Source: Shouchella patagoniensis (GTDB taxonomy: Bacteria > Bacillota > Bacilli > Bacillales > Bacillaceae_D). From it: 64,000 nt of DNA. Shown here piece after piece: positions 1 to 64,000 of this stretch. How positions within the stretch are numbered: the first letter of the stretch is position 1; each line of letters begins with the position of its first letter. The stretch lies in assembly GCF_002019705.1 (NCBI RefSeq), contig NZ_KV917377.1:432565-496564 (forward strand), written 5' to 3'. A program made the position numbers and the translations under genes. The notes under the pieces are model-generated. The model had not been told where the DNA came from, did no database searches, and saw only the letters and a list, made by a program, of their open reading frames with translations.

Positions 1-3000
1 TTTTAATGTCATTCCTTTTGGAGCAAATGCACCGAAACTCTGACCTGCTGATCCGGCTAGAGAAAACTCAATCGTATCTTCTGGCAAACCCGTTGAACCG
101 TAACGTTTGCTCAATTCACTACCAACAATCGTTCCTACAACTCGGTCTGTATTACGAATACTTGTCGCATAATGAACGCGAGTACCATCCTCTAAAGCTG
201 GTTTCGCAGCATCTAACAACTCTCGTGCATCCAACGATTGACCAAGTTTATGGTCCTGTTTTTTCGTACAAATTCGTTGTTGCCCTTCAGTTAATTCAGG
301 CATAAACAACAAACTAGATAAATCCACGTCTCTTGCTTTTGCATTATCTACTTCTTTGGTTTGTTCAAGTAAATCAGTGCGCCCTACTAACTCATCAATT
401 GTTCGTACGCCTAAATCAGCCATAATTTCTCTCATGTCTTCTGCAATAAACGTCATGAAACGAACAATTTGGTCTGCTTCACCCGTATATTTTCGGCGTA
501 ATTCCGGATTCTGAGTGGCAATTCCAACTGGACATGTATCCAAATGACAAACACGCATAATAACACAACCTAATACCACAAGTGGCGCAGTGGAAAAAGC
601 ATATTCTTCTGCACCTAATAAGGCTGCAATCACAACGTCTTTTCCTGTCATTAATTTGCCATCTGTTTCTAACGTCACTCTTTCTCTTAAATTGTTCAAC
701 AACAACGTTTGGTGTGTTTCTGCCAAGCCGATTTCCCACGGAAGACCCGTATGTTTAATGCTTGTTCTGGCAGCCGCTCCAGTCCCACCATCATAACCAC
801 TGATGATAATACCGTCAGCACTTCCTTTAGCCACACCGGCTGCAATGGTTCCTACTCCAGTCCCTGCTACAAGTTTTACACTTACTTTAGCTGATGGATT
901 GGCGTTCTTTAAATCATGAATCAGTTCTGCTAAGTCTTCGATTGAATAGATATCATGGTGCGGTGGTGGTGAGATTAAGCCAACTCCAGTAGTAGAGCCC
1001 CTAACTTCAGCTACCCAAGGATAGACTTTTTGTCCAGGGAGTTGACCACCTTCACCTGGTTTTGCTCCTTGTGCTACTTTAATTTGAATTTCATCTGCAT
1101 TGACTAAGTAATTGCTGGTGACCCCAAAACGACCAGACGCAACTTGCTTAATTGCACTTCGACGCAAATCCCCATTTTCATCTGGTTTAAAACGACGTGG
1201 ATCTTCGCCACCTTCACCTGTATTGCTTTTCCCACCTAAACGGTTCATAGCAATCGCAAGCGTTTCATGTGCCTCAGCCGAAATCGAGCCATATGACATC
1301 GCTCCAGTTCTGAAGCGTTTCACTATATCTGATGCAGGTTCTACCTCTTCAATTGGAATCGATTCGCTCTGTTTAAAGCGTAATAACCCTCTTAATGTTG
1401 TTTGTTTTTCTGTTTGTTCATTTATAGCATTTGTGTATTGCTTATAAAGATCATAATTATCCGTTCGGCACGCATTTTGAAGCATATGAATTGTATGAGG
1501 ATTGTATTGATGGGGCTCCCCATTCCGACGCCATTGTAAATCATCGCCCGGTTCTAATTCGACCTCTCCACCTTCTCGACTGGAGTATGCAATTTCGTGA
1601 CGTTCCAACACTTCTTGTGCAATTGCTTTTAAACCGATCCCACCAATTCTTGAGGCAGTCCATGTAAAGTGGTGCTCAATCACATCAGGGTGAATGCCTA
1701 CCGCTTCAAAAATCTGTGCACCTCTATAGCTTTGAATTGTCGAAATACCCATTTTCGATAACACTTTCATTAAGCCGTTTGTTGAACCGTTCACATAACG
1801 TTTACAAGCATCCACATAATGATAATTGGATAGGAGTTCCTTTTGAATCCATTCATCAATCGTATCGAACACTAAATAAGGATTAATTGCTTCTGCACCG
1901 TAGCCAATAAGTAAAGCGTGATGGTGAACTTCTCTTGGCTCACCTGATTCAACTAATATGCTCACTTCTGTTCTTGTGCCACTTCGAATCAGATGATGAT
2001 GCAAGCTTGAAACTGCAAGTAAAGCTGGAATTGGCGCTTGCTTTTCACAGAGATCTCGATCACTTAAAATAAGCAACGTATGTCCAGATTTAATTGCTTC
2101 ATCAGCGTTCGCAAACAGCGCTTCAATCCCTTTTTCTAGCCCCGCTTCTCCATCTTTTGCCGAGAATAAAATAGGAATTGTTTTAGCAGAAAAACCTTCC
2201 ATTTTATTGGTACGAAGTTTTGCTAGCTCTTCATTGTTTAAGATTGGAGATGGTAAGTGAATATGTCGACAGCTTAATGGTTCTGGATTTAACAAATCTC
2301 GTTCCGCGCCAATTGTTGTTGCTTTTGCTGTCACTATTTTCTCGCGAATCGCATCAATGGGCGGATTTGTTACTTGTGCAAACAACTGCTTAAAATAATT
2401 ATAAAGTAGTTGTGGCTTCTTTGATAAAACAGCAAGCGGTGAATCGTAACCCATTGAACCTACTGGATCATTTTCTTCTTTTATTAAAGGCATAACCATT
2501 TTATTAAGTTCTTCATATGTGTATCCAAAAACAAGTTGACGTTCGAGAATTCGGGACAATTCTGTATCGTGTACTTCAGAAGTTTCCAAAACGTCCTCTA
2601 ACTGAATTAAATGCTCTTTTACCCATTCGCCATATGGATGCTCTGCTACAATGGCTTTTTTCACTTCATCGTCTGGAATAATGCGACCTTCCTTTAAGTC
2701 AACTAATAAAAGCTGACCAGGGTGAAGACGGTCTTTTTTGACAATTGTATCTGGAGCAAAATCCAAAACACCCACTTCGGAGCTCATCACAATATAGTCA
2801 TCATCCGTTACATAATACCTTGATGGTCGCAAACCATTCCGATCCAGCGTCGCGCCAATTTTTTCGCCATCTGTAAACACAATCGCAGTCGGTCCGTCCC
2901 ACGGTTCCATAAGTGTACTGTGGTATTCGTAAAATGCTCGCTTATCAGGGTCCATATCGGTATTGTTCTGCCAAGGCTCTGGTACCATCATCATCGCTGA

Positions 3001-3939
3001 ATGAGCAAGTGATCTCCCTGATAATGATAAGAACTCAAGTGTATTATCAAACATAGATGAATCGCTTCCGTTTTTATCAATAACAGGATGGATCTTCTGT
3101 ATGTCGCCTCCAAATGCATTGTTAGAAAATTTTGCTTCTCGTGCATGCATCCAATTGACATTTCCTTTAATTGTATTAATTTCCCCGTTATGAATCATAT
3201 ACCGGTTTGGGTGGGCGCGCTCCCAACTTGGAAATGTATTCGTACTGAAGCGTGAATGAACTAATGCAAGTGCAGATTCAAATGCTGGATCGAGTAAATC
3301 CAAATAAAACATACTGACTTGTGCAGTTGTCAGCATACCTTTGTATACAATTGTCTTACTAGAGAAACTAGCAAAATAAAATGACTCTTCCAATTTCACC
3401 TTTCCACTTAACTCATATTCTGCTCGTTTTCTAGCAACATATAACTTCCGTTCAAACTCAATCGTCTGAAGCTGGTTTTTGGAAGTGACAAATAACTGTT
3501 CGATCACTGGCATCGAGTTAAACGCTGCTTTACCAAGCATAGTATCGTCTGTTGGGACGTCACGCCAACCAACAAGCGTCAACTTTTCTTCAGTTAAGAT
3601 CACTTCTATTGATCGTTTTAAATCATCTCGAATTTCTTTATTTTGTGGTAAGAAAAGCATACCAACAGCATATTCTCCATATTCTGGCAATTCAAAAGGT
3701 GTTTGCTTTTTAAAAAAGCGATCAGGTACTTGAACCAAAATCCCTGCTCCATCGCCTGTATTTATTTCATCGCCTTGTCCACCGCGATGTTCAAGATTTT
3801 CAAGCATTAAAAGCCCGTCTTTAATGATTTTGTGAGATTTTCTACCTTTCATATGCGCAAGAAACCCGATCCCACAATTATCATGTTCAAAATCCGGATC
3901 ATAAAGTCCTTGTTTAAGTGGATAACCTAAGTTACGCAT
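1..3939 (-). CDS. gltA: Glutamate synthase large subunit (partial)
   Basis: This frame is open from an ATG at 3939 to the left window edge, giving the first 1313 residues of a protein that is usually about 1500 long; the C-terminal end lies outside. The enzyme transfers the amide group of glutamine to 2-oxoglutarate, making two glutamates, in the cytoplasm with a small reductase subunit (GltB in Bacillus naming). After a short propeptide comes the catalytic cysteine Cys22 (context DNCGIGF) of the class II glutaminase domain, then the central domain, then the FMN-binding barrel. A CX5CX4C motif near residues 1120-1135 ([12 protein letters not shown]) fits the 3Fe-4S cluster. A purine-rich GGGTGGTG precedes the ATG. 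The small-subunit gene would be expected further left on this strand. No gltC regulator gene adjoins the start, unlike in B. subtilis. Identity is near certain. Confidence 0.97.
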
Positions 3940-4498
3940 AGACACCACCCTTTCTCCCATTTTTACGTTGTTTTACTTCTCTCTCTACACATCGTTCGCT
4001 GTTTAGGCATTAAACATTGTTTCATCATCTTAAAAAGTAACCTATTTCTTTTATTAGACTCTTATTTCCATTCAAGTAATACTCATTTCTGGCAAGATAA
4101 AAATAGCTATAAAATAATAAAAATCGATTCATAGTAACAAATAAAGGCTCGAATCCGTTTTGCTAATCCACCAGAAACCGAATAGAAAAACATAAATATG
4201 AATAAAAATTCATTAAGAGTTAACAAAAAGAGCAGTCCGCGCTAAATGCACAATCGTCCAAAGGCGAACGTTCGTTGTTTCTAAAAAAATAATCCGTGTT
4301 AGAAGTTTAGCGATAATTTCGTTATTCGTCAAGATTGAACTACAATTTTGCTTGTATAATTGTCGAAATACCTGCAAATAAATTGCCAGTAAAGCAAAAA
4401 TCGTTCATAATAGAAAGAGAAAAAATGAAACATATTTCAATTCACCAACGTATAGAACAAGAGAGAATAATCTATTAACGTGTTGGAGGTAAGTGATC
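3940..4498. other. Divergent intergenic region, 559 bases
   Basis: This AT-rich gap separates the divergent gltA and the TelA-like gene and should hold both promoters. I see a TATAAT at 4355-4360 on the plus strand but no well-spaced -35 partner (TTGAAC at 4335 gives only 14 bases). A short palindrome CGAACGTTCG lies near 4265. No start codon with a ribosome binding site suggests another gene, and no terminator hairpin is obvious. Confidence 0.5.
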
Positions 4499-5536
4499 AT
4501 GGATGAAAATACAAAGATGAATGAAAATCAATCCAAAACAGATGAAACAAATCAAAATGAACTTGAATCATATAAATCACAAACAAACTTAGAAGAACTT
4601 TTAAAAAAACTTGATAATTTAGGTGAGGCAGAACAAAAAGAAGCAGGAGAATCACTTGAAGCGTTAAAACGTCCTGTACGAGAAATGATGGGGGATGAAT
4701 CAAATACGTTACCTAAGCAGCTTCATGAACTGCGTGAAGTAGTAGGTCAACTTGAACCTGATTATTTACAGGACTCTCAATTTAAAAAGTTCTTTAATAA
4801 GATGTTAAAACGTAATCCTGTTGAGCAGTATATGAAACGTTACCAAACTGTTGAAGCACAAGTCGATCATATCGTCGAAGGATTACTAACTGGAAAAGAT
4901 AAATTGCAAGAAGATAACATCATGCTTAAAGAATTAAAAGTCGTTGCAAAAGAGAGAATTGGGAATTTAAACGATCAAATCGCAATCGGCCAAGAATTAC
5001 ACGACATGCTTGAGCAAGAAATGACGACTGAGAAATGGGCCGATAACGAAAATGAATTAAAAAATGGGCAAGTTAAAGTAATAACTCGTATGAAAAACAT
5101 GCAGCAGGCCGTCATGGTTTTGCAGCAATCTCTAGCTTCAGTTGATTTAATAATGGCTAATAATGAAAAGTTAGAAGAAGCGATCTTTAATGCAATTACA
5201 ATGACGAAAAATATCATTACGGTTACAGCTTCGATTCAGCTCGCATTAACGAATCAAAAGAAAGTAATTTCTGCAGTACAAAACGTAAATCAAGCAACAG
5301 AATCGATGCTTCTTTCAAATGCAGAATTGCTTAAGCAAAATACTCAAGAAACGCTTAAAACGTTAGAGGAACCAGCCATTGCATTAGATGCTTTTAGAAA
5401 AGCATATGATAATGTGTATAAAGCAATTGAACTGACAGAGGAATCGAATGAACGAATTGTTTCAAGTGGTAAACATTTTATTGAGGAAATGGATAAACTC
5501 AATTCTGAAATGCAGACAAAGTTATTAAATCGATGA
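4499..5536 (+). CDS. TelA-family (toxic anion resistance) protein
   Basis: The 345-residue product matches the TelA/YaaN family (PF05816) mainly in its C-terminal half, where the pattern of long amphipathic helices (ATESMLLSNAELLKQNTQETL, followed by a conserved helix ending near residue 335) is typical. The first 40 residues are rich in Asn, Glu, Gln and Lys and look disordered. The rest is almost wholly helical, probably coiled coil, with no membrane segment. Family members are linked to tellurite and antimicrobial tolerance, but the biochemical role is unknown. The start is the ATG at 4499, nine bases after GGAGG; an in-frame GTG at 4493 is too close to that site. It is followed 19 bases later by an XpaC-like gene, the usual partner of this family in Bacillus, so the two probably form an operon. 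Confidence 0.8.
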   Translation: MDENTKMNENQSKTDETNQNELESYKSQTNLEELLKKLDNLGEAEQKEAGESLEALKRPVREMMGDESNTLPKQLHELREVVGQLEPDYLQDSQFKKFFNKMLKRNPVEQYMKRYQTVEAQVDHIVEGLLTGKDKLQEDNIMLKELKVVAKERIGNLNDQIAIGQELHDMLEQEMTTEKWADNENELKNGQVKVITRMKNMQQAVMVLQQSLASVDLIMANNEKLEEAIFNAITMTKNIITVTASIQLALTNQKKVISAVQNVNQATESMLLSNAELLKQNTQETLKTLEEPAIALDAFRKAYDNVYKAIELTEESNERIVSSGKHFIEEMDKLNSEMQTKLLNR

Positions 5537-5555
5537 CAGCAGGAGGTTTTCGAGT

Positions 5556-6482
5556 GTGAAACGATTTCCAACAACAACATTACTCGACTTTTTCACACCT
5601 GCGCATAAGCGTCCTGTTGATGACCATATTATTCAAGATGAAACAACGATACGACTGCTTAATGACACAGAGCGTCTGCTTAAACGGATGACGGATAATG
5701 CTACGGGGAAAAACGAGCGGAAAAGTGTGCGCAGACGGCAAAAGGACTGGGATATTCGTGTAAAAGTTTCATACAACAACATTCGGGTGATTGTTGCCGA
5801 TACAAAACACTCTCGCTCACCAGTCCATAAACGTTTTAGGATTATCTGTTTTCGAAAATACGTTAAATCAACAGACGGAGTAGGCAAAATAAAAGAAGCG
5901 ACGATTCATTATTTAAAAGATGGACGAATGCATGTCCGTTCCTTACAAAACGTTTCTCATCTCAAGGGAGTCTTTCACGCAATTCACCTTCTTGATCTTG
6001 CTTATGTCGGAACGAAAGTAACTGATGTATCCCTTGAACGTTTGAATGGTCACGAAAAACAATTAAAAAGTGAACAAGCAAATGATATCAAATTTTTAGC
6101 ACAAGAAGCGAGACGTTACGTTCAAGCAATGGATACGCTCTCGCTTGATCCTATGCTTGATAATCGTCTGAATCGAATACTGACGCACGTTTCTAAATTA
6201 GAAGATGATTTTCATTTATTTAATTACGAAGACAAACACACGGTACGTCGACTGCTTCGCGAAGATATGCCGAATGTGATGGGAGCTTTTTTAGCATTAT
6301 CAAAGAAAAACCAATTAGATCAACGAGATAATGTTTTTGTGTCACTATCCAAGATGGAATTAACGCTCATATCGCTCCAAGATGATTTAGAAAAAATAAA
6401 AGTTGAACGTATGGAACATGTAATGAAGCTACAAGAGTTACGCTACGGCGGTAATCATAAAAACGATCGCACGAGCACTTAA
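5556..6482 (+). CDS. XpaC-like protein, putative
   Basis: The product has 308 residues and starts at GTG, nine bases after AGGAGG. The N-terminal 130 residues are strongly basic (runs such as KSVRRRQKDW) and contain beta-strand-like segments; the C-terminal 130 residues are helical. The stretch RRLLREDMPNVMGAFLAL resembles the helical core of XpaC (5-bromo-4-chloroindolyl phosphate hydrolysis protein), which in B. subtilis lies next to the TelA-family gene yaaN. Unlike XpaC I see no membrane segment, and the N-terminal half is not one I recognise. The call therefore rests on the C-terminal pattern plus the neighbour. A hairpin terminator follows at 6517. Confidence 0.45.
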   Translation: MKRFPTTTLLDFFTPAHKRPVDDHIIQDETTIRLLNDTERLLKRMTDNATGKNERKSVRRRQKDWDIRVKVSYNNIRVIVADTKHSRSPVHKRFRIICFRKYVKSTDGVGKIKEATIHYLKDGRMHVRSLQNVSHLKGVFHAIHLLDLAYVGTKVTDVSLERLNGHEKQLKSEQANDIKFLAQEARRYVQAMDTLSLDPMLDNRLNRILTHVSKLEDDFHLFNYEDKHTVRRLLREDMPNVMGAFLALSKKNQLDQRDNVFVSLSKMELTLISLQDDLEKIKVERMEHVMKLQELRYGGNHKNDRTST

Positions 6483-6516
6483 TAATGATTCGCTCTAATA
6501 AAAACCCATTTTAAAC

Positions 6517-6547
6517 AACCGCGCTTGCAGAAGCGTGGTTTTCTTCG
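6517..6547 (+). terminator. Terminator after the TelA/XpaC-like pair
   Basis: A ten-base stem AACCGCGCTT / AAGCGTGGTT (one G-T wobble) with a four-base loop is followed by TTCTTCGTT. It lies 35 bases after the stop of the preceding gene. Confidence 0.75.
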
Positions 6548-6554
6548 TTATAAT
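6525..6554 (+). promoter_or_regulatory. SigA-type promoter nested in a terminator
   Basis: TTGCAG (6525-6530), 18 bases, TATAAT (6549-6554). The -35 box overlaps the loop and stem of the upstream terminator. It would drive the gene at 6591. Confidence 0.6.
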
Positions 6555-6590
6555 TAAGGAAACAAAAATGAACATAAAGGTGAGGATTGC

Positions 6591-7601
6591 ATGGATCGGT
6601 ATGAAGCACAGCAACTTGTTGGGCAATTGCTAGTCGTCGATCTAGGAGTAGACGGCACCTACTTAGGAGAATTGCTTAACGTCGTAACAGAACCTAAAAA
6701 ACCTTGGCGCGGGGAAGTTCGTATCTTCTCTATCGTAGCCTTGCCAGAATATATTTTTCAAGAAGAAACGATTGCACTTCATGAGGTGTTATATAACGAA
6801 GGTGATATTGCTTTATTTTCTAGCCAACAATTGTATAAACGACCACGGCAAACTCAAGTAGAACCTTATTTAGATTCCATTTTAACTGATTTAAAACGGC
6901 GTCATATTCGGTTAAAAAAAGACGCTTTGCCTCCATCTACTGAATTAGAAGCACTGGAAGTTTATATTAAAACATTAACTAGCCAAAAAAGACGTAATGA
7001 ACGGTCAAATCTTCCAGCAGATTATTCAAGTGAACACCCACTATACATTGAGTATACATTCCATATGGAAGAAGAGCGTTACTTTTTGTTAGATAAAAGA
7101 GGCGAAGTATTACAGCTTACACCTTCTTATTTTGAATATGCTTGGAAACAAAATGATAAAATAGTCACGGGTCAGTATGAAGGAGATGGGATTTTCATCC
7201 GATCGAATGGCAGTCGCTATATTCCAGATGAAAACGCCGTTCTCTTTATTGACCAAAAACAATTTGACCCCTACTATATTCTTCGCAATGAGTTAGATCC
7301 CATTGCATTACAGGGCTTTGAACACAATTTAGCAATGCATCATATCACTCATGCAGACCTAATACATTGTTACAATTCGCTGCTCGAACAACTACTCAAT
7401 AGCGAAACGACACATGTTTTTCAGGGAGTGAACTTTTTAACCTTTCAAACGGATGAACACTTTGTTCTTGTACAACACCATTTCAAACGTTATATCTCAT
7501 TTGATGGTTCGATGGATAAAGATAAAATATATGACCGGTTTGAATTTACTACAGATAAAGGTATTCGAACCATTGCTTTATATACAAATGCTTTTCATTA
7601 A
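6591..7601 (+). CDS. Uncharacterised 336-residue protein
   Basis: I do not recognise this protein with confidence; its size and layout may fit the Bacillus family DUF2777, which a profile search would settle. The ATG follows AAAGGTGAGG at good distance. The N-terminal 75 residues look like a small beta domain (LLVVDLGVDGTYLGELL), the middle is helical and basic (KRRHIRLKKD), and the rest is mixed, with many aromatic residues. There is no signal peptide or membrane segment, so it is probably cytoplasmic. It has its own promoter and a strong terminator at its stop codon, so it is probably transcribed alone. Confidence 0.7.
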   Translation: MDRYEAQQLVGQLLVVDLGVDGTYLGELLNVVTEPKKPWRGEVRIFSIVALPEYIFQEETIALHEVLYNEGDIALFSSQQLYKRPRQTQVEPYLDSILTDLKRRHIRLKKDALPPSTELEALEVYIKTLTSQKRRNERSNLPADYSSEHPLYIEYTFHMEEERYFLLDKRGEVLQLTPSYFEYAWKQNDKIVTGQYEGDGIFIRSNGSRYIPDENAVLFIDQKQFDPYYILRNELDPIALQGFEHNLAMHHITHADLIHCYNSLLEQLLNSETTHVFQGVNFLTFQTDEHFVLVQHHFKRYISFDGSMDKDKIYDRFEFTTDKGIRTIALYTNAFH

Positions 7602-7644
7602 AAAGAATGAGGAACGTCTTCACGAAGACGTTCCTCATTCTTTT
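7601..7644. terminator. Strong two-way terminator
   Basis: Perfect 20-base-pair stem (7601-7620 with 7625-7644) around a four-base loop, bounded by A and T tracts on both sides. It serves the plus-strand gene ending at 7601 and the minus-strand gene ending at 7635, and overlaps the last codons of the latter. Confidence 0.9.
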
Positions 7645-9131
7645 ATGTTGTTCTTTTTATCTATCGTTTTTTCATGAGAATACCAATTATAAATGTCATC
7701 GCTTGTATGTCGACTTATATCTCTAACTGAAAAGGATTTCCCAGCCATACTTGATTGAACATAAAACTCAAAACTAGATAACTGCTTACGTCTTTGCAAA
7801 ATTGAAACGTAACGCGTAGCAGATTGTATTTTCTTTTTTGGAGAAATAACAAGTGTCTGTCCAATCGTTCGATATCGTAACCACATAAAAGATTCGTTTG
7901 TGCCTGAACCAGCATCGCGATACTGGAACCAAGCCAAAAGTCCGCAAATAAAAACAATAAGCAATCCTAATAAACCAATTGTTCCCCAAATAAAAATAGC
8001 AGTAAGTGTTAACACGATTGGTACAATAAGCATGCGAATAAAAAAGCGAATTGCAGCGCGTTTTGGTGCAGATTCAATCTCCCTTGCAAACGCATACTCC
8101 GGCATCGTTTGTTCTAAAAATGCTTGTACATCACGTTCATGAATTAAAGGTACTAACAATGTCGACCCTTGTTCCTTGTTATTACCTCCACCTGCTGACT
8201 CTACATAAATGGATACAAAACCAAATGGTTGACGGAGAATGCTTCTTATCATTCGCACCGCTGTGATTCGTTTATATGCAAGGGTTAGTTGCCTACGTTC
8301 AATTAACCCTCGATCAATCACCATTTCTTTGTTATACATTTCCACCTTGAAATTACCATACGTAATAATGGTTATCAAGCTGGATATTAGCCACGAAATA
8401 AGTAAAACAACAAATACAGTCAACGTGAGCAACAAAATGCTTAATCCAATAACAAAGTCATACGTCTCTGCAAATAAACTGTCTGGAATGAATTGAATGC
8501 CTTGTGACAGAACAGCAACTACTGCTGAAATAACTAACCCAATACCACTTGAAGTTAATGCTGTATAAATAAGCCTTTTCTTGCCTAAATACCACGTAGA
8601 GTTAGGTTCAGCTTCAAGTACAACTTCGCTTTCTTCGAGTACGTCAGAAGCGGAGAACTCTCCCCCTTCAGTCTCTGAGGACGACTTGTCGACTGCAGGA
8701 TCTTTTAACAATTCTGATCGAATCCGGTTCGCTTCCGTGCGTGTTACTGCCACTAGCTCTGCCTCTGCTTCCATTCCACCACCGGCAGTATCTATATTTA
8801 CTTTAACAAGACCAAATAGTCTTTGAAGTAAGCCAGCCGATATATTTATTGCTTGAATACGTTTTCGCTGAATGTATCGCTTTTTCTTGACAAATATGCC
8901 TTGTTCGACGTAAAGCTCTCCTTCTTCCAATCGATATTTAAACTTTAGCCAAACAAGCCAACTAAATAGAGTTGATAACACTAATAAGGCGCCAAAAGCG
9001 ATGAAAAAAATCCATAATATATTCTGAAAGAAAGCGACAATAGCAAAAGGAACCGCAAGTTGAAACAAGCCTTTCGCTGAATTAATAAAAATTGCTGCAG
9101 GGTGTTGTCGTTTTAACTCATTCATCTTCAT
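7635..9131 (-). CDS. Bacterial PH-domain membrane protein, YdbT-like
   Basis: The 498-residue product has the layout of B. subtilis YdbT: three bacterial PH-like domains (bPH_2, PF03703) alternating with pairs of membrane helices. Hydrophobic pairs occur near residues 20-60, 185-250 and 360-400. Each PH block shows the family pattern, for example VEQGIFVKKKRYIQRKRIQ near residue 80 and IDRGLIERRQLTLAYKRI near 280. A more acidic linker with Ser and Glu lies near 150-175. Function is unknown; in other Bacillus species the ydbST pair has been linked to resistance against an amylocyclicin-type bacteriocin, but that is not shown here. It overlaps the upstream partner gene by 14 bases, indicating coupled translation. 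Confidence 0.85.
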   Translation of the reverse strand: MKMNELKRQHPAAIFINSAKGLFQLAVPFAIVAFFQNILWIFFIAFGALLVLSTLFSWLVWLKFKYRLEEGELYVEQGIFVKKKRYIQRKRIQAINISAGLLQRLFGLVKVNIDTAGGGMEAEAELVAVTRTEANRIRSELLKDPAVDKSSSETEGGEFSASDVLEESEVVLEAEPNSTWYLGKKRLIYTALTSSGIGLVISAVVAVLSQGIQFIPDSLFAETYDFVIGLSILLLTLTVFVVLLISWLISSLITIITYGNFKVEMYNKEMVIDRGLIERRQLTLAYKRITAVRMIRSILRQPFGFVSIYVESAGGGNNKEQGSTLLVPLIHERDVQAFLEQTMPEYAFAREIESAPKRAAIRFFIRMLIVPIVLTLTAIFIWGTIGLLGLLIVFICGLLAWFQYRDAGSGTNESFMWLRYRTIGQTLVISPKKKIQSATRYVSILQRRKQLSSFEFYVQSSMAGKSFSVRDISRHTSDDIYNWYSHEKTIDKKNNIKE

Positions 9132-9600
9132 GCACCGATGCTAACCTCGATATTTGATCACGCAAGGAATCAGCATCTTCTATAAATAAAGTTGGAATCA
9201 TATGGGTTGTTGCTGCAGATGTTATCGAGACCGCAGCCATTTTGTATTTACGTAAGATTGGTCCCTGTTCCGTATCAACATGTTGGACACGCACCATTGG
9301 TACCAATGTCCGTCGTACAATAATAACCCCTTGCTTAATATCCACTTCATCTTCATGCACTTCATACCTAAATCGATGCCATTGAATCACTGGCCAAATG
9401 ACTATTTTTGTTAATCCATAAAGAATAACAAACCCTATTAACACCCATGTAATCCATTGATAAAATGACTGAAATATGTATAACTGAACAAAATAGTAAA
9501 CTGTTGGAAGTAGCGCGAATAAAACGGTGTCAATTGTGTTTTGTAACCGCCACACATTTATCGCTTTTTTAGGTAACCTTTGCTCAGGCTCTTTTCTCAT
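9118..9600 (-). CDS. PH-domain membrane protein, YdbS-like
   Basis: The likely start is the ATG at 9600, preceded by GGGAGG at six bases; the open frame runs further upstream but without a ribosome binding site. The product then has 160 residues, the usual length of YdbS. It has two membrane helices (about residues 20-75) followed by one bPH_2 domain with the pattern VDIKQGVIIVRRTLVPMVRV. It pairs with the larger three-domain protein encoded just downstream; the two probably form one membrane complex. Biochemical role unknown. Confidence 0.85.
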   Translation of the reverse strand: MRKEPEQRLPKKAINVWRLQNTIDTVLFALLPTVYYFVQLYIFQSFYQWITWVLIGFVILYGLTKIVIWPVIQWHRFRYEVHEDEVDIKQGVIIVRRTLVPMVRVQHVDTEQGPILRKYKMAAVSITSAATTHMIPTLFIEDADSLRDQISRLASVHEDE

Positions 9601-9639
9601 GCCTTTCCTCCCTTTTTTATTTATTCTGTTCTTTTTTCT

Positions 9640-9671
9640 GATAAAAGAACGTGCCGCCTGAAGCGGCACGT
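9640..9671 (-). terminator. Terminator of the small gene at 9672
   Basis: Stem ACGTGCCGC / GCGGCACGT (9649-9657 with 9663-9671), five-base loop, then TTCTTTTATC read on the minus strand. Confidence 0.85.
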
Positions 9672-9890
9672 CTATTCTTCATCGTCTGTTACATATACAA
9701 GGGTAACACCTTGCTCTTCAAACCATTCGAGCAACCTCTTATTGTCATCTTGGTCATAGAGAAGGCCAATCGACTTAACCAGCTCAATTTCTTCAAGCTT
9801 TCCCTTCTCGGCATCTTCAACCATCTCAAGTATATCTTCTAACCCTTGTTCCCTTAATCGCTCTACTAAGTCATCGATTGCAACAGCCAT
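9672..9890 (-). CDS. Small acidic protein resembling sigma-70 region 1.1
   Basis: The 72-residue product starts at ATG six bases after AGGAGG. It is acidic and all helical. Its second half, with a helix, a DQDD turn, the helix RLLEWFEEQGV and a final acidic strand VYVTDDEE, resembles region 1.1 of vegetative sigma factors, where the motif ends in EQGVEL followed by acidic residues. I infer a free-standing fold of this type; the function is not known. It lies 11 bases upstream-adjacent to ypgR (ypgR stop at 9901) and is followed by its own terminator, so it may be the last gene of a ypgR transcript. Confidence 0.75.
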   Translation of the reverse strand: MAVAIDDLVERLREQGLEDILEMVEDAEKGKLEEIELVKSIGLLYDQDDNKRLLEWFEEQGVTLVYVTDDEE

Positions 9891-9900
9891 TGTAGTCCTC

Positions 9901-11019
9901 CTATTTGTTTCTAGCCTCGGTCATTTGTTTCCAAACAGACCCTTTTGCTTCTTCTCCGCCTTGAATTCGTTCTAATGCCATTTTTACTTGAAGTGCTACT
10001 TCAAATTCAGGATCATTTTCAGCTTCTTGAAGTGCGGGTATCGCTTCTTCTGTCCCGATCTCATATAAAAACATAGCCGCTCTCCAACGAACGATTTTAC
10101 TTTCGTCTTTTAGAGATTCAATCATAGCTGGAATGGCATTTTCTGATCCAATGTCTGACATACAATCTCCCGCCGTACGACGTACAGTAACAGATTTATC
10201 ATTTAATGCTTTTTCTAATAACGGTAAGACACTTTCCGTTTCAATCATGCCCAAATACATAGTAGCTAATCGACGAATCGAGGCTTTCTCATCTTTCAAT
10301 GCGACTTCAAGCACAGGCAAATCTTTTTCCTTCGGATCCATTTGTTCTAATGTCGCATATCGCTCACGCCAATCATCTACTTGTAACATTTCGATCGTCA
10401 CTTCTTTAAACCTTGCTGCAAATGCTTCCGCAGCTGCTTTTTCTCCTTTTGCTAATTGCACAAGACTTTCTAAGCGAACAGTTGAATAAGCAGCTTCAAG
10501 TTCAGCAGCTACATCTTTTGCAATCGTTTGTAACTCTCCGTAGCGAGCCGACTGTTCTTCCCATTTTCGCTCAAGTACCACATTGTCGTCTGGTAGCTGC
10601 GCATTGGAAACAGCCGTCACAAAACGTTCTGGCAACCCGGCGCGTACTTCCTCTTCCCCGTCAGTTACCTTCACTTGCATTGGTATCCCTTTAAACATTT
10701 GTACTTGTACTTGTACTTCTCCGAAACCTTCTTGAGGTTCGTTGCTATTTTTTTCATTACCAGGCTCTTCTCCAAATAATTTACGAACTTGTGGTAAAAG
10801 GACTTTCCAATCAGCTTTTGGATAACGGTCGACGGCAAGAAAATCGCCTACATGATAGACCGCTTTTATTCCTTCAATCGTAAATAGTTGTTGAATGAAC
10901 GCAGGAGCATCCTCTTTATTTTTTTCTTGATACGTTGTACTTGTCCCTTCTGCCGCTTCACTCAAGTTTAATTTCATTGTATTAGGGCTAGGTGTTGGTT
11001 CAATTGAACGAATATACAT
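9901..11019 (-). CDS. ypgR: HEAT-repeat protein YpgR (CvfC family)
   Basis: The N-terminal 90 residues match the NifU/Nfu-type scaffold domain (PF08712), with the opening SIEPTPSPNTMKL and the FTIEGIKAVYHVGDF strand. The C-terminal half (about 215-355) contains HEAT repeats, seen as recurring units such as IRRLATMYLGMI, VRRTAGDCMSDIG and VRWRAAMFLYEIG. The Staphylococcus homologue is called conserved virulence factor C; the molecular role is unclear, perhaps a scaffold. The family opening and a six-base spacing to AGGAGG favour the ATG at 11019; the ATG at 11025 touches the AGGAGG. In B. subtilis ypgR lies close to yphP (brxA), and here brxA is 1.4 kb away. Confidence 0.88.
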   Translation of the reverse strand: MYIRSIEPTPSPNTMKLNLSEAAEGTSTTYQEKNKEDAPAFIQQLFTIEGIKAVYHVGDFLAVDRYPKADWKVLLPQVRKLFGEEPGNEKNSNEPQEGFGEVQVQVQMFKGIPMQVKVTDGEEEVRAGLPERFVTAVSNAQLPDDNVVLERKWEEQSARYGELQTIAKDVAAELEAAYSTVRLESLVQLAKGEKAAAEAFAARFKEVTIEMLQVDDWRERYATLEQMDPKEKDLPVLEVALKDEKASIRRLATMYLGMIETESVLPLLEKALNDKSVTVRRTAGDCMSDIGSENAIPAMIESLKDESKIVRWRAAMFLYEIGTEEAIPALQEAENDPEFEVALQVKMALERIQGGEEAKGSVWKQMTEARNK

Positions 11020-11167
11020 ATTCATCCTCCTCGAGGCTTTTTCTCATTTAAATACTAACATAGTCCTAGAAGGCATTGCCAGCCGTAGGCGCTTACGTAT
11101 CAAAAACATTCTATTACCCTTTTATTCTATTCTTCTGTTACAATATGAAAAAGGAGGCATAACAAAA

Positions 11168-11893
11168 ATGAGATTTGCTTTTTTATCTGATATTCATGGA
11201 AATGCAACAGCACTTGAAGCCGTACTGAATGATTTGCAATCAAAGCAAATTGACCGAATTTACATACTAGGCGACCTTTGCTTTCGTGGTCCAGAGCCAA
11301 AACGTGTTTTAGAACTAGTCCAAGCATCAGGCGCTAAAGTCATTAAAGGTAATGCTGATGAATGGCTTGTTAGAGGGTTTAAAGATGGCGAAGTTCCCGA
11401 AGAACGGCTTGAAATGTTTCAAAAAGAACGTGATTGGACACTAGGTCGTCTTGATCAAGCAGACTTAGATTACTTGAAAAACCTTTCGACTGATCTTGTT
11501 ATAGACGATGGGCAAGATTTAATTGTCCATGCGTTTCATGCGACTCCAAATAACTTATTTGATGTTGTTACTGTTGAAGATACGGAAAAAATCGAGAATG
11601 AATTAATGATTCGGGACGAAGCTGACATTTATATTTATGGACATACGCATCATCCTTATATCCGTTCTCTTCACGGAAAAAACATTGTTAATACCGGTAG
11701 TGTTGGTATGCCATTTGATGGTCATCCCCTGGCATCGTATACCATCATAGATATTCAAGACGGTAGTCATTCGATTCAACTAAATCGAGTCCCTTATAAC
11801 CGGGAACATGTAGTCGAAATCTACAAACAAAGTGGCTATCCTAATATTGAAGAAATGGGCGCGGTTATTTATTACGCTGTTCGTCCGAAATAA
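11168..11893 (+). CDS. Calcineurin-like metallophosphoesterase
   Basis: The 241-residue product shows the full set of metallophosphoesterase motifs: DIHGN at residues 8-12, GDLCFRGP near 36-43, GNAD(E) near 62, and the histidine motif GHTHHP near 157-162 (Metallophos_2 type). These bind two metal ions. The substrate cannot be told from sequence; relatives hydrolyse cyclic nucleotides, dinucleoside polyphosphates or RNA ends. It is cytoplasmic, with no signal. It starts 18 bases after AAGGAGG with ATG at 11168 and ends in a strong terminator. It is transcribed away from ypgR and appears to be a single-gene unit. Confidence 0.85.
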   Translation: MRFAFLSDIHGNATALEAVLNDLQSKQIDRIYILGDLCFRGPEPKRVLELVQASGAKVIKGNADEWLVRGFKDGEVPEERLEMFQKERDWTLGRLDQADLDYLKNLSTDLVIDDGQDLIVHAFHATPNNLFDVVTVEDTEKIENELMIRDEADIYIYGHTHHPYIRSLHGKNIVNTGSVGMPFDGHPLASYTIIDIQDGSHSIQLNRVPYNREHVVEIYKQSGYPNIEEMGAVIYYAVRPK

Positions 11894-11900
11894 ACGACAC

Positions 11901-11942
11901 CCCAAAAGTTCGAGTGCCAACTTAACTTTTGGGGTTTTTATT
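11901..11942 (+). terminator. Terminator of the phosphoesterase gene
   Basis: Eleven-base stem CCCCAAAAGTT / AACTTTTGGGG (11901-11911 with 11925-11935) followed by a T tract. Confidence 0.9.
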
Positions 11943-12348
11943 TAATTAAATCGGTCAAACCATCCATGATTTCTGTTAACTTTGCTTGTTCACCATACGA
12001 ATGAACCAGCTCTAACCGTTCATTTAAAAGAATCGTTGTTGGTACGCCTAAACAACCAAAAGAATCGTAAACACGCGTCCCTTCGTCCTTTAGTACTAAA
12101 AAGTCGAACCCTTGCTTTTCTAAAAAACCCTGTAAATCAATTGTCCCTTCTCTACCTGTTACATTAATGGTAACAAAACAGAGCTTTGATGCATCCGCGT
12201 GTTTGTACAACCGCATTTTTTCTTGCAAATCACGGTTAGAATCTGGACACCAACTTGTCCAAAATGTAAGCATGACTGGGCGACCAGCTGCCTCTTCTTG
12301 TAAATTATAAGGATTGTTGCTGTTAACCTCTCTTAATGTAAACGACAT
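11938..12348 (-). CDS. TlpA/thioredoxin-fold protein with CPDS site
   Basis: The 136-residue product has a thioredoxin fold: strand VMLTFWTSW, active-site segment WCPDS at 33-37, and the cis-proline GVPTT near residue 107. The usual CXXC is CXXS here (Cys34, Ser37), so the resolving cysteine is missing and a monothiol mechanism is likely. Two more cysteines occur (KLCFV near 62 and FGCLG near 103). It resembles TlpA/ResA-like reductases but has no signal peptide or membrane anchor, so it is cytoplasmic. Start ATG 12348 follows AAAGGAG. It ends a block with brxA and a CGTC thioredoxin-like gene, which suggests a shared role in thiol repair, possibly with bacillithiol; this is inference. Confidence 0.8.
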   Translation of the reverse strand: MSFTLREVNSNNPYNLQEEAAGRPVMLTFWTSWCPDSNRDLQEKMRLYKHADASKLCFVTINVTGREGTIDLQGFLEKQGFDFLVLKDEGTRVYDSFGCLGVPTTILLNERLELVHSYGEQAKLTEIMDGLTDLIK

Positions 12349-12383
12349 AAACAGATACTCCTTTCAAAGAAAAAACCCTTCAA

Positions 12384-12830
12384 TTAAGAAGAGCTTTTTG
12401 CACAATGTTCATTATAAGCAAGAGCTAGATTGCGGACAATATCTTCTGGATCTGCACCTTCTATTTCTTCTCTAGGAATAAAATGAACTACTTCATTTCC
12501 TTTTAATAATGCCATAGAAGGAGATGATGGCGCATATTCTGGAAACTTCCCACGCATTTGAGCTGTGGCCTCTTTATCCTGTCCAGCAAACACCGTCACT
12601 AAGTGGTCTGGTGTATGATTATGTTGTAAAGAATAAATAGCTGATGGACGCGCAAGTCCTGCAGCACAACCACAAACTGAATTAATAAATACTAACGTAG
12701 TTCCGTCAGCTTCCCCCATAAACTCATCTACTGATTCAGCTGTTGTTAATTCGTTAAATCCAGCATCCGTTAGTTCTTGACGCATTGGCAGGACAACTTG
12801 ACGCATATATTCTTCATAAGCCATTGACAT
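12384..12830 (-). CDS. brxA: Bacilliredoxin BrxA (YphP family)
   Basis: The 148-residue product matches YphP along its length, with the opening SMAYEEYMRQ, the CGC active site at Cys53-Gly-Cys55 in NSVCGCAAGLARP, and FAGQDKEATAQMRGKFPEY. It is closer to BrxA/YphP than to BrxB/YqiW. Bacilliredoxins remove bacillithiol from oxidised proteins. The bacillithiol synthesis genes bshA and bshB1 are also in this window (39.6-41.4 kb). The start ATG 12830 lies nine bases after AAAGGAGG, inside the upstream gene, giving a 17-base overlap and probable coupled translation. Confidence 0.95.
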   Translation of the reverse strand: MSMAYEEYMRQVVLPMRQELTDAGFNELTTAESVDEFMGEADGTTLVFINSVCGCAAGLARPSAIYSLQHNHTPDHLVTVFAGQDKEATAQMRGKFPEYAPSSPSMALLKGNEVVHFIPREEIEGADPEDIVRNLALAYNEHCAKSSS

Positions 12831-13140
12831 CGTTTTCTGCCTCCTTTATTTTCTCGATTATATCCACTACAGAACCAAACGCATAAAAGTGCGTTTGATA
12901 CTTCCCTTCTCTATAATAAAGCAATGCTGGCACACTTTCAATTTGCATGCTTAACGCGAATGAAGGAGCAAGTTGTATATTTAATTTATAAATAGAGAAC
13001 TCGTGGTGGCTTTCTTCGATTACGATTAGCATTCTTTCTGCCTGTTTACATGTTCCACAAAACGGTGAATAAACATACAACCAGCCAGTTCCCTTCGATA
13101 AAAGGTTCATTTCCAAATCGCCTAATGTCTGTTCAATCAT
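12814..13140 (-). CDS. Thioredoxin-like protein, YusE-like
   Basis: From the ATG at 13140 the product has 108 residues with a thioredoxin fold and an intact CXXC site, CGTC at 28-31 in VYSPFCGTCK, and a cis-proline in SVPALLYY. The pattern fits the YusE/YtpP group of small cytoplasmic thioredoxin-like proteins. An upstream TTG (13164) is in frame but GAGGGG sits correctly for the ATG. It overlaps the end of rnz by eight bases upstream and brxA by 17 bases downstream, so rnz, this gene, brxA and the CPDS protein are probably co-transcribed. Confidence 0.83.
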   Translation of the reverse strand: MIEQTLGDLEMNLLSKGTGWLYVYSPFCGTCKQAERMLIVIEESHHEFSIYKLNIQLAPSFALSMQIESVPALLYYREGKYQTHFYAFGSVVDIIEKIKEAENDVNGL

Positions 13141-14071
13141 TTTGTGCCCCTCTTGTTTTTGCAAGTTTTAACACAAACAAGTCATAAGCGACTATAGCAC
13201 CTGGAAATTGTTTCTCGACTTCATGAAGATAAACGTCTTCATTTCTAGAATAACGAGAGGACACATGTGTCAGCACTACTTTTTTTACATTTGCACGTTT
13301 TGCTATTCCACAAGCATCAGCAATCGTTGAGTGTCCGTACGCATGCGCATTTCCTTGCTGGTCAGATGCGAATGTCGCTTCATGTACAAGTAAATCTGCA
13401 TTTGCTGCAAATGAGTCCATCTTTTCAACAGGGGCCGTGTCACCAGCGATCACCACTGTTCGACCAGGAAGAGGCGCATCCACAAAATCTCGACCATCAA
13501 TCGTTTGGCCATCATCTAGAGTCACACGTTTTCCTTGTTTCAATTGCGCATAGATAGGCCCAGGTGCAATACCAAGTGCCTTTAGTTTCTCAACATGAAG
13601 GGCACCAGGTCGCTCTTTTTCTTTAATACGAAAAGCAAAGCTCTCAACAGGATGAATTAACGACAACGTGTCAACTTCGTACCATTCGTTTTCAAATAAA
13701 AAGCCTTCTTTTAATTCATCAATGACAAGTTCATATCTTAACTTTGTTTTTGTTGTTTCAAGTGATTGATGAATAAACTCTTTAAGCCCTTTCGGACCAT
13801 AGATGGTTACAGGAGTCTCTCCCCCTTGAAACGAACGACTACTTAATAGACCAGGTAGTCCTAATAGATGATCCCCATGCAGATGGCTAATAAAGATGGT
13901 AGAGATACTAGCAAGAGATAAAGGTGAACGAAGAAACTGGTGTTGAGTTGCTTCTCCACAATCAAAAAGCCACACATCCCCAGCTTCATTCAAAAAACGA
14001 AGAGCAAGCGCACTTACATTTCGATGTCTTGCAGGCACACCAGCCCCTGTCCCTAAAAAATGCACTTCCAT
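13133..14071 (-). CDS. rnz: Ribonuclease Z
   Basis: Metallo-beta-lactamase-fold endonuclease that trims the 3' trailer of tRNA precursors lacking an encoded CCA. The 312-residue length is typical. The zinc motif HLHGDH is at residues 63-68, following the FDCGE strand; further metal ligands appear in VIAGDTAP (Asp) and the late motif LTHVSSRY. The DALVHEATF-type segment (here LLVHEATF) is present. It lies two bases downstream of the DJ-1-like gene. Note that cca, the CCA-adding enzyme, is also in this window but in another operon. Confidence 0.96.
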   Translation of the reverse strand: MEVHFLGTGAGVPARHRNVSALALRFLNEAGDVWLFDCGEATQHQFLRSPLSLASISTIFISHLHGDHLLGLPGLLSSRSFQGGETPVTIYGPKGLKEFIHQSLETTKTKLRYELVIDELKEGFLFENEWYEVDTLSLIHPVESFAFRIKEKERPGALHVEKLKALGIAPGPIYAQLKQGKRVTLDDGQTIDGRDFVDAPLPGRTVVIAGDTAPVEKMDSFAANADLLVHEATFASDQQGNAHAYGHSTIADACGIAKRANVKKVVLTHVSSRYSRNEDVYLHEVEKQFPGAIVAYDLFVLKLAKTRGAQND

Positions 14072-14073
14072 CT

Positions 14074-14598
14074 TTATTCTCCAGCCACGGCATCAGCAAA
14101 TGCCTTTGCGTAAGGAGCCAGATCTGGCGGTCTTCGGCTAGATATAATGTGTCCATCAACAACAACATCTTTGTCATGCCAAACCGCACCAGCATTAACC
14201 ATGTCATCTTTAATTCCCGGTGTACTCGTTACCTGCTTGCCAGTCAAAATACCCGCTGATATTAAAACCCATCCAGCATGACAAATTTGTCCGATTGGCT
14301 TTTTTTGCTTGTCCATTTCTCTTACGAAATCGAGTAATTCTGGATAACGTCTCAGTTTATCTGGGGCCCACCCTCCAGGGATTAATACCCCATCAAAGCC
14401 TTCCGCTTTTGCTTCAGAAAACGTAAGCTCACTTGTTGCCGGTACTCCATATTTCCCTATATATGTTTCTTCTTTTTTAGCTCCAACTAAGACCACTTCT
14501 GCCCCTTCTTCTTGCAGGCGAATGATTGGGTACCAAAGTTCTAAATCTTCAAATTCAGCATCTACAGCTGCTAAAATGCGTTTTCCTTGTAGTCTCAT
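14074..14598 (-). CDS. DJ-1/PfpI-family protein (YfkM/Hsp31-like)
   Basis: The 174-residue product has the type 1 glutamine amidotransferase-like fold. The nucleophile elbow is QICHAGW with Cys106, preceded by the glycine-rich GVLIPGGWAPD (70-80); Glu15 lies in AEFEDLE, and the closing motif is TSTPGIKDD. Members are called general stress protein 18, deglycase or intracellular protease; the real activity is uncertain. ATG 14598 is preceded at nine bases by AAGGA; a GTG at 14607 overlaps that site. Its position between ilvA and rnz suggests co-transcription with both neighbours. Confidence 0.9.
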   Translation of the reverse strand: MRLQGKRILAAVDAEFEDLELWYPIIRLQEEGAEVVLVGAKKEETYIGKYGVPATSELTFSEAKAEGFDGVLIPGGWAPDKLRRYPELLDFVREMDKQKKPIGQICHAGWVLISAGILTGKQVTSTPGIKDDMVNAGAVWHDKDVVVDGHIISSRRPPDLAPYAKAFADAVAGE

Positions 14599-14610
14599 TC
14601 GTTTCACTCC

Positions 14611-15855
14611 TTAAATCAATAACGAGAACAAACTCTCATCTTTGTTTACTTCATTATAATCAAACCCGAGTCTGTTCATTCGGTCAATTAAACCAACATA
14701 GTCTTCATTACATTTCAATTCAATCCCAATTAAAACCGGACCACTAGACTTGTTGTTTTTCTTCGTGTATTCAAAACGAGTAATATCATCTTCTGGGCCC
14801 AGTACATCTGTTATAAATTCTCGCAGGGCACCTGCTCGTTGAGGAAACTGAATAATAAAATAATGCTGTAACCCTTCATAAATTAGAGAACGCTCTCTAA
14901 TCTCTTCCATTCGACCAATATCATTATTCCCACCACTTACGATACAAACAACAACTTTGCCTTTGATTTGGTCCGCATATAAGTCTAAAGCCGCAATTGG
15001 CATCGCTCCAGCAGGCTCTGCCACAAGAGCATTTTCATTATATAACTTTAAGATGGTCGTGCAAATTTTCCCTTCAGGCACAAGAACAATATCATCAATT
15101 AATTGTTTGCAAATCTCTAATGTCTTATCGCCAACTCGCTTTACAGCAGCGCCATCAACAAACTTGTCGATTTTTTCAAGCTCTACTACTGTACCCTCTC
15201 GAATGGATTCAGTCATCGATGCTGCACCAGAAGGTTCGCAACCAATCATTTTGGTTGATGGACTAATGCTTTTCATATATGTAGCAACACCACTTATCAG
15301 CCCACCACCACCAATAGATGAAAAGACATAATCAGGTGTCTCTTCAATATCATTTAAAATTTCCAGGCCTACTGTACCTTGACCAGCAATAATTTTATCT
15401 TGATTAAATGGATGAATAAAAGTCATTTGATGCTCATTGCAATATTTCATTGCGTCTGCATAAGAATCGTCAAACGTGTCCCCATTTAAACGAACATCCA
15501 CGTAATCACGCCCAAAAAATTTCACTTGTGCGACTTTTTGTTTCGGAGTTGTAGACGGCATAAAAATAACACCTTTAATTTTTAAAGCGCGGCATGAATA
15601 AGCAACACCTTGAGCATGGTTCCCTGCACTTGCACATACGACCCCAACATCGTGCTCTTCTTTTGTTAATGAAGAAATTTGATAGTAAGCGCCTCGAATT
15701 TTAAATGAGCGCACAACTTGTTGATCTTCTCTTTTTAAATAGATCGTGCAGTCATAACGTTCTGAAAGAACTTCATCCTTCTGTAAAGGAGTATGCGTCA
15801 CGACATCTTTAATCATTTGGTTTGCTCGAATAATATCTTGTAAATGCGTTGTCAT
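14611..15855 (-). CDS. ilvA: Threonine dehydratase (biosynthetic)
   Basis: Pyridoxal phosphate enzyme that converts threonine to 2-oxobutanoate, the first step of isoleucine synthesis. The PLP lysine is Lys52 in SFKIRGAY, and the phosphate loop is SIGGGGLISG. The 414-residue length and one C-terminal ACT-like regulatory domain (from about residue 325, starting HYFIIQFPQRAGAL) match the short Bacillus IlvA rather than the two-domain E. coli form. The ATG at 15855 follows AAAGGA; upstream in-frame codons lack a site. Feedback control by isoleucine through the ACT-like domain is expected from the family. Confidence 0.95.
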   Translation of the reverse strand: MTTHLQDIIRANQMIKDVVTHTPLQKDEVLSERYDCTIYLKREDQQVVRSFKIRGAYYQISSLTKEEHDVGVVCASAGNHAQGVAYSCRALKIKGVIFMPSTTPKQKVAQVKFFGRDYVDVRLNGDTFDDSYADAMKYCNEHQMTFIHPFNQDKIIAGQGTVGLEILNDIEETPDYVFSSIGGGGLISGVATYMKSISPSTKMIGCEPSGAASMTESIREGTVVELEKIDKFVDGAAVKRVGDKTLEICKQLIDDIVLVPEGKICTTILKLYNENALVAEPAGAMPIAALDLYADQIKGKVVVCIVSGGNNDIGRMEEIRERSLIYEGLQHYFIIQFPQRAGALREFITDVLGPEDDITRFEYTKKNNKSSGPVLIGIELKCNEDYVGLIDRMNRLGFDYNEVNKDESLFSLLI

Positions 15856-15958
15856 TTTAAAAAGTCCTTTCGTCGTGCACATTCCTATCCATTTGTGTGT
15901 AAATACAATGGACTAATTTTAACACAGTCCTTATGTTTAGAAAACCCTTATGACTTTC

Positions 15959-16007
15959 TTGCAGAAGCGGGTTTCATCTTTTATAATGATACTTGAGAAC
16001 GTTTGCA
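15959..16007 (+). promoter_or_regulatory. SigA-type promoter with possible cre site
   Basis: TTGCAG (15959-15964), 17 bases, TATAAT (15982-15987), reading toward the small gene at 16052. At 15994-16007, over the expected start of transcription, TGAGAACGTTTGCA matches 12 of 14 positions of the CcpA site consensus TGWAANCGNTNWCA. The promoter is convincing; the CcpA site is only suggestive. Confidence 0.6.
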
Positions 16008-16051
16008 CTTTTATTGGTACATACACTTGAGTAATTGAAGGAGGAACCCCG

Positions 16052-16252
16052 ATGTTAAAAAAAGGGCTGATTGCTGCTTTTATCGTCTCACTGATCGCCA
16101 TTTTTGCTTATGAGCCAACTGTTTTAGCAGCTGCAGCTGAGTCGGAAAGCCACGCGAGTGATACAGATAGTTTAATGCGTTGGACATTAAACATTTTGTC
16201 TGTAGCTACTTTAGCATTTCTTGTCTTTCTATCAGTTACAGATCGAGGCTAA
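16052..16252 (+). CDS. Small membrane protein, unknown
   Basis: 66 residues. A signal-like or membrane segment occupies residues 5-27 and ends in LAAAAESESH; a second hydrophobic helix covers about 46-62 (LNILSVATLAFLVFL) and ends in a short Asp-Arg tail. The acidic, polar loop between them probably faces outward if the first segment is uncleaved. The ATG follows GAAGGAGG, and there is a clear promoter upstream and a terminator right after the stop, so it is very probably a real, singly transcribed gene. I do not recognise a family. Confidence 0.75.
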   Translation: MLKKGLIAAFIVSLIAIFAYEPTVLAAAAESESHASDTDSLMRWTLNILSVATLAFLVFLSVTDRG

Positions 16253-16253
16253 T

Positions 16254-16292
16254 AAAAAAACTGTCCAGTAAAATAAACTGGACAGTTTTTTT
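16254..16292. terminator. Two-way terminator
   Basis: Sixteen-base stem (16254-16269 with 16277-16292, core ACTGTCCAGT) with A and T tracts on both sides; it serves the small membrane protein gene and the converging yppE. Confidence 0.9.
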
Positions 16293-16650
16293 ATTTTGGA
16301 AGTTCTTCTAATAAATTGGATAACACATAACGGACAGACTTAAAAGTTTCCCGTTGCCGCTTCATACCAGATGAAGCATAAAATGATTTTATGGCAACCA
16401 CATCCAAATTCTCAACTGCCTCCGCCAATTGGTTCACATGCAATCCTCTTGTTGGATGATTAATTAAGAATGCTTTTGCTAGTGGATACCATTCTTGTGC
16501 CAGTGGCTGTACTTGATCAGCAAATGGTTTAACTTTCCCATAAAAATCAACCTCATAGTCTGGCTTTTTCTTCACAGTCTCAACATAAAATGTTTCTGCA
16601 TCTATAGTTAAATCAAGTAATTGGTTCGTCATTCTTCTAAGTTGTTCCAC
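16291..16650 (-). CDS. yppE: YppE-like protein (DUF1798)
   Basis: The 119-residue, all-helical cytoplasmic product fits DUF1798 (PF08807), the B. subtilis YppE family, with the segments YEVDFYGKVKPFADQV, LAQEWYPLA and a central HVNQLAEAVENL. Function unknown; the known family structure is a four-helix bundle. I prefer the GTG at 16650, seven bases after GGAGGT; the longer GTG at 16665 would overlap that site. Its position near recU, ponA, yppC and sspM matches the B. subtilis ypp region. Confidence 0.82.
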   Translation of the reverse strand: MEQLRRMTNQLLDLTIDAETFYVETVKKKPDYEVDFYGKVKPFADQVQPLAQEWYPLAKAFLINHPTRGLHVNQLAEAVENLDVVAIKSFYASSGMKRQRETFKSVRYVLSNLLEELPK

Positions 16651-16692
16651 TTGCGCCACCTCCACCGCTAGTGTAGCAAGAACAACCTAATT

Positions 16693-17211
16693 TTAAAAGG
16701 AAAAGAATGCCGTCAACGCTTTCCAAGGACGTTTTTTCACATTCCTGGGAAGCTCCTGTGATTCATTTACAACACGTTTTTCTTGTGCGTAACTCATTCG
16801 CTTTTCAATAAGCGAGAGGCGATCTTCAAGTGTGTCTAATAATTTCATCATATCATCCAATTCACTTCTATGTTTAAGCAATTGGTAACTGACCACATCA
16901 TCTGCCTTTGAATCTAATTTGGCTTCCAATTCATTAACTTGAACGAATACTTGCTCCATTTTCGCTTCGTATTGTTTTCTTGGCACTGCCGCTAGTTGTG
17001 TTTTTTTCGGAAACGATACTTCTTTTAATTTTTTTCCTTGTTTCAATTGATTATGAATATCTTCAAATTGAGTTAAATGATGTTGTGCATATAAAAAGTG
17101 TCCTTGCTCATTCACCTCACATTTGATGTCAAAGAATTTTGTCCACCTTTGAATCGTTGTTGGATTTACGCCTATTGCTTTTGATACCTCTTTTGTTTTT
17201 AACGGTTCCAT
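16693..17211 (-). CDS. racA: RacA-like chromosome-anchoring protein
   Basis: 172 residues. A MerR-type helix-turn-helix occupies residues 3-45 (VSKAIGVNPTTIQRWTKFFDI), followed by NEQGHFLYAQHHL, as in RacA. A coiled coil spans about 75-145 (rich in Glu, Lys and Leu, including LDTLEDRLSLIEKRM). The basic, aromatic C-terminus NVKKRPWKALTAFFSF looks like a short membrane- or DivIVA-binding tail. In B. subtilis RacA anchors the origin region at the cell pole during sporulation. The name is by architecture and the HTH pattern; another MerR-like coiled-coil protein is possible. The ATG follows GAGGAGG. Confidence 0.7.
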   Translation of the reverse strand: MEPLKTKEVSKAIGVNPTTIQRWTKFFDIKCEVNEQGHFLYAQHHLTQFEDIHNQLKQGKKLKEVSFPKKTQLAAVPRKQYEAKMEQVFVQVNELEAKLDSKADDVVSYQLLKHRSELDDMMKLLDTLEDRLSLIEKRMSYAQEKRVVNESQELPRNVKKRPWKALTAFFSF

Positions 17212-17354
17212 GATAACGCCTCCTCGTTTTTCCTGTTGCCTTATCAGTTCGCCATTTGTGCCCCATTCCCTATACAGACGACAAAACTAGAAGGCATTCA
17301 ACAAAGATAGTCGTTCTCATACACCCCTCTCTTTTTTCATGATTATTCGACAGC

Positions 17355-17385
17355 GCATATTTCCATCTTTCATGAATCATACTTA
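17355..17385 (+). promoter_or_regulatory. Sigma-G/F-type forespore promoter of sspM
   Basis: GCATA (17355-17359), exactly 18 bases, CATACTTA (17378-17385). This fits the forespore pattern GHATR-N18-CATWMTA with at most one mismatch and lies just upstream of a spore protein gene. Confidence 0.7.
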
Positions 17386-17406
17386 CGTAAGAGGGGGTGT
17401 TTACAA

Positions 17407-17514
17407 ATGAAAAAACAACAACGACAACCTAAACAAGAGTCAAAAAGAACAAATAGAGAAACGGCTATCCCTACAGACAAAAAACTTGATGGTCCAAACC
17501 GTCCTGCAGAGTAA
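17407..17514 (+). CDS. sspM: Acid-soluble spore protein M
   Basis: A 35-codon gene too short for ordinary gene finders. The product begins MKKQQRQPKQ and ends DKKLDGPNRPAE. It is very basic at the front, and the ending matches that of B. subtilis SspM (DKKLGGPNRPST), which has 34 residues. SspM is a minor protein of the spore core, made in the forespore under sigma G. The ATG follows AGAGGGGG, a forespore-type promoter lies at 17355-17385, and a strong terminator follows. Gene, promoter and location near yppC and yppE all agree. Confidence 0.88.
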   Translation: MKKQQRQPKQESKRTNRETAIPTDKKLDGPNRPAE

Positions 17515-17527
17515 CATTTACGTACAC

Positions 17528-17577
17528 AAAAGCTTGTCGACAACTTTCCGTATCAAGATCGTCGACAAGCTTTTTTT
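17528..17577 (+). terminator. Terminator of sspM
   Basis: Stem AAAGCTTGTCGAC / GTCGACAAGCTTT (17529-17541 with 17561-17573), 19-base loop, then a T tract. Confidence 0.85.
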
Positions 17578-17646
17578 ATCCTTGCCTCTAGCCGTTCCTC
17601 ATCGCAACTGCTAAAAGCCCCAGACTTAAAAACGTACCAAGGTTTC

Positions 17647-18546
17647 TTAATTTGTATTTCCTTTCATCCAACTTAATAGTTTAATCTCCGCCTTTGTGAC
17701 TGCAGTTCCCAACTCTCCCCTTTTCGGTTTCATCCATACTTGCTTAAATAGTCGTTCAATTTCATCAGGCTTCTTATTTTCGTACCAATCGATCATGTCA
17801 CTTTCTCTGTGATGACAACGAGGAAAACAAAGACGCAACGGTAAAGCATCTTCATTTAGATTGTAATCCCTTCGCGAACCTGTTGGCTCAGTCTTTTTTG
17901 TGAATGCAAAAAATTGTTCTTGAAGTTCTGGTTCGTATAGCAGTTTGGCCAGTCTTTTTCCTAATTGGATTCGTGCGATTGGGTTTGCAAATGACGTAAC
18001 AGTTTCCCCGTAAATCGTTTGATTTATTCCTGGCAAAATAACATGGCTAAAATGTGCAAACTCCTGCATATTGTAAAAAGCCGAATGGAAAAATTGTTCC
18101 ATTGCTAATAAGTCAAGCAAACGATTTTGAACAACAAACTGCTCATTGATGATTAATGCTGTCATTAAGCGGTTTTCATTTTCCTCAACCATAAAACGAC
18201 GCCACTCTTTTTGCATGAAAGAAGATACGCCAAAAGATTTAAGCGTATCAAAACAATCCCTTCTCTTTTGTACGGTTTGTTGATAAACAAGCAACTGGGG
18301 ATAAGCATCTGCAAAAATAATCCAATTAGCGCGCTCATAAATCCATCCAATCCATCTACGAGTAGTAGCATTAAGAACGGTTCGAAACGGAGCGGTTGTT
18401 AAGTCTGTCATATTCCAACCAGCATTTCGCGACACCATTCCCGCTAAAGCTGCCCAACGGATTTCAGGATAACGACGACCAAATTGTTCATATGCTTTTG
18501 TCCTCGAAATATTGTCAACGTTTGCAAATGTTATTAGATCCTTCAT
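17647..18546 (-). CDS. yppC: DUF2515 protein YppC
   Basis: The 299-residue product starts with the family opening NVDNISRTKAYEQFGRRYPE and continues with WAALAGMVSRNAGWNMTDL, as in YppC of B. subtilis (about 320 residues). It is cytoplasmic and rich in aromatic residues; function unknown. An in-frame TGA eight codons upstream fixes the start region, so the N-terminus is slightly shorter than in B. subtilis. It is transcribed away from recU, with which it shares the divergent region 18547-18711, as in B. subtilis. Confidence 0.87.
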   Translation of the reverse strand: MKDLITFANVDNISRTKAYEQFGRRYPEIRWAALAGMVSRNAGWNMTDLTTAPFRTVLNATTRRWIGWIYERANWIIFADAYPQLLVYQQTVQKRRDCFDTLKSFGVSSFMQKEWRRFMVEENENRLMTALIINEQFVVQNRLLDLLAMEQFFHSAFYNMQEFAHFSHVILPGINQTIYGETVTSFANPIARIQLGKRLAKLLYEPELQEQFFAFTKKTEPTGSRRDYNLNEDALPLRLCFPRCHHRESDMIDWYENKKPDEIERLFKQVWMKPKRGELGTAVTKAEIKLLSWMKGNTN

Positions 18547-18621
18547 CCCATTCTTTCCCTCATTTTTTCATTAAATTTTCAACAGATCGCGTGTTCTCTT
18601 CCACTACTCTTTTTTTAAGTG

Positions 18622-18630
18622 TGTTAAAAT
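18622..18630 (+). promoter_or_regulatory. Possible extended -10 promoter of recU-ponA
   Basis: TGTTAAAAT is an extended -10 (TGnTAAAAT) about 80 bases upstream of recU; no good -35 box is seen. Confidence 0.35.
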
Positions 18631-18711
18631 AGATAAGTGCTTATGTGTCCTTTTACCTTTCCGCATAACACTAAATTCATACCAAGAACAGTAAGGAAAG
18701 GTTGTGTCTTG

Positions 18712-19344
18712 ATGGCGATTCGTTATCCAAATGGAAAATCGTATGTTGGAGGAGAAAAAGAGCAGAAACAAAAAAAGCTGCCAGCTGATGCCTACAGCGG
18801 CAGAGGAATGACGCTTGAACAAGATTTAGATGAAACAAACCTTTACTACTTAAGCCGTCACAAAGCTGTTATTCATAAAAAACCAACACCAGTACAAATC
18901 GTAAAGGTTGATTATCCAAAAAGAAGTGCTGCGGTCATTCGTGAAGCATATTTTAAACAAGCCTCTACTACAGATTATAATGGCGTTTATAATGGCAGAT
19001 ATCTGGATTTTGAAGCAAAAGAAACAAAAAACAAAACATCTTTTCCGTTAAAAAATATTCACGATCATCAAATCGAGCATATGCGCAATGTCCGAGCCCA
19101 AAAAGGTATTTGTTTTGTTTTGATACGTTTTTTTGTGAGTAAAGAGGTGTTTTTGCTTGATGCCAGTCACATAATCGCTTATTACGATCAACAAAATACA
19201 CGTAAATCGATTAAAAAAACAGACATTGAACGCCTTGGACATCTTGTTCATACAGGTTTTCATCCACGAATTGATTATTTAGAGACCGTGGAACGCATTT
19301 ATTTCCAGTCATCCATAAAAGGGGAGAAATTAGATGGCAGATGA
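18712..19344 (+). CDS. recU: Holliday junction resolvase RecU
   Basis: The 210-residue product from ATG 18712 aligns with B. subtilis RecU from IRYPNGK onward. The catalytic core is clear: [35 protein letters not shown], the metal-binding [26 protein letters not shown], and HDHQIEHM. It cleaves Holliday junctions during recombinational repair and chromosome segregation. AAGGAAAGG lies upstream. It overlaps ponA by 11 bases, the same recU-ponA operon as in B. subtilis, so the two should be translated together. Confidence 0.96.
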
Positions 19345-22048
19345 TTACAAATCAAGGCAAGAGCGCAAAAATGCGCAGGCCAAACAAACAAACAAAAAAC
19401 CACCTAACAATAAAAAGGCAAAATCACCTAGTAATAAAAAGAAAAGTGGCGTATTAAAGAAAATAGCCATTGCCTTAGCCATTATGATTGGTCTTGGTAT
19501 TGTAGGTGGTGGTGTAACGGCTGCTGTAATCATAGCAGGCGCACCAGATATTGATGAAGAGCAACTTACACTCGCGCAATCATTACAAATTCATGATAAA
19601 GATGATGAACTAGCGTTTACGCTTGCTGGAAATGAGCGACGTATTAACGCAGATATTAATGACATGCCAGAGCATTTAAAAAATGCGTTTATTGCCGTTG
19701 AGGATCACCGTTTTAAAGACCACTTCGGTATTGACATCCGACGTTTAGGTGGCGCGATCCTCGCTAACTTCCGTGAAGGTTTTGGCGCTGAAGGTGCTTC
19801 AACGATTAGTCAACAGTTAGCCAAGAACTTATTTTTATCGAATGAAAAGGCACTATCCCGTAAGATTCAAGAAGCATACTTAGCCATTCAATTAGAACGA
19901 CGCTATTCGAAAGATGAAATATTAGAAATGTATTTAAACCAAATTAATTTAGGTCCTACCGCTGGTTACGGTGTTCAACTTGCTTCCGAAACGTACTTTG
20001 ATAAAGAAGATCTTAGTGAATTAACAATCGCTGATGCGGCAGTTCTTGCTGCTATCCCACAGCGCCCAAGCCATTTTGATCCGTACACAAATCCGGAAAA
20101 CAATGAACAGCGTCGTGATACGGTTATTAATCGGATGGAACGAGAAGGATTTATTACGGCCGAGGAAGCAGAAGAAGCTCGTAATACAGATATTAATGAC
20201 CAAATTAACTACAATCCATCCGAAGAAGACAGTAATTGGTTGACGTTTTATGATGAAGTATTATCCGAATTAGAAAATATGACGGATCTATCAAGCAATG
20301 ATATTTACAACTCTGGACTTAAAGTGTATACAACACTCGACACAGATGCACAAAGTCTCGTTGATGATGTGTTAAAATCCGGTGAATACAGCAACTTGCC
20401 ATTCCCAGATAATGAAGATTTCCGTGCTGGTGTTACCTTAATTGATAATAACACTGGAGCAATTCGTGCCATGGGGAACGGCATTGAACAAAACGATGCC
20501 CGCGTCAGCAACTATGCAACGATTCGAAATAACCAAGGTTCAACAATGAAACCTTTACTTGGTTATGCTCCTGTTATTGAAAACAAGCAATGGCCTACAG
20601 CAGAAATCATTGTGGATGAACCTTACTACTATGAAGCTCAAAGCGATAGAGAAGTTCGAAACTTTGATCGCTCCCATTTAGGTCGGATGACAATGCGCGA
20701 AGCATTATCTCGTTCACGAAATGTAACTGCAGTAAAAGCATTGAACGAAGTTGGCGTTGAAAATGCGTATGAGTTTCTTGATCCAATGTTTGTTGTTGAT
20801 GAAGGGCGCGTTGAATCAGGCATTTTAGGACCTGCCCTTGCTTCTACAAAAGAAATGGCTGGTGCCTATGCAGCATTTGCCAACAACGGTGAATATACAG
20901 AGCCGTATACGATCCGTAAAATTGTTTTTCCAGATGGTCGAGAATTAAACATGCAACCTGATACCACGCAAGTCATGGAAGACTATACAGGTTATATGAT
21001 TACCGATATGCTTAAAACAGCTGTAAATAGCGGAACTGGTCAGCGCGCACAAGTACCTGGAGTAGACATTGCAGGAAAAACCGGGACGGGGAACTTTGAT
21101 GGAAGTGTATTAGAGCGAATGAATAGCAGTTCGGGCTTTCCGACATCCGCTTTCACCGGTTATAGTACGCAATACACTGCTTCTGTTTGGATTGGGTTTT
21201 CAAATCATAGTGACCCGGATAATTATTTAACTGACACACATGGCGGAATTGCCCAACAAATTTTTCAGCACATCATGACCGATCTCCATTCTGGTATTGA
21301 TACACCTGATTTCACGAAGCCAGACTCAGTTGAAGAAGTTCGGGTGGAACGTCGAACAGGCTTGTTACCAAGTGCTGGAACACCTCAAAGTGAGATAGTT
21401 ACGGAACTATTTGTCCGAGGCACAGGTCCAAGTAATGTTTCTGAAGCGTACGCAGAGATCTCTGACCCAACAAATGTGACATACACTTATGATGAGGAAG
21501 ACGAAAGCATTGAATTTTCTTGGTCTTATCCAAGTGATGAAATCGATGATGTTGACTTTAACACATCAATTAATACCGGCTCTTTAAATGTTGATGAAAG
21601 CAATATGACTGCTACTCTTTCTGGTGTCTCACCTGGAAACAGTTATACATTCTCAGTGCAGGCTGTGGCAACAGATGGTTCTGGCATTGAAAGTGACTCC
21701 GTTTCGGTCACTGCCACTATTGATGAAGCCGTAGAAGAGGAAGAAGAGGAAGAGGAAGAAGAAGAGGAAGCTACACCACCTGAAGAAGAGGAAGAGGAAG
21801 AAGAGCCTGCAAATGACGATTCCGATAGTGGATCAGACTCTGGTGATGACACCGACAATGACGAGCAGAACGGCGATAATTCTAATGGCGATTCTAATAA
21901 TGGTGAGGATGGAAACGATACTGACGGAAATACAGAACCAGACAATGGTGATGACAATGACACCCCAGCAGAAACACCTACACCAGATGAAGAACCAAAT
22001 GAAGACTCTGAAGAAAGCTCTAGACAAAGCAATGAAGATGACGATTAA
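19334..22048 (+). CDS. ponA: Class A penicillin-binding protein 1 with acidic tail
   Basis: Bifunctional peptidoglycan synthase, 904 residues. A basic cytoplasmic head (1-40) is followed by one membrane helix (about 43-72). The glycosyltransferase domain has its catalytic Glu123 in [12 protein letters not shown] and [12 protein letters not shown] near 155-166. The transpeptidase has Ser403 and Lys406 (GSTMKPL), SRN near 456 and the KTGT motif from Lys582. A fibronectin type III domain covers about 710-795. The last 105 residues are a low-complexity tail: glutamate runs, then Asp, Asn, Ser, Gly and Glu repeats. The tail is outside the cell and strongly negative, an uncommon amount even for this family, and fits life at high pH. 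GGGGAG precedes the start, which overlaps recU. Confidence 0.96.
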
Positions 22049-22055
22049 CCATCAT

Positions 22056-22094
22056 AAAAAGCGGGATTGATTTCAAATCAATCCCGCTTTTTTA
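22056..22094. terminator. Two-way terminator between ponA and dynA
   Basis: Stem GCGGGATTGAT / ATCAATCCCGC (22061-22071 with 22077-22087) with A and T tracts on both sides. Confidence 0.92.
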
Positions 22095-22095
22095 T

Positions 22096-25000
22096 TTATA
22101 TCTTAAGCCACCTTTCTAGCAAATGCTTTTCTTGATGCATTTCTTTTGCAAAAGCTGGTTCAGATAAAATTGATAATTTTTCTTCTTCATGGGCCATTTT
22201 TGATTCAATGTGTGTTTTCTCTGCAAGAGTAATTTCCTCTATAAGTGTAGCGACCTGAGTTTTGACATTTCCCTCTTGTTGACGCAAAAACTCTCCCATT
22301 TCTTTTGCCAACTCAAACGAAACTTCTTCTTTTACACGAGTTGATTCTCCCTGTTCAAAAAAAGACTTTAACGAAAGAAATCGTTTGCTGTAAGAATCAA
22401 GGTTTAACTCTGACTCAACTGATTCCAATTGAAGTGTTAGCTTCATCCTATTAAACTCACCTAGGTAAAAAGCTGGGTAGACCTGTTGAATGGATTGCTC
22501 CCACTCTTTAATCCAACGTTCATAATGACGTTGGAATGAGAGGGAAAGACGAATGGCCGTTGCTTTCACTTCCTGCTCCAGGAAAAAAAGACCTTCTTCC
22601 CTCCATTGTTTTAACCCTTGTTCAACTGTCTCCTTTTGTTGTTTTTTGGTTGTTCCCCTAACCGTAGCAACATTCACATGTTCAAGATACGTATCTCGCA
22701 AAGCAAAATGGTTTCGTTCACGTAAGTAAGTAAATAATTCGCTTACCTCTTGATGAATCCGCAAGCGAAATGGCTTCCCTTCTTCTTCTATAAACTCATT
22801 TAGAAGTCGTTCAAAATTTATTTTTGTGCTCTCCAACAACGCTTGTTGATTCTCCTTATTCGCTTGTGAAAACTGAATCATTTCTTCCAAGTAATTGCGA
22901 TAAGAATTCGTTTCTTTCAATAAGAGTTGTTCGTTTAAACGCCTAAGGGTTTGTAACATTTGACCATACAATTCGTTTTCGAAATGTTGGAACCCCGACC
23001 CAACTTGTAACTCATTTTTCTTATTCATTAATGCTGCTTTACTAGAAACAGGATAGAGCAACACATCATTTACTCCAGCACTTTGTAAAGAGGTTCTCAC
23101 ATAGCTTTCTACGCCAGCTAATTCTGCAGGATTAGCTGCCAAGTCAACAGCATTTAAAATAAAATATAGTTGTTTTGTAGAGAACTGTTGATTGATTTTA
23201 CCCAGTTGTTCAATAAATTGAGCGTCTGCTTTTGAAAAAGAATGATTATAATAAGTAACGTAAAAAATCGCATCCGATTTCTCAATATGTGTATAAGCAA
23301 CATTCGTATGACGGCCATGAATAGAGTTAACACCTGGTGTATCAACTAAAGTTAAACCTGCTTTCGTTAGTTGGCAATCATAATAAATCATTGCCTCTGC
23401 AATTAAACAAGCTACATCTTCATTTGCAATCATTGAAGCTAATTGATCCAACGTGACATTTTTCGTAGTTGCCAATAACAACTCTTGATTTTTTAAACTT
23501 TCCTGCAACGTTTTTAAATAAGCAATTGCCTGTTTTTTTCCTGCAGTATCGGCTTTTATCGTTGATATACGTATATTTCTAATGTTATCAGGTGTAAGCT
23601 TAACGGAGACTAACTTTGAAATAGACGTAAGTTCTTCTTCCAAATGTTGATAGCTTTTATACGTAATAACGACTGTTCCATGTGGGAAACCCTCCATTGA
23701 GGCGGTAACAGTTGTTACGGCGGCTGTAGTTGGATGAGGAGATGTAGGTAATACCTCATCACCAATCAAGGCATTTGCAAAACTTGATTTCCCAGCACTA
23801 AAAGCACCAAACAATGAGATTGTGAAACGTTGCATTTCCATTTGCTTCACTCTTTTTTTCAAGCGTTCTCGCCATTCTTTTCCCCATTGTTTTTGCTGAT
23901 TTCCTTCTAAAATTTCTTGCAAACCATTAAGATCAATCACGTGCTCTTGCTGGACGAACGGTTCTTGTACGTGCTGGACCTCACTGTCTAATAAGGTTTC
24001 AGGTTGTTTGATTTCTTCGCTGCCTAGCCAGTTGCTCTCTTCGGAATACTCAGTAGCATTTTGAAGGGCTGCTTTTACTTCAAATTCTAACTTACCATGG
24101 TCATCACAAGCTTTAGCCTGCTTTTTTAAATAGTCAATCTGACTATTTACCTCTTTTTTCATTTGAGTCCATCTATCAATGTAAGGCACGAGGTTGCTTT
24201 GGTTCTCTAATTCTTTTTTAGCTCGAACCCAATTCGCTTGATCTTCTTTTTTTAAATTATCTTGTGCAATGTTTAATGCTTCAAGCGCTCGTTGTTTTAC
24301 TATACGTTTTATTTCTTCACTACGATTTTGTGCATACTGGTACACATATTCTCTACCAACTGTTTCTTTTGGCAACGAGTGTTTTAAAAATGCTTCATTG
24401 ACTTCAAAAGAGATTTGATTAAATGCCGTTAAAAAAGCCTCTTTTTTGTCCATAAATTCAACTGGTATCGTTTGCAAAGAACGCTGCACATGGAAAACAA
24501 GCTGTGACTGGATCTGGTCTTGCAATTCGGTAACCAGCAATTTTGTTCTTCGTTCTTTTTCTTCTTCCGTTTTTCTTTTTGAAAACAGGACGCCAACACG
24601 GAAATTAGGCCTCATTGCTTCTAACCATTCTTGTGTCAGATCGGTAATAGCAGAATTAAAAAGGGTCGCTTGCCTAAATAATGAGTTCCATTCAGCTAAA
24701 AACGCTTTTTCTCTATTTTTAGAAGCGTGTTCAAGCTCGTGCCACTCTTTTATGTTTTGCTCATATGTATGTAGATCATCTATCGAGAACCCAAGTTTAT
24801 CAATAGCAGACCTAAGATCCATCTCTGCTTCCTCTTCAGTTTCCTTTATTCGACGAATTTGAGCTAAATAAAAACTCTGTTCTAGTCTCTTCTTACCGAG
24901 CTCCGCAAACGTTTTACCTTTAGCCATTATAGCCATTAGTTCTGTTTTTAATTGACTCAATTCATTATATTCAGCCGTGCGCATGCTTGTATAATAGATC

Positions 25001-25641
25001 GATAAATACTTAATGCCCCACGCTTCAAGTGTTTCAGTGATACTCTCTTTATATGTTTGAAATAACAATTCTTGCTCGACATGCTTATCAATTTGATTAA
25101 TAACCAAAAGAAGAGGCTTTGCCTCATCCGATAATTGTTTCAAAAAATGCAAATTCGTTTCTGCTTTAACATGGTTATAGTCCATTACATAAACAACTGC
25201 ATCAGTCGTAAACAATGCATCCATGGTCATAGCTTGATGAGTTGAATCAGTTGAATCTACGCCTGGCGTGTCTACAAGTTCAGCAAAGTGTTGTAAAAAT
25301 GGAATAGGCGCTTTTATATGTAGTTTTTTTATACCAACTCCATCCATACCATAACGACGAATATCATTCCAATCAATTTCTCCAACATACCGACTTATTT
25401 CTCCACTAACTTTTTCTACATCAACGCCTAATTCGCCAAACCCAATATATACTTGATTTGCACTCGTTGGTATTGGACTTGTCGGTAACAGTGGCGCCCC
25501 AATTAATTCATTTAGAAGAGTTGATTTCCCTGATGAAAAATGTCCGCTGAAAGCTAATGTAAATGTACGTTTTTGTTGAATTGATTCCCATTGAATCGTT
25601 TCTTGATCTGTCCACTCCACACCGCGTTTTAATCCATTCAC
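22096..25641 (-). CDS. dynA: Bacterial dynamin DynA (double GTPase)
   Basis: The 1181-residue product carries two tandem dynamin modules, as in B. subtilis DynA/YpbR (about 1190). Module 1: P-loop GHFSSGKST at 33-41, switch II DTPGVDSTD near 120, specificity motif NQID near 182. Module 2: P-loop GAFSAGKSS near 611-619, DTPGVNSI near 765, then FILNAVDLA. Long helical assembly regions follow each GTPase. DynA tethers and fuses membranes and helps against membrane damage and phage. It starts with GTG directly after the ypoC stop (TAAGTG) and has about 30 residues before the P-loop. In B. subtilis dynA is not next to ypoC; here it lies between ypoC and ponA. Confidence 0.93.
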   Translation of the reverse strand: MNGLKRGVEWTDQETIQWESIQQKRTFTLAFSGHFSSGKSTLLNELIGAPLLPTSPIPTSANQVYIGFGELGVDVEKVSGEISRYVGEIDWNDIRRYGMDGVGIKKLHIKAPIPFLQHFAELVDTPGVDSTDSTHQAMTMDALFTTDAVVYVMDYNHVKAETNLHFLKQLSDEAKPLLLVINQIDKHVEQELLFQTYKESITETLEAWGIKYLSIYYTSMRTAEYNELSQLKTELMAIMAKGKTFAELGKKRLEQSFYLAQIRRIKETEEEAEMDLRSAIDKLGFSIDDLHTYEQNIKEWHELEHASKNREKAFLAEWNSLFRQATLFNSAITDLTQEWLEAMRPNFRVGVLFSKRKTEEEKERRTKLLVTELQDQIQSQLVFHVQRSLQTIPVEFMDKKEAFLTAFNQISFEVNEAFLKHSLPKETVGREYVYQYAQNRSEEIKRIVKQRALEALNIAQDNLKKEDQANWVRAKKELENQSNLVPYIDRWTQMKKEVNSQIDYLKKQAKACDDHGKLEFEVKAALQNATEYSEESNWLGSEEIKQPETLLDSEVQHVQEPFVQQEHVIDLNGLQEILEGNQQKQWGKEWRERLKKRVKQMEMQRFTISLFGAFSAGKSSFANALIGDEVLPTSPHPTTAAVTTVTASMEGFPHGTVVITYKSYQHLEEELTSISKLVSVKLTPDNIRNIRISTIKADTAGKKQAIAYLKTLQESLKNQELLLATTKNVTLDQLASMIANEDVACLIAEAMIYYDCQLTKAGLTLVDTPGVNSIHGRHTNVAYTHIEKSDAIFYVTYYNHSFSKADAQFIEQLGKINQQFSTKQLYFILNAVDLAANPAELAGVESYVRTSLQSAGVNDVLLYPVSSKAALMNKKNELQVGSGFQHFENELYGQMLQTLRRLNEQLLLKETNSYRNYLEEMIQFSQANKENQQALLESTKINFERLLNEFIEEEGKPFRLRIHQEVSELFTYLRERNHFALRDTYLEHVNVATVRGTTKKQQKETVEQGLKQWREEGLFFLEQEVKATAIRLSLSFQRHYERWIKEWEQSIQQVYPAFYLGEFNRMKLTLQLESVESELNLDSYSKRFLSLKSFFEQGESTRVKEEVSFELAKEMGEFLRQQEGNVKTQVATLIEEITLAEKTHIESKMAHEEEKLSILSEPAFAKEMHQEKHLLERWLKI

Positions 25642-26148
25642 TTATCGTCTTCCTCTCTGTTTTATAAGCGTATTTCGGACTTGAATACGTGCATTTAGCT
25701 TTTCTAGTTCTTCAAATAATGCACACATTTGCAGAAAAGATACATAATTGTTATTCTCAAGTACAAAAATTACACGTTCTAAAGCATTATTAGGCAGAAC
25801 TGCAAAATGATTTATTTTCTCTTTTAAGGAGACCAAATTCACTGGTTCCTGGTTAATCCAAAACAAACATTGCAGCATGAGTGCTTTTGACTTAAGAAGA
25901 GATTCTTCTTGAGGTTGACGATGCCGGTAAGATACAGAAAGTTCTTCTTTCTGTTGATGAAAAAACAGGCACAGTTCTCTAATATATTCATGAGGTTCTT
26001 GCCAAGGTTCCGACTGATAGCTAATCTCTTCTGCAAATGGTACTTGCCATTGCCTTTCTATAAACGTTGCTGATGAGCTTATTGTTACACTGCTTTCAGG
26101 TTTATAAAAAGGCAAACACAAAAGCATTTTCGGTACTTGTTTACGCAT
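25642..26148 (-). CDS. ypoC: YpoC-like protein
   Basis: 168 residues, cytoplasmic, with no clear domain. It is identified as YpoC mainly by size and position right after nth, as in B. subtilis; the WQEPHEYIRELCLFF and YRHRQPQEESLLKSKALMLQ segments suit a short helical protein. Function unknown. Its ATG overlaps the nth stop by eight bases, and dynA starts directly after its stop, so all three are probably translated together. Confidence 0.75.
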   Translation of the reverse strand: MRKQVPKMLLCLPFYKPESSVTISSSATFIERQWQVPFAEEISYQSEPWQEPHEYIRELCLFFHQQKEELSVSYRHRQPQEESLLKSKALMLQCLFWINQEPVNLVSLKEKINHFAVLPNNALERVIFVLENNNYVSFLQMCALFEELEKLNARIQVRNTLIKQRGRR

Positions 26149-26800
26149 CGATATGAGTTGCTTTCATTCGTTTTTTGCCTTCACGGCATAAATCAAATAA
26201 CGGGCAAGACGCACATTTAGGAACTTGCGCTTTACAATGGTAACGTCCAAAAAAGATAAGTCGATGATGTGCATCCGACCAATCTTCTTTCTTTATTTTT
26301 TTTTGTAATGTCTCTTCAACTTGTCTTACGTTGTCTTTCCATCTACATATCCCTAGACGTTTCGATACACGTTCGACATGTGTATCAACAGCTATTGCTG
26401 GTTCACCAAATGCCACGCTCGTCACTACATTTGCTGTTTTTCTTCCAACCCCAGCAAGTGATTCAAGCTCGTCTCTTGTCTTAGGAACTTGACCATTAAA
26501 TTCAGTAAGTAATGAGTGAGCCAACTTCTTTATATTTTTTGCTTTATTTCGGTATAAGCCAATTGAACGAATGTCATTTTGTAACTCTTCAATTGACACA
26601 TCTACGTAATCTTCCGGTTTTTTATATTTAGCAAATAACGATGGTGTCACTTTATTCACTAAAGCATCTGTGCACTGAGCAGATAAGACAACAGCTATGA
26701 GCAGCTCGAACGGGTTCTTATGTGTAAGCTCACATTCTGCTTCGGGAAATAGTTCGCCCATTATGTCAATTGCATATTGTGTATCTTTTTTTGAAAGCAT
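26141..26800 (-). CDS. nth: Endonuclease III
   Basis: DNA glycosylase/AP lyase that removes oxidised pyrimidines. The 219-residue product has the helix-hairpin-helix LAGVGRKTANVV, the catalytic lysine within it, the catalytic aspartate in AVDTHVERVSKRLG, and a C-terminal CX6CX2CX5C motif (HCKAQVPKCASCPLFDLC) that binds a 4Fe-4S cluster. It is in the conserved order asnS-dnaD-nth-ypoC. AAGGAG lies upstream of the ATG. Confidence 0.97.
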   Translation of the reverse strand: MLSKKDTQYAIDIMGELFPEAECELTHKNPFELLIAVVLSAQCTDALVNKVTPSLFAKYKKPEDYVDVSIEELQNDIRSIGLYRNKAKNIKKLAHSLLTEFNGQVPKTRDELESLAGVGRKTANVVTSVAFGEPAIAVDTHVERVSKRLGICRWKDNVRQVEETLQKKIKKEDWSDAHHRLIFFGRYHCKAQVPKCASCPLFDLCREGKKRMKATHIDA

Positions 26801-26810
26801 GCTTTACTCC

Positions 26811-27515
26811 TTATAAATTTTCAAGCCAGTGAAATCCTGGTATGTTTTTTTGTTGTCCCTCGTTCTTTTTCCGTTCTTGCGGTACTTTTTTCCGAAAGCG
26901 TTCACTATGGGCTTTCGCTTGTTCCACCGTTTGGACACCATTCTTTTTCCATTCAAATAAAATTCTATCTATATAACGAAAATTAAGCTTCCCAGAAACA
27001 ACCGCCTCTCGTAAAGCAGCTAGAATCAATTCTGTTGAATGTTGATCTTGATCAAACCACATCGATAATGTTTCTGCTTCAATTGGTGATAAAGGACGGG
27101 CGAATTCTTGCTCAAATCGTTTATAGAGTTGTCCTTCCATCTCAGCTTGATCAGTCGTTTCTCTCTGTGAATCAACTTTTTCTAAATGACCAACAAGTGC
27201 AGCCCATAACGGTTCTAATGAACAGTATTCATATAAAATACCTGACTCTTCATCAAGTCTGTTTTCGATTGCAAGAAATCGTTTCCGTACGAGTGTTCCA
27301 ATAAGTTTTGCACAATCTTCTATCTCCAAAGTCATACGGTCGCTGAGCAACTGTGGTGTGGGAAATGCATCTCCTGCGTCCAAAAACGACTGAATATGCA
27401 ATAAAGCCACAAACTCATGTTCATTTATGTGTAAGTCGTTGTAGTGCTCTAACAGCAAATGGGGTATCGATAAATGTTTTTGTTGCGCCCATTTCATAAA
27501 TACGTGTTGATTCAA
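26811..27515 (-). CDS. dnaD: Primosomal protein DnaD
   Basis: Replication initiation protein that acts with DnaB and DnaI to load the helicase. The N-terminal winged-helix part (about 1-110) and the C-terminal DnaD/DnaB II domain (YKRFEQEFARPLSPIEAETLSMW to FRYIDRILFEWKKNGV) are both present; the C-terminal YxxxIxxxW-type motif is conserved. The start is uncertain: I prefer TTG 27515, five bases after GAGGTGG, which gives a protein of 234 residues close to the family length. GTG 27524 overlaps that site and ATG 27497 has none. Confidence 0.9.
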   Translation of the reverse strand: MNQHVFMKWAQQKHLSIPHLLLEHYNDLHINEHEFVALLHIQSFLDAGDAFPTPQLLSDRMTLEIEDCAKLIGTLVRKRFLAIENRLDEESGILYEYCSLEPLWAALVGHLEKVDSQRETTDQAEMEGQLYKRFEQEFARPLSPIEAETLSMWFDQDQHSTELILAALREAVVSGKLNFRYIDRILFEWKKNGVQTVEQAKAHSERFRKKVPQERKKNEGQQKNIPGFHWLENL

Positions 27516-27536
27516 TCTAACCACCTCTAGACATCC

Positions 27537-27566
27537 AGTATACCACGTCTTCCTATACGCTGAAAA
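27537..27566 (-). promoter_or_regulatory. Probable dnaD promoter, extended -10
   Basis: On the minus strand TATACT (27542-27537) is preceded by TGG, an extended -10; the -35 match TTTTCA at 18 bases is weak. Confidence 0.5.
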
Positions 27567-27600
27567 AGAAAAAAGAAGCTGGCTTTATGCCAACCTCTTT
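27566..27600 (-). terminator. Terminator of asnS
   Basis: Stem GCCAACCTCTT / AAGAAGCTGGC (27589-27599 with 27573-27583, two non-Watson-Crick positions) followed by a T-rich tract on the minus strand. Confidence 0.65.
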
Positions 27601-27605
27601 AATTG

Positions 27606-28898
27606 CTATGGATGCAAACGATTTAGTAAGCGTGGGAATCCAATTGTTTCACGGACATGCTCAATTCCTGAGAACCAAGCGACGGTCCGTTCAAGCCCTA
27701 AACCAAAACCAGAGTGAGGAACTGAACCATATTTACGTAGATCCAAATACCACTGATATTGTTCTAGGGGTAAACCATGCCGATCAATTTCTTGTTTGAG
27801 CAATTCATAGTCGTGAATGCGTTCTGATCCACCGATGACTTCACCATATCCTTCTGGTGCAATTAAATCTGCGCAAAGAACAACATCTTCTCGCCCTGGA
27901 GCTGGTTGCATATAAAATGGTTTAAGGGACTTAGGGTAATGTGTAATAAATACAGGCTGCTCATAATGTTCTGCTAGTGCCGTTTCGTGAGGCGAACCAA
28001 AGTCATCACCCCATTTAATATCATCAAATCCTTTTTCATGCAACATGTCCAATGCTTTGTCGTAAGTAATACGAGGAAAAGGCGCTTGAATTGATTCTAG
28101 CTTTGACAGATCACGGTCAAGTACTTTTAATTCCAGTTGACATTCTGTAAGGACTGCTTTGGCCAAATAAGAAACATATTGTTCCTGAATTTCTAAGCTT
28201 TCCTCATGTTCCATAAACGCCATTTCTGGTTCAATCATCCAAAACTCAATTAAGTGTCTACGTGTTTTTGATTTTTCAGCGCGAAATGTAGGTCCAAACG
28301 TAAACACTCTTCCTAGAGCCATCGCTCCAGCTTCTGCATACAATTGTCCACTTTGAGATAAGTAAGCATCTTCTTCAAAGTATTTCGTGTGAAATAATTC
28401 TGATGTTCCTTCGGGCGAACTACCAGTTAAAATGGGTGAATCCAATTTAGTAAACCCATTCTCATAGAAGAAATCATACGTTGATTTGATGATCTGGTTA
28501 CGAATTTTCATGACAGCATGCTGTTTCTTTGAGCGTATCCATAGATGTCTGTTATCCATTAAGAATTCAGTTCCATGCTCTTTAGGTGTTATCGGATAAT
28601 CTGTTGATTGATGTATCAGTTCGATATCCGTAACTGTTAACTCATAACCAGAAGGCGAGCGTTCATCAGCCCTAACAATGCCAGTAACATACAATGAACT
28701 TTCTTGCGTAATGCTTTTTGCCGTTTGAAAAACAGCTTCAGCTACCTCCGCTTTAACAACTACTCCTTGAATAAATCCAGTCCCATCACGAAGTTGCAAA
28801 AAAGCAATCTTCCCACTTGAACGTTTATTTGCAATCCACGCTCCAATTTTTACTTCTTTATCAATGTAATGGCCCACTTGGGCTATAGTTGTTTTCAA
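27606..28898 (-). CDS. asnS: Asparaginyl-tRNA synthetase
   Basis: Class IIb synthetase that charges tRNA-Asn. An OB-fold anticodon domain (about 1-110, with [21 protein letters not shown]) is followed by the catalytic domain with motif 2 ([22 protein letters not shown]) and motif 3 ([13 protein letters not shown]). A TTG at 28898 gives MKTTIAQ, the same opening and the same 430-residue length as B. subtilis AsnS, and it lies about nine bases after GGAGG; the ATG at 28907 is only one base from that site. It has its own promoter. No aspB gene lies upstream, unlike in B. subtilis. Confidence 0.96.
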
Positions 28899-28954
28899 AA
28901 CATCCATTCCTCCTGCAATGATCAACATTTATTCGCTATATCCAATTCGTTCTC

Positions 28955-28984
28955 ATTATACACTTTGCCAATTTTACTAGTCAA
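28955..28984 (-). promoter_or_regulatory. SigA promoter of asnS
   Basis: TTGACT (28984-28979), 18 bases, TATAAT (28960-28955) on the minus strand; the -35 box directly abuts the ypmB stop codon. The leader is about 50 bases, too short for a T-box. Confidence 0.8.
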
Positions 28985-29479
28985 TTAAGGATTTATGCTT
29001 ACACTGTAACTCTTTACATATTCACCCGTTTCAAAAGACATATAGTAAAATACTCTAGCTTGTTGGGCTGAATTATATGTAAATTCATAAATCGGTCTTC
29101 CATCTTCCATTCCTAGGCGAACTGAATCAAACGACTCTACATTAAGTTCTTCACTTACTTCAGCTTTTATTTCTTCTTTTGGAACGCCACTATCGGCTGG
29201 CAAAACAAGTGTGTTTTCTCGATCTTCAGGATCATAATTTAACCACGCAATGGAAGTTTCACCATCTTCATCAGTCCCAACAGCTACCCAGTAGCCTTCA
29301 CCGCCATGATAAAATGAAAGGTCATCCACCGTTTGCAACAAATTATTGTTGAGTAAATAATCGGATGCTTCCTCAGCCCCTTCCAAGAGAGGGCTGCGTA
29401 TGGAATGATACATAAACAATCCTAGGCTTATAAAAATGAGAGCGGACACCATTGCAGCGATCGCCAGTTTCTTTTTCAT
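28985..29479 (-). CDS. ypmB: YpmB-like membrane-anchored protein
   Basis: 164 residues. A single membrane helix (about 6-27, after a KKK start) anchors an outward domain with PepSY-like/DUF5590 features, ending in ARVFYYMSFETGEYVKSYSVSINP. Matches B. subtilis YpmB in size, layout and place between ypmA and asnS. Function unknown. ATG 29479 follows GAGGGA at six bases; an upstream TTG overlaps that site. Confidence 0.85.
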   Translation of the reverse strand: MKKKLAIAAMVSALIFISLGLFMYHSIRSPLLEGAEEASDYLLNNNLLQTVDDLSFYHGGEGYWVAVGTDEDGETSIAWLNYDPEDRENTLVLPADSGVPKEEIKAEVSEELNVESFDSVRLGMEDGRPIYEFTYNSAQQARVFYYMSFETGEYVKSYSVSINP

Positions 29480-29491
29480 TCGCAATCCCTC

Positions 29492-29671
29492 TTACACTTC
29501 ATAAATGGTCATTGTAATTTTATTTGAATCTTTTTCATCAAGAGCAAAACCAAAGGTCAACCCTTTATCTTTTAACGTTCGATTTAGTTGGTCAACGACT
29601 TTGTAAAAGTCATCTGTTCGTTCAACTGTTACGGTAGATAAGACTTTCATTTTCATTTCGGCCCGTTCCAT
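29492..29671 (-). CDS. ypmA: YpmA-like small protein
   Basis: A 59-residue gene. The product opens MERAEMKMKVLSTVTVERTD and continues with a helix containing DDFYKVVDQLNRTLKDKG and a C-terminal strand ITMTIYEV. Size, fold pattern and position (12 bases before ypmB) match B. subtilis YpmA (56 residues), a conserved protein of unknown role. The exact start is uncertain: ATG 29671 has GAAGGGA close by, while ATGs at 29656 and 29650 have no good site. Confidence 0.8.
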   Translation of the reverse strand: MERAEMKMKVLSTVTVERTDDFYKVVDQLNRTLKDKGLTFGFALDEKDSNKITMTIYEV

Positions 29672-29737
29672 TTCCCTTCACAACCCTTCGCTTTAATATA
29701 CAACCCAATATCTAGACTAGCCCACAATCATTACTAA

Positions 29738-29766
29738 ACATACTCACAGAAGCCTGTGCCATACTA
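29738..29766 (+). promoter_or_regulatory. Forespore-type (sigma G/F) promoter
   Basis: ACATA (29738-29742), 17 bases, CATACTA (29760-29766). The -10 is an exact match to the sigma-G consensus; the -35 differs by one base from GCATA. It lies 30 bases upstream of the small gene at 29797. Confidence 0.55.
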
Positions 29767-29796
29767 AGTGTACGCCAGTTGAAGGGGGGCGATCAA

Positions 29797-29976
29797 ATGA
29801 ACCAAGATGGCTTAGCCGAGTGGTTTCAGCAAAATAAAGACACAGCAGCCCTGCTTTGTCGAGCGAATCAGTCCATTGAGGACGTTTGGGCTTTCCCGCT
29901 CAAACAAACCGCTTTTCCAGCGGCTTTTGACGCATCTTCTGCTAAGGTAGCAGATATGCAGGCTGAAACTGACTAA
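29797..29976 (+). CDS. Small unknown protein, possible spore gene
   Basis: 59 residues starting MNQDGLAEWFQQNKD, with a hydrophilic helical N-terminus, one cysteine (ALLCRANQ) and an Ala-rich, acidic C-terminus. No membrane segment. ATG 29797 follows GAAGGGGGGCG at a good distance. A forespore-type promoter lies upstream and a hairpin terminator follows, so although I know no family for it, it looks like a real gene expressed late in sporulation. It stands alone on the plus strand inside a long minus-strand gene cluster, between ypmA and the deaminase gene. Confidence 0.65.
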   Translation: MNQDGLAEWFQQNKDTAALLCRANQSIEDVWAFPLKQTAFPAAFDASSAKVADMQAETD

Positions 29977-30000
29977 AAAACCTTCTACCTACACCTCAGG

Positions 30001-30025
30001 ACGCTGCTATTGCAGCGTTTTCTTT
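30001..30025 (+). terminator. Terminator of the small gene at 29797
   Basis: Stem ACGCTGC / GCAGCGT with four-base loop, then TTTCTTT; it overlaps the last codons of the converging deaminase gene. Confidence 0.75.
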
Positions 30026-31320
30026 AGATTATTGAATTGTAAAGTTGCTTCTGCCAAAACTTTTTCCTTATCAATTGTCGTTAATTGTTTGTTTTCCATT
30101 AAAGCTTTACCTTGTACATACACATCCGTTACATCTGAGCCTTTTGCAGCAAAGACCAAATGAGATAGAACGTGATCAGTTGGATGAAGATGTGCTTGAT
30201 TTGGCGATAATAAGATGAAATCTGCCTCTTGACCGGTTTCGATTGTACCTAGTCCTTCATATCGCAATGCTTTTGCTCCAAAAACTGTAGCCATTTGTAA
30301 ACCTTCATAGGTTTCAATCATATCAGCCTGTTCATTAATTCCTCGTTGAAGTAAAACAGCGAAACGCATTTCTTCAAACATATCAAGTGCATTATTAGAT
30401 GCAGCTGAATCCGTTCCAAGCCCTACCTTCACTCCGTGTTTTAACATGCTTGCTACTTGTGCAACTCCCGAACCAAGTTTTAAATTGCTTTTTGGGTTAT
30501 GGGAAATAGCGGCACCATGTTTTTGAAGCAATTCCATATGTTGCTCATACATATGAACGCCGTGAGCAAAAAGCCAATCTGTTCCTTCAAGCAGTTGCCG
30601 TTCTTCCAGCAACTCAAGTGGATGCATACCATGTTCATCCATATAATCATGAATTTCTTTTCTTGTTTCCGCCAAATGCATATGGACAGGAAGAGACTCG
30701 TCTCTCGCCGCTTGGACAATACGTTCAATATAATCAGGCGGGCAAGTATAAGGGGCATGAGGAGCCAACATCGTTCGAATTCTGCCATCCGCTCCCCGAT
30801 TCCACTGCTTCGCAAATGAAAGGGATTCTGCTAATTTCTCATCCTGCTCTTCTTTTGAGCATAAACCAATAACAGATCTCATTAACGATGCTCTCATCCC
30901 CACCGTTTCGATTGTTTCCGCAAACTCATGCATATGCAAGTGATACATATCAACAAAAGTGGTTGTTCCAGATTCAAGCATTTCAACAAGGCTTAGATTC
31001 CTTGCTGCTTGAACTGATTTTTTATCCAGCTTTCGCTCATATGGCCAAATCGCTTGCTCTAACCAATCATTTAATGGGAGGTCATCATTTATTCCCCGCA
31101 GCAACGACATAGCTGGGTGCCCATGGGTATTAATGAGCCCCGGCATTAACCATTTTCCATTCCCGTCGATTACTTTACTTTTTTCCCTTTGCTCTTTTGT
31201 AGGTTCCCCATCTGAAACGATAGCAAACCGACCATCCTTAATTAAAACATATCCGTATGCAATAACATGCTTATCTAGATTCATCGTAATGATTTTTACA
31301 TTTTTTATGATCGTATCCAC
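30007..31320 (-). CDS. mtaD: 5'-methylthioadenosine/S-adenosylhomocysteine deaminase
   Basis: Amidohydrolase-superfamily enzyme, 437 residues. Metal ligands are seen in LINTHGHPAMSLLRG near 65, MHLAETRKE near 213, FAHGVHM near 250 and the catalytic Asp in GLGTDSAASNN near 300. LLRGINDDLPLNDWL and IWPYE are typical of the MtaD/TrzN group acting on methylthioadenosine and adenosylhomocysteine; substrate remains inferred. The GTG start at 31320 lies directly after the dinG stop and behind GGGAGGAA, so it follows dinG in the operon. It is not at this place in B. subtilis. Confidence 0.82.
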   Translation of the reverse strand: MDTIIKNVKIITMNLDKHVIAYGYVLIKDGRFAIVSDGEPTKEQREKSKVIDGNGKWLMPGLINTHGHPAMSLLRGINDDLPLNDWLEQAIWPYERKLDKKSVQAARNLSLVEMLESGTTTFVDMYHLHMHEFAETIETVGMRASLMRSVIGLCSKEEQDEKLAESLSFAKQWNRGADGRIRTMLAPHAPYTCPPDYIERIVQAARDESLPVHMHLAETRKEIHDYMDEHGMHPLELLEERQLLEGTDWLFAHGVHMYEQHMELLQKHGAAISHNPKSNLKLGSGVAQVASMLKHGVKVGLGTDSAASNNALDMFEEMRFAVLLQRGINEQADMIETYEGLQMATVFGAKALRYEGLGTIETGQEADFILLSPNQAHLHPTDHVLSHLVFAAKGSDVTDVYVQGKALMENKQLTTIDKEKVLAEATLQFNNLKKTLQ

Positions 31321-34143
31321 TTAATCTTCCTCCCTAAAATGCAGGTGTTGCTCCAACAACGTTTCAAGCTTTCCCTCATATACAGGAACCGGCGGCAACG
31401 AATCAATAAACGTCTTTCCGTATCTTGTTGTTTTAATTCGACGATCAAAAATAAAAACTGCTCCATAGTCTTGTTTTGTTCGAATCAGTCTCCCAAAGCC
31501 TTGCTTAAAGCGAATAACGGCTTGAGGTAAGGATAAATCTGTAAAAGGGTTTTTACCTGTTTGTTTTGCTTGCTCGATTTGTGCTCGGTTAAGCGGCTGA
31601 TTAGGAGGAGCGAAAGGCAAACGTACAATCATTAAATATTCAAGCTCACTACCTGGCAAGTCAATCCCTTCCCAAAAACTGCTAGTTCCAAACAAAATCG
31701 CCGCTTGTTCTGCTTGTTTAAACATTTTTAATAACCTTGTTCGAGAACCACTTGTTACACCTTGTCCAATTAAATTTAATGAACTCGATTCATCCAAATC
31801 TTTAACATAATAATAAACTTTTTTCAACATATCATAAGATGTAAACAGGACCAATGCTTTTTTCTGAGTCAATTCTGCAATGCGCCAAATCTTAATCGCA
31901 ATGTCTTGAACAAAAAGTTCATCATTCCCACCACGTATATTAGGGACGTCTGACGGAATAAATAATTTCATTTGTTTTTCATATAAAAACGGCGACTCGA
32001 CTTGACTCGTGCGTACACCAAAATCGTGCAACCCTAGTCTGTCTATTTGATAAGAAAATGATTGATTAACGGTTAACGTAGCAGAGGTCATTACGACACT
32101 TTTTTTCTGTGCGAAAAAACGATCAGCAAGCTGATTTGCTACTTCAATTGGCTTCGCATATAAATAAGTGGCATTTTTTGCCCCTTTTGGTTCAGCTTCT
32201 ATCCAGTAAACAAATTGATCATCATATTCAAGTAACAATTCATAAACAGATTGAACTTGCTCTTCAAACATAGCAATAGCTACTTGAATATCAGCGAGTG
32301 TAGCACGAGTCGCATAAGTTAACTCTTTTTCTTCTGAAGTGAGGGTATATGCTTGAGTCACTTCCAATAAGGTTTTTTCTCCATGAAGTTGGATTCGCAT
32401 TGCGCATTCCAAAATCGCTTGCCAGAGAGAACCTTGTTCAGAGAAGCTTTTAAACACATAGCTTATGCGACCGACATCTGTTGCATTATTCCCTTCACCT
32501 AAAGCAAAAACGTGTATCATTCGGAACAATTCATCTACATCTTCTTTTAAAAGAATTAACGCTTCCTCAGCACCTTTCAAGTTGAGCGTTAATCCTTGCG
32601 CTTTTGCCACCTTCAATAACTTTTGAATAGCACTATGCTCTTGACCTTCACCTAATCTGGAAATAGAAAAACCAAACGATAAATAACTTGTAGAAACACC
32701 AAAATGGTTACTTGCTGCTTCTTCTAAATGGTGTGCTTCATCAATAACAGCATGAGAATAAGTTGGTAAGAGCGCATTCGATTGGACAACGTCCGTTAAG
32801 AGTAACGCATGGTTTGTAATAATTAAATCAGCTGATTGAGCATTTCGTCTTGAGCGATGATAAAAGCAACGTGAGAACCAAGGATTATACTTTCCTAAGT
32901 CTGACACACCATCACTCTGCACGGTTAACCAAAATGTTTTTCCACCACTTGATAAATTTAATTCTTCCACATCACCGTAATCCGTTTCTAACAACCAAAT
33001 TAATATCTGAGCCTTAGTTAAACGCACATCATATGAATCATCATCTATTTGTTGCATCACTTGTTCAAATTTACGTAAATCTAAATAATTTCCCCGTCCT
33101 TTTAAGACGGCAGTTTTTATTGAAAAAGGAAGCACAGAACTCAAAAGTTGCAAATCCCTTTGCAATAATTGTTCTTGCAATGGAATTGTATATGTTGATA
33201 TAACAACAGGTTTTTTTATTGTTTTTGCGTAATATGCACTCGGCACTAAGTACGCCATACTTTTCCCAGTACCGGTACCAGCCTCAATTAAAGCATGTGC
33301 GTGATCATTAAACGCATCATGTACTTCAGTCATCATTTGTCGTTGTCCAGGACGTTCTTCAAATGAGACAAAAGCTTTAGCAAACGTACCGATTTCTCCA
33401 AAGATCTCATTATTTGATTCCGTGAACGTTTTGAATTCAACTTCTTCTGGTTTTCGATCATCTTTTTGAATGACTTTTTTTATCGCCAATTGCCTAAAAA
33501 CTTCCACCCCGTCATCTTCCGCATGTGATGTTGTTATTTTTTTATGGATTAGAGGTTGAAATAGAGCCAACCAATCACTTTTTAAGCCTTTGGTTATTTG
33601 AGAAAGTGTTTGTAAAGTAATAAGTGGTAAATGATGTAGTTTATGTAAAAGAAAAAGAAACAATTCAGCTGTCATTTCAGCATCACTATCTGCTTGATGT
33701 GGTCGTTCATGTTCCATATCTAGACTACTTGTTAGCTCCGATAATTTATAACTTTCCTGCTTCGGCAATAATACTCGACTCATCTCAACAGTATCGAATT
33801 GGACAGTTGACGGAAATTGAAGTCCTTCCATTTCCAATTGCGCCTTTAAAAACCCTTTATCAAACGGTACATTATGAGCAACAAAACCACTACCGTCCAT
33901 AAACTTCAGTAAATCTTCAGCAACATCTATAAATGCAGGCGCTCCACTTACATCTTCATCCGTTATACCTGTTAGCTCTGTAATAAATGGGGGAATGTCG
34001 CAAAACGGATCAACAAATGTTGAAAATCGATCCGTCACTTTGCCACCTTCCACCTTAACAGCGCCTATTTGAATAATGCGTGCGCCTTGCCTTGGAGCAT
34101 TCCCTGTCGTTTCCAAATCAAGCACAACAAATGTCTGGGACAT
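31321..34143 (-). CDS. dinG: DinG-type exonuclease-helicase
   Basis: 940 residues, the Firmicute form in which a DnaQ-like 3'-5' exonuclease is fused to a superfamily 2 helicase. The exonuclease (1-165) has Asp9 and Glu11 (VLDLETTG), HNVPFDKGF near 91 and HQADSDAEM near 150. The helicase has Walker A AGTGTGKS near 288, DEAH near 464, and late motifs TSATLTVNQ and GTSSFWEGIDLPG, then GRLIRTKQDYG. I do not see the four cysteines of the E. coli DinG iron-sulfur cluster. Related Staphylococcus protein acts mainly as a nuclease. The gene follows panD and a TPR gene as part of a long minus-strand cluster. Confidence 0.94.
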   Translation of the reverse strand: MSQTFVVLDLETTGNAPRQGARIIQIGAVKVEGGKVTDRFSTFVDPFCDIPPFITELTGITDEDVSGAPAFIDVAEDLLKFMDGSGFVAHNVPFDKGFLKAQLEMEGLQFPSTVQFDTVEMSRVLLPKQESYKLSELTSSLDMEHERPHQADSDAEMTAELFLFLLHKLHHLPLITLQTLSQITKGLKSDWLALFQPLIHKKITTSHAEDDGVEVFRQLAIKKVIQKDDRKPEEVEFKTFTESNNEIFGEIGTFAKAFVSFEERPGQRQMMTEVHDAFNDHAHALIEAGTGTGKSMAYLVPSAYYAKTIKKPVVISTYTIPLQEQLLQRDLQLLSSVLPFSIKTAVLKGRGNYLDLRKFEQVMQQIDDDSYDVRLTKAQILIWLLETDYGDVEELNLSSGGKTFWLTVQSDGVSDLGKYNPWFSRCFYHRSRRNAQSADLIITNHALLLTDVVQSNALLPTYSHAVIDEAHHLEEAASNHFGVSTSYLSFGFSISRLGEGQEHSAIQKLLKVAKAQGLTLNLKGAEEALILLKEDVDELFRMIHVFALGEGNNATDVGRISYVFKSFSEQGSLWQAILECAMRIQLHGEKTLLEVTQAYTLTSEEKELTYATRATLADIQVAIAMFEEQVQSVYELLLEYDDQFVYWIEAEPKGAKNATYLYAKPIEVANQLADRFFAQKKSVVMTSATLTVNQSFSYQIDRLGLHDFGVRTSQVESPFLYEKQMKLFIPSDVPNIRGGNDELFVQDIAIKIWRIAELTQKKALVLFTSYDMLKKVYYYVKDLDESSSLNLIGQGVTSGSRTRLLKMFKQAEQAAILFGTSSFWEGIDLPGSELEYLMIVRLPFAPPNQPLNRAQIEQAKQTGKNPFTDLSLPQAVIRFKQGFGRLIRTKQDYGAVFIFDRRIKTTRYGKTFIDSLPPVPVYEGKLETLLEQHLHFREED

Positions 34144-34152
34144 TTTTCCACC

Positions 34153-35112
34153 TCAATTCACGGGATCTGTCCCGTTTCCATCCAGTTCTGCTGCTGACTT
34201 AATCAGCAGCCACGATTGTTTTGCACTTACGTCTGTTTGACCTAAATCATCAAGCAGATCAATCGCGCGTGCATCCCCTGCTAATGCTTTATTCCATGCA
34301 AATCCATGTAACAAATCTCCGGTTTTTCCATGAATCAGCATTAATTGTTCATAACAATAACAAGCAAGCTCATGTTCACCAAACCATTCCGTCAGCTTTG
34401 CAAGCGACAGCAATTGTTCTGTATCTTCACTTGTTTCCGCGTACTCCATCCAAGCTCCTCTTGCTTCATCTTTTTCATTATTTTTATATAGTGCTAAACC
34501 AAAAATAACCAATGAATCCACATCATTACATGAAACAGCGTATTGTCGTAAACAGACAGCTGCATACTCATAACTCTCAATCCAGTAATAACAGATGCCT
34601 AAATTATACACGACATCCGGATTATCTGCTAAGCAATTCGCCTTTTCCATGTAGAGAATTGCTTTTTCTACTTGTTGGTTAACCATTTCAATTAAACCTA
34701 ACCCTAAATACGCAAAATGATGAATGAAAGGATCATTTGACGCTTGGAGGGTATAAAAAAAACAAGCCTTACTCTCGTCGAGCTCCTCTACATAAAGCGA
34801 AGCAAACCCTATATACAATTGACGAATCGTATCTAATTCGCCTACCGCTAGTTCGTTTTTTAAATAGTGCAGTGCTTCATGAAAGTTCTGTTCATTAAAT
34901 AAGCGTGTACCCTCTGTTTGATAATGATATAAAGGTCCTAAATGACTGACACGTTGTTTCAGAATCTGCAATGCCTCATCCATTGATCCCCACGTATCTA
35001 ATAATTGCTGTGCCATCTGTTCGAGTGTATTAATATGAAGATCGCTTTGGTTAACCGGTGATTTCCATACCGATTGATAAAGCGAATTCCATTTTCCAAT
35101 CCATTCATCCAA
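34153..35112 (-). CDS. TPR-like repeat protein, unknown
   Basis: 319 residues, cytoplasmic, built of helical pairs with TPR-like spacing: FNEQNFHEALHYLKNELAVG near 90, FAYLGLGLIEMVNQQVEKAILYMEKA near 150, VVYNLGICYYWIESYEYAAVCLRQY near 190. The start ATG follows GGGGAGGGA. There is no enzyme motif. It lies between panD and dinG, nine bases before dinG; B. subtilis has no such gene here. A role as a protein-binding scaffold is a guess from the repeat type. Confidence 0.75.
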   Translation of the reverse strand: MDEWIGKWNSLYQSVWKSPVNQSDLHINTLEQMAQQLLDTWGSMDEALQILKQRVSHLGPLYHYQTEGTRLFNEQNFHEALHYLKNELAVGELDTIRQLYIGFASLYVEELDESKACFFYTLQASNDPFIHHFAYLGLGLIEMVNQQVEKAILYMEKANCLADNPDVVYNLGICYYWIESYEYAAVCLRQYAVSCNDVDSLVIFGLALYKNNEKDEARGAWMEYAETSEDTEQLLSLAKLTEWFGEHELACYCYEQLMLIHGKTGDLLHGFAWNKALAGDARAIDLLDDLGQTDVSAKQSWLLIKSAAELDGNGTDPVN

Positions 35113-35175
35113 AAGAAATCCCTCCCCAGGTTCGTATACACTCAGTGTGTATCACCTAGAAAGGGAATATGCGAA

Positions 35176-35559
35176 TTAACGAACGGTAGAAGCTGGCTCA
35201 GTTCCTAGCATTTCAACAATGTGGTTGGATTCATCCAAAATCGCCACTTTTGGTTGATGAACAAGTGCTTCTGCCGTTTCCATCATTGCATACGTTAGAA
35301 TAATTACAACATCTCCCGTTTGCACTTTTCGAGCGGCAGCTCCATTTAAACAAATGTCTCCCTGTCCTCTTGGCCCCTTTATAACATACGTCTCAAATCG
35401 TTCACCATTATTATTATTGACAATTTGAACCTTTTCATTTTCGAGTAAATCAACAGCATCCATTAAATCTTCATCAATTGTAATGCTGCCTACATAGTTT
35501 AAATTCGACTCTGTTACCCGAGCCCGGTGCAATTTAGCTTTCATCATCGTACGAAACAT
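35176..35559 (-). CDS. panD: Aspartate 1-decarboxylase
   Basis: Makes beta-alanine for pantothenate. The 127-residue proenzyme self-cleaves between Gly24 and Ser25 (YVGSITID) to form the pyruvoyl cofactor. Lys9 ([12 protein letters not shown]), Tyr58-region [22 protein letters not shown] and [10 protein letters not shown] are conserved. Start ATG overlaps the panC stop by one base: panB-panC-panD operon. Confidence 0.97.
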
Positions 35560-36419
35560 TATGCTTCACCTCTGTTGCGATTAGTAAATTCAATTAAGAT
35601 ATGATCAATTAATCGAGCCTTTGAAAATTGATAAGCAACCGCTAATATGACTGTGCCTTCAACATAATCAACGGACTTTAATGAAGGGTACTCGTAAGCC
35701 TCTACATAATCAATCGACCCTATTGGTAAGATAGAGAGTTCATTTTCGACCATACTCACAAGTTTCTTCAACTGACGTTCCCCTGATTGAGCAGCGCTTT
35801 GCAGCGCGTTATAAAGCGTAGGTGCCATTGCTCTTTCCTGTGGGGTTAAATAAACATTACGTGAACTTTTTGCCAAACCATCTTCTTCTCTGACGGTCGG
35901 ACAACCGATAATTGAAACAGGCAAGAAAAATTCTTTCGTTAATTGCTTTATAATCGCCAACTGTTGAGCGTCTTTTTGGCCAAAAAAAGCTTTATGTGGA
36001 CCAACTAGTGACAAGAGCTTAAGTACAACAGTAGCAACACCGTCAAAATGACCTGGTCGCCTTGCACCGCATAAAACATCTGCTCCTTGTCTCACATGAA
36101 CCAATTGTGTAGGACCATCAGGATACATCACTTCTTCAGCAGGACAAAATAATACATCACAATTAGCTTCTGCTGCCAATTTACTGTCAACCTCTAATTG
36201 TCTAGGATAAGATTCAAAATCCTCCCCTGGGCCAAACTGAGTTGGATTAACAAAGATACTGACAACGAGAATATCACATGTTTTTTTTGCTTGTTCCATT
36301 AATGAAAGATGACCTTGATGAAGTGCTCCCATTGTTGGGACCAAACCAATTGTCTTATTCTTTAACCTGGCTTCATGAAGAGCTTCATCTAACTGCTTTA
36401 CATCTTTAGCAACTATCAC
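35559..36419 (-). CDS. panC: Pantothenate synthetase
   Basis: Joins pantoate and beta-alanine with ATP. The 286-residue product shows the adenylating motifs [13 protein letters not shown] (HIGH-type, His34/His37), [28 protein letters not shown] and the KMSKS-like AKSSRNVYL. Overlaps panB by four bases and panD by one, the usual Bacillus operon. Confidence 0.97.
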
Positions 36420-37255
36420 GATTTATTTCCTCCGTAAAGATCAAGCCAGTTGGTATCTTTCATTGTATACGTGTGCTCTTTAGCAGGAAAATCACGTCGC
36501 TTTACTTCCTGTACATATGAAGAAAGACCTTCTTGAATAATGTGGGAAATGCTCGTATATTGCTTCACGAATTTCGGGACTCGTTCTGACTCATAACCAA
36601 TCACGTCATGATAAACAAGAACCTGGCCATCCGTTTTATTTCCAGCACCTATGCCAATTATCGGGATCGTTACTTCACTAGTCAATAACGCACCTACTTG
36701 ATGAGGGATGCACTCTGCGACAATTGCAAAGGCTCCTGCTTGTTCAAGTGCTTTTGCGTCTCTCACAAGGCGCTCTCCATCTTCCTGTGCTTTTCCTTGG
36801 ACTTGATAACCACCAAGAACGCCAACAGACTGAGGGGTCAAACCTATATGGCCAACCACTGGTACACCCGCAGCAACCAATTGTCTTACAGTATCTACGA
36901 TCTCTTTACCACCTTCTACTTTTACAGCATCCGCCCCTGCTTCTTGCATAATGCGACGCACATGGTGTGCCGTTTCTGTAAAAGGTCCGTGATAAGAGAA
37001 AAATGGCAAATCCGTTACAACAAATGTGTCTCTCGCTCCACGTTTAACAGCCTTTGTGTGTAAAATCATATCGTCGACAGTGACAGGAACCGTTGAATCA
37101 TAGCCTAATACAACCATTCCTAATGAATCACCTACTAAGATCATATCAACACCAGAGCGCTCTGCTAATTTAGCTGAAGGGGCATCATAAGCAGTAACCA
37201 TTGCAATTGCTTCACCTGTAGCTTTCATACTTTTTAACTGTTTTGTTGTTTTCAT
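36416..37255 (-). CDS. panB: Ketopantoate hydroxymethyltransferase
   Basis: First committed step of pantothenate synthesis: hydroxymethyl transfer from methylene-tetrahydrofolate to 2-oxoisovalerate. A 279-residue TIM barrel with [31 protein letters not shown] (metal-binding Asp), DLPFFSYHG and VKVEGG; all standard. I choose ATG 37255, six bases from AGGAGG; ATG 37261 abuts it. A hairpin ends right at that ribosome binding site (see leader). Confidence 0.96.
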
Positions 37256-37261
37256 GTTCAT

Positions 37262-37430
37262 CCTCCTGTTTCATGTGTCCAATTTGTGGAACTGCATGAA
37301 ACGGCGAAAGCCCCTTGCACTTTCGCAAGGAGCTAGGTCGCACATAAACATTCGTCCCGGTTCTATTCTAGAATCCAGGCAATGCCGAATGCGTAATCCC
37401 ACTAATTTTTGGGTGCCGTTCTAGCAGATA
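37262..37430 (-). promoter_or_regulatory. Structured leader of panBCD, possible pan-motif RNA
   Basis: About 170 bases between the predicted pan promoter and panB. Two hairpins are clear: GTTTCATG / CATGAAAC (37295-37302 with 37268-37275) whose base touches the AGGAGG of panB, and CCTTGC / GCAAGG (37325-37330 with 37313-37318). The upstream half contains two related blocks around CTAGAA. The pan RNA motif (Weinberg and co-workers) is known from leaders of pantothenate operons in Firmicutes; I cannot confirm its exact consensus by eye. Confidence 0.5.
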
Positions 37431-37446
37431 CAGCCCTTGCGCCATT

Positions 37447-37477
37447 AGTATATCATACGCTTATGGGGATGTGTCGA
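37447..37477 (-). promoter_or_regulatory. Probable promoter of panBCD
   Basis: TCGACA (37477-37472), 19 bases, TATACT (37452-37447) with TGA just before it, an extended -10. It overlaps the end of birA and gives panBCD a start separate from the birA transcript. Confidence 0.6.
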
Positions 37478-38432
37478 GTTCTATATCTGCTGAATAGATT
37501 AGATGCTCTTTTCCATTCTTATCCTCAAGACACAAAAGACCGTCATCTGTAATCCCATGGGCATAACCGTAAACTGTTTTTTGAGGCATGCGTGCAAATA
37601 AAAATGTATGGATACTAATTGCATGAGCTTCCCAAAGAGGTTTAATGGTCGTAAACCCTTTTTCAATGTATTGCTCGTAAAGCCATTCAAATTCGTTTAA
37701 CACTTCTGCGACTAATTGCGCTCGCGACACAGGACGTGCCGTTTCTATCCGAATAGACGTTGCTACATCCTCTAACTCATTGCTAAATTCTCGAGCGGAT
37801 TGATTGCAATTAATCCCAATTCCGACAATCACATATTTCAAGGAGTCTGGATCAGCCGCCATCTCGGTTAAGATGCCTACAAGTTTTTTTCCGTTAAATA
37901 AAATATCATTTGGCCATTTAATGTCGCATGATAAACCACTTACTTTTTCAATCGCTCTCGTCACTGCTACAGCAGCTAACAAAGTTAACTGCGGTGCTTT
38001 TTGGATATCAATTTCAGGTCTAAGCAAAAGCGTCATTGAAATAGAATCCCCAGCTTTTGCCTGCCACTGACGTCCTAACCTCCCTCTTCCTCCCTCTTGC
38101 TGGTTGGCTAAGACAACGATGCCTTCTTCTTCGTTTTTTGCCGCAAACTCATGGGCTAGTGGTTGAGTTGAAGAGACCGTCTCATAATAGTAAATCTGCT
38201 TTCCCAACCTTTTTGTGTTAAGAAATGCTTGCACGTCATGAGGAAAAATCGTGTTTGGGGCGCTAATAAGTTTGTACCCTTTTCGTGGAGCAGACTGAAT
38301 TTCATAACCTTGTTCCCGTAACGTATTTAATTGCTTCCAAATAGCAGTTCTTGAGACACCGAGTGAGGTGCTCATCTCTTCCCCAGATACGTAGTTACCT
38401 GATTGTAACAAACGAAGCAAGTCTGTCTTCAC
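37461..38432 (-). CDS. birA: Biotin repressor / biotin-protein ligase BirA
   Basis: 323 residues: an N-terminal winged helix (1-60, VSGEEMSTSLGVSRTAIWKQLNTLREQGYEI) and the ligase domain with the biotinyl-AMP loop GGRGRLGRQW near 113-122 and DIKWPNDILFNGKKLVGIL near 172-190, then a small C-terminal SH3-like domain. It attaches biotin to acetyl-CoA carboxylase and represses biotin genes. GTG start overlaps the cca stop (GTGA). No biotin genes occur in the window. Confidence 0.96.
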   Translation of the reverse strand: MKTDLLRLLQSGNYVSGEEMSTSLGVSRTAIWKQLNTLREQGYEIQSAPRKGYKLISAPNTIFPHDVQAFLNTKRLGKQIYYYETVSSTQPLAHEFAAKNEEEGIVVLANQQEGGRGRLGRQWQAKAGDSISMTLLLRPEIDIQKAPQLTLLAAVAVTRAIEKVSGLSCDIKWPNDILFNGKKLVGILTEMAADPDSLKYVIVGIGINCNQSAREFSNELEDVATSIRIETARPVSRAQLVAEVLNEFEWLYEQYIEKGFTTIKPLWEAHAISIHTFLFARMPQKTVYGYAHGITDDGLLCLEDKNGKEHLIYSADIELDTSP

Positions 38433-39559
38433 CCTTGCACCTCCTTTCTATTTGCGAAAAAAGCCAATAAAGATTCTTTTTCATTAGGAACAACCGCTTC
38501 AATAACAGATTGTTGTAAGAATACAAGCTCTTTTTTTATCCATGGTCCAGCCTGATCATGCGTTACTTCTAATAAATCTTTTCCGGATATAGCAAGTTCG
38601 CTCGCGTTTTTTATTGGTAATTGCTCGAACCTTACTTCAATTTCCTCTGGAGACAGTGCATCCAATTTCTTCTTTCGACGTGACTGCTCCACAAAAGAGA
38701 CAATCTTAGGACCAGCTTGATACATCTCCCATTTCGTCCAAGAAGCAAGCAAACGACGTTGATACGATTTAAATGCTTGTTTTAGAAACGTTTTGTTTTT
38801 ATTGCTCAGAGGGATTCCTTCTAGAAAAACAATGGACTTTATGCAAAGAGCAAATTCAAACCAAGCTCTAATCACGTCTTCTCTTTTTTCAATCGGAAGA
38901 AGTTTAAGTTCACGATAATGTGGCTCTGTTAGTTCCAGACCTGGAATCCAAACACCTATCTCTAACTGTTCAAGTAATGAAAATGCATTAGCAGCGTATG
39001 GTCCTTTCATTAATTCTTCTATTTCATGAGTTGCTCGTTCCACAGCTACATCAGCTAACATAAAAGCGTAGTTTTTCATTTCTTTTTTCAGTTCCTTGTC
39101 AGGATTAAAGCCAAGAGTACTTATAAATCTTGCTGCCCGTAAAATTCGAAGTGGGTCTTGTGTAATTGCTTTTTTTGCATTATAAGACCGAAGCTTGCAT
39201 AATTTTAAGTCTTTCTGACCATCTACATAATCAAGTACGTTACCCGTTTCATCAAAAGCTAAAGAGTTAATTGTAAAATCCCGGTTTTTAACGTCTTCTT
39301 CAAGCGTCTCTCCCCTAAAAGAAGTAATTTCAAAATGAGATTGATTATAATGAACAAGTATCGTTTGATGGCTCCTGTTCACTTGAACCGTTTTAACAAA
39401 TAAATCCTTAATCGTATCTACCGTTGCCGAGGTCGCAATATCAATGTCATGTATGTCACGTTTAAGTAAATAATCACGTACGGCTCCACCAACAATTAAA
39501 GCCTCGTATCCTGAATCATTAATTCGTTTTACACAAGCAAGTGCATTTTGCCAACTCAT
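38429..39559 (-). CDS. cca: CCA-adding tRNA nucleotidyltransferase
   Basis: 376 residues, class II. The head domain has GGAVRDYLLKRDIHDIDIATSA (metal-binding Asp pair), and the fingerprint RDFTINSLAFDE and DPLRILRAARF follow. It adds or repairs the 3' CCA of tRNAs; RNase Z is also in this window. Start overlaps the bshA stop (TAATG). Confidence 0.96.
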   Translation of the reverse strand: MSWQNALACVKRINDSGYEALIVGGAVRDYLLKRDIHDIDIATSATVDTIKDLFVKTVQVNRSHQTILVHYNQSHFEITSFRGETLEEDVKNRDFTINSLAFDETGNVLDYVDGQKDLKLCKLRSYNAKKAITQDPLRILRAARFISTLGFNPDKELKKEMKNYAFMLADVAVERATHEIEELMKGPYAANAFSLLEQLEIGVWIPGLELTEPHYRELKLLPIEKREDVIRAWFEFALCIKSIVFLEGIPLSNKNKTFLKQAFKSYQRRLLASWTKWEMYQAGPKIVSFVEQSRRKKKLDALSPEEIEVRFEQLPIKNASELAISGKDLLEVTHDQAGPWIKKELVFLQQSVIEAVVPNEKESLLAFFANRKEVQG

Positions 39560-40701
39560 TACATCGTATCTCCTTGTAACATTTTCTCATATAGCCGCTC
39601 ATACTGACTAACAATATACTGCGAATAAAAAGTCTTCTTCACCCGTGTTAATGCCGCTTCTTTAAACGAATCGTGCAACTGTTCATCACTAAGTAATTGA
39701 ATCGCCTTTTCCGCAACTTCTTCAATATGACCAAGCTCAACAAGAAATCCACTTACTCCATCTTCAATTACTTCCGGGATTCCACCAATTGAGGTTCCAA
39801 TAACTGGAACTCCACACGCCATCGCCTCTAACGCAACAAGACCAAAACTTTCTTTTTCACTTAATAAAAGCATGAGATCGCTCATAGATAGAAGCTCTGC
39901 TATATGTTTTTGGTTACCAAGTAACAAAACATGGTCTTCTAATCCTTGCTCAATCACAAATTGTCTCGCAATCGGTACTTCTGGACCGTTTCCTATTAAC
40001 AACAATTTAGCTCGTCGCTTGCGCATAATGAGTTGAAAACTTTTTAAAATGTCAACAATTCGCTTCACAGGTCGGAAATTAGAAATATGTATAATAACAT
40101 CCTCATCTTCTAGAATACCATAATGTGCTCGCAAGCCTTCCACTGGCTTTGGATAATAAACATGCTCATCAATAAAGTTATAAACCGTTTCAATTGGTTT
40201 AGTTGTACTTACAAGCTCTTTGGTTTGGCCTACTAAATTATTTGAAACAGCTGTTACCATATCTGATTGTTCAATACCAAATTTAATCAGTTGTCTAAGA
40301 GAGGGATCAAACCCTAATACAGTTATATCTGTACCGTGTAATGTTGTCATAATCTTTATGTCTCTTCCACTCATTTGTTTTGCAAGAATGGCACAAACTG
40401 CATGAGGAACGGCATAATGAACATGTAAGAAATCAAGGTTATGCGTACGAATCACTTCAGCAATTTTACTAGCAGCAGTTAAATCATGTGGCGGGTGTTT
40501 AAATACCGCATATTGATTTACTTCTACTTCATGAAAGAAGATATTTGGATAAATTCGATCATCTAAACGAAATGGAATTTCACTCGTAATGAAATGAACT
40601 TCATGTCCTCTTGATGCAAGTTGTTTTCCGAGTTCAGTTGCGACGACACCAGAGCCTCCAACAGTTGGATAACAAGTAATCCCTATTTTTTTCTTTTTCA
40701 C
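39559..40701 (-). CDS. bshA: Bacillithiol glycosyltransferase BshA
   Basis: GT4-family, GT-B fold enzyme that joins N-acetylglucosamine to L-malate, the first step of bacillithiol synthesis. 380 residues with the N-terminal [31 protein letters not shown], and the donor motif [31 protein letters not shown] near 280-310. It begins at GTG right after the bshB1 stop. Together with bshB1 and brxA it shows that the organism makes bacillithiol; bshC is not in the window. Confidence 0.96.
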
Positions 40702-41406
40702 TTACGTTCCGCACCCTTCTAATAAATTAGACATGAGTAGTGGCTTTTCGGTTTTAAACCCTTCAGCTAATCGGACGCCCACTTGTTTGCCAAAGATACG
40801 ATCACGAGCTTGTACCGATTCGATGTAATCATCAGTTAGCGGTGTTCGCACGCCTTCTACTGGCGCAAATTGGCTTGCATAAGCTTGTAAAGCTTGTTGT
40901 TTCTTTTCATAAACAGAACCTACATCAATAACAAAATCCGGTTTGCTATAACCATTAATAAAATACCGATAAGAATTAGAGACTTTATGCACAGTACCTT
41001 CACTTTTATAATGACGAATGCCTGCATTAAATATAGCCTCCTGCATAATTAACCCACAAGCACCGTGGTCTGGATGTCGATCTTTTTCTGGCATAAACAC
41101 AAGCCGAGGTTTCGTTAAGCGAATAATCGATACAATTTCTTTTAGCTGATTTGGTTGAATTACAGTCAGACCCCGGTCAGGAATATTTAGCTGATAACGT
41201 TGTTTAACACCAAGAATATCTGCTGCACGCGACGCTTCTTTCTGTCTAATTTCAACCGTACCATTTGACGACAATTCTGCTTTAGTTAATGTTAAAAATC
41301 CACATGTATATCCTTTTTCTATATAAGAAGCGATTGTTGCACCCATCCCTATTTCAATATCATCAGGATGAGCGCCACAAGCAAGTATATCTACTGTTTG
41401 ATCCAT
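40702..41406 (-). CDS. bshB1: Bacillithiol deacetylase BshB1
   Basis: 234-residue LmbE-family zinc deacetylase with ACGAHPDDIEIGMG (11-24) and the later metal ligand in DRHPDHGACG near 112. It removes the acetyl group from GlcNAc-malate. Adjacent to bshA. In B. subtilis mgsA lies directly upstream; here about 560 bases with a plus-strand small gene intervene. Confidence 0.94.
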   Translation of the reverse strand: MDQTVDILACGAHPDDIEIGMGATIASYIEKGYTCGFLTLTKAELSSNGTVEIRQKEASRAADILGVKQRYQLNIPDRGLTVIQPNQLKEIVSIIRLTKPRLVFMPEKDRHPDHGACGLIMQEAIFNAGIRHYKSEGTVHKVSNSYRYFINGYSKPDFVIDVGSVYEKKQQALQAYASQFAPVEGVRTPLTDDYIESVQARDRIFGKQVGVRLAEGFKTEKPLLMSNLLEGCGT

Positions 41407-41503
41407 TCTTTTTCCCCTTTTATATAATGGACTTCACTATACCACAATTAATTCCAGAGCGACAAAAAGACAGCCTTCAGACAACGTCTCAAAGGATAAC
41501 GAT

Positions 41504-41779
41504 ATGGACTACCCTACAATACATACAAATATTTGGGGTGGATTAATTGCGATTCCTACTGTCGTGCTTTTTACGCAATTGACAAAAACAATCTTGCACC
41601 TTAAACCATCATATGTCCTGACTGTCCCAACGTTGTTTGGCCTTGCCATATCTATTTTTATTAGCCACCCTCATAACTTATCCTCTGGAATCTTTATGGG
41701 CTTTCTTTACGGGGGCGCAGCAGTTGGTATGCACGCATCTCTCACCACCACCTGGTGGGCGTTTCGAAACAAATCGTAG
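41504..41779 (+). CDS. Small membrane protein, holin-like
   Basis: 91 residues with three predicted membrane segments: IWGGLIAIPTVVLFTQLTK (about 10-28), YVLTVPTLFGLAISIFIS (37-54) and IFMGFLYGGAAVGMHASL (63-80), and a short basic end. AAAGGA precedes the ATG. Size and the GFLYGGAAVG segment remind of phage holins, but no lysis gene is nearby. It stands on the opposite strand between bshB1 and mgsA, where B. subtilis has no gene. Confidence 0.6.
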   Translation: MDYPTIHTNIWGGLIAIPTVVLFTQLTKTILHLKPSYVLTVPTLFGLAISIFISHPHNLSSGIFMGFLYGGAAVGMHASLTTTWWAFRNKS

Positions 41780-41940
41780 TTGATCAGAAATTGGAACTCG
41801 TTTCAAAGATCTAGTAACTCGTTCTCTTTATCCTATAAACAAATGATTTTCCTTTATTCTGAATATCGTTTGGCTACTCATTTCGTTCTTTTATTATCGT
41901 TTATCATTGCTACTTTCATATGCTTTATTCTCGTACAAAT
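41780..41940. other. Intergenic stretch without recognisable gene
   Basis: About 160 AT-rich bases between the small membrane gene and the mgsA terminator. A plus-strand frame is open but has no ribosome binding site and runs into mgsA; I see nothing functional. Confidence 0.4.
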
Positions 41941-41966
41941 AAAAGGAAGCCAAAATGGCTTCCTTC
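41941..41966 (-). terminator. Terminator of the ypjD-dapB-mgsA transcript
   Basis: Stem AAGGAAGCCA / TGGCTTCCTT (41943-41952 with 41956-41965), then TTTTATTTG on the minus strand. Confidence 0.88.
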
Positions 41967-42380
41967 TTAGAGGCTTTGTTCTTGCTCATGAACAATTTTA
42001 CGAAAAGCAAAATCTCCTCGTTCTAAGCCCTTAATTAACACTTCCGCAGTGCCCATATTCGTTGCTAAAGGAACTTGCTGCACATCACATAATCGTATTA
42101 ATGCAGTCACGTCCGGTTCATGTGGTTGTGCTGTCAAAGGATCACGTAAAAAAACAATTAAATCAAACTGATTCTCTGCAACAAGCGCCCCAATTTGCTG
42201 ATCACCACCAAGTGGACCAGATTTAAAGCGTGTGACAGTGAGATTTGTCGCTTCCATAATTCGCTTACCTGTTGTTCCAGTACCAAATAATTCATGATTA
42301 ATTAGAATCGGTTCGTAGGCAACACAGAAATCAACCATTTCCTTTTTCTTTCTATCATGAGCAATCAATGCTATTTTCAT
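41967..42380 (-). CDS. mgsA: Methylglyoxal synthase
   Basis: 137 residues; converts dihydroxyacetone phosphate to methylglyoxal and phosphate, a bypass of lower glycolysis. Phosphate-binding segments LIAHDRKK and [18 protein letters not shown], and the catalytic Asp in [12 protein letters not shown] with His near 98 are all present. Conserved ypjD-dapB-mgsA order. Confidence 0.96.
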
Positions 42381-42391
42381 CTGTTCACTCC

Positions 42392-43192
42392 CTAGTCAAT
42401 TAAATGTTCGAGACCATACACGAGCGTATCTAACTTTAAAACTTGCTCAACCGCCAATTTAACACCTGGCATAAAGCTTTTTCGATTCAAAGAATCATGT
42501 TTAATCGACAGCGTCTGTCCCTCTCCCCCAAATAGAACTTCTTGATGAGCGACTCTGCCTGGCAAACGAACGCTATGAATACGCATCCCTTCAAAATCAG
42601 CTCCTCTTGCTCCTTTTAATTCTTCTCGTTCAGCTTCATGACCTTGCTTTTTTTCAGACCTCACATTAGATATAAGCTGAGCGGTTTTTAAAGCGGTCCC
42701 CGATGGAGCATCTAATTTTTTATCATGATGCTGTTCAATGATTTCCACATCGGTCATATACTTTGCTGCTTGAGAAGCAAATTTCATCATCAAAATTGCT
42801 CCTATAGCAAAGTTAGGGGCAATAATAGCACCTAGCTCTTTCTTCTCTGCTTGCTTCGTTAAAGAAGCGATATCCTCATCACTAAACCCTGTTGTACCAA
42901 CAACAGGACGCACATCATGTTGAAATGCAATTTCCATATGCTTTTTACCAAAACTAGGAGTCGTTAAATCAATAAGGACATCCGGTTGATGTTCAGAGAA
43001 ACAAAGAGCCATATCTGTATAAACGGGAACACTTATGTCACCAAAACCAGCTAAATCTTTTAATTGTAATCCTTCATTTTTAGAATCCACAACAGCGACT
43101 AACGTGAGCTTCTCATCTTCTACACAAAGTTGTACCGCTTCTCTTCCCATATTCCCTCTTGGTCCTGCAATAACAATTCGAGTTTGTTTCAT
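42392..43192 (-). CDS. dapB: 4-hydroxy-tetrahydrodipicolinate reductase
   Basis: 266 residues; lysine, peptidoglycan and dipicolinate precursor pathway. Nucleotide-binding [11 protein letters not shown] at 9-19, GTTGFSDED near 103, catalytic [16 protein letters not shown] near 155-170. Its ATG overlaps the ypjD stop (ATGA), so the two are coupled. Confidence 0.96.
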
Positions 43193-43536
43193 GATGTCTC
43201 GTCTCCTTCATCTATTTTCGTCCATCGATTCGCATCTCTTGTTTGAAATTTATCCATAACGAGATCATGCGCTTGTTCTAAATCAATATGTAATGAATTA
43301 GCAAAACAAATTAATACAAACAGCATGTCCCCTACTTCTTGTTCAATTGCTTTTTCTTTTTCAGTTGTTTTTTTAGGTTTTTCACCATATGTATGGTTTA
43401 CTTCTCGGGCTAGTTCTCCTAATTCTTCTGTCATACGGGCAAGCATCGCTAAAGGACTGAAATACCCCTCTTTAAACTGGCTAATATACGCATCAACCTC
43501 TTGTTGCATCTCGTTCATTGTTTTTGGTTCAGACAA
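43189..43536 (-). CDS. ypjD: MazG-like pyrophosphohydrolase YpjD
   Basis: 115 residues matching YpjD from its opening SEPKTMNEMQQEVDAYI on. MazG-type motif with acidic metal ligands LTEELGELAREVN near 38-50 and EQEVGDMLFVLIC near 70. Probably hydrolyses a nucleoside triphosphate to monophosphate. TTG start supported by AAAGGAAG and alignment with the family N-terminus. Confidence 0.92.
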   Translation of the reverse strand: MSEPKTMNEMQQEVDAYISQFKEGYFSPLAMLARMTEELGELAREVNHTYGEKPKKTTEKEKAIEQEVGDMLFVLICFANSLHIDLEQAHDLVMDKFQTRDANRWTKIDEGDETS

Positions 43537-43671
43537 CTGTTAGCACTTCCTTTCTCTCTTCTATCGTAGCGAAAAGCAGCACGTAGCGCAATTTAAATCT
43601 ACACACAATATTTCTTTTTTTCCTGAACTTGAGTACACTAAGAAAGCAGATTGGCGAAAGGAGGAACACGA

Positions 43672-44538
43672 ATGGGACGTCATGTGAAAAATATTATTTT
43701 TATTGTTCTTGGCACCGCTTTAATGGCCTTTGGTCTAGTCTATTTTAATATGCGTCATAGCCTTGCCGACGGGGGCGTCACAGGCATTACATTGCTTTTA
43801 TTTTTTCTGTTTCAATTGAATCCAGCGCTATCAAACATTCTTATTAATATCCCGCTCTTTTTTATTGGCTGGCGTTTACTCGGACGCATTACATTTATTT
43901 ATACATTGATTGGTACGATTAGTCTCTCCGTCTTTTTAGATTTGTTCCAACGTATATCCATTTCCATTGATTTAAGAGACGATTTAATGCTTGCTGCATT
44001 ATTTGCTGGAGCCATTGTAGGCGTTGGCCTCGGACTCGTTTTTCGATTTGGTGGTACAACAGGAGGGGCAGACATTCTCGCCAAATTATGTTTACGTTAT
44101 TTTGGTTGGAGTATTGGTCGGACTTTCTTAGTCTTTGATTCTTGCGTCATTGCTATCTCTCTCCTTTATCTTGATTTACGCGAAGCTATGTATACAATTG
44201 TTTACGTTTTTATTGCTGCAAAAGTAATTGATTTTATCCAACAAGGTTCTTATTCAGCAAAAGCAGCTTTTGTGATTTCAGACTCTATTCCGGAAATATC
44301 GGCGGCTATTTTAAAAGAAATGGGTCGAGGTGCAACAACCTTACAAGGACGAGGAACCTTTACAGGTAACGAAAAAGAAATTTTATACTGTGTCGTTGCT
44401 CGTAATGAAACGGTTCGATTACGATCGATTGTTCATCGCATAGACCCCCATGCATTTATGGCGATTAATGATGTAACTGAAGCCGCGGGTGAAGGGTTTA
44501 CACTCGACGACAATAAACAACCTATTCGATTGGACTAA
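43672..44538 (+). CDS. ypjC: YitT-family membrane protein (YpjC-like)
   Basis: 288 residues: five to six membrane helices in the first 190, with MRHSLADGGVTGITLLLF and FRFGGTTGGADILAKL, both typical of the YitT family (DUF161), then a soluble DUF2179 domain (EILYCVVARNETVRLRSIVHRIDPHAFMAINDV). Transport substrate unknown. ATG 43672 lies seven bases after AAAGGAGG; the earlier TTG overlaps poorly. Divergent from ypjD, next to which ypjC also occurs in B. subtilis. Confidence 0.87.
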   Translation: MGRHVKNIIFIVLGTALMAFGLVYFNMRHSLADGGVTGITLLLFFLFQLNPALSNILINIPLFFIGWRLLGRITFIYTLIGTISLSVFLDLFQRISISIDLRDDLMLAALFAGAIVGVGLGLVFRFGGTTGGADILAKLCLRYFGWSIGRTFLVFDSCVIAISLLYLDLREAMYTIVYVFIAAKVIDFIQQGSYSAKAAFVISDSIPEISAAILKEMGRGATTLQGRGTFTGNEKEILYCVVARNETVRLRSIVHRIDPHAFMAINDVTEAAGEGFTLDDNKQPIRLD

Positions 44539-44636
44539 AAATAAAGTAAGTTTAACCCGTCTCTCTAGTTCATGGTCCTAAACGTTATACTTTGGTTGAA
44601 AAATGAAGCAACTTCCAACTCCAATTGAACCCAAAG

Positions 44637-44672
44637 ATACCTCTGAGTTTCTATTTCAGAGGTATTTTGTTT
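44637..44672 (+). terminator. Terminator of the YitT-family gene
   Basis: Stem ATACCTCTGA / TCAGAGGTAT (44637-44646 with 44656-44665) followed by TTTGTTT. Confidence 0.85.
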
Positions 44673-44729
44673 ACAGTCTGAGTTGTATTCCTTTTTTACA
44701 AAAACTGAATACAGGAACAATAAAAAAGA

Positions 44730-44758
44730 TTGACTATTTAACAAACTTTAACTATCAT
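44730..44758 (+). promoter_or_regulatory. SigA promoter of the sugar importer operon
   Basis: TTGACT (44730-44735), 17 bases, TATCAT (44753-44758). A second overlapping match, TTGGTA - 18 - TATGAT, lies slightly downstream. Confidence 0.65.
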
Positions 44759-44812
44759 TGGTAGTAACAATATGAATTTGTTATGATAAATTGCATTAAG
44801 GGGGGCTTCACA

Positions 44813-46090
44813 ATGAAAAAATGTACTCGCTTACTTTGTATTCCTTTTGGTCTAGCAATTACCCTTTCCGCCTGTAGCAACGAGGATGCTAGCACTCCAA
44901 CTTCTGACTCTTCTGGTTCTAACAACAATGAAGAGACAATTGAACTACGAGTTGTGACAACAATGGCTGGTACGGACCCAGGAGGATTAGCATTTAATGA
45001 GTTGATTGAAGATTTCCAAAATGAAAACGATCACATTAGCATCATAAATGAATCACAATCTGCTGATGCAGGTGTCATTCGAACAAAGGTCAATACAGAC
45101 TTTTCTTCTAATAATGAGCCAGATTTAATGTTTTACTTTAATACAGTCGATGCACAGGGCATTATTGATCAAGGATTAGTCATCGATTTAGAAAAGGCTG
45201 AAGATCTTAATTTAGAAGGCTTTCACGAATTAATGTATGAACAACAACGAAATGAAAATGGTGGTCTTTATGCTGTTCCACAATCGGGATTTTATGAAGC
45301 ATTATTTGTAAACGAAGCATTATTTGAAGAACACGGAGTTGAACTACCAACCACATGGGAGTTATACGAAGAAGCGATTCGCGCTTTTGCTGAAACGGAC
45401 ATTATTCCAGTTGCGGTCTCAACTGAAGATTCGTATTACCTTGTTGAACATTATATTTTAGCTGCTGGTGGCATTGAAAACTTTCGTGCAGAGTTGTCCG
45501 AACAAGACGAGGCATGGGCAGAAGGTCTAGATAAAATTGCCGAGCACGCTGAGATGGGTGCATTCCCAGTTGATGCAGCAACAATTGATTTAGGAGCTTC
45601 TGCTCAATTATTCCATTCTGAACAAGCCGCGATGTTATTTGAAGGTTCATGGGCTTATGGAGGCATGAGTGATGCAGGAATTGCCGATAACGTCCGCCCA
45701 TATTATATGCCTGTATATGGGGATGGTGGCGAAACAGGTGATTTAGTTGGTGGTGCATCACAAGGTTGGTTTATTAGTACAAAAGCATATGAAGACGATT
45801 CCAAACATGATGCAGTTGTTGATTTCTTTAACTTTATTACGTCAGAAGAATCAATTGTCAAAATTGCAGATGCAACGATGCAAGTACCAGCAAAAGGCTC
45901 TTTATCGGAATTACCGGAAACAGTTGCATCCGGTCATGCTCTTTCAGAAGAAGCAACAGGGGTTGAAGCACCAATAAATGACCGTATTTATCCAGAAGCA
46001 TTTACACATATTCGTCAAAGCGTCCCTGAAATTGTAAACGGATCCAAAACAGGCGCTCAAGTCATTGAGGAAGCAGCAGAACTCGAATAA
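44813..46090 (+). CDS. Sugar ABC transporter binding lipoprotein
   Basis: 425 residues, family 1 solute-binding protein. Lipobox LSAC with Cys21 after a basic, hydrophobic signal; a Ser/Thr/Asn linker follows. The fold is recognisable from FNELIEDFQNENDHISI, the segment around FYEALFVNEALFEEHGVELPTTWELYEEAI, and ASQGWFIST. The sugar is unknown; family members take oligosaccharides or glycerol phosphate. The mature protein is acidic, as expected for an alkaliphile. ATG 44813 follows AAGGGGGG. First gene of a three-gene import operon. Confidence 0.9.
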   Translation: MKKCTRLLCIPFGLAITLSACSNEDASTPTSDSSGSNNNEETIELRVVTTMAGTDPGGLAFNELIEDFQNENDHISIINESQSADAGVIRTKVNTDFSSNNEPDLMFYFNTVDAQGIIDQGLVIDLEKAEDLNLEGFHELMYEQQRNENGGLYAVPQSGFYEALFVNEALFEEHGVELPTTWELYEEAIRAFAETDIIPVAVSTEDSYYLVEHYILAAGGIENFRAELSEQDEAWAEGLDKIAEHAEMGAFPVDAATIDLGASAQLFHSEQAAMLFEGSWAYGGMSDAGIADNVRPYYMPVYGDGGETGDLVGGASQGWFISTKAYEDDSKHDAVVDFFNFITSEESIVKIADATMQVPAKGSLSELPETVASGHALSEEATGVEAPINDRIYPEAFTHIRQSVPEIVNGSKTGAQVIEEAAELE

Positions 46091-46130
46091 TTTATCTTAT
46101 TTATAAAGAATTGGCATCATCTTTGTTTTC

Positions 46131-46166
46131 AGCTTTGCCACTTATTTTGGCAAGGCTGCCTTTTTT
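46131..46166 (+). terminator. Intra-operon hairpin, probable attenuator
   Basis: Stem AGCTTTGCCA / TGGCAAGGCT (46131-46140 with 46148-46157, one G-T pair) and a T6 tract, between the binding protein gene and the permease genes. Such hairpins usually keep permease level below that of the binding protein. Confidence 0.7.
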
Positions 46167-46190
46167 ATCATTGTGGAAAGGAGCATGTAC

Positions 46191-47054
46191 ATGAAAAGCG
46201 ATAAGTTGTATGCATTTCTTTTTTTAGCACCCGCTGTTGCAATTACAGCAGTGTTCCTGTATTACCCTTTTTTCGATAATATAAGACAAAGCTTTTATCG
46301 GACAGACGGCTTCTTTAATTCAACTTTTATTGGGCTTGAAAATTATCGACGTTTACTAGAAGATGATATTGCTCTTGGGGCAACGTTAAATTCTCTAGAG
46401 TTAATGCTTTATGTATCCATTTTCCAGGTAGGTATTGCTCTCGCTCTTGCCGTTATGGTTGATTCAATAAGACATGGCGTTCGTTTTTTTAGAACCACGT
46501 TCTTCTTTCCAGTTGTTATTTCTGGAGCGGCGATTGGCTTATTGTTTACTTTAATTTATAACTACAACAATGGTCTTTTAAATGAAATCCTTGTTCGACT
46601 TGGTTTGGAGCGTGTGCTCTGGTTAACCGAGCAGTCTTCTCTCTATATGGTTGCAATTCCAACAATTTGGAGTTACGTCGGATTTTACTTCATTATTCTT
46701 TTAACTGCTATTTCAAAAATTCCGGCAGATTATTATGAGGCCGCTAAGTTAGAAGGCATTAACGGTTTTCAAAAAACAATAAAAATCACATTACCGCTTA
46801 TTGTAACAGATATGAAAACGTGTTTAATTTTAGCCATTACCGGCGCTTTAAAAATATTCGAACTTGTTTATATTATTACTAGAGGAGGTCCAGCACGCTC
46901 TTCAGAGGTTCTTGGTACATATATGTATCAAAAAGCATTTGTCGATTCTGCAGTTGGCTACGGAGCCACTCTTGCTATACTTATGGTTATTATTGGCCTC
47001 TCTCTTGCGTTAATAACAAACATTTTGTTAAAGCGGGACGATGTTACGTATTAA
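46191..47054 (+). CDS. Sugar ABC transporter permease, MalF/UgpA type
   Basis: 287 residues with six membrane helices. The cytoplasmic EAA loop reads YEAAKLEGINGFQKTIKITLPLI near 180-200, which docks on the ATPase. ATG 46191 lies seven bases after AAAGGAG; ATG 46185 and GTG 46173 are less well placed. Pairs with the next permease. Confidence 0.92.
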   Translation: MKSDKLYAFLFLAPAVAITAVFLYYPFFDNIRQSFYRTDGFFNSTFIGLENYRRLLEDDIALGATLNSLELMLYVSIFQVGIALALAVMVDSIRHGVRFFRTTFFFPVVISGAAIGLLFTLIYNYNNGLLNEILVRLGLERVLWLTEQSSLYMVAIPTIWSYVGFYFIILLTAISKIPADYYEAAKLEGINGFQKTIKITLPLIVTDMKTCLILAITGALKIFELVYIITRGGPARSSEVLGTYMYQKAFVDSAVGYGATLAILMVIIGLSLALITNILLKRDDVTY

Positions 47055-47075
47055 AGATTGGAAGGTGATAGAGCC

Positions 47076-47966
47076 ATGGCCGAATTAAACCGCAAACAAT
47101 CAGAACGATTAACTTTTTGGGAAACCTTTCAATCAGGATTGATGAAAGCAAAAATTGGTCGAATCATCATTTATACAATTCTCAGTATCTGGGCTGTTTC
47201 AACTATTTTCCCTCTACTTTGGGTCGTTTTAAATTCATTTAAACCTTCTCAAGAAATTATTAATGCAACATTTAAACTACCAACAAATCCAACAATCGAA
47301 AATTACACAAATGCTTTTAATACAATTAATATCGGACAAAGTTACATAAACAGCTTTATCATGTCAGGTTCCGTCGTTTTTTTCACCCTTTTGTTTGGGG
47401 GCATTGCTGCTTTTGCCATGTCAAGAATGAGATTCAAACTCCGGGCAATGTTGCAAATTGCACTAGTCATGAGTCTTTTAATTCCGGCTTTCGCAACAAT
47501 TGTTCCAGTTTACAGGATGATGATTGATCTTAACCTTGTTAATACGTATTGGGGGCTAATCATTCCGCAAACGGCTGGTAATTTACCATTTGCCGTCTTA
47601 GTCATTAGCGGTTATATGGCGACGATTCCAAAGGAACTTGAAGAAGCTTCTGTGATGGATGGTTGCAACCGCTTGTCAATGTACTTACGCGTCTTTTTGC
47701 CCATTTCTCTTCCTTCATTCGGAACTGTTGCTACTTTTGTTTTTCTCTGGTCTTACAATGATCTCTTTTCTTCTCTCATTTTTGTGGAGCATGAGAGCGT
47801 TCGACCAATCGTTGTCTTACTTTCTCAAGTTAGTTCTCAATACGGAACCGATTATGGCTTGATGACAACAGCAATTACAATGACGGTTATTCCAATAGTA
47901 TTATTCTATTTGCTGGCACAAAAGACATTTGAAAAAGGAGCCACTTCAGGCTCAGTTAAAGGATAA
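47076..47966 (+). CDS. Sugar ABC transporter permease, MalG/UgpE type
   Basis: 296 residues with six membrane helices; the EAA loop is LEEASVMDGCNRLSMYLRVFLPI near 190-210. ATG 47076 follows GGAAGGTGA. The operon ends here in a terminator without an ATPase gene, so the importer probably uses a shared ATPase of the MsmX/MsmK type encoded elsewhere, as many Bacillus sugar importers do. Confidence 0.92.
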   Translation: MAELNRKQSERLTFWETFQSGLMKAKIGRIIIYTILSIWAVSTIFPLLWVVLNSFKPSQEIINATFKLPTNPTIENYTNAFNTINIGQSYINSFIMSGSVVFFTLLFGGIAAFAMSRMRFKLRAMLQIALVMSLLIPAFATIVPVYRMMIDLNLVNTYWGLIIPQTAGNLPFAVLVISGYMATIPKELEEASVMDGCNRLSMYLRVFLPISLPSFGTVATFVFLWSYNDLFSSLIFVEHESVRPIVVLLSQVSSQYGTDYGLMTTAITMTVIPIVLFYLLAQKTFEKGATSGSVKG

Positions 47967-48000
47967 AAAGAAACAAGCCGTGGGCTTGTTTCTTTTTTTA
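47965..48000. terminator. Two-way terminator
   Basis: Stem AAAGAAACAAGCC / GGCTTGTTTCTTT (47967-47979 with 47983-47995) with T tracts on both strands, between the converging importer operon and the exporter gene. Confidence 0.9.
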
Positions 48001-49206
48001 TGCCAAATGTGAGTCTTCTTTTTTTGTTAAACACACGCATGCTAAAAGAGCGAACAAACTAGTAATAAACATAATTGTCGCCATCGGAATAGCCGTCTGC
48101 TCATTAAGCCCAACCAAAGGAGCCACACCGGCTCCAATAAGCAGAGGCAACATACCTAACATCGCACTCGCGCTTCCCGCTCTATGGCTCTGATTTGCAA
48201 TCCCTAGCGAAAATGATGTTGTTGTTATCATCCCCATTGATATCATATACACAAAGATTGACGCAACAATTGTCCATAGAGGTCCTTGAACAAGCGCCAT
48301 CAAAAATAGCACAAAAGTGGCGATACTCGCAATTAGCACCCCTGTTTTTAAGAAACTTCTTTCATGTATAATCCCTGCATAGCGTCCTACTAAGAATGTA
48401 CCTAAAATGATTGCTAAGCCATTAATTCCAAATAAGACTCCATATACTTGTTCGTTTACTCCGTATATTCCTTGATATACAAAAGGCGTTCCTGCAACGT
48501 AAGCAAAACTACCACCATGCCCTAAGCCCAATGTAAGGGCATAACCGACAAATGAACGATCCTTCACTAAGTCTTTAAATGTAATGAAAGTCTTTAATAC
48601 TGAGCCTTTTACTCGTTTCTCCGGAGGTAATGTTTCCTTTAATTTCCAACTCGCGACTAAAACGATCATCAAGCCTAAAAAGGCTAAAAAATAAAAGATT
48701 GTACTCCAGCTTGCACCAGGCATAAGCAAAATTGCTCCACCTGCCATTGGTGCAAGCATTGGTGCAACCGCATTAATAACCATTAGTAGCGCAAAAAACT
48801 TTGTCAACTCATGGCCAGAAAATGTATCACGAACGACAGCACGAGATACAACAATTCCAGCAGCTGCTGTAAAACCTTGTAAAAACCTTCCGATTATTAA
48901 TGTGGTTATATTTGGTGACAGTGCACATAAAATCGATGCTCCCGCAAACAGCACAATCGAAAAAAGTAACGGTTTCTTGCGTCCCATCGAATCACTTATC
49001 GGTCCAACTACCAACTGTCCGACAGCGAGTCCGATTAAACAAGTCGTCAAACTTAACTGGACAAGTGAGGCACGGGCATTTAAATCATCAGCAATTTGCA
49101 AGAAACTAGGCAAGTACATATCAATATTTAATGGTCCAAGTACAGCGAGCATTCCTAGCAAAAAAGCTAATGCAACCCTTTCTTTCCCTGTAGGATTTTT
49201 AGTCAT
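47998..49206 (-). CDS. Bcr/CflA-type MFS drug exporter
   Basis: 402 residues with twelve membrane helices. Helix 1 carries GPLNIDMYLPSF, typical of Bcr/CflA (DHA1) exporters; the loop GPISDSMGRKKPLL is the MFS motif A, and RFLQGFTAAAGIVVSRAVVRD is the motif of helix 4-5. Proton-driven export of drugs such as bicyclomycin is the family role; substrate not known here. ATG 49206 is eight bases after GGGAG; an ATG at 49221 overlaps that site. Promoter TGGACA - 17 - TAGACT (49258-49230 region) is possible. Confidence 0.9.
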   Translation of the reverse strand: MTKNPTGKERVALAFLLGMLAVLGPLNIDMYLPSFLQIADDLNARASLVQLSLTTCLIGLAVGQLVVGPISDSMGRKKPLLFSIVLFAGASILCALSPNITTLIIGRFLQGFTAAAGIVVSRAVVRDTFSGHELTKFFALLMVINAVAPMLAPMAGGAILLMPGASWSTIFYFLAFLGLMIVLVASWKLKETLPPEKRVKGSVLKTFITFKDLVKDRSFVGYALTLGLGHGGSFAYVAGTPFVYQGIYGVNEQVYGVLFGINGLAIILGTFLVGRYAGIIHERSFLKTGVLIASIATFVLFLMALVQGPLWTIVASIFVYMISMGMITTTSFSLGIANQSHRAGSASAMLGMLPLLIGAGVAPLVGLNEQTAIPMATIMFITSLFALLACVCLTKKEDSHLA

Positions 49207-49353
49207 TTTTCGTTCTCCCATTTTTAAATAGTAACCGTATAAGTCTACGCTACATCAATAAAACTGTCCAGTCTTTTACAGTGTTTCGCAACGTTTATTC
49301 AATCATATGCTATTATGGTAATTGAAATTAAATGCACTCATTTTGAAATCACT

Positions 49354-49369
49354 TTAGCATTGTTAGCAT
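49354..49369 (+). promoter_or_regulatory. Direct repeat upstream of the ZIP gene
   Basis: TTAGCAT occurs twice, at 49354-49360 and 49363-49369, nine bases apart. It could be an operator for a metal regulator; this is only a position-based guess. Confidence 0.3.
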
Positions 49370-49410
49370 AAGATAGAAGACCACTTTACAAAAACTTGGG
49401 GCGTGATCAA

Positions 49411-49467
49411 ATGAAAACAAATAAAACAACCACTAAGCGTGGTGAAGGTTTTTGGAGCATTTACTAA
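49411..49467 (+). CDS. Possible leader peptide overlapping the ZIP gene
   Basis: An ATG at 49411, behind GGGGCGTG, opens an 18-codon frame, MKTNKTTTKRGEGFWSIY, that ends at 49467, 16 bases inside the ZIP reading frame. It is Thr/Lys rich. Within it lies the hairpin ACCAC / GTGGT (49429-49433 with 49439-49443), which could mask the weak ribosome binding site GGTGAAGG of the ZIP gene. Translation of the short frame would open the hairpin. Real translation is unproven. Confidence 0.4.
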   Translation: MKTNKTTTKRGEGFWSIY

Positions 49468-50183
49468 TTGGCTCAACTTTAGCCGCTTTAGCAACAGGCT
49501 TAGGCGCTTTACCGATTTTGTTTTTTAAAAACATCAACCATAAATGGCGCGATATTCTCCTTGCTTTTACAGCTGGTGTAATGGTTTCTGCCTCCATGCT
49601 AGAGTTGTTACCCGAGGCCCTTGCACTCTCAAATATCTATTTAACCGGTCTGGGACTAATCTTAGGTACATTTACGTTAACGCAACTTGAAAAACGAGTC
49701 CCTCATATCCATATCGAACATAAAACAAAAGCAATAGTAATTGATCGTAAAGCAGCACTTATCATTGCCGCTATTACCTTGCACAACCTGCCAGAAGGTC
49801 TTGCAGTTGGTGTAAGCTTCGCTAGTGAACAAGAAAGTATGGGTCCATTAATTGCACTAGCAATGGGCATTCAAAACATGCCAGAAGGCTTGCTTGTTGC
49901 ATTATATTTAATCCAATCAAACATCGGTAAATTCAAAGCTTTTCTAATAGCCACCGCTACAGGAGCTGTAGAAATTGTAACCGCACTGCTTGGCTTTTGG
50001 CTTGCTTCTTATGTAGATTTTATTTTACCAGTTGGGCTTGCCTTCGCTGCAGGTGCAATGTTATTCATCGTCTATAAAGAACTCATTCCAGAGTCTCATG
50101 GAGATGGAAACGAAAAAAATTCGACTTTTTCCTTCATTTTTGGATTACTCGTCATGCTCACTCTCATTGATTTGTTTTCTTAA
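49452..50183 (+). CDS. ZIP-family metal transporter
   Basis: 243 residues with eight membrane helices of the GufA/ZupT group. The metal path is marked by HNLPEGLAVGVSFAS in helix 4 and QNMPEGLLVALYL in helix 5; the loop RVPHIHIEHKTK near 75-87 is a short histidine loop. Imports zinc or other divalent ions. The TTG start at 49452 has only weak upstream sites, GGTG or GAAGG; the N-terminus MEHLLIGSTLAALATGLGA looks complete, so the start is probably right. It may be coupled to a short upstream frame. Confidence 0.88.
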   Translation: MEHLLIGSTLAALATGLGALPILFFKNINHKWRDILLAFTAGVMVSASMLELLPEALALSNIYLTGLGLILGTFTLTQLEKRVPHIHIEHKTKAIVIDRKAALIIAAITLHNLPEGLAVGVSFASEQESMGPLIALAMGIQNMPEGLLVALYLIQSNIGKFKAFLIATATGAVEIVTALLGFWLASYVDFILPVGLAFAAGAMLFIVYKELIPESHGDGNEKNSTFSFIFGLLVMLTLIDLFS

Positions 50184-50200
50184 AGTGAATGAAACAAATT

Positions 50201-50253
50201 AAAAACTGCACATTCAATTGTCACGTGTATCAACAATCGTTGTGCAGTTTTTT
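50201..50253. terminator. Two-way terminator between ZIP gene and yugP
   Basis: Stem AAAAACTGCACA / TGTGCAGTTTTT (50201-50212 with 50241-50252) around a 28-base loop, with A and T tracts on both sides. Confidence 0.8.
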
Positions 50254-50267
50254 CATTCATTTGGATA

Positions 50268-50969
50268 TTAATCACGTTGAGACAAATAGATCAAAATAAA
50301 TCTTGCCAGCTCAAGAACTGCGACTAGCGCTGCTGCTACATACGTCAATGCAGCTGCATCTAATACTTTTTTTGTTTCTCGTTCTTCGTTATTTTGAATA
50401 ATCCCAGTTGAAACCATTTGTTCCATCGCTCTGCTTGATGCATTAAATTCAACAGGCAGTGTGACGACTTGAAACAGAACAGCGGCTGAAAAGAATATAA
50501 TCCCCATTAGAAGTACAGGATTACCACCACCTGCAGCCCCTCCAACAGAAAAGAAAATACCCGCTATAATTAACCATTGCCCTAAATTACTTCCAATTGA
50601 AGCGACTGGAACAAGAGCACTACGCAATCTTAAGAACGAATAATCTTCTGCATCTTGTATTGCATGACCGACCTCATGTGCCGCAATTGCAGCCCCAGCA
50701 ACGGATGGCTTATGGTAATTGTCAGATGACAAGCGAACAACCTTAGCTTTTGGATCGTAGTGATCACTCAGCTTCCCTTTTGTTTCTTCAACTTGAACAT
50801 CATATATGCCATTGTCCTGTAAAATTTTCCTTGCAACTTCTGCTCCTGTCATCCCTGCCGTATTACGTATTTGTGAATACTTATTATACGCACGCTTCAC
50901 TTTACCTTGTGCAAGCAACGGGATAAGAATGAGTAGAGCTAAATACACGAGATATGCGCCTAAACTCAA
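50268..50969 (-). CDS. yugP: YugP-type zinc metallopeptidase
   Basis: 233 residues from TTG 50969, six bases after GAGGTG. Membrane-embedded peptidase (DUF/Zn_peptidase_2): membrane helix at the N-terminus, then the zinc motif AAHEVGHAIQDAE near 105-117, two or three membrane helices, and LPVEFNASSRAMEQM with the likely third ligand Glu. Typical YugP length is about 225. Target proteins unknown. In other Bacillus yugP lies elsewhere; here it sits next to ypjB. Confidence 0.92.
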   Translation of the reverse strand: MSLGAYLVYLALLILIPLLAQGKVKRAYNKYSQIRNTAGMTGAEVARKILQDNGIYDVQVEETKGKLSDHYDPKAKVVRLSSDNYHKPSVAGAAIAAHEVGHAIQDAEDYSFLRLRSALVPVASIGSNLGQWLIIAGIFFSVGGAAGGGNPVLLMGIIFFSAAVLFQVVTLPVEFNASSRAMEQMVSTGIIQNNEERETKKVLDAAALTYVAAALVAVLELARFILIYLSQRD

Positions 50970-51069
50970 ACAAATCACCTCATTCTTTACTGTTAAGCTA
51001 ATAATAAAATAGAACGTCAAAGAAAGTCAAACATTCAAACTAGCAGTCACAAAATTGACACATTCTTCA

Positions 51070-51843
51070 CTATTCTTTTGCCTTTACTTTTCTTTTTTCA
51101 GCTTGGTATTTCTTAAAGCCTACATAAGATAAAGAAATAAGAACAGGTCCGCCAACCGTTAACATGACCCAAAATAGCATGGGATCAGCGTTGTCTGCTT
51201 CACCATCTTGAAATAGTTGTTGATAAGAATCTCTCATCGTATCAATATGGTTCTCTGCTTGCTCCTCAGAATAGGACTGTTCCAATAAAAATGCATTATA
51301 CGAATCAAATTTTGCAATATCCGTGTTCCCTAGATGAATTTGTAAGGCTGGACGCACTGTTGCATAAATAGATAAGAAAGCATTTAATTCATGCGACAAT
51401 ACTTGGCTATCTTTCACAGAAATAGCGTCCTCTACTGCATCAAGCGCCTCCATAAGTGATGGTTCCACATTCATCCATAATGGATAGCTACTATTGGTAA
51501 ATGAATCAGCTGTAAGTCGAAATGCAGTAACACGGCGCAAACGCTCTTCAGCCGACATGTCTACTGCAGTTAATGCTTGCTCTGCATTTTCAAAGGCTGT
51601 TGTTAGTGTGCGCAAGGAAGACATTGTCCATTCTTGTGTAGTTAATTCATGGTCAATTAACTCATCCGCAAACAAGCTGATCAGCCGCTTCGCTTCATCA
51701 TATCGCTCCTGTTTTGTTAGCTGCAATACTTGACCCGCTGTTTGATTTAATTCGATCCATGTATTGGCATCTTTTGCATAAACACTTTTCGGTAAAAAGA
51801 CTATAGCAATACCAAGTATAACAAGCATCAACCATCGACGCAT
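51070..51843 (-). CDS. ypjB: Sporulation-linked protein YpjB
   Basis: 257 residues: cleavable-type signal peptide (1-23, ending SVYAKD), an all-helical outward domain, and one C-terminal membrane helix (about 223-243, LFWVMLTVGGPVLISLSYVGF) with a basic cytoplasmic tail. This matches the SpoYpjB family (YpjB of B. subtilis). Role in sporulation is known only from the family name. ATG follows AGGAGGGA. Order ypjB-ypjA-qcrC is conserved. Confidence 0.88.
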   Translation of the reverse strand: MRRWLMLVILGIAIVFLPKSVYAKDANTWIELNQTAGQVLQLTKQERYDEAKRLISLFADELIDHELTTQEWTMSSLRTLTTAFENAEQALTAVDMSAEERLRRVTAFRLTADSFTNSSYPLWMNVEPSLMEALDAVEDAISVKDSQVLSHELNAFLSIYATVRPALQIHLGNTDIAKFDSYNAFLLEQSYSEEQAENHIDTMRDSYQQLFQDGEADNADPMLFWVMLTVGGPVLISLSYVGFKKYQAEKRKVKAKE

Positions 51844-51896
51844 ACCTGTCCCTCCTCTGTTCTTTTCATCCTATGAACAAGAGGACAAGAGTAGAC

Positions 51897-52499
51897 CTAA
51901 CTTGGCAATTTTAACCGCAGCGCTTTGTTACGAACATTTAACATATACACAGTCGCAACAGAAATTAATCCAAGAAAGAAAGTAAACCAGCCAATCTGAT
52001 CTATGTAAGGCATAATTCGTTGGCTTAACCAAGGATGCATACCAAAGAAATAATCAATAAAATCATTATGTACTGTCCAAATGAATGCCACACCTAAATG
52101 CCACCTTTTTATTTTATAAAAAGGTGCAAATAACACTGCTTGAATTGCCATACCAGCATGAGATAAATTCAACATCCAAATCGTCCAATGCATCGGTGCA
52201 CCTTCAAGAACTTGGAACGTATTCATGACCACGGCCCAGATACCGTATTTAATAAGCGTCACTGCCGCAAGAGCTTCAATGATTCCAAATTGCTTTCTAG
52301 CTAAAAATCCTACTAAAACAAATACAAAAAATAGGCTTGCTGTTGGACTATCCGGAACAAATAGGACAAATTGCCAAGGTGTTTGTTGCAATTGATCGCC
52401 ATACCAAACAAATCCATAAATCGTGCCAATTACATTGACAAGTAACAATGCCCAAAGGCTCAAGCGATTCGTTAAGATTCCATACATGTAAGCTAGCAT
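51897..52499 (-). CDS. ypjA: DUF1405 membrane protein YpjA
   Basis: 200 residues with about six membrane helices; conserved features NVIGTIYGFVWYGDQL, FVPDSPTASLFFVFVL and WTVHNDFIDYFFG are typical of YpjA (DUF1405). Function unknown. GGGGG lies ten bases before the ATG. It lies downstream of qcrC, separated by a strong terminator. Confidence 0.88.
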   Translation of the reverse strand: MLAYMYGILTNRLSLWALLLVNVIGTIYGFVWYGDQLQQTPWQFVLFVPDSPTASLFFVFVLVGFLARKQFGIIEALAAVTLIKYGIWAVVMNTFQVLEGAPMHWTIWMLNLSHAGMAIQAVLFAPFYKIKRWHLGVAFIWTVHNDFIDYFFGMHPWLSQRIMPYIDQIGWFTFFLGLISVATVYMLNVRNKALRLKLPS

Positions 52500-52520
52500 G
52501 AATAAGAGCCCCCTTTTACA

Positions 52521-52556
52521 TTAAAAAACTGCTTTTTGCATATGCAAAAAGCAGTT
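52521..52556 (-). terminator. Terminator of qcrABC (30-base perfect palindrome)
   Basis: 52527-52556 is a perfect 30-base inverted repeat (half-site AACTGCTTTTTGCAT) followed on the minus strand by TTTTAATG. Confidence 0.85.
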
Positions 52557-52569
52557 ATATTATAGCATA

Positions 52570-53352
52570 TTACTCTGGTGCTTGGCCGTGGTTTGCGATG
52601 AATTCTGCTAAGATTTCAAGCTCTTCGTCAGAACCGTCAAACTGATCACCAGGCATTGCCCCTTGACCATTTATCACGATCTCAATTACTTCTTCAGGTG
52701 ACTTTTCTGTTTCTAATAGACTAGGCGCTGCTGCGCCCCCAGCCATTTGATCGCCATGACATTGAATACATGAATCTTGCGTGGAATAAATCTCATATCC
52801 TTCTGCTTCCATGTCTATTTCAACATCTTCAGTAATCACGAGTTGACCTTGCTCAGCAGCTGCCTCCCAATCATGTTGGTCAACAGACTCCCATGTTAGA
52901 AAGATAACTGATGCGACACCAAGAAGCATTAAACCGGTTGCAATCGGTCGACGATGTGGCCGGCGTTCCTTTGATGTATCAAGCCAAGGAGCAAGTAATA
53001 AAGCTCCAAACGCAATACCAGGAATAACAACCGTTCCTACAATATTAAAAGCCCCAGATGCGAACTGATACTTAAGCAATTGGAACAAAAACAAGAAATA
53101 CCAATCTGGAAGTGGTATGTATGCTTCAAGTGGATCTGCAATCGCTTCAAGTGGCGCTGGGTGGGCAACTGTCAAACAAAGGTAGCCCATTAAGAAAACA
53201 GCACCTACCATCCATTCGCGTAAAAGGAAGTTTGGCCAAAAGGCCTCAGTTTTACCAGGGTATTCCGAGTAGTCTTTCGGAACATTTGTTTTGCGGCCTT
53301 CGGATTTCACTCGCGAATCGCCAACAAACTTCATCCCTTTTCCTTTATGCAT
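52570..53352 (-). CDS. qcrC: Menaquinol-cytochrome c reductase, cytochrome b/c subunit
   Basis: 260 residues. The N-terminal half is the subunit IV part of cytochrome b (FWPNFLLREWMVG, AHPAPLEAIADP, LPDWYFLFLFQLLKY), with three membrane helices. The C-terminal half is a cytochrome c domain with CIQCH at 195-199 and an axial Met in GAMPGDQFDG. The c domain faces outside and is acidic. This fusion is specific to Bacillus-type bc complexes. Follows qcrB by 35 bases. Confidence 0.97.
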   Translation of the reverse strand: MHKGKGMKFVGDSRVKSEGRKTNVPKDYSEYPGKTEAFWPNFLLREWMVGAVFLMGYLCLTVAHPAPLEAIADPLEAYIPLPDWYFLFLFQLLKYQFASGAFNIVGTVVIPGIAFGALLLAPWLDTSKERRPHRRPIATGLMLLGVASVIFLTWESVDQHDWEAAAEQGQLVITEDVEIDMEAEGYEIYSTQDSCIQCHGDQMAGGAAAPSLLETEKSPEEVIEIVINGQGAMPGDQFDGSDEELEILAEFIANHGQAPE

Positions 53353-53387
53353 GGATTTCCCTCCTTCTCAATCAGATGATGTTTTTC

Positions 53388-54059
53388 TTATAGAGGTCCT
53401 GAGATCCCCTGTCTACGAATCATAATAAAGTGTGCACCAAGCAGACCTAATAGTGCAGCTGGTAAAAAGAACACATGAATAGCAAAGAATCGCGTTAACG
53501 TGGCCGCTCCAACGATGTCTCCACCAGCTAAAAGAGCTTTTGCGAAGTCTCCAATGATTGGAACACTTTCTGCAATTTCAAGTGTTACGACAGTTGCAAA
53601 ATACGCTTTCATATCCCAAGGGAGTAAATAACCAGTTAAACCTAATGCAAGCATAACAAAGAAAATTAAAACACCAACAACCCAGTTTAACTCACGAGGT
53701 TTCTTATAAGACCCTGTAAAGAATACGCGTAGTGTATGTAAAAACATCATAACAATAACAAGACTAGCACCCCAATGGTGCATACCACGTACAATAACAC
53801 CCATTGCAACATCATTTTGAAGAAAATAGACAGATGCATGGGCATTCACAATATCAGGCACATAATACATCGTTAAAAACATACCTGATAAAATTTGAAT
53901 AACTGTAACAAAAAAAGTTAATCCACCGAAACAGTAGATGAACGCTGAAAAGTGATGAGCAGGGTTGACATGCTCTGGCACTTCATGATCAGCAATATCG
54001 CGCCACATTGGCGTAATATCGAGACGCTCGTCCACATAATCATAAATTTTTTGAAGCAT
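53388..54059 (-). CDS. qcrB: Menaquinol-cytochrome c reductase, cytochrome b subunit
   Basis: 223 residues, the b6-type subunit with four membrane helices and heme histidines in GMHHWGASLVIVMMFLHTLR and later in FFAIHVFFLPAAL. The N-terminus LDITPMWRDIADHEVPEHVNPAHHFSAF is nearly the same as in B. subtilis. Forms the complex with QcrA and QcrC. ATG follows TTAGGAGGGG. Confidence 0.98.
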   Translation of the reverse strand: MLQKIYDYVDERLDITPMWRDIADHEVPEHVNPAHHFSAFIYCFGGLTFFVTVIQILSGMFLTMYYVPDIVNAHASVYFLQNDVAMGVIVRGMHHWGASLVIVMMFLHTLRVFFTGSYKKPRELNWVVGVLIFFVMLALGLTGYLLPWDMKAYFATVVTLEIAESVPIIGDFAKALLAGGDIVGAATLTRFFAIHVFFLPAALLGLLGAHFIMIRRQGISGPL

Positions 54060-54073
54060 TTCTCGCGCCCCTC

Positions 54074-54565
54074 CTAATCTCTTCGGTTCACCTGTCCGAG
54101 AAGTACTTTTCCATCCTCAACCATCACTTCAAACACGTCTAGTGGACGAGTTGGTGGCGTACCCGCGACATTTGTACCATCTTCTGTAAATCGACCACCA
54201 TGGCATGGACATTGGAATTCACTCTCATCATCATTGTAGCCTACCGTACAGCCGAGATGCGTACATACTGAAGATAAAGCGATAACATCGTCTCCATCCA
54301 AATAAATATACGCTTCATGCTCAACCGTCGATTCATACCATGAATCAACTTGATTAAAACTCCAAGTAAATCGCTGTGGTGTGTCAGTTAAGTCATCATA
54401 CTCACACACGTATTCCATTTCCGTTTCAGCGCCAGCCTTTAAAGCGGGGTCAAGGGCAAAACGAACCATTGGCATGAGCATGCCAGCAGCCATAAACCCT
54501 CCAACTCCTGTGAGCGTATACGATAAAAACTGCCGTCTTGATACTTTGTGCTCTCTCTCGCTCAC
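54074..54565 (-). CDS. qcrA: Rieske iron-sulfur subunit
   Basis: 163 residues. A twin-arginine-like RRQFL signal/anchor helix (9-35) precedes an outward Rieske domain with cluster ligands Cys101/His103 (CTHLGC) and Cys119/His122 (CPCHGG). The outer domain is strongly acidic. GTG start seven bases after AAGGAGG. First gene of qcrABC. Confidence 0.97.
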   Translation of the reverse strand: MSEREHKVSRRQFLSYTLTGVGGFMAAGMLMPMVRFALDPALKAGAETEMEYVCEYDDLTDTPQRFTWSFNQVDSWYESTVEHEAYIYLDGDDVIALSSVCTHLGCTVGYNDDESEFQCPCHGGRFTEDGTNVAGTPPTRPLDVFEVMVEDGKVLLGQVNRRD

Positions 54566-54595
54566 TCCTAAACCTCCTTACAATTCAAAATCGAC

Positions 54596-54670
54596 CAAGC
54601 CTTGCTTGGCATAGTAACTTTAATAATACTAGGACGTTACCATCATACTATAACCGCATACATTAAGCAA
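54596..54670 (-). promoter_or_regulatory. qcrABC promoter and leader hairpin
   Basis: On the minus strand: TTGCTT (54670-54665), 17 bases, TATGAT (54647-54642). In the leader CCAAGC / GCTTGG (54596-54610) forms a small hairpin. Confidence 0.6.
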
Positions 54671-54690
54671 TATAAGTTGGAATAGCGCTT

Positions 54691-55158
54691 TCAGGGATTT
54701 TTTTGCCAAACCGCTGTCAATAGGGGCAAAATCTGCTTCAATTGACCATTCATAACTTCTTTCCTGTTTTTCTGTTCAATATACTCTAGCGGTAAGGCTG
54801 GTACAAAAATTACTTGCATGTTTCCTACTTTGTCTTCAACTTGCTTCCATTTTGCATCAGACGTGACTAAGAAGAAATGTTTAAATGCAGATTGTTGCAT
54901 GTCGTCTTGCCAGAGCAAAAGACGTTCTATCTTATCCTCCATTAACTCTGAAGCTGCATAAGAAAAAGCCGGGAATTGCATGATTCGCCCTCTAAATTGC
55001 CTTTCCATCTCTTCTGTTAGTGCAGTTGTAAACTCAACTGCTTGTGCAACCGTCTTTGCGTCTTGTTTCCATGTGGTTTCAATTAATGGAATAATTGCAG
55101 TATCTACATACTCGATTGACTGTAAATACGTATCAATATCCGATGTTTTAAAGCGCAT
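54691..55158 (-). CDS. ypiF: YpiF-like protein (DUF2487)
   Basis: 155 residues, soluble, with opening MRFKTSDIDTYLQSIEYVDTAIIPL and RQFRGRIMQFPAFSYA-type segment; fits DUF2487, the YpiF family found between ypiB and qcrA. Function unknown. ATG follows AAAGGAGG. Confidence 0.85.
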   Translation of the reverse strand: MRFKTSDIDTYLQSIEYVDTAIIPLIETTWKQDAKTVAQAVEFTTALTEEMERQFRGRIMQFPAFSYAASELMEDKIERLLLWQDDMQQSAFKHFFLVTSDAKWKQVEDKVGNMQVIFVPALPLEYIEQKNRKEVMNGQLKQILPLLTAVWQKNP

Positions 55159-55191
55159 TATTCATCCTCCTTTATCCTTTTTTAGTATAGC

Positions 55192-55221
55192 AAAAAAACA
55201 GAACCACTTGGTTCTGTTTTT
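55192..55221 (-). terminator. Terminator after ypiB
   Basis: Stem ACAGAACCA / TGGTTCTGT (55198-55206 with 55209-55217) followed by seven T on the minus strand. Confidence 0.85.
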
Positions 55222-55769
55222 CATCGTTTTTTTTCGATAGCATTCAATTGTGCCGTCAAAAGCATAAATTTTTCTTTATCGCCAGTATCAAGAGCTGCAT
55301 CAATCTCTTCATTTAGTTTATTTGTTTGAAAACTGCGGATGGTTTCTTCTAAAAATGCTTCTGCTTTTTTCTCAAATTCATTTGCTCGTTCCTGTGTTTC
55401 TGGAAGGTATGGATTATCTTCAAGTACTGACAAGTAAGATGAACAAGTTGACCGCTCTTGGAAATGCAATTCAATATATATATCCTCTGACTGATTTAAC
55501 CGTATATCATGGAAGGCTTTTTCGCAATCTGTTGTTACGTGATGGCTTTTCCGAAATGAAAATGGGATTTGGTCTATTCCTTGCGCAGAGATAATAAGTG
55601 CTTTAGGCGTCGCTTCTGAGCGATTTAAGAAATGGACCCGCTCCATCAACGTATCGTCATTCATTAAATAATTTAATAACCACGCACATTCACGTCGTTT
55701 TAATTGGTGCCGCTTTAAGAATCCTCTTAAAAAAGCTTTTTTGTCCATAACGGGAATGATATTACCCAC
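55221..55769 (-). CDS. ypiB: UPF0302 protein YpiB
   Basis: 182 residues; aligns with YpiB along its length: DKKAFLRGFLKRHQLKRRECAWLLNYLMND, VHFLNRSEATPKALIISAQG, CEKAFHDIRLNQSEDIYIELHF and the helical end with the IDEAL segment near the C-terminus (EEIDAALDTGDKEKFMLL). Function unknown. GTG start behind AGGAGAGGGG. Confidence 0.93.
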   Translation of the reverse strand: MGNIIPVMDKKAFLRGFLKRHQLKRRECAWLLNYLMNDDTLMERVHFLNRSEATPKALIISAQGIDQIPFSFRKSHHVTTDCEKAFHDIRLNQSEDIYIELHFQERSTCSSYLSVLEDNPYLPETQERANEFEKKAEAFLEETIRSFQTNKLNEEIDAALDTGDKEKFMLLTAQLNAIEKKR

Positions 55770-55899
55770 AAGACCCCTCTCCTTTCAAAAAATAGGTTGA
55801 CCAGTCCTTTCAATTGCCTAAAAAGGTATTAACCATTTCGCTCTTGAAACTCGATTATCCTTTTTCAATCAAACAATTGTTTTCAACAAATCCCGCACA

Positions 55900-57159
55900 T
55901 TAAAATGAATCGTTTTGTAATTCCTCAATTAATTCTATAAGCTCCCCATTAGAAGGGTCTAATTGGTAGGCCTTTTTGATTAAAACAAGAGCTTTCTTAC
56001 GGTCCCCTTCTTCAAGCATGAATTGTCCATATTCACTTAAGAATTCACTATCCTCTTGAAGGGTTAAATAAGCTTCTTCGTATAAAATTCTTGCCTCATT
56101 ATATTGTTCCATATCTGCTTTTGCATATGCCTGATACCAAGTTAAAAGCGAATCTGTCTCTCCAAATTCCTTAGCGTGGTTAATCAAATCATCCAATTCA
56201 ACCGCTCGTTCATTCTGCTTTAAGAAAGCAGATAACGTCTGTAAAGCTTCAACATTTGCTGGATTTAATGCAATTGCCTGACGTAAATATTGTTCAGCGC
56301 CAGTCGGATCTTGCATTTTTAATAACAATTTACCTGCAAGTAGTGGCAAAGCATCATTGAATTCATCCATTCTCATACCAGTCGTTAACGTCTCCAACGC
56401 TTCATCTAAACGATTTTCTGCTTCATATGCACGAGCTAACGGTACATATACACTAGTAAAGTCAGCATCCAGTGTTTTAACTGTCTCTAATTGCTCAATT
56501 GCAACAGTGTAATCCTTTTGTTGAAAGGCTGTAAAACCAAAATTAAATAGATGATTTGGCGACAATTCACTATTCTTTTGTTGATGATACAAAGATAGTG
56601 CGTCTTCAAATTGACCGTTAGCACTATAGGCTTCTGCTAACGCTAATCCAACATTCACTTCTCCAAGGTCAGCGTGTAAGGCTTGTTTTAAATAAGGAAT
56701 TGCCTTATTATATTCACCTTGATCTAAATAAAATTCGCCTAAAGCATATGTGATAATTAATTCATCTGGAGCTTGTTTTGCAGCTGCAAGAAGCTTTTGT
56801 TCTGCAACTTCATCAAGCGCCTGCAACTGGTACAAATCTGCAAGTAATAATTGCGCTTGAAGAAAACTTGGATCATCTACTCTTACATCAAGCAAATATT
56901 CAATCGCATCATCTTCTTGATCAGCATCAATCATTAATTCTGCAGCCATAACCAACAATGACCCTTCTTCTGGATATAACCCCATTAGCAGCTCAATTAA
57001 TGGCTGCGCTTTATCCACATGACCTAATTCATGGTAAAGCTCTGCTGCTTCAAAAATTTGCTCATGATCGTTGCTTTTAGCATATGCCGCTAAAAGATCA
57101 AGTGCTTGTTCTACGTTTCCTGTTTCAATGATCGTGTATATTTCCTGTTTTATAGTCAC
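55900..57159 (-). CDS. ypiA: TPR protein YpiA
   Basis: 419 residues, almost entirely tetratricopeptide repeats: for example ELIITYALGEFYLDQGEYNKAIPYLKQAL near 135, HLFNFGFTAFQQKDYTVAIEQLETV near 205, and KALVLIKKAYQLDPSNGELIELIEEL at the end. Cytoplasmic scaffold of unknown role. I prefer GTG 57159, seven bases from AAAGGAG; ATG 57165 is one base away from it. Confidence 0.88.
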   Translation of the reverse strand: MTIKQEIYTIIETGNVEQALDLLAAYAKSNDHEQIFEAAELYHELGHVDKAQPLIELLMGLYPEEGSLLVMAAELMIDADQEDDAIEYLLDVRVDDPSFLQAQLLLADLYQLQALDEVAEQKLLAAAKQAPDELIITYALGEFYLDQGEYNKAIPYLKQALHADLGEVNVGLALAEAYSANGQFEDALSLYHQQKNSELSPNHLFNFGFTAFQQKDYTVAIEQLETVKTLDADFTSVYVPLARAYEAENRLDEALETLTTGMRMDEFNDALPLLAGKLLLKMQDPTGAEQYLRQAIALNPANVEALQTLSAFLKQNERAVELDDLINHAKEFGETDSLLTWYQAYAKADMEQYNEARILYEEAYLTLQEDSEFLSEYGQFMLEEGDRKKALVLIKKAYQLDPSNGELIELIEELQNDSF

Positions 57160-57193
57160 AGACATGCTCCTTTAATTTGCTACTTTCTTTTAT

Positions 57194-57221
57194 TTTATAG
57201 TAAGCAAACTCTTTGATTCAA
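57194..57221 (-). promoter_or_regulatory. Probable ypiA promoter
   Basis: TTGAAT (57221-57216), 16 bases, TATAAA (57199-57194) on the minus strand, divergent from the small-RNA promoter at 57275. Confidence 0.55.
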
Positions 57222-57274
57222 CCATTCTGTTTGCCCAATTGTTTAAAATAATTTTTTAATTTTAATTGATCATG

Positions 57275-57303
57275 TTGACTTTGTAAGCGTTTTCTATTAT
57301 TAT
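57275..57303 (+). promoter_or_regulatory. SigA promoter with cre-like site in the spacer
   Basis: TTGACT (57275-57280), 17 bases, TATTAT (57298-57303). Inside the spacer, 57282-57295, TGTAAGCGTTTTCT matches 13 of 14 positions of the CcpA consensus TGWAANCGNTNWCA. CcpA bound here would block the polymerase, so repression by good sugars is predicted. Confidence 0.7.
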
Positions 57304-57309
57304 CTAATT

Positions 57310-57406
57310 AGCGTATGGTTTCTCTCCACTCCTATCCATACATTATTAGCTTTTATAGCTAAACCCATTTGTAAACGCTTACGTTTGCAAATGGGCTTTT
57401 TTTTTT
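57310..57406 (+). ncRNA. Candidate CcpA-controlled small RNA, about 97 nt
   Basis: A plus-strand transcript from the promoter at 57275 would start near 57310 and end in the T10 tract at 57397-57406. No reading frame fits. Predicted folds: stem GTATGG / CCATAC (57313-57318 with 57336-57341) with a 17-base pyrimidine-rich loop (contains CUCUCCACUCCU, able to pair with GGAG-type ribosome binding sites); a small stem TTAGC / GCTAA (57346-57350 with 57358-57362); and a strong terminator. I know no named family with this sequence. Confidence 0.6.
57364..57406 (+). terminator. Terminator of the candidate small RNA
   Basis: Fourteen-pair stem CCCATTTGTAAACG / CGTTTGCAAATGGG (57364-57377 with 57382-57395), loop of four, then T10. 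It points along the plus strand, where no protein gene ends. Confidence 0.88.
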
Positions 57407-57443
57407 CAAAAAAAAAGCCATAGCAACTCATTATGCCATGACT
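57407..57443 (-). terminator. Terminator of the aromatic supraoperon (after aroA)
   Basis: Stem AGTCATGGC / GCTATGGCT read on the minus strand (57443-57435 with 57424-57416, two G-T pairs), then nine T. Confidence 0.8.
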
Positions 57444-57449
57444 CTTTTT

Positions 57450-58742
57450 TTAATCCATTAGCGAAGACAAATCAGCAAAGAAACGCGGATAAGACACATT
57501 GACTGCATCAAACTCTTGAAGGGTGACATCCCCTTGAGCGCATAATGCCGCAATTGCAAGTGCCATACCGATCCGATGATCTCCATGTGATATAACGCTA
57601 CCACCGGTTAAGGGTTTCCCCCCACGTATGATCATCCCATCGTCGGTCGCTTCGATGTCGGCCCCTAGCTTAGCAAGTTCTCCAACCACTGTATCAATTC
57701 GATTGGTTTCTTTCACTTTTAGCTCCTCTGCATCACGAATAATACTTGTTCCCTTTATTTGCGTTGCTAAGACTGCTAAAACAGGGATCTCATCGATAAG
57801 GGTCGGCACTTCTTCACCTTCTATGATAAATGGAGTTAATTCTCCACCACTAATTTGTACATTCCCCCGTGGTTCCCCACCATTATTTGACGTTTCATGA
57901 ATGGTTAGGTTTGCACCACTACGTTCTAGCACCTTTAAGATTCCAGCTCGTGTTGGGTTTAAACCTACATTTTTCATTTCGATACGACTACCTTCAACGA
58001 CGCATCCTGCTACTAAGAAAAAAGCGGCAGATGATATATCTCCTGGAACATGGACATTCGTTGCTTGTAACGATTGCCCCCCATTTATACATATAGTATT
58101 TTTCTCTTTTTCTACACTTACTCCAAAAGCTGTTAACATTCTCTCCGTGTGGTCTCTCGTTGCATTCGCCTCTGTTACAGACGTTCGTCCCTCTGCTTGA
58201 AGACCGGCCAATAAGATCGCTGATTTCACTTGCGCGCTCGCTACTGGCATAACATAATCAATTGCCTTTAATGTTCCTCCACGAACAGAGAGTGGCGTTT
58301 TATTACCAGAGTCTCTACCATCAATTTTAGTTCCCATTTGTTTCATTGGTTTTGTTACTCGCGCCATTGGTCTTGAAGCAATAGATTCGTCACCTGCGAT
58401 TGTTGAATAGAAAGGTCGTCCAGCTAACACACCTAACATTAAACGAATCGTCGTTCCAGAATTGCCGACATCAAGAACCGTCTTTGGTTCTTTAAGACCA
58501 TCTAATCCGTTACCTACAATTGTAACGGAATCATCTTTCTGCTCGATGTGAACGCCCATTTCTCGAAAACAAGCAATCGTGCTTAAACAGTCTGCTCCAG
58601 ACAAAAAACCGGTTACCTCGGTTGTTCCATTTGCCATAGCGCCAAACATAACTGCTCGGTGTGAGATTGATTTGTCACCTGGAATCATTAGCTCCCCAAC
58701 TAAACCTGAATGAGCTCTTGCTAATTTTTTTGAATTACTCAT
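57450..58742 (-). CDS. aroA: EPSP synthase (3-phosphoshikimate 1-carboxyvinyltransferase)
   Basis: 430 residues; shikimate pathway step six, the target of glyphosate. Motifs [20 protein letters not shown] near 22-41, [22 protein letters not shown] near 88, and the late [11 protein letters not shown]. The open frame extends 14 codons further, but ATG 58742 stands behind GGGGGAG. Called aroE in B. subtilis. Last gene of the supraoperon, with a terminator after it. Confidence 0.97.
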
Positions 58743-58752
58743 GGCTCCCCCT

Positions 58753-59856
58753 TTATAGAACATACGTCTCGTACATTTGATCATTTAATGCTGCTCTAGC
58801 AGATACTCGGTCTTGGTCAGAACGGAAACTTAACCGAAGCACTCCCATGATATCTTCTCTCGTTTCTAAAATGCGAATATTTGTGATACTAATTAATCTT
58901 TCGGCTAAGATATGAGTAACATCAGAAACGACACCTGGATGGTCGGGCACATCAACAAATAAATCGTAAAATGCTGGAATCGCTCCCTTATCTCGTTCTG
59001 GCAATCCCTCTCTAAACGCTTTAGCTTGTTGGAAGTACTGATAAATCTTTTCTCCATCTTGGTCGGATACAAATTGCTTAATGCATGTCATTTCAGTTTC
59101 CCATTCATCAAATAAACGCAACATTTCTTCCTTGTTATGTAATAAAATGTCCCGCCACATGATCGGACTAGCGGAAGCGATTCTCGTTATATCACGAAAT
59201 CCGCCTGCTGCAAGTCTTACTACATCAGGCTCTGTATGTTCCATTTTTTGGAGCTGATGAACAAGACTTGCTGCAATGATATGAGGGAAATGACTAACAG
59301 TACCTGCCATTTTGTCATGTTGCTTTGACTCTAGTTGCAAAAAACGGGCTTTCGTACCCTTAAGCAAATTTTGTAAAGCAATGATTTCACGCGGCTCAAC
59401 CGTCTTAGTAGGTGTTAGCACATAAAATGCATTTTCAAACAAATGCGCTTTTGCTGCCTCAACACCTGACTTATGTGAGCCAGCCATCGGATGACCACCA
59501 ATAAATGTCACTGATTCGTTAAAAATGGTAGCCGCCTCAACAATATCTTGCTTTGTTGAACCAACATCGGTAATGATGACTCCTGGTTTTAACGTATATG
59601 ACGCTAGTTCTTTCATTAATTCAATCGTTTTGCTAACTGGAGCTGCCAGAATGATAAAATCTGCATTGGCAGCTCCGCTTTTTATCTCATTTACAGCCTC
59701 ATCAATTACACCTAGAGATTTTGCGATGCTAAGTTGCTCTTTAGAAATATCAAATCCTTTAATGTGCACATGCCTATCTTGTTTGATGGAGAGCGCAATG
59801 GAACCACCAATCAAACCCATACCTATAATAAGAACTTCACGTTTCATTCCAACCAT
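58753..59856 (-). CDS. tyrA: Prephenate dehydrogenase
   Basis: 367 residues; NAD-dependent step to tyrosine. Rossmann motif [15 protein letters not shown] near the start, catalytic region [14 protein letters not shown] with its His near 120, and a C-terminal ACT domain from about 296 ([17 protein letters not shown]) for feedback by tyrosine. Start ATG 59856 lies five bases after GAGG; ATG 59847 and GTG 59859 are alternatives. Confidence 0.95.
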
Positions 59857-59871
59857 CACTGCCTCTTCTTT

Positions 59872-60978
59872 CTAAGCTTGTTTTGAACTAAACTGTTCAA
59901 TTATTCCCGGAGCAACCTTCAAGAACGCATCATTTTCCGTGGCACTTCCAATTGAGATACGAATACCAGTTGGATAACCTAATGCCTCCCCAGAACGGAG
60001 TATAAACCCCTTTTCTAAAAAAGCTTGAAATAGCTGATTTCCGGGTATTCCCGTTTCTATCATAAGAAAATTTGTCTCTGATGGATATACAAACATGCCT
60101 AGCTCTTCAAAAAAATTACGTAACCTCGCCTTTTCTACACCATTTCTTTCACGGCAACTTTTTATAAATTCTTCATCTGCTAGCGCAGCTAGAGCAGCAG
60201 TATGTCCAATGACATTATTATTAAATGGAGGTCTGACTGGATCGATTGCTTGGACGATTGTCTCCTGTGCAATACCATATCCAATTCGAAGTCCTGCTAG
60301 TCCATATGCTTTTGAAAATGTTCTAAGCACGATAAGCTGAGGAATTTGCTTCATTAAGGCAACACTATCTGGGAAATCCTCCCCTTCTACATATTCAAAA
60401 TATGCCTCGTCTGAAACAACCAAACAGTCGTTAGGTACTTTTTCTAGAAATGCAACAAATGAATCTGAATCAATCGCTACACCATTTGGGTTATTCGGAT
60501 TACATACCCAAACGATTCGTGTATTCTCATTAATCTCTCGGAGCATCTTGTCCAGGTCGTGGGATCCATCATCTTTGACAGGTACTTCAATAATAGTAGT
60601 ACCTTCAATCGTCGCATTTAGTTTGTATTGAGAAAACGAAGGAGTAGCCATCACTGTATTTGTCTCTGAAGTCAAGTACGCTCGACATAAAAATTGTATG
60701 ACCTCATCAGAACCATTTCCTAATATAATCTGCTTTTCATCGACTCCATGCTTAGCTGCCAATGCTTGTCGAAGCTCTGTTCCATAACCGTCTGGGTATA
60801 AAGCTGTTTCTCCCGCCACGGCTGAAATAGCTTTTGCAACAGCAGAGGATGCTCCGTAAGGATTCTCGTTTGAAGCCATCTTCACAACCGTTTCCAAGTT
60901 ATACTCTCTTTTTACATCTTCAATCGGTTTTCCAGGCGCATAAGCCGGCAACCCTTGTATTTGTTTCTTTGTATACAT
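59872..60978 (-). CDS. hisC: Histidinol-phosphate aminotransferase
   Basis: 368 residues, class I/II PLP aminotransferase: NPNNPNG near 160, SDEAYFEYV near 193, PLP lysine in TFSKAYGLAGLRIGY near 221, and the late RISIG. In Bacillus it serves histidine and also tyrosine/phenylalanine synthesis, which explains its place between trpA and tyrA. A 70-base gap to trpA with only a weak hairpin. Confidence 0.95.
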   Translation of the reverse strand: MYTKKQIQGLPAYAPGKPIEDVKREYNLETVVKMASNENPYGASSAVAKAISAVAGETALYPDGYGTELRQALAAKHGVDEKQIILGNGSDEVIQFLCRAYLTSETNTVMATPSFSQYKLNATIEGTTIIEVPVKDDGSHDLDKMLREINENTRIVWVCNPNNPNGVAIDSDSFVAFLEKVPNDCLVVSDEAYFEYVEGEDFPDSVALMKQIPQLIVLRTFSKAYGLAGLRIGYGIAQETIVQAIDPVRPPFNNNVIGHTAALAALADEEFIKSCRERNGVEKARLRNFFEELGMFVYPSETNFLMIETGIPGNQLFQAFLEKGFILRSGEALGYPTGIRISIGSATENDAFLKVAPGIIEQFSSKQA

Positions 60979-61048
60979 TCTTTTCCACCCACCTCAATTA
61001 GTCTTACTAGTAATCCTACGAAAAAAGCGCTATGCTAGCAACATTAAT

Positions 61049-61858
61049 TTACCGTACTTGCGGAGCATAAAGCAGCTTTTGAACAAATCCTTTGATTTCA
61101 TTTATGGCTTCTAATCTACTAGATTCCTTTTTTAAGGCTTGTTCATGCTTTCCGATTTGCTCAACTATTGCACTACCAATGACGACACCATTCGCATGAC
61201 GATTCATTTCTTCGACTTGTTTATAATCGCCTATTCCAAAGCCCACCACGTAAGGAATTGTCGCTTCCCCCTTCACAAGGTCCAAAAAGCTTTGCAGTTT
61301 TGGATGTAGTTCTTTCCGTGTACCAGTTACACCTAAAGAAGAAACACAGTATAAAAACCCTTGCGCCGATGAAGCAATCTTTTTTATTCTTTCATTAGAC
61401 GTAGGTGCAATTAGAGAGATTAACGCTAATCCTTTTGACTTACATTTAGCTGCAAAAGCATTACTTTCTTCAAAAGGTAAATCAGGCACTAAAACCCCAT
61501 CGATTTCATAATCGGATGCCGTTTCTACAAAACGTTCAAATCCATATTGATATAAAGGATTCGCATACGTAAATACGATCACAGGTATGGTTAAGCCTTG
61601 TTTTCTCATCTGCGGGACTAGTTCCATCGCCTGTGTAAGCGTCATTCCATTTAACAACGCCCGCTTGGATGCCGCTTGAATCGTCGGACCATCAGCAAGC
61701 GGATCTGTATAAGGAATGCCTAATTCAAGCACATGGGCTCCGCTTTGTTCCAATGCGAGTGCTAAATCAATTGTCGCTTCAGGAACAGGATCTCCTGCGG
61801 TTAAAAACGGAATGAACAGCCTTTCTGCTTTTAATGCATTCGTTAGGCGCTCGCTCAT
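61049..61858 (-). CDS. trpA: Tryptophan synthase alpha chain
   Basis: 269-residue TIM barrel: catalytic Glu in [19 protein letters not shown] and the Asp of YTDP; phosphate loops VVGFGIG and VIGSAIVE. Start overlaps the trpB stop (ATGA). Confidence 0.97.
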
Positions 61859-63057
61859 TTGTCCCCCTCCTTAAATACGGATTGTAACGTATGCATATCT
61901 TTATCGCCTCTGCCTGATAAACAAACAAGAATAACTTCATCTTTTGACATATCCTTCGCTTGTTTGTATGCCTCCGCGAGCGCATGGGCAGATTCAATTG
62001 CAGCAATAATTCCCTCTTCTTTTGCGAGAAATGATAATGCTTCCAGCGCCTCATGGTCAGTCACCGCTTTGTATTCGACACGTTTGGCATCAGCCAAATA
62101 AGCATGTTCTGGACCTACACCAGGATAATCCAATCCGGCTGAGATTGAATAAGGTTCAGTAATTTGACCAGCTTCATCTTGAAGCAAATAGGTTAAAGAA
62201 CCATGAATGATTCCTTTTTTTCCATTTGTAATTGTGGCAGCATGTTTGCTTGTTTTTGTACCAAACCCAGCAGCCTCAACTCCAATTAAATTCACGTTTT
62301 CATCGTCTAAAAAAGGATAAAACATACCGATTGCATTACTGCCCCCACCTACACAGGCAATAATCTTATCAGGCAATCTGCCTATCCGATTGAGCAATTG
62401 TTGCTTTGACTCATCCCCAATGACCCGTTGGAAATTACGAACCATTTTGGGATAAGGGTGCGGGCCTACTACAGAGCCAATTAAATAAAATGTGTCTTCC
62501 GCATGAGCGACCCAATAACGAATTGCTTCATTTGTAGCATCTTTTAACGTTTGGCTACCGGATTCGGCTGGAACTACTTCCGCCCCTAGCAATTCCATTC
62601 TAAATACATTAAGTTGTTGGCGTTCCATATCTTCAACACCCATAAACACTTTACATTCCATGCCAAATTTAGCAGCAATCGTGGCAGTTGCGACACCGTG
62701 TTGCCCCGCACCAGTCTCTGCCACTAACTTCGTTTTGCCCATTCGTTTAGCCAAAAGCGCTTGACCTAATGCGTTATTTAATTTATGAGCACCTGTATGA
62801 AGTAAATCTTCACGTTTTAAATAAATAGCAGCTCCACCAATACGCTCACTAACATTTGCCGCATACGTAAGTGGAGTTTCTCTGCCTGCATACTCTTGAA
62901 GAACTTCATTTAATTTTTCTTTGAAAGTACTGTCATTCATTGCTTCATCGAGACCTGCTTCTAATTCTTCGATTGCCGTCATCAATGTTTCAGGGACATA
63001 TTGTCCACCATACTCTCCAAAACGACCATCATTATTCGGCATTGTTTTTAAATCCAT
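61855..63057 (-). CDS. trpB: Tryptophan synthase beta chain
   Basis: 400 residues, PLP enzyme joining indole and serine. [16 protein letters not shown] lysine in [13 protein letters not shown] near 88-100, [12 protein letters not shown], phosphate loop [10 protein letters not shown], and the end motif [12 protein letters not shown] behind GGGATGAG; trpF ends four bases upstream. Confidence 0.98.
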
Positions 63058-63061
63058 ATTC

Positions 63062-63688
63062 TCATCCCACTTCCTTTGCTAAACGAGCCATCTGAATCGC
63101 GCTTTTCTTACCATCTATTTCGATTCCACTAGAAACATCAATGCCATCAGGTTTATAGAGCACTAATTTCGATACGTTATCAGGATTTACTCCTCCAGCG
63201 ATGAACACAGGGACATTTTGACGTTTTCCTTCTTCAAGGTAACGCGGAACTTCTCTCCAATCAAACGATTCTCCCGTTCCTCCCCAAGCTTTCTTAGAAC
63301 GACAATCAACGATAAATCCATCGACGCTGCCGTTAAAGCTTCGCATTAAGTCCAGAGAAGCTTCTCCATGGTGAATAGCCTTCCACACTTTTGCCGATGT
63401 TTCTTTTCGGAGCTGATTCGCAAAACATGGATTTTCCATTCCGTGTAGTTGAATCACATCAAAGGCGTGAGTACTCATTACTCGCTTTATATTTTGAAGG
63501 TTCTCATTCACAAACAAAGCAACCGTTTGTTGTTTGTGAATTTTTGCTTGTTTAATCCATTTAGCAACAAGCTCTACTTGAACGTTCCTTTTGCTCTCTG
63601 CAAAAACAAAACCTAGATAGTGACAAGACGATGCTCCAGCCATGCGAACATCTTCCAGTGAATGGAGTCCACAATACTTTAATTTCAT
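63062..63688 (-). CDS. trpF: Phosphoribosylanthranilate isomerase
   Basis: 208 residues. Catalytic Cys in [11 protein letters not shown] (Cys6) and general acid Asp in [15 protein letters not shown] near 130; [12 protein letters not shown] and GIDVSSGIE bind phosphate. Start overlaps the trpC stop (ATGA). Confidence 0.96.
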
Positions 63689-64000
63689 TCTGTGGCTACA
63701 CTTTCAGAAAAGAGAGTTCGAATTGCCGTTTCCTTATCTTCGTTTCGCATTAAAGATTCACCAATTAAAACTGCGTTTGCACCAGCTTTTCGAACCCGTT
63801 CTATATCCTGTGCATGATGGATTCCACTCTCCGATACAATGACGACACCTTTAGGAATGAATGCTGCCATTTGCTCCGTTTGAGCCAATGATGTTTCAAA
63901 AGTGTTTAAATTACGGTTGTTAATTCCAATAATTTCTGGAGTGAATTGACTTAAAAGAAGTTTTAATTCCATCTCACTATGGACTTCGACTAAGCATTCC
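63685..64000 (-). CDS. trpC: Indole-3-glycerol phosphate synthase (3' part)
   Basis: Only the last 104 codons lie in the window; the frame is open through 64000 and the start is outside. The piece includes ECLVEVHSEME, IIGINNRNLNTFE, VSESGIHHAQDI and VLIGESLMR, all diagnostic of the C-terminal half of TrpC. Continues the trp operon to the right (trpD, trpE expected). Confidence 0.95.
   Translation of the reverse strand, partial: ECLVEVHSEMELKLLLSQFTPEIIGINNRNLNTFETSLAQTEQMAAFIPKGVVIVSESGIHHAQDIERVRKAGANAVLIGESLMRNEDKETAIRTLFSESVATE

Follow-up and report, generated by a model that had tools for sequence, protein, structure and literature searches.

What is encoded in the short gap between a ypiA-like gene and the 3' end of a trp-aro gene cluster in Shouchella patagoniensis, and which genes might it regulate? 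The gap lies in a stretch of 64,000 nucleotides that was analysed as a whole and is referred to here as the window. It is bounded by the ypiA-like gene (55900–57165, minus strand) and by the aroA-like gene for EPSP synthase (57450–58784, minus strand), names that we take over from the first-pass annotation of this DNA. That annotation had proposed a small RNA gene with a promoter, three hairpins and a binding site for CcpA, and each of these features is indeed present. A sigma-A-type promoter, TTGACT-N17-TATTAT, was recovered by promoter scan at 57275–57303 on the plus strand, and a consensus scan places the cre-like site TGTAAGCGTTTTCT, a 13/14 match, wholly within its spacer (57282–57295, plus strand). 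The predicted small RNA of about 97–99 nt (57308–57406, plus strand) would be divergent from the ypiA-like gene and convergent with the aroA-like gene. Its predicted fold, at −31.7 kcal/mol, has a z-score of −6.8 (none of 200 shuffled sequences folded as well) and consists of three plus-strand hairpins. The first, GTATGG-loop-CCATAC (57313–57341), is the predicted target-binding hairpin and exposes a highly conserved C/U loop of 17 nt, TTTCTCTCCACTCCTAT (57319–57335), which is complementary to GGAGTGGAGAG-containing ribosome-binding sites. It is followed by a smaller hairpin, TTAGCT-TTTAT-AGCTAA (57346–57362), and by an intrinsic terminator that was also found by terminator scan (57364–57406), with 14 pairs between 57364 and 57395 and a T-run at 57397–57406. 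A second cre-like site, TGTAAACGCTTACG, again a 13/14 match to the consensus, lies inside the terminator stem-loop at 57370–57383 on the plus strand, 88 bp downstream of the first. The predicted unit therefore has what is expected of the gene for a trans-acting small RNA, namely its own promoter, an intrinsic terminator and no apparent protein product. By eye, a minus-strand hairpin with a T-run can also be made out at about 57405–57450, back to back with this terminator; it presumably terminates the aro operon, and the terminator scan of the region did not report it.

In our view the best explanation of this locus, with a probability of roughly three in four, is a trans-acting base-pairing RNA that is repressed by CcpA, lowers the translation of amino acid biosynthesis genes when the preferred sugar is absent, and constitutes a new RNA family with members in many families of the class.

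Conservation of the predicted gene extends far beyond the species. A 201-base query was matched in all 13 genomes of the genus, and in the oriented alignment of these loci the promoter, the loop and the hairpins, including the terminator, are conserved while the flanks diverge. The 29-nt hairpin was found as a single copy in each of the 41 genomes of the family, covering 7/7 genera, and is exact in 40 of them. At up to three mismatches, the hairpin occurs in 54 of the 299 genomes of the order (23/116 genera), and a 21-nt loop core, searched with up to two mismatches, was recovered from 157 genomes in a class-wide sample of 398 (68/146 genera). Reversed patterns, used as controls in the family, order and class searches, gave 0 among the counts listed. 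The first-pass annotation would have been contradicted by a loop that varied freely in relatives; in fact no other part is as well conserved as the loop. The outer stem varies (GTATGG/CCATAC becomes ATATGG/CCATAT, among other forms, and the 3' side reads CCAATA in L101–L109), whereas scarcely any change is seen in the loop and inner stem. In 48 sequences of the first hairpin, 97.2% of cells were paired but changes on both sides affected only one of the six pairs, so that covariation is uninformative here because there is too little variation; an automatically built RNA model (R1) was set aside, since a poor structure had been chosen for it. Eight homologues that were folded gave z-scores from −2.7 to −5.9. 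The middle hairpin appears in four of them (L032, L062, L082 and L101) and is absent from L069, L070, L078 and L092, and the first hairpin is not formed in the predicted folds of L101 and L092. Among 84 distinct homologous loci, 74 have a promoter matching at least 9 of 12 positions no more than 62 nt upstream, as compared to about 11 in mononucleotide shuffles.

The link to CcpA depends on the two cre-like sites, which were scanned with an assumed cre consensus. Both strands of the whole 64 kb window contain 10 matches with at most one mismatch against 6.2 expected. This count is near expectation, and the weight of both sites therefore comes from their conservation and position. The sole perfect match to the consensus in the window is TGAAAACGATCACA, at 45022–45035. 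In the terminator segment, a match with at most one mismatch is present in 65 of the 84 loci, against 0.12 expected from dinucleotide shuffles, and in the promoter segment in 20, against 0.3 expected. A site in either segment is found in 69 loci, many of which have the terminator site and lack the promoter site; the remaining 15, including L080–L091, have none at one mismatch. The loci without a terminator site number 19 (L012, L053 and L079–L095), and among these L012 and three of the four loci L092–L095 (L092, L094 and L095) have a site in the promoter segment. The terminator site is the better conserved of the two cre-like sites. It escaped the first-pass annotation, which had linked the gene to CcpA through the promoter site, and it adds support to that link. 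A conserved cre-like site near or within the transcription unit is the usual mark of a CcpA regulon member, and the predicted gene appears to have one.

An alternative is that the loop pairs with its targets as proposed but that CcpA is inactive at the terminator site, where AAACG...CGTTT would be kept for the sake of the hairpin or the RNA. The cre-like site does coincide with the terminator stem in the window, and cre sites are recognized here from their sequence. We nevertheless consider this unlikely. In L070–L077, the cre core sits in the unpaired loop of the terminator, so that pairing is not the explanation for its presence there; the core of L005, L007 and L008 is turned round and matches on the other strand. 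A near-palindromic operator tolerates such a turned-round core. Because the core is kept both where it is unpaired and where it is turned round, selection probably acts on a DNA site. The terminator loop of L005, L007 and L008 reads TAAG instead of the CTTA of most relatives, as if the centre of the hairpin had been flipped. That CcpA could repress from the terminator site is made plausible by roadblocks described for it downstream of promoters: for rocG and sigL of Bacillus subtilis, CcpA bound at a cre downstream of the promoter is reported to stop elongation (PMC4348106). The likeness lies in the position of the cre downstream of a promoter; in the cases described there, the cre is located before or in protein genes, whereas here it would be built into the terminator hairpin of a small RNA (PMC4348106).

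The complement of the loop, GGATAGGAGTGGAGAGAAACC, resembles a ribosome-binding site, and the first-pass annotation had expected the loop to pair with purine-rich sites of this kind. In the 41 genomes of the family, the pattern GGAGTGGRGRGN{0,9}ATG has matches in 35, with 108 matches in total against 31 for the reversed control. From the loci returned and 60 further stretches we took 90 sites with an ATG, of which 69 open a frame of at least 30 amino acids. Target genes were assigned by their N-termini, one representative of each being named by NCBIfam. Of these 69 GGAGTGG[A/G]G[A/G]G sites, 35 precede hom (12), serC (9), the DAHP synthase/chorismate mutase gene (7), pheA (3), folD (2), serA (1) and a methionine-biosynthesis gene (1); among the remaining 34 are genes for transport, for regulators and for transposase-like proteins as well as unknown ones. 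When up to one mismatch is allowed, AGGAGTGGAGAG occurs at 25 positions in the genome from which the window comes, counting the small RNA gene itself, and the reversed control at 9. Near-perfect sites precede open frames for metE, DAHP synthase, sorbitol-6-phosphate dehydrogenase, a urea-carboxylase-like protein, pyridoxine kinase, hslO and an oxidoreductase-like protein, and only metE and DAHP synthase among these named genes belong to amino acid biosynthesis. The hom site of this genome contains a 10-base run and its serC site is weak.

Raw motif counts are not used here in support of these candidate targets. Across the class, the exact motif GGAGTGGAGAGN{0,9}ATG has a match in 93 of the 157 genomes that carry the RNA and in 47 of the 241 that lack it. 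The ratio of motif to reversed control, however, is 147:49 in the former and 60:20 in the latter; as it is equal with and without the RNA, the class-wide count was rejected as evidence. At least two of the matches in RNA-bearing genomes, those of G516 and G548, fall on the strand opposite the RNA's own loop. The looser family pattern (108:31) is little better, and the motif occurs at about three times the control everywhere. The genes next to the predicted RNA were also tried as targets and rejected, since pairing at −20 kcal/mol or better was found for only 4 of 48 aroA, 0 of 10 tyrA and 0 of 6 hisC sites and was mostly weak. In other RNA-bearing families, the exact motif precedes an acyl-CoA-dehydrogenase-like gene in L244, L246 and L247, and the exact loop complement precedes a gene in L266 that has no NCBIfam match at 1e-80 and whose sequence resembles that of a cobalamin-binding mutase subunit. 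Because other genes lie behind the loop complement in L244, L246, L247 and L266, targets may differ by lineage. An ABC ATPase gene has the exact motif before it in L256, L257 and L259.

Evidence for pairing comes instead from the energies of orthologous sites. For 40 hom and serC sites of the family, the median pairing energy with the loop is −23.4 kcal/mol, as against −13.0 kcal/mol for 378 background ribosome-binding sites, and 65% of the former but 5% of the latter reach −20 kcal/mol or better, although the Shine-Dalgarno pairing of the hom and serC sites is weaker. One could argue that the loop is kept for binding a protein or another RNA and that it matches ribosome-binding sites as a by-product of Shine-Dalgarno likeness. 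The near-invariance of the loop and inner stem and the equal motif-to-control ratios described above would fit such a view. Yet when the loop was shuffled 200 times with its composition kept, no version produced as large a difference between the hom and serC sites and 150 background sites, so that the complementarity exceeds what chance would give. In addition, strong matches are rare in genomes without the RNA. Because hom and serC had been chosen from the matches themselves, the comparison among other families is the only independent one. For hom, −20 kcal/mol or better is reached in 27 of 37 family genomes, in 7 of 15 RNA-bearing genomes of other families of the order, and in 4 of 52 genomes lacking the RNA; outside the family, the medians are −19.1 and −13.6 kcal/mol with and without the RNA (Mann-Whitney p = 1.5e-4, phylogeny being ignored). 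For serC, the corresponding figures are 18 of 40, 4 of 11 and 0 of 51 (p = 0.001, phylogeny again ignored). Parsing errors, such as those that affected L325 and L330 in an earlier set, may also be present in a few serC rows of the family, which would weaken the family figure. We therefore regard the by-product explanation as improbable, and the conserved loop appears to be a seed that is complementary to the translation starts of its predicted targets.

The samples behind these comparisons were defined as follows. Presence of the RNA was taken from the hairpin and loop searches of the order and class; G050, whose two-mismatch match at locus L098 lacks trp-aro and ypiA neighbours, was counted among the genomes without it. 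The hom set lacking the RNA consists of 52 of 86 such genomes with a hom match. In the family, G002, G003 and G005, which have only a distant paralogue, and G004, which has none, were left out. The serC set comprised 15 genomes with the RNA and 52 of 67 without it that had a match, of which 4 and 1, respectively, were dropped for having no start motif. G004 keeps the RNA and has neither a hom nor a serC match, and several serC sites of Shouchella are weak.

Neighbouring genes were mapped by tblastn, with the genes of the window as queries and the 84 distinct loci, including about 1.5 kb on each side, as subjects. A relative of aroA, tyrA, hisC or trpA lies next to the predicted RNA in 80 loci, the exceptions being L092–L095, and a ypiA relative is present in 52. 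This constant company might suggest that the element acts in cis, as an attenuator in the ypiA leader or as the processed 3' end or terminator of the aro operon, and that it has no targets in trans; in 42 loci the aro genes are indeed upstream and co-directional. In 38 others, including that of the window, they are downstream and convergent, and ypiA is divergent from the RNA in 37. The gene has thus kept its place, with an orientation that is reversed from one lineage to another. The occurrence of the same loop in both orientations argues against a cis role and for a role in trans, as does the presence of a promoter in the large majority of the loci. Four genomes of family f73 hold two copies of the loop each, and the copy examined in each of them (L092–L095) has neither trp-aro nor ypiA genes beside it. 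A purely cis-acting element is, in view of these arrangements, very improbable.

Hardly any credence can be given to the idea that a tiny protein (MVSLHSYP...), translated from an ATG in the hairpin stem, is the conserved product: the first-pass annotation overlooked a 15-codon ATG frame at 57315–57362 when it saw no reading frame, and 81 of the 84 loci have this ATG in frame, but no ribosome-binding site was seen before it in the window, the first 7 codons show no silent change among the 81 loci (which, as these were selected by the loop, is partly built in), the C-terminus is variable with the frame running beyond the T-run in 25 of the 81, and the other 3 loci have no ATG.

The CcpA-repressed, trans-acting RNA that we favour would work as follows. 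The sigma-A-type promoter would start an RNA of about 97 nt that ends at the strong terminator. With glucose or another preferred sugar present, CcpA together with HPr(Ser-P) would keep the RNA off: bound to the terminator site, it would block the polymerase some 60–75 bases after the start, and in some lineages, including that of the window, the second site over the promoter would add to the repression. Once the sugar is exhausted, the RNA would accumulate and its C/U loop would pair with purine-rich ribosome-binding sites, the predicted targets being hom, serC, DAHP synthase, pheA, folD, metE and others that vary by lineage. Such pairing would hide the Shine-Dalgarno sequence and decrease translation. 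If true, this would provide a post-transcriptional link between carbon catabolite control and amino acid production, would explain why hom, serC and DAHP synthase have unusual ribosome-binding sites in these bacteria, and would provide a case in which the same bases serve both as a repressor site and as a terminator. A bolder version, to which we give even odds, is that of a class-wide, GcvB-like master RNA of Bacilli whose main switch is the operator in its own terminator hairpin, operator and terminator being one, and which leaves its mark, throughout whole families, on the ribosome-binding sites of biosynthesis genes that are otherwise unrelated. Culturable species such as Shouchella clausii permit direct testing. 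As judged from these genome comparisons, the observation made by the first-pass annotation is real and larger than first described: its interpretation is supported, while the terminator site, the class-wide spread and the amino acid biosynthesis targets had been missed.

Several known RNAs invite comparison. RoxS/RsaE and FsrA are Gram-positive small RNAs whose C-rich segments are directed toward Shine-Dalgarno sequences, with other seeds and other regulators; neither was among the 14 matches of a permissive Rfam search of the region. GcvB, from another phylum, is a longer RNA that is Hfq-dependent and controlled by glycine, whereas the predicted RNA has a C/U anti-Shine-Dalgarno loop and would be controlled by CcpA. 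Rfam, we presume, holds a GcvB family, and no match above threshold pointed to it in the window or in 20 homologous loci, so that the likeness is a functional analogy only. In Escherichia coli, GcvB is described as a global small RNA that represses amino acid biosynthesis and uptake genes and that pairs with aroG at the translation start (PMC11878033). Closer in regulation are RosA (S345) of Bacillus subtilis and RsaI (RsaOG) of Staphylococcus, reported to be stand-alone small RNAs under CcpA control (PMC8216469; for RsaI also PMC9217828). Both are said to bind C-rich small RNAs via G-rich regions; RsaI is described as conserved in Staphylococcus and not in Bacilli, and RosA as having a predicted CcpA site at −1 to +12 (PMC8216469). 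Control by CcpA would be common to all three, but in the RNA predicted here the conserved exposed segment is C/U-rich instead of G-rich, the candidates for pairing are mRNAs, and it is the terminator that contains the most conserved cre-like site. Finally, scr5239 of Streptomyces is a conserved RNA with a short conserved core that is reported to repress metE; it differs in belonging to another phylum, in its length of 159 nt, in its core GCUGCGG, in binding inside the coding region and in being induced by methionine (PMC4365011).

The predicted RNA itself appears to be undescribed. Among the 4227 Rfam families, none reached its gathering threshold at the region of the RNA or in 20 homologous loci; no model in the copy used recognizes it, despite a loop that is nearly invariant over many families. 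The permissive search gave as its best match SNORA40 (27.4 bits against a threshold of 51, minus strand) and, on the plus strand, SR6_antitoxin (22.9 bits against 55). Among viral contigs, an exact search with an 18-base loop pattern found nothing, and a 101-base query gave no phage match and one weak match of 37 bases, to an E. coli plasmid. Among the matches listed, the titles and opening lines of abstracts of open papers on CcpA-controlled small RNAs and on CcpA and amino acid genes contained no description of this RNA, nor, again among the matches listed, did the open literature, excluding supplements, on Paenibacillus or Brevibacillus, on ypiA/aroE, and on small RNAs of Shouchella or alkaliphiles. 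Four 12-mers of the loop and its complement retrieved, among open papers, no bacterial small RNA study by title. Unnamed small RNAs of Paenibacillus are reported in the supplements of one study (PMC5670726), and the RNA may be present, without a name, in the tables of some RNA-seq study. The only above-threshold Rfam match in the whole window was a pan motif (RF01749; 37348–37437, minus strand), which at 49.9 bits exceeds its gathering score.
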